DNA of 8,498 nt, from NCBI GenBank assembly GCA_030620005.1, contig JAUXAJ010000233.1:1-8498 (forward strand). Direction: 5' to 3'. The notes under the pieces were generated by a model. The model worked only from the letters and a program-made list of their open reading frames with translations. It made no database searches and was not told the origin of the DNA. Position numbers and translations under genes: made by a program. The first letter of the stretch is position 1. Each line of letters begins with the position of its first letter. This document shows, one piece after another, positions 1 through 8,498 of the stretch. This DNA is from Promethearchaeota archaeon (GTDB lineage Archaea > Asgardarchaeota > Lokiarchaeia > Sigynarchaeales > SOKP01).

Positions 1-28
1 CCTTAACCTTCTAATTATTTATAAAATA

Positions 29-274
29 TTGGTAATATTTATAAAATTCCAAAATTTATTCCCAGGTAAAAAACAGAGAGATAAAGAATACGGGCATGTG
101 TTATTTACACTACATGCGTTCCTCGTGGAATACGGACATATCCCATTTACTAATCTGACGGGCCGTCCTTTGTACAATTATTTAATGAATGATGAAAGAA
201 AGAAAAAAATAGGGTATGGAATACCTGAAGGCAAGCGAATTCTCGTTCAAACCGTTCTAAGCGGCTATGAATAA
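29..274 (+). CDS. Small hypothetical protein, doubtful or partial
   Basis: I do not recognise this protein. The frame is open from position 2 of the window, so it may be the end of a gene that starts upstream; inside the window the first possible start is TTG at 29, with GTG at 98 as an alternative. The first 20 codons are very AT-rich and look non-coding, while about 80-270 is richer in G+C. The frame contains an in-frame 14-codon imperfect duplication (86-127 and 128-169) giving EYGHVLFT and EYGHIPFT, which favours a translated frame. No membrane segment or signal peptide is evident. A TATA-like stretch at 38-47 lies before GTG 98, but I see no good ribosome binding site. A T8 run follows the stop. 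It could equally be a decayed gene fragment. Confidence 0.3.
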   Translation: MVIFIKFQNLFPGKKQRDKEYGHVLFTLHAFLVEYGHIPFTNLTGRPLYNYLMNDERKKKIGYGIPEGKRILVQTVLSGYE

Positions 275-313
275 AAAAATAAATTTGATGATCACCTAAA
301 AGGACTCATACCC

Positions 314-331
314 AAAAATTTAATTTTTTTT
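314..331 (+). terminator. T-rich terminator after the first frame
   Basis: A run of eight Ts (324-331) ends the right arm of an imperfect inverted repeat. The left arm is 273-286 and the right arm 316-330, differing by one extra A. Oligo-T runs are the usual archaeal termination signal. It would end transcription from the left; its reverse complement is not T-rich in the sense needed for the gene at 361-663, so it is mainly a plus-strand signal. Confidence 0.4.
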
Positions 332-360
332 AATAATGCAATTTTAGCTTAGTGGAAATC

Positions 361-663
361 CTAACTAAGTCCAAGCATTGCTAACGCTTCTTTTGTTTCC
401 ATTAATGGTTCAATTTTGTACTTGAAACCCTCGACTATTCTGTACCCCGCATATCTGTTTGCTACTGATATCATTCCATCAAAATATTTATCGTTTGGAA
501 CTTCGTAAAGAGCGTAAACCTTTATATCACTATCTGCGACGACAAAAATGTTTATGCGTTTTACATAATCTGCTGTCTCAGGTAAACCCCCGGTAGTAAA
601 CGCCTTTCCAACATCCTCCGACTTATGAGGAGGAAATGTACTGGTAACTAAAATAAATGCCAT
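361..663 (-). CDS. Conserved-looking small protein, possible ferredoxin-like fold
   Basis: This 100-residue soluble protein is of unknown function. I chose ATG at 663 because a strong ribosome binding site, GAGAGGTG (673-680), lies 9 bases before it; an upstream in-frame GTG at 675 overlaps that site and would lack one. The predicted pattern is strand, helix, strand, strand, helix, strand: MAFILVTSTF, then a helix around 14-37, INIFVVADSDIKVYALYEVP (about 38-57), a helix around 60-70, then GYRIVEGFKYKIEPLMET. This resembles small dimeric alpha-beta barrel proteins, but the fold is only an inference from the pattern. There is no signal peptide, membrane segment or cysteine cluster. It is transcribed divergently from mtnA from its own TATA-like element, and nothing ties it to methionine salvage beyond adjacency. 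Confidence 0.75.
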   Translation of the reverse strand: MAFILVTSTFPPHKSEDVGKAFTTGGLPETADYVKRINIFVVADSDIKVYALYEVPNDKYFDGMISVANRYAGYRIVEGFKYKIEPLMETKEALAMLGLS

Positions 664-672
664 AATCAATTT

Positions 673-680
673 CACCTCTC
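673..680 (-). promoter_or_regulatory. Strong ribosome binding site deciding the start at 663
   Basis: On the minus strand this reads GAGAGGTG, 9 bases before ATG 663. It is one of only two clear Shine-Dalgarno sites in the window (the other is at 6231-6237) and argues against the GTG start at 675. Confidence 0.7.
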
Positions 681-702
681 TAATTAATATAAACTAATTA
701 TA

Positions 703-710
703 ATTTTATA
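703..710 (-). promoter_or_regulatory. TATA-like box for the 100-residue protein
   Basis: On the minus strand the sequence reads TATAAAAT. It lies about 40 bases before ATG 663, so transcription would start near 680, just ahead of the ribosome binding site. It is back to back with the mtnA promoter. Confidence 0.5.
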
Positions 711-743
711 GTTAAATTGGACTATTTATTTTGAATGTAAAAA

Positions 744-753
744 TTTATATATA
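744..753 (+). promoter_or_regulatory. TATA-like box for mtnA
   Basis: TTTATATATA lies about 55 bases before ATG 806 and would place the transcript start near 775-780, giving a leader of about 30 bases. A second candidate, TTTTTATAAG at about 774-783, would put the start close to 806 and make the mRNA nearly leaderless, which fits the absence of a ribosome binding site. Either element lies inside the upstream extension of the frame and so argues against a start at TTG 731. Confidence 0.45.
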
Positions 754-805
754 TTTTACTTTTCTTAAGCAGATTTTTATAAGTCTTGGAATATTCTTAG
801 TTATC

Positions 806-1825
806 ATGATTCCTTCCATTGAATGGGTTGAAAATAAAGTAAAGATGATAGATCAAACTTTATTGCCTCATGAGCTTGAATTTTTAGAGTTTGAAGATTA
901 TCGCGATGTGGCCACTTCAATTAAAGTGATGAATATTAGGGGTGCGCCAGCAATCGGAGTTGCGGCTGCGATGGGAATGGCGCTTGCGACCATGGAGTTT
1001 AAAAATCTTCCTAAAGATGAATTTCTTAAATCAATGGAAGAAGCCGCTAATCTCATTAGAAGTACGAGACCAACAGCTTCTAACTTGTTTTGGGCAGTTA
1101 ATAGGATTTGGAAAGTAATAAATTCCGCCCCAGACGCTCCTTCGACGATCTCTGAATTAGTTATAGAAGAAGTTCAAATCATGGCACAGGAAGATGTGAA
1201 TGTGAACAAAAGTATTGGTAAAAATGGAGCTGCGTTATTAGAGGATGGAAACATCGTGTTAACGCACTGCAACGCGGGTTCCTTAGCGACAGTTCAATAT
1301 GGTACGGCATTGGCTCCAATTAGGGCAGCAATAGAGCAAGGAAAAAAAATCAGCGTTATTTGCGATGAAACTAGACCAAGATTGCAAGGAGCCAGATTAA
1401 CGGCTTATGAACTTCATTACGATAAAATTCCTGTTAAAGTAATTTCTGACACATCATCTGGATTAATAATGAGCTTAGGAAAAATAGATAAAGTCATTGT
1501 AGGTACCGATCGCATAACTTCAGATGCCGTTTTTAATAAGATAGGAACGTACTTAGTAGCTTTAGCAGCAAAAGATAACGACATCCCTTTTTATGTTGCG
1601 GCCCCCACATCAACTCTTTCGCTCCAAGAGACCGTGGATGACGTCACAATTGAGCAAAGAGATAGCTCTGAAGTAAGTTGCGTTCTCGGTAAGGTCCAAA
1701 TCGTTCCCGATGGGGTAGAATGTTTAAATTACGCTTTTGATATCACTCCATTTAGACTAGTAACCGGTATAATAACAGAAGATGGCGTGTTCTCTCCTGA
1801 GGAACTCTTGAAGAAGTACAAATGA
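806..1825 (+). CDS. mtnA: S-methyl-5-thioribose-1-phosphate isomerase
   Basis: The enzyme converts methylthioribose 1-phosphate to methylthioribulose 1-phosphate (EC 5.3.1.23) in cytosolic methionine salvage. The 339-residue protein has the usual family length when started at ATG 806 (MIPSIEW); the open frame reaches TTG 731, but those 25 extra codons are hydrophobic, AT-rich and contain the promoter. Family motifs are in order: IDQTLLP (15-21), RGAPAIG (45-51), THCNAGSLAT with the expected catalytic Cys155, CDETRPRLQGARLTAYEL (186-203), VGTDRI with the expected catalytic Asp235, NKIGTY (244-249), and the C-terminal FDITPFRLVTGIITEDG. The segment before NKIGTY is SDAVF rather than the usual NGDVA-like sequence and is one residue shorter. 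Related archaeal families are ribose-1,5-bisphosphate isomerase and eIF2B-like proteins, but the Cys and Asp motifs and C-terminus fit MtnA best. No other salvage gene is nearby. Confidence 0.93.
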   Translation: MIPSIEWVENKVKMIDQTLLPHELEFLEFEDYRDVATSIKVMNIRGAPAIGVAAAMGMALATMEFKNLPKDEFLKSMEEAANLIRSTRPTASNLFWAVNRIWKVINSAPDAPSTISELVIEEVQIMAQEDVNVNKSIGKNGAALLEDGNIVLTHCNAGSLATVQYGTALAPIRAAIEQGKKISVICDETRPRLQGARLTAYELHYDKIPVKVISDTSSGLIMSLGKIDKVIVGTDRITSDAVFNKIGTYLVALAAKDNDIPFYVAAPTSTLSLQETVDDVTIEQRDSSEVSCVLGKVQIVPDGVECLNYAFDITPFRLVTGIITEDGVFSPEELLKKYK

Positions 1826-1868
1826 TTGATTTTAAAAACCAATTATCATTTTTATTAACAATTCTTAA

Positions 1869-1889
1869 CCACTTCCTAAAGAGAAGTGG
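1869..1889. terminator. Hairpin between the convergent mtnA and dus genes
   Basis: A perfect 7-bp stem (1869-1875 CCACTTC with 1883-1889 GAAGTGG) and a 7-base loop sit where the two convergent genes meet, overlapping the stop codon of the synthase gene. T-rich tracts lie on both sides: 1850-1857 for the plus-strand transcript and, on the minus strand, about 1834-1838. A two-way terminator is plausible, but hairpins are not required for archaeal termination. Confidence 0.4.
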
Positions 1890-2886
1890 ATTTCTTTTCC
1901 ATGTTAAATATAGATTCTAACGCATTTTTTAATCCTTTTAGATTTTTAGTTTTACTTAGTTCTCTCCTAATGTTAGCAGAATCCACAATATTTTTAGTTA
2001 ACCAAATCGCATTTCGTTTTAATTCAGTAAATTTGTATTTGTCATGATCAAAATGTAGATTTATGCCTACTAAGAATTCTTCAATCGATTGCTCGTATTT
2101 TTCTACGAAATATTTCATTTGCTCCATGCTATTATCAAAATTGATTTCTCTCCCTCGTGTTAGATATTCGTTAACCTGATTAAAAATTTTAGGATTGCCC
2201 ATTGATTCCCTTCCTATCATTAGCGCATCAACTTTAGTATGTTCTAAAAAATATTTAGCGAATTTTGGATTATTGATATCGCCATTTCCTACAATAGGGA
2301 TTGAGGTGGTTTTTTCCAATTTTTTTAAAGCTTCTAAATCCAACGTATCGTTTTCAAATCGATTCTTTACGGTTCGAGCGTGACTAGTCATGAAATCTAT
2401 CCCGGTATTATCAACAATTTTCCCTAATTCTTGAATCTTATCTGTATTTTCAAATCCTAATCGAGATTTTAAAGATATTGGTTTAGAGGAAAATTTTACC
2501 GCTGTTTTTAAAATTTCTTCTAATTTATTCAAGTCTTTTAATAAAAAACCCCCTTCGCTTGCGTTAATTGCTCTCTTAGAAGGACATCCCGCATTAATGT
2601 CTATAACATCAAAATTATAACTTTCAAGATATTCTATTGCTTTTTTTAAGGCTTCTAGATTAGATCCTATTAATTGGACGCTAATGGGTCGCTCTTCTTC
2701 AATCTTTATTAACTCGTGTTCGATTGATTTAGGATTTTCCATTAATCTTTTAGTGTATATCATGGGAACACAAACTAAACCTATTTCTTGAAAAGTTCTG
2801 CAGAACCTTCGAAATGGCGCGGAAGATACATTCTGCATTGGGGCCAAGAATAAATTATTGACTAAACTTAAAGATCCTAAATTCAT
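1876..2886 (-). CDS. dus: tRNA-dihydrouridine synthase
   Basis: This FMN-dependent flavoprotein would reduce uridine to dihydrouridine in the tRNA D-loop using NADPH. The 336-residue protein has a TIM barrel followed by a helical tRNA-binding domain. Visible motifs are APM (15-17, FMN binding), QLIGSN (71-76), DINAGCPS (96-103) with the expected catalytic Cys101, EGGFLLKDL (111-119), LKSRLG (139-144, the flavin and phosphate Lys/Arg), HAR (169-171), NGDI (201-204) and MIGRESMGNP (223-232). The C-terminal part (about 250-336) is Lys-rich and helical, as expected for the RNA-binding domain. The start at ATG 2886 gives MNLGSLSLVNNLFLAPM, the normal distance to APM. There is no clear ribosome binding site, so translation probably relies on a short leader. 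It converges with mtnA. The position in tRNA that is modified cannot be told from sequence. Confidence 0.93.
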   Translation of the reverse strand: MNLGSLSLVNNLFLAPMQNVSSAPFRRFCRTFQEIGLVCVPMIYTKRLMENPKSIEHELIKIEEERPISVQLIGSNLEALKKAIEYLESYNFDVIDINAGCPSKRAINASEGGFLLKDLNKLEEILKTAVKFSSKPISLKSRLGFENTDKIQELGKIVDNTGIDFMTSHARTVKNRFENDTLDLEALKKLEKTTSIPIVGNGDINNPKFAKYFLEHTKVDALMIGRESMGNPKIFNQVNEYLTRGREINFDNSMEQMKYFVEKYEQSIEEFLVGINLHFDHDKYKFTELKRNAIWLTKNIVDSANIRRELSKTKNLKGLKNALESIFNMEKKSTSL

Positions 2887-2935
2887 TTTATTTTTCTTAA
2901 ATTTAACCAGCTGTTTTACAAATTATAACCAAGAA

Positions 2936-2947
2936 ATTTTTTATAAA
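2936..2947 (-). promoter_or_regulatory. TATA-like box for the dihydrouridine synthase
   Basis: The minus strand reads ATTTATAAAAAA, centred about 55 bases before ATG 2886. This predicts a transcript start near 2917 and a leader of about 30 bases. Confidence 0.45.
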
Positions 2948-2962
2948 TCATTCTTTATCTTA

Positions 2963-2972
2963 ATTATAAAAG
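2963..2972 (+). promoter_or_regulatory. TATA-like box for the gene at 3027
   Basis: ATTATAAAAG would place a transcript start near 2996-3000, about 27-30 bases before the presumed ACG start at 3027. The ribosome-binding-like GAGTGG (3014-3019) lies between them, 7 bases before 3027. A second TATA-like stretch lies at 3004-3012 but would start transcription after 3027. Confidence 0.35.
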
Positions 2973-3026
2973 AATTATCAATTTTAAATTAATATTATCA
3001 GAAATTATAAAAAGAGTGGAATTAAC

Positions 3027-3527
3027 ACGTCTGAATTCGTAAGGGAATATAATTTTAAAAAAGCACCAAAAGAAATCACTTACCTTAATGGAGAACCCTT
3101 TAAGTTAACTGCTGATTTTGTGTTTTATCACAATAAGAATAGCTTTAGAAAGGAACTGAATCGTCTTCAATATCTTTTTCGAGATTATTTAAAAAATCCG
3201 CTTGTTGCTTCTGGTATTAGGGACACGTATATTGATATAGATTATACAAATGAATTTTTAATCGTGTTATTTACTAATGCAGAAGTCGTTAAAGAAACTA
3301 ATAACATATTAAAAAATTACTTGAGCGTGGATATTAATCCTGGTTGTTATTATATTGAAACCACTTCAAAATACGTGCTACTTTTAACAAAGGATATGGA
3401 TGGAATAACCTCCGGCATAGAAATGATGGAAAATTTCTTGAAACAAACTTTAGATGACTACTTTAATCAAAAATGTTTTGACGATTACATAAAAATTCGA
3501 CCTTTTAAAATGCTTGGTTGTTCTTAA
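3027..3527 (+). CDS. GH20-like accessory domain, truncated, no standard start
   Basis: The frame codes for 166 residues, and protein-like sequence clearly extends upstream of the first GTG (3120): SEFVREYNFKKAPKEITYLN precedes it. No ATG, GTG or TTG lies in frame between the upstream stop and 3120. The best-placed start is ACG at 3027, 7 bases after GAGTGG; this looks like a former ATG. ATT 3021, or a frameshift from GTG 3016, are alternatives. The C-terminal half (GCYYIETTSKYVLLLTKDMD, then GITSGIEMMENFLKQTL and DYIKIRPFKMLG) resembles the zincin-like domain that precedes the TIM barrel in GH20 hexosaminidases and GH84-type enzymes. The chain stops just where the first barrel strand should begin, so no catalytic residues remain. 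I read it as a remnant of a larger glycosidase, or a stand-alone carbohydrate-binding domain. The family assignment rests on motif resemblance only. Confidence 0.55.
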   Translation, partial: TSEFVREYNFKKAPKEITYLNGEPFKLTADFVFYHNKNSFRKELNRLQYLFRDYLKNPLVASGIRDTYIDIDYTNEFLIVLFTNAEVVKETNNILKNYLSVDINPGCYYIETTSKYVLLLTKDMDGITSGIEMMENFLKQTLDDYFNQKCFDDYIKIRPFKMLGCS

Positions 3528-3544
3528 TTTGTCCATATTATAGA

Positions 3545-3569
3545 AAGAGAAAAGAACGCGTATTCTCTT
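3545..3569. repeat. Inverted repeat after the truncated glycosidase-like gene
   Basis: AAGAGAA (3545-3551) and TTCTCTT (3563-3569) form a perfect 7-bp stem with an 11-base loop, 17 bases after the stop at 3527. It has no T-run behind it. It may be a 3'-end hairpin or a scar of a deletion. I tested it for a bulge-helix-bulge arrangement and found none. Confidence 0.35.
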
Positions 3570-3703
3570 GACATTTAATACTATAAAATGTAAAATAGAA
3601 TGATAATTATAAAGATGAATTCTGAATAAGGAGAAAACTAGGCACGTCGAAATCTTTTTAGGATATACAGCAAAAAACGGTTCGTTCATTTTTTAGGATT
3701 AAT

Positions 3704-3717
3704 TTTATTTAAATAAA
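3704..3717. repeat. 14-bp perfect palindrome, copy 1
   Basis: TTTATTTAAATAAA lies 20 bases beyond the stop of the phosphorylase gene. The same palindrome plus a following T recurs at 5525-5538, before the start of that gene. In such AT-rich spacers coincidence is possible. Confidence 0.4.
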
Positions 3718-3737
3718 TCTTCAAAAATTGTTTTTAT

Positions 3738-4820
3738 TTATCTTTTATAACGCCACGCTTTTTGCTTTTTTAACTTATAAGCCTTTTTGGCGTACTCCTT
3801 CACCATGCGATGGGTGTTAAAGAAAGCTGCCAAAGATATCGCGTTTTTTTGCCTGAAAATCCACTCGTCGTGGTCAAGATATATTGGGATCATTTCATTT
3901 TCAAAGATCTCGTAGATATAATTAGAATCAACGTCCCATTTGTTTTCTATTGCTGTAGGATCTGAATCGTCAGGCCCAATGGCCCATCCCGCCATTGGAT
4001 TCATTTTGTAACCTTCAAGCCACCATCCATCTAAAACACTAAAATTTAAAACGCCATTCAACGCTGCTTTCATGCCTGAAGTGCCGGAAGCCTCGCGATA
4101 TCTATTTGGCGTGTTCAACCAGACATCAACTCCTGAAACTAGCATGTGAGAAAGATCCATGTTGTAATTCTCCATTAGTACAACCTTAACGCCATATTTC
4201 TGGTATAAATATTCACCCGCTTCATAAATTTTTTTAATGCTATCCTTTCCCATTTGATCCTTCGGGTGGGCTTTCCCAGCAAAAATAAACTGGATTTTCC
4301 CCTTGCAAATCTTTCCCAATCGATCTATATCGTGAAATAAGAGTGTTGCTCTCTTATACGTAGCGAACCTGCGTGCAAATCCTACTGTTAATAATTCTTC
4401 GTCTAACAAATTCCAACTATGACCCTTTTGATAACTTATCAAGTTAAATTTATTTTCAATGTGAGCGTCGAATAGCTCCAAATCGTCAAGTTCTATCGCA
4501 TTTTGAAGTATGGAGGGATTGGACCTCCAATTTGGCCATTTTCTGGCAAATAATTTTCTAATTGGTTTGGAAACCCAGAACGGCAGGTGCACTCCATTAG
4601 TAATATAATCGATTTCGTAACCAGGGAACATTTTACTTGAAATATCACCGTGCTTCTTTGCCACGCCGTTTCTATATCTTGAAAGATTCATCGCTAAACA
4701 TGTCATGTTCAATTGCCCGTTATCGTCACCAAGCTTTCTGATTTCTTGAGGAAAGCGATCGTTAAATACTTTATCTACCAAACCTTGATCAAAACGGTCG
4801 TGTCCTGCTGGAACTGGCGT
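3738..4820 (-). CDS. glgP: Alpha-glucan phosphorylase, exon 2 (catalytic half)
   Basis: This is the C-terminal part (residues 214-573) of a GT35 phosphorylase, which releases glucose 1-phosphate from glycogen or maltodextrin using pyridoxal phosphate. Read from 4820 it begins TPVPAGHDRFDQGLVDK, the continuation of the THTPVPAG motif. Further motifs are TNGVH (287-291), VGFARRFATYKR (359-370), FAGKAHPKD (393-401), GVDVWLNTP (443-451), EASGTSGMK (456-464, with the expected pyridoxal-phosphate Lys464), LDGWWLEGY (476-484) and GWAIG (491-495). A start at TTG 4781 would make a separate protein lacking the N-terminal domain, and no ribosome binding site or promoter precedes it. The spliced protein of 573 residues matches the short archaeal form of the family, without the long N-terminal extension of some bacterial homologues. 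Every catalytic motif is intact, which argues against a pseudogene. Confidence 0.9.
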   Translation of the reverse strand, partial: TPVPAGHDRFDQGLVDKVFNDRFPQEIRKLGDDNGQLNMTCLAMNLSRYRNGVAKKHGDISSKMFPGYEIDYITNGVHLPFWVSKPIRKLFARKWPNWRSNPSILQNAIELDDLELFDAHIENKFNLISYQKGHSWNLLDEELLTVGFARRFATYKRATLLFHDIDRLGKICKGKIQFIFAGKAHPKDQMGKDSIKKIYEAGEYLYQKYGVKVVLMENYNMDLSHMLVSGVDVWLNTPNRYREASGTSGMKAALNGVLNFSVLDGWWLEGYKMNPMAGWAIGPDDSDPTAIENKWDVDSNYIYEIFENEMIPIYLDHDEWIFRQKNAISLAAFFNTHRMVKEYAKKAYKLKKQKAWRYKR

Positions 4821-4850
4821 TTACGCCCTTTTAGGAGATGCCTAAAAAGT
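4821..4850 (-). other. Probable 30-nt bulge-helix-bulge intron in glgP mRNA
   Basis: The insert separates the His codon (4851-4853) from the Thr codon (4818-4820) of THTPVPAG, adds exactly ten codons and contains in-frame TAG (4842-4844) and TAA (4821-4823). The minus-strand RNA can form a 9-bp intron stem, 4841-4849 with 4827-4835 (one G-U pair, loop CATCT). Next come a 3-nt bulge ATA (4850-4852), a 4-bp helix ACGC (4853-4856) with GCGU (4823-4826), and a 3-nt bulge AAA (4820-4822). Cutting after the second base of each bulge excises precisely 4821-4850 and joins CAT to ACG. This is the substrate shape of the archaeal tRNA-splicing endonuclease. The outer exon helix is weak: two G-C pairs (4857-4819, 4858-4818), then mismatches. 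Boundaries could slide by two bases because AC occurs at both ends, with the same product. Confidence 0.8.
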
Positions 4851-5489
4851 ATGCGTCGTAAACACGACTTTTTCTTTGACTTTTTCTATTTCTCCCAATT
4901 CATTGTATAGTTCAAGAGTTGCAAAAGCGCCGTGCCCCTCGTTAATATGGTACGTTTCTATGTTATTATAGCCTAATGAGTTTAAGAGTTTTACTCCACC
5001 TATACCTAAAACCATTTCTTGCACTATTCTATTCCATCGGCTTGTAGAATCGTAAAGGGAATCAGTCATGTATTTCATCCATAATTCGTTTCCTTCCACG
5101 TCCGTTGTTAGTAAGTATATGGGAATTATATGATCAGACTGCCCTATAACATTATACGTCCAAGCAGAGACTTTAATATCCTTATCTTCAATTTTGACTG
5201 AAATTGGCTTATCAACTCGATCGAACTCGTAGTAAAAATTCCATTCAATCTTCTTTTCTCTTTGCTCTCCTGCTTCGTTAAACAATTGATAGAAATATCC
5301 CGAGGAATAACATAAACAAATTCCTACCATTGGTATTTCCAAATCTGCTGCAGATCTTACGGTATCTCCCGAAAGTACTCCCAAGCCTCCACTATAAGTC
5401 GGTATGTTAGAATCGAGTGCTATCTCCATTGAGATATAGGCTATACTAGTATCTTCATTCAGATTTTGCTTAAATTCCATCTTTTTCAC
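4851..5489 (-). CDS. glgP: Alpha-glucan phosphorylase, exon 1 (N-terminal half)
   Basis: This holds residues 1-213 of the phosphorylase. Visible family motifs are IAYISMEIALD (16-26), YSGGLGVLSGD (32-42), GYFYQ (64-68), HINEGHGAF (181-189) and VVFTTH (208-213), in the order of the short GT35 type. Without splicing the frame stops at TAG 4842-4844 after only two more codons, giving a 215-residue protein with no pyridoxal-phosphate site. The frame opens at GTG 5489, but ATG at 5480 is the more likely start: it leaves MEFKQNLNEDTSIAYISME, and a weak GTGA precedes it. The promoter probably lies in the AT-rich spacer, with the palindrome at 5525-5538 or an AT-rich stretch near 5503-5515 as the TATA element. 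A T11 run separates it from the hydrolase gene upstream, so it appears to be its own transcription unit. Storage-glucan breakdown is the expected role. Confidence 0.9.
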
Positions 5490-5524
5490 GCAAAAATTTG
5501 TATTTAATATAATTGTATTGCTTG

Positions 5525-5538
5525 TTTATTTAAATAAA
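5525..5538. repeat. 14-bp perfect palindrome, copy 2, before glgP
   Basis: TTTATTTAAATAAA is identical to 3704-3717 and lies about 45 bases before ATG 5480. It could act as the TATA element of glgP or as a regulator site; the sequence does not decide between them. Confidence 0.4.
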
Positions 5539-5568
5539 TATCTGTAATAAATACTTAAAAAATATATC

Positions 5569-5579
5569 AAAAAAAAAAA
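5569..5579 (-). terminator. T11 terminator after the metal hydrolase gene
   Basis: On the minus strand an uninterrupted run of eleven Ts starts 17 bases after the stop at 5596, flanked by GATATC and GATATA. A T-run of this length is a strong archaeal terminator and closes the hydrolase transcript before glgP. Confidence 0.65.
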
Positions 5580-5595
5580 GATATCTGTTAATATT

Positions 5596-6225
5596 TTATA
5601 TTTTCAACGATTTATCCGTTAAAATCTCCACTTTCACGTTAGGATCTTTCTTATTCATCAATTCCCGGAAACCTGATAAATCTTTATCCCAATTATGCAT
5701 GGGTACGACGATTTCAGGTTTGAAATCTAAAACAGCTGAGCAAGATTCTTCAAAGTCCATGGTATATGTCCCACCGCAAGGCATTAATGCTACAGTAATG
5801 TCTTTTAAATCTTTCATTTCTGGTATTCTCTCAGTATCTCCCGCGTGGTAAATCCGTTTACCTTCTGTTTCAATTATGGTGCCTGACCAATTGTTTTCTT
5901 TAGGGTGTGTAGGCTTACTTATCGTGTATGATGGTACTAATGTAATTTTAATATCATCTACTTCATGACTTTCACCAAATTTCAAGCCCTTTCCATTGTA
6001 CTTGCTCAATCTTGATGATATGCTAGTAGGTCCTAGTAAAATGGTCCCATCTTTCATTAAATTTTTAATTGAACGGTTATCGAAATGATCGCCATGCGTG
6101 TGGCTTGAAACAATAATGTCGGCTTTTTCTTCGTCTTTACCAATTTTATAGGGATCTAAATATATGACCTTGCCACTTTCAGTAACTATTTTAAACGCAG
6201 CGTGTCCTTTCCAAAAAATTTCCAA
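5596..6225 (-). CDS. MBL-fold metal-dependent hydrolase (UlaG/UPF0173-like)
   Basis: This 209-residue cytosolic protein has the metallo-beta-lactamase fold of the COG2220 group. Metal ligands are visible: SHTHGDH with His42, His44, Asp46 and His47; HAGDT with Asp130; and VPMHNW with His177. The pattern HPKENNWSGTIIE (107-119) followed by the GDT motif and ALMPCGGTYTMDFEES (146-161) is typical of the family, whose length is near 210-230. The usual PMHYG near the C-terminus is PMHNWD here. The physiological substrate is unknown; family members hydrolyse phosphoesters or lactones. The start is TTG at 6225, 5 bases after AAGGTGG. An ATG at 6229 is in another frame and stops after 12 codons. It lies 96 bases after the MIT-TPR gene on the same strand, so co-transcription is possible but not shown. 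Confidence 0.88.
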   Translation of the reverse strand: MEIFWKGHAAFKIVTESGKVIYLDPYKIGKDEEKADIIVSSHTHGDHFDNRSIKNLMKDGTILLGPTSISSRLSKYNGKGLKFGESHEVDDIKITLVPSYTISKPTHPKENNWSGTIIETEGKRIYHAGDTERIPEMKDLKDITVALMPCGGTYTMDFEESCSAVLDFKPEIVVPMHNWDKDLSGFRELMNKKDPNVKVEILTDKSLKI

Positions 6226-6230
6226 TCATA

Positions 6231-6237
6231 CCACCTT
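6231..6237 (-). promoter_or_regulatory. Ribosome binding site supporting the TTG start at 6225
   Basis: The minus strand reads AAGGTGG, 5 bases before TTG 6225 but only 1 base before the out-of-frame ATG at 6229. That spacing favours TTG as the true start. Confidence 0.65.
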
Positions 6238-6321
6238 CATTATAATTTTTATTTTAATGTTTTTTTTTACATGTCTTCTAAGTTAAATGATAATAAATAG
6301 ATTTCGTCACTTAAAAACTCT

Positions 6322-8115
6322 TTATTCGCTAATGATATTGAGGATATCTCGACGAAGTATTTTGCCTTTTTCAAATTCAGGGTCAAGCTCCAAGCACCGA
6401 TCAACTATGTCTAGGGCGTTTTTTGCTCTTCCCGTTTCTACGAATAATTTCGCTAGATTAAACCACGCCCGACTATATTTTGGGTCAAGCTCAATTGATT
6501 TCTTTATCAACTCCTTAGCTTTTTCAAAATCGCCTTTCGAGAAATATGCAAACCCCATGTTGTTCCATAGCTTAGCATCGTTTGGATTAAGCCTTGTTGC
6601 TTGTTTACACGCATTTATCGCTTTATCAAAATCGCCTATCTTGTTATATGCAAAAGTTAAATAATTCCATCCTTCATCAAATTCAGGATCCAATTCAAGG
6701 ATTTTGTTGTAAACCTCGATAACTTTATTGATTTCCGCAATTTTCTTGTAGATCTTTCCTAAATTCTTCCAAGCGTCAATTCTATTCTGATCAATTCCAA
6801 CTACTTCATTAAACGCACGTATTGCTTTGTCAAATTTACTTAATTCTTGAAAAATACTGCCAAGTTTGTACCAAATCTCAGTTAAAGTTGGTTTAATTTC
6901 AACGACTTTCTCGTACATTTCTAAAGCTTTAGCGATATCATTCCTTTCAAAATAGATATTTCCTAAATTAATTAGTATTTCAAATGAATTGGGATCGAGT
7001 TCAATGACTTTTTCGTAGGCTCTTATGGCGTTATCCAGCTCGCCGTTTTTTCCGAATAATTCGCCGAGCTTTTGCCATCCATCCAAGAAGTTTTGATTAA
7101 TCTCAACAGCATTTTCGTAAGCTTTTATAGCATTATTTAATTCGCCATTTTCCATGTAAAATGCTCCAAGATTACTCCACCCTTCTAAGAACTTGGGATT
7201 TACCTCTACAGATTTTTCAAAAGCTTTTATAGCATTATCAACATCTCCTTTCTCCACATAAATCACAGCAAGACCACTCCAGCCTTCAAAAAATGTCGGT
7301 TCCATGTCAACAGCTTTTTCATAAGCATTTATAGCCTTTTGAGGCTGCTCAATTTCAATGTAAAGCGAAGCAATATTTTTCCAACTTTCTAATTGAGTTG
7401 AATCGATATCTACTACTTTATTGTATGCTTCTATTGCACTAAATAAATCGTTATTTTCACGATAGACTTCGGCAAGATTGTTCCAAGCATCGATAAAACG
7501 AGAATCTATAGCCACGGCTTTTTTGAACGCAATAATCGCTTGTTTATACTCGTTTTTTTCCTTATAAACCAGCCCCAAATTATACCACGCGCCGAAGAAA
7601 TTGGAATTAATGTTTAAAGTCTCTTTGAAAGCGTCTATTGCCTCATCACGATTCTTTTTTTCCTTATAGACTAGTCCAATATTAAACCAACCCTTCAAGA
7701 ATAGAGGATCTATTCCTATCGCTTTTTTGTAGGCATCTATAGCTTTATTAAGTTCACCAATTTTTCTATAGGAAAAGGCTAAATCGTCCCACCCTCCAAT
7801 AAATTTAGGATTTGCATCTAATGCGTGCTTAAAAGCTTCAATCGCTTTTTCATATTCATTATTTTCTAAAAAGTTCTTTCCTTGGCCGATTTTCACCTTA
7901 AACTCTAATGCTGTAGCTCTATTAGAATATTCTTGAATTTTTTCTTGAGCTCTTTCTTCTAAAGTGAGATTATCATTGATTTCCTTAAATTTTTCAAGCA
8001 TTTCAGTAGCTTGAAGATAAAATCTAATAGCTTGCTGGTATTGTCCTTTTTGATCAAAGGCAATTGCCTTATTTGCGTTATCGATCCCATCCTTAAACAA
8101 TTTTACTTTATCCAT
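6322..8115 (-). CDS. MIT domain fused to 15 tetratricopeptide repeats
   Basis: This 597-residue soluble protein has no signal peptide or membrane segment. Residues 1-75 look like a MIT domain, the three-helix module of Vps4/CdvC that binds tails of ESCRT-III proteins: GIDNANKAIAFDQKGQYQQA, then IRFYLQATEMLE, and a third helix ending KIQEYSNRATAL. Residues 74-583 are 15 TPRs on an exact 34-residue register (repeats start at 74, 108, 142 and so on to 550), followed by a capping helix GKILRRDILNIISE. Position 1-2 of the repeats is GW, AW, SW, LW or IW in 13 of 15. TPR arrays bind proteins, so a scaffold or adaptor role is likely, perhaps linked to membrane remodelling; no enzyme motif is present. 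I chose ATG 8115, which starts five residues before the MIT helix; the frame extends to TTG 8172, but that extension lies where transcription should begin. A chance resemblance of another TPR-like pair to MIT is the main alternative. Confidence 0.88.
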   Translation of the reverse strand: MDKVKLFKDGIDNANKAIAFDQKGQYQQAIRFYLQATEMLEKFKEINDNLTLEERAQEKIQEYSNRATALEFKVKIGQGKNFLENNEYEKAIEAFKHALDANPKFIGGWDDLAFSYRKIGELNKAIDAYKKAIGIDPLFLKGWFNIGLVYKEKKNRDEAIDAFKETLNINSNFFGAWYNLGLVYKEKNEYKQAIIAFKKAVAIDSRFIDAWNNLAEVYRENNDLFSAIEAYNKVVDIDSTQLESWKNIASLYIEIEQPQKAINAYEKAVDMEPTFFEGWSGLAVIYVEKGDVDNAIKAFEKSVEVNPKFLEGWSNLGAFYMENGELNNAIKAYENAVEINQNFLDGWQKLGELFGKNGELDNAIRAYEKVIELDPNSFEILINLGNIYFERNDIAKALEMYEKVVEIKPTLTEIWYKLGSIFQELSKFDKAIRAFNEVVGIDQNRIDAWKNLGKIYKKIAEINKVIEVYNKILELDPEFDEGWNYLTFAYNKIGDFDKAINACKQATRLNPNDAKLWNNMGFAYFSKGDFEKAKELIKKSIELDPKYSRAWFNLAKLFVETGRAKNALDIVDRCLELDPEFEKGKILRRDILNIISE

Positions 8116-8186
8116 ACTTAATTTCCATCCATGAGATTTGAATATTTTTCGTTTAATTTTTGTATTAAGCAAAATTTTACTAAATT

Positions 8187-8203
8187 AAATTATAATAATA
8201 TAA
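8187..8203 (-). promoter_or_regulatory. AT-rich promoter candidate for the MIT-TPR gene
   Basis: The minus strand reads TTATATTATTATAATTT about 80 bases before ATG 8115, predicting a transcript start near 8165-8170 and a leader of about 50 bases. Such a start would fall after TTG 8172 and so supports ATG 8115. The spacer between 8173 and 8416 otherwise holds only very short frames and no RNA gene I can recognise. Confidence 0.35.
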
Positions 8204-8416
8204 TCTAATCTTAAAAAAATGTTGAAATTATTAATAAATAATACAATTTTTTATTAAAGGACGTTCAATCACGAGATTCGCTCGATATTATTTGAAACAG
8301 CAAAAATATAAATCTTGTCATCTCGAATAATGTATGAACCAAAAATCTTTTTTCAATAAAGTGATTTGACAACCATGAGTAAGTCTTTAAAGGAATGATA
8401 AAGTATCTTCGAGCAT

Positions 8417-8498
8417 TTAAGATTTTGGAATAGAAATTTCAGGATTTTTGAGTTTAATCCTTTTAGAGATTCCAAATTTGTCTACCCTTGCTATATCT
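8417..8498 (-). CDS. C-terminal end of an unidentified protein (partial)
   Basis: The last 26 codons of a minus-strand gene enter from the right edge: DIARVDKFGISKRIKL, then KNPEISIPKS and TAA at 8417-8419. The charged, hydrophilic sequence and normal codon use look coding, whereas the other two minus frames are soon closed. I do not recognise the family. It lies about 300 bases ahead of the MIT-TPR start on the same strand. Confidence 0.5.
   Translation of the reverse strand, partial: DIARVDKFGISKRIKLKNPEISIPKS

Follow-up and report, generated by a model that had tools for sequence, protein, structure and literature searches.

The closest described relatives of the insert reported here are the introns of cbf5 in Desulfurococcales and Sulfolobales, which likewise place a bulge-helix-bulge (BHB) motif in a protein gene and are 16-44 bp in length (PMC2738675). 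In the excerpted text of that 2009 paper, other protein-gene introns are predicted and splicing is confirmed for none but cbf5, in accord with the initial annotation, which had taken cbf5 as the established case; according to a 2020 study, no other such BHB intron had been reported apart from that of the cbf5 mRNA (PMC7714728). The cbf5 intron is located at the catalytic Asp codon, its predicted cuts fall between the second and third bulge bases, its motifs are often relaxed, and its distribution is patchy with losses (PMC2738675, excerpted); the Asgard inserts described below are alike in lying in conserved motifs, in the placing of the predicted cuts, in relaxed motifs and in patchiness. The cbf5 introns are, however, from Crenarchaeota, in one gene, and have a reported spliced cDNA (PMC2738675, excerpted), whereas the present inserts are from Asgard archaea, in three other genes, near-constant in size at 29-30 nt, and putative. 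Asgard Cbf5 itself (TruB_N) has no internal stop among the matches listed.

The BHB introns of archaeal tRNAs and rRNAs have the same predicted structure and enzymes (PMC6379350, PMC7714728), but the Asgard inserts are in a protein-coding frame at positions set by conserved protein motifs. A known mRNA cut by EndA is cut in its leader, whereas the Asgard inserts are inside the reading frame. The putative 12-bp introns of the rudivirus SIRV1 (Peng 2004, as described in PMC2738675) are also very short and in archaeal protein genes, with splicing putative; they are possibly translated, whereas the Asgard inserts carry stops or shift the frame. The kind of intron is thus known, whereas, as far as we have seen, its host genes here, its phylum, its nearly uniform size and its occurrence in a ligase gene are new. 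In the literature searched, with preprints and most subscription journals outside the search, we recognised no BHB introns in protein genes for Asgard archaea, for glgP or for rtcB, and to that extent the initial view that the glgP case is undescribed holds.

The window, by which we mean the whole stretch of 8,498 nucleotides analysed, resembles Lokiarchaeota. Its GT35 glgP frame (5489-3738, minus strand) is open apart from 4850-4821, where, as claimed initially, 30 bases (ACTTTTTAGGCATCTCCTAAAAGGGCGTAA on the minus strand) with in-frame TAG and TAA split the gene between the CAT (His) and ACG (Thr) codons of TTH|TPVPAG. Once these bases are taken out, the frame runs through 573 codons and reads ...VVFTTHTPVPAGHDRF... 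at the join. The start may be the ATG at 5480. The joined GlgP matches full-length Promethearchaeota proteins with identities of up to 82%, which is also its best identity to Lokiarchaeota proteins. Mean identity to relatives is 0.783 for exon 2 versus 0.775 for exon 1 (56 locus rows, with some genes present twice), and the same comparison for a relative, L021, gives 0.792 after and 0.802 before the site (54 rows); because exon 2 is as conserved as exon 1, glgP appears to be a living gene. We consider it very probable, on the evidence set out below, that the 30 bases are an intron of the glgP mRNA which is cut by the archaeal tRNA-splicing endonuclease EndA at a BHB motif and sealed by the RNA ligase RtcB, and that it is one of a scattered group of similarly laid-out 29-30-base inserts in Asgard protein genes.

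Table 1. Positions in the window of the glgP exons, the predicted intron and its structural elements, and the neighbouring UPF0173 gene
Feature	Position	Strand	Basis or remark
glgP exon 1, N-terminal part of GT35 alpha-glucan phosphorylase	4851..5489	-	PF00343, E 8.6e-07; frame open to insert
Outer helix, 5' strand CG	4857..4858	-	Pairs with 4818-4819; sequence, BHB scan
Central helix, exon strand ACGC	4853..4856	-	Pairs with 4823-4826; fold, BHB scan
5' bulge AT|A, predicted cut 4851/4850	4850..4852	-	Fold, BHB scan
Predicted BHB intron, 30 bases, in-frame TAG and TAA	4821..4850	-	Sequence, fold, scan, shuffles
Inner stem, 5' arm CTTTTTAGG	4841..4849	-	Fold
Loop CATCT	4836..4840	-	Fold
Inner stem, 3' arm CCTAAAAGG	4827..4835	-	Fold
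Central helix, intron strand GCGT	4823..4826	-	Fold, BHB scan
3' bulge AA|A, predicted cut 4821/4820	4820..4822	-	BHB scan
Outer helix, 3' strand CG	4818..4819	-	BHB scan
glgP exon 2	3738..4820	-	PF00343, E 1e-20; conservation equal to exon 1
UPF0173 metallo-hydrolase gene	5596..6225	-	Uninterrupted in window (PMHNWDKD), near glgP
Junction peptides that splicing would give			glgP TTHTPVPAGHDR; UPF0173 PMHNWGKDL

The predicted fold of the glgP insert agrees with that first proposed, i.e. a 9-bp stem with a 5-nt loop, an ATA bulge, an ACGC/GCGU helix, an AAA bulge and a 2-bp outer helix, such that two 3-nt bulges, one on each strand, flank a 4-bp helix (ACGC/GCGT in the DNA) at the exon-intron borders, and cuts after the second base of each bulge would remove exactly 30 bases and restore TTHTPVPAG. 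The weak point conceded from the outset, an outer helix of two pairs, stands. The minimum-energy fold of the 48-mer (-12.3 kcal/mol, z -2.76; none of 200 shuffles was equally stable) reproduces the stem together with the ATA bulge and central helix but lacks the outer pairs; for a 68-nt stretch the minimum-energy fold is a competing one (-17.4), and in a 91-nt stretch the stem and central helix reappear. A scan of both strands of the window for BHB-like motifs (lengths 18-100, all central pairs formed, 5 bp or longer in the inner stem, 2 or longer in the outer helix) returned 51, among which the glgP insert ranks first and is the only one whose inner stem reaches 9 bp, its ends being identical to those of the insert.

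Alignment with homologues, proposed initially as a check, finds the insert absent from all 57 locus rows spanning the site (duplicates included), and as DNA it is known from one contig. A protein search with the exon-1 frame gave 39 proteins at E 1e-50 or better, including P0125, a metagenome protein (source lgn) from another contig that is 74% identical to the window's GlgP and that ends in ...IVFTTHTF, i.e. at the same place and with the same THTF tail as the unspliced window frame (...VVFTTHTF). The remaining short proteins among the exon-1 matches end at other places or at contig ends, and a further protein search gave mostly full-length proteins. Viral contigs searched with P0125 yielded no relative, and the glgP intron-stem pattern, with up to three mismatches, had three matches in 83 genomes versus four for a reversed control.

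Inserts of like size and layout occur at three further sites in two other Asgard genes. The first of these genes, recognised by comparing ORFs among Loki loci, encodes the UPF0173 hydrolase, in which 30 bases with a conserved stop follow the His codon of PMHNW (site PMH(N)^W) in five (G045, G039, G037, G050 and G034) of 83 Loki-class genomes, 73 of which gave any match. The layout equals that of glgP (1 + 9 + 5 + 9 + 4 + 2 bases), with bulges TA|A, replaced by TA|G in a single copy, and AA|A and an outer helix CCAA/TTGG (CCGA/TTGG in one copy); the central helix is relaxed, having three of four pairs in every copy, and is absent from the four minimum-energy folds examined. The predicted cuts would restore PMHNW, after which only 31-33 codons follow. 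In a FastTree phylogeny of 45 sequences with the insert removed, filled genes occupy two separate branches: that of G034 pairs with the empty gene of G003 at a support of 0.99, and the remaining four share a clade of seven with insert-free G002, G008 and G007 (inner supports 0.62-0.93). Over 751 aligned bases G034 and G003 are 91% identical and the sole internal gap is the 30-base insert; this sister pair is a filled and an empty site. Between the G034 insert and the inserts of the other clade identity is 73-83%, as against 58-71% for the adjoining exon stretches (L231-L235), a difference that may reflect either lateral movement or strong constraint. Two rows of UPF0173 paralogues (G076:C19 and G037:C24) also contain a stop.

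The other gene is that for RtcB, a match to which is found in 207 of 227 Asgard genomes, with inserts at two sites, GY^DINCG (site 1, at least two of the 227 genomes) and PD^AHQ (site 2, at least five); no further such insert was seen among the RtcB matches listed, some of those genes being partial. At site 1 of G001, the genome whose GlgP is closest to that of the window, 29 bases split GVGY|DINCG and shift the frame. The BHB there comprises a TTGG/CCAA central helix, AT|A and AC|A bulges, an inner stem of 9 bp and a single outer pair; the predicted cuts would restore GGA TAC GAT ATT AAC (GVGYDINCG); G063 has the same insert, with the TTGG/CCAA helix in both copies. At site 2 (PD|AHQGYGF), 30 bases with a stop are present in G081, G159, G160, G161 and G162, and the predicted cuts would restore PDAHQGYGF. 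The central helix is CCCG/CGGG in three of these five and CCCG/AGGG with one G.A in two, and the inner stems range from 9-10 bp down to poor in G160. We regard site 2 as a relaxed case because the minimum-energy folds of all five differ from a BHB, having a long exon-exon helix in which the 3' side carries a large loop where a 3-nt bulge would be expected. The exons at site 2 (L265-L268, L287) can pair mutually over ~10 bp, and in this pairing CCCTG/CAGGG alternates with CCTTG/CAAGG, the changes being synonymous on both sides.

The initial judgement that the match of fold, cuts and frame in glgP is hard to explain by chance is borne out by a test in which the real exons were kept fixed and the insert was shuffled in 200,000 trials, none of which reached the observed score for glgP. 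The test was applied to ten of the 14 inserts, four UPF0173 copies being left out; for six inserts no trial out of 200,000 reached the score, for three others 2, 4 and 4 trials did so, and the G160 insert was below the scoring threshold. A scan for frame-joining BHB motifs (14-120 nt, 2.85 Mb) gave 565 matches, the first five being inserts described here and L159 being twelfth; in a second scan (20-60 nt, 3.07 Mb) the window insert headed the 582 matches, and that in RtcB of G001 came twelfth among those listed. Both sets include loci chosen for carrying these genes, with ~2 Mb of G045 unselected, and in that unselected part the UPF0173 insert is the only convincing case. The strict BHB test missed the UPF0173 insert because it demanded four central pairs. 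A census of interrupted ORFs (1,686 ORFs against 156 loci, 2.2 Mb) gave 22 candidate places, seven of which are rows of the UPF0173 insert.

A covariance model (R1) trained on five UPF0173 inserts and run over 83 genomes ranked six UPF0173 copies first (E 1.2e-15 or better), five of which had served to train it, and weak matches after them; inspection of 22 of the 25 weak-match loci revealed no convincing intron, three weak matches are antisense in RtcB, and two frame joins (L245 and L257) have the look of neighbouring genes. On the glgP insert, R1 scored 9.6 bits (E 0.68), second in the window. R1 thus does not pick out the glgP insert, and a shared origin of the inserts is unsupported. Covariation is too sparse to count: each of two alignments contains a single pair with changes in both partners, and 233 and 236 of 500 shuffles, respectively, did as well, so that covariation is not claimed as significant.

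The proposal of a BHB intron in glgP is thus supported by the stop of P0125, by the three further sites, by the filled and empty sister pair, and by the presence of candidate enzyme genes, which had also been suggested as a check. In nine near genomes, the window's own genome not being among them, EndA-family genes (PF01974) are present in all nine, with two or more copies in eight, and RtcB is present in eight. Of the EndA-family copies in G001, one contains an HSSF-HV stretch and in the other the His is missing, as expected for an (alpha-beta)2 enzyme of broad specificity. In the excerpted text of PMC6379350, (alpha-beta)2 EndA has broad specificity, and only the (alpha-beta)2 and epsilon-2 forms remove relaxed motifs efficiently. 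ARAGORN, run on 2 Mb of G045, flagged an intron in ten of only 17 tRNA calls.

On this proposal, the glgP pre-mRNA would fold into a BHB inside the cell, EndA would cut after the second base of each bulge, RtcB would join the exons, and the enzyme would be made from the spliced message only. Alignments to solved structures (for GlgP via its relative P0012) place the four sites in the conserved motifs HTPVPAGHD, PMHN, GYDINCG and DAHQGYGF, which are linked to catalysis. All four being strongly conserved, unspliced message should not give normal enzyme; at these motifs only exact removal of the insert would do so, and messages with these inserts are likely to be spliced before translation. Where RtcB itself bears an insert, making the ligase would depend on pre-existing ligase. 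The patchiness of the inserts points to gain and exact loss; if we may speculate, reverse splicing may have been at work, or replacement of the gene sequence by a copy of spliced RNA.

A different account, which we consider improbable, is programmed translational bypassing, in which ribosomes would hop a hairpin on uncut RNA, as occurs with phage T4 gene 60 and the byp elements of yeast mitochondria. The inserts are indeed short hairpins with stops, the junction codons AAT/AAT match in five of six UPF0173 copies, and in glgP ACT and ACG, both Thr codons, are 30 bases apart. Bypassing is nonetheless disfavoured because take-off and landing codons match in only five of the 14 inserts, all of these in UPF0173, and differ in the other nine, i.e. 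glgP, one UPF0173 copy (AGT/AAT), both RtcB site-1 copies and all five RtcB site-2 copies. RtcB site 1 would moreover require a 29-nt hop, and a hop needs no exon-intron pairing at the exact boundary.

The patchy distribution, and the finding that the G034 insert is more alike those of the other clade than are its adjoining exons, would also be compatible with mobile or chance insertions of hairpins, with the host gene expressed as two polypeptides or silent. Such insertions would, however, leave the exon-intron pairing unexplained; the breaks are inside conserved motifs, only 31-33 codons remain after the UPF0173 insert, and glgP exon 2 is conserved like exon 1, so that we give this account little credence, somewhat less than bypassing. 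Less credible still is an assembly error, a sequencing error or a decaying gene: all of the sources are metagenome assemblies, the glgP insert is seen as DNA in a single contig, and some other GlgP proteins end early at different places, but P0125, 74% identical, comes from another contig, the other inserts recur at the same base in several genomes, and the 573-codon frame is otherwise open. Self-splicing group I or II introns, which have a catalytic core of some hundred bases or more, and inteins are rejected for inserts of 29-30 nt, which are too short and have stops or a frameshift instead of open protein-splicing domains.

If these inserts are indeed removed by BHB splicing, gene prediction in these Asgard genomes goes wrong precisely where they occur. 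Four candidate sites spread over three unrelated genes, two of the sites being in an RNA ligase, would imply a self-dependent ligase loop, and filled and empty sites in close relatives would allow tests of intron gain and loss in archaea regarded as the closest to eukaryotes. The wider proposition, that Asgard archaea are a second lineage with protein-gene introns, i.e. dispersed BHB mRNA introns of 29-30 nt, gained and lost in catalytic motifs of core enzymes, spread by reverse splicing, and with RtcB dependent on its own splicing, is one on which we are evenly divided.

Several other observations were made on these genes. P0140, a metagenome GlgP from a 1562-base contig, ends in ...CVFTTHTGI, i.e. 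at the insert site of the window; its best listed relatives are full-length Thermoplasmatales proteins (95% identical), and it is perhaps another intron outside Asgard archaea. P0140, together with P0127 and P0128, which end elsewhere, may represent further interrupted GlgPs. The glgP of G047 (L062) has two TGA codons in an otherwise open frame, both where the window has Arg, either from CGA to TGA changes or from assembly error; L062 and G116, with single mid-frame stops and no insert, were set aside as candidates. GlgP, a small gene of unknown function and Dus are neighbours in relatives too. The small gene, conserved beside glgP, is at 3000-3527 (plus strand) in the window; at the window's ACG (Thr), homologues in the 11 loci examined have their initial Met, and the window lacks any in-frame ATG, GTG or TTG before 3120, the alternatives being an ACG start, a sequencing error or an upstream exon. 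Finally, six Asgard genomes (G113, G115, G091, G112, G111 and G114; loci L272, L273, L275, L277, L284 and L288) have a large in-frame open insert in RtcB, with open frames of 776-999 aa, near family-model residues 44-50, where the 29-base insert also falls; it has the appearance of an intein sitting in that same conserved motif.
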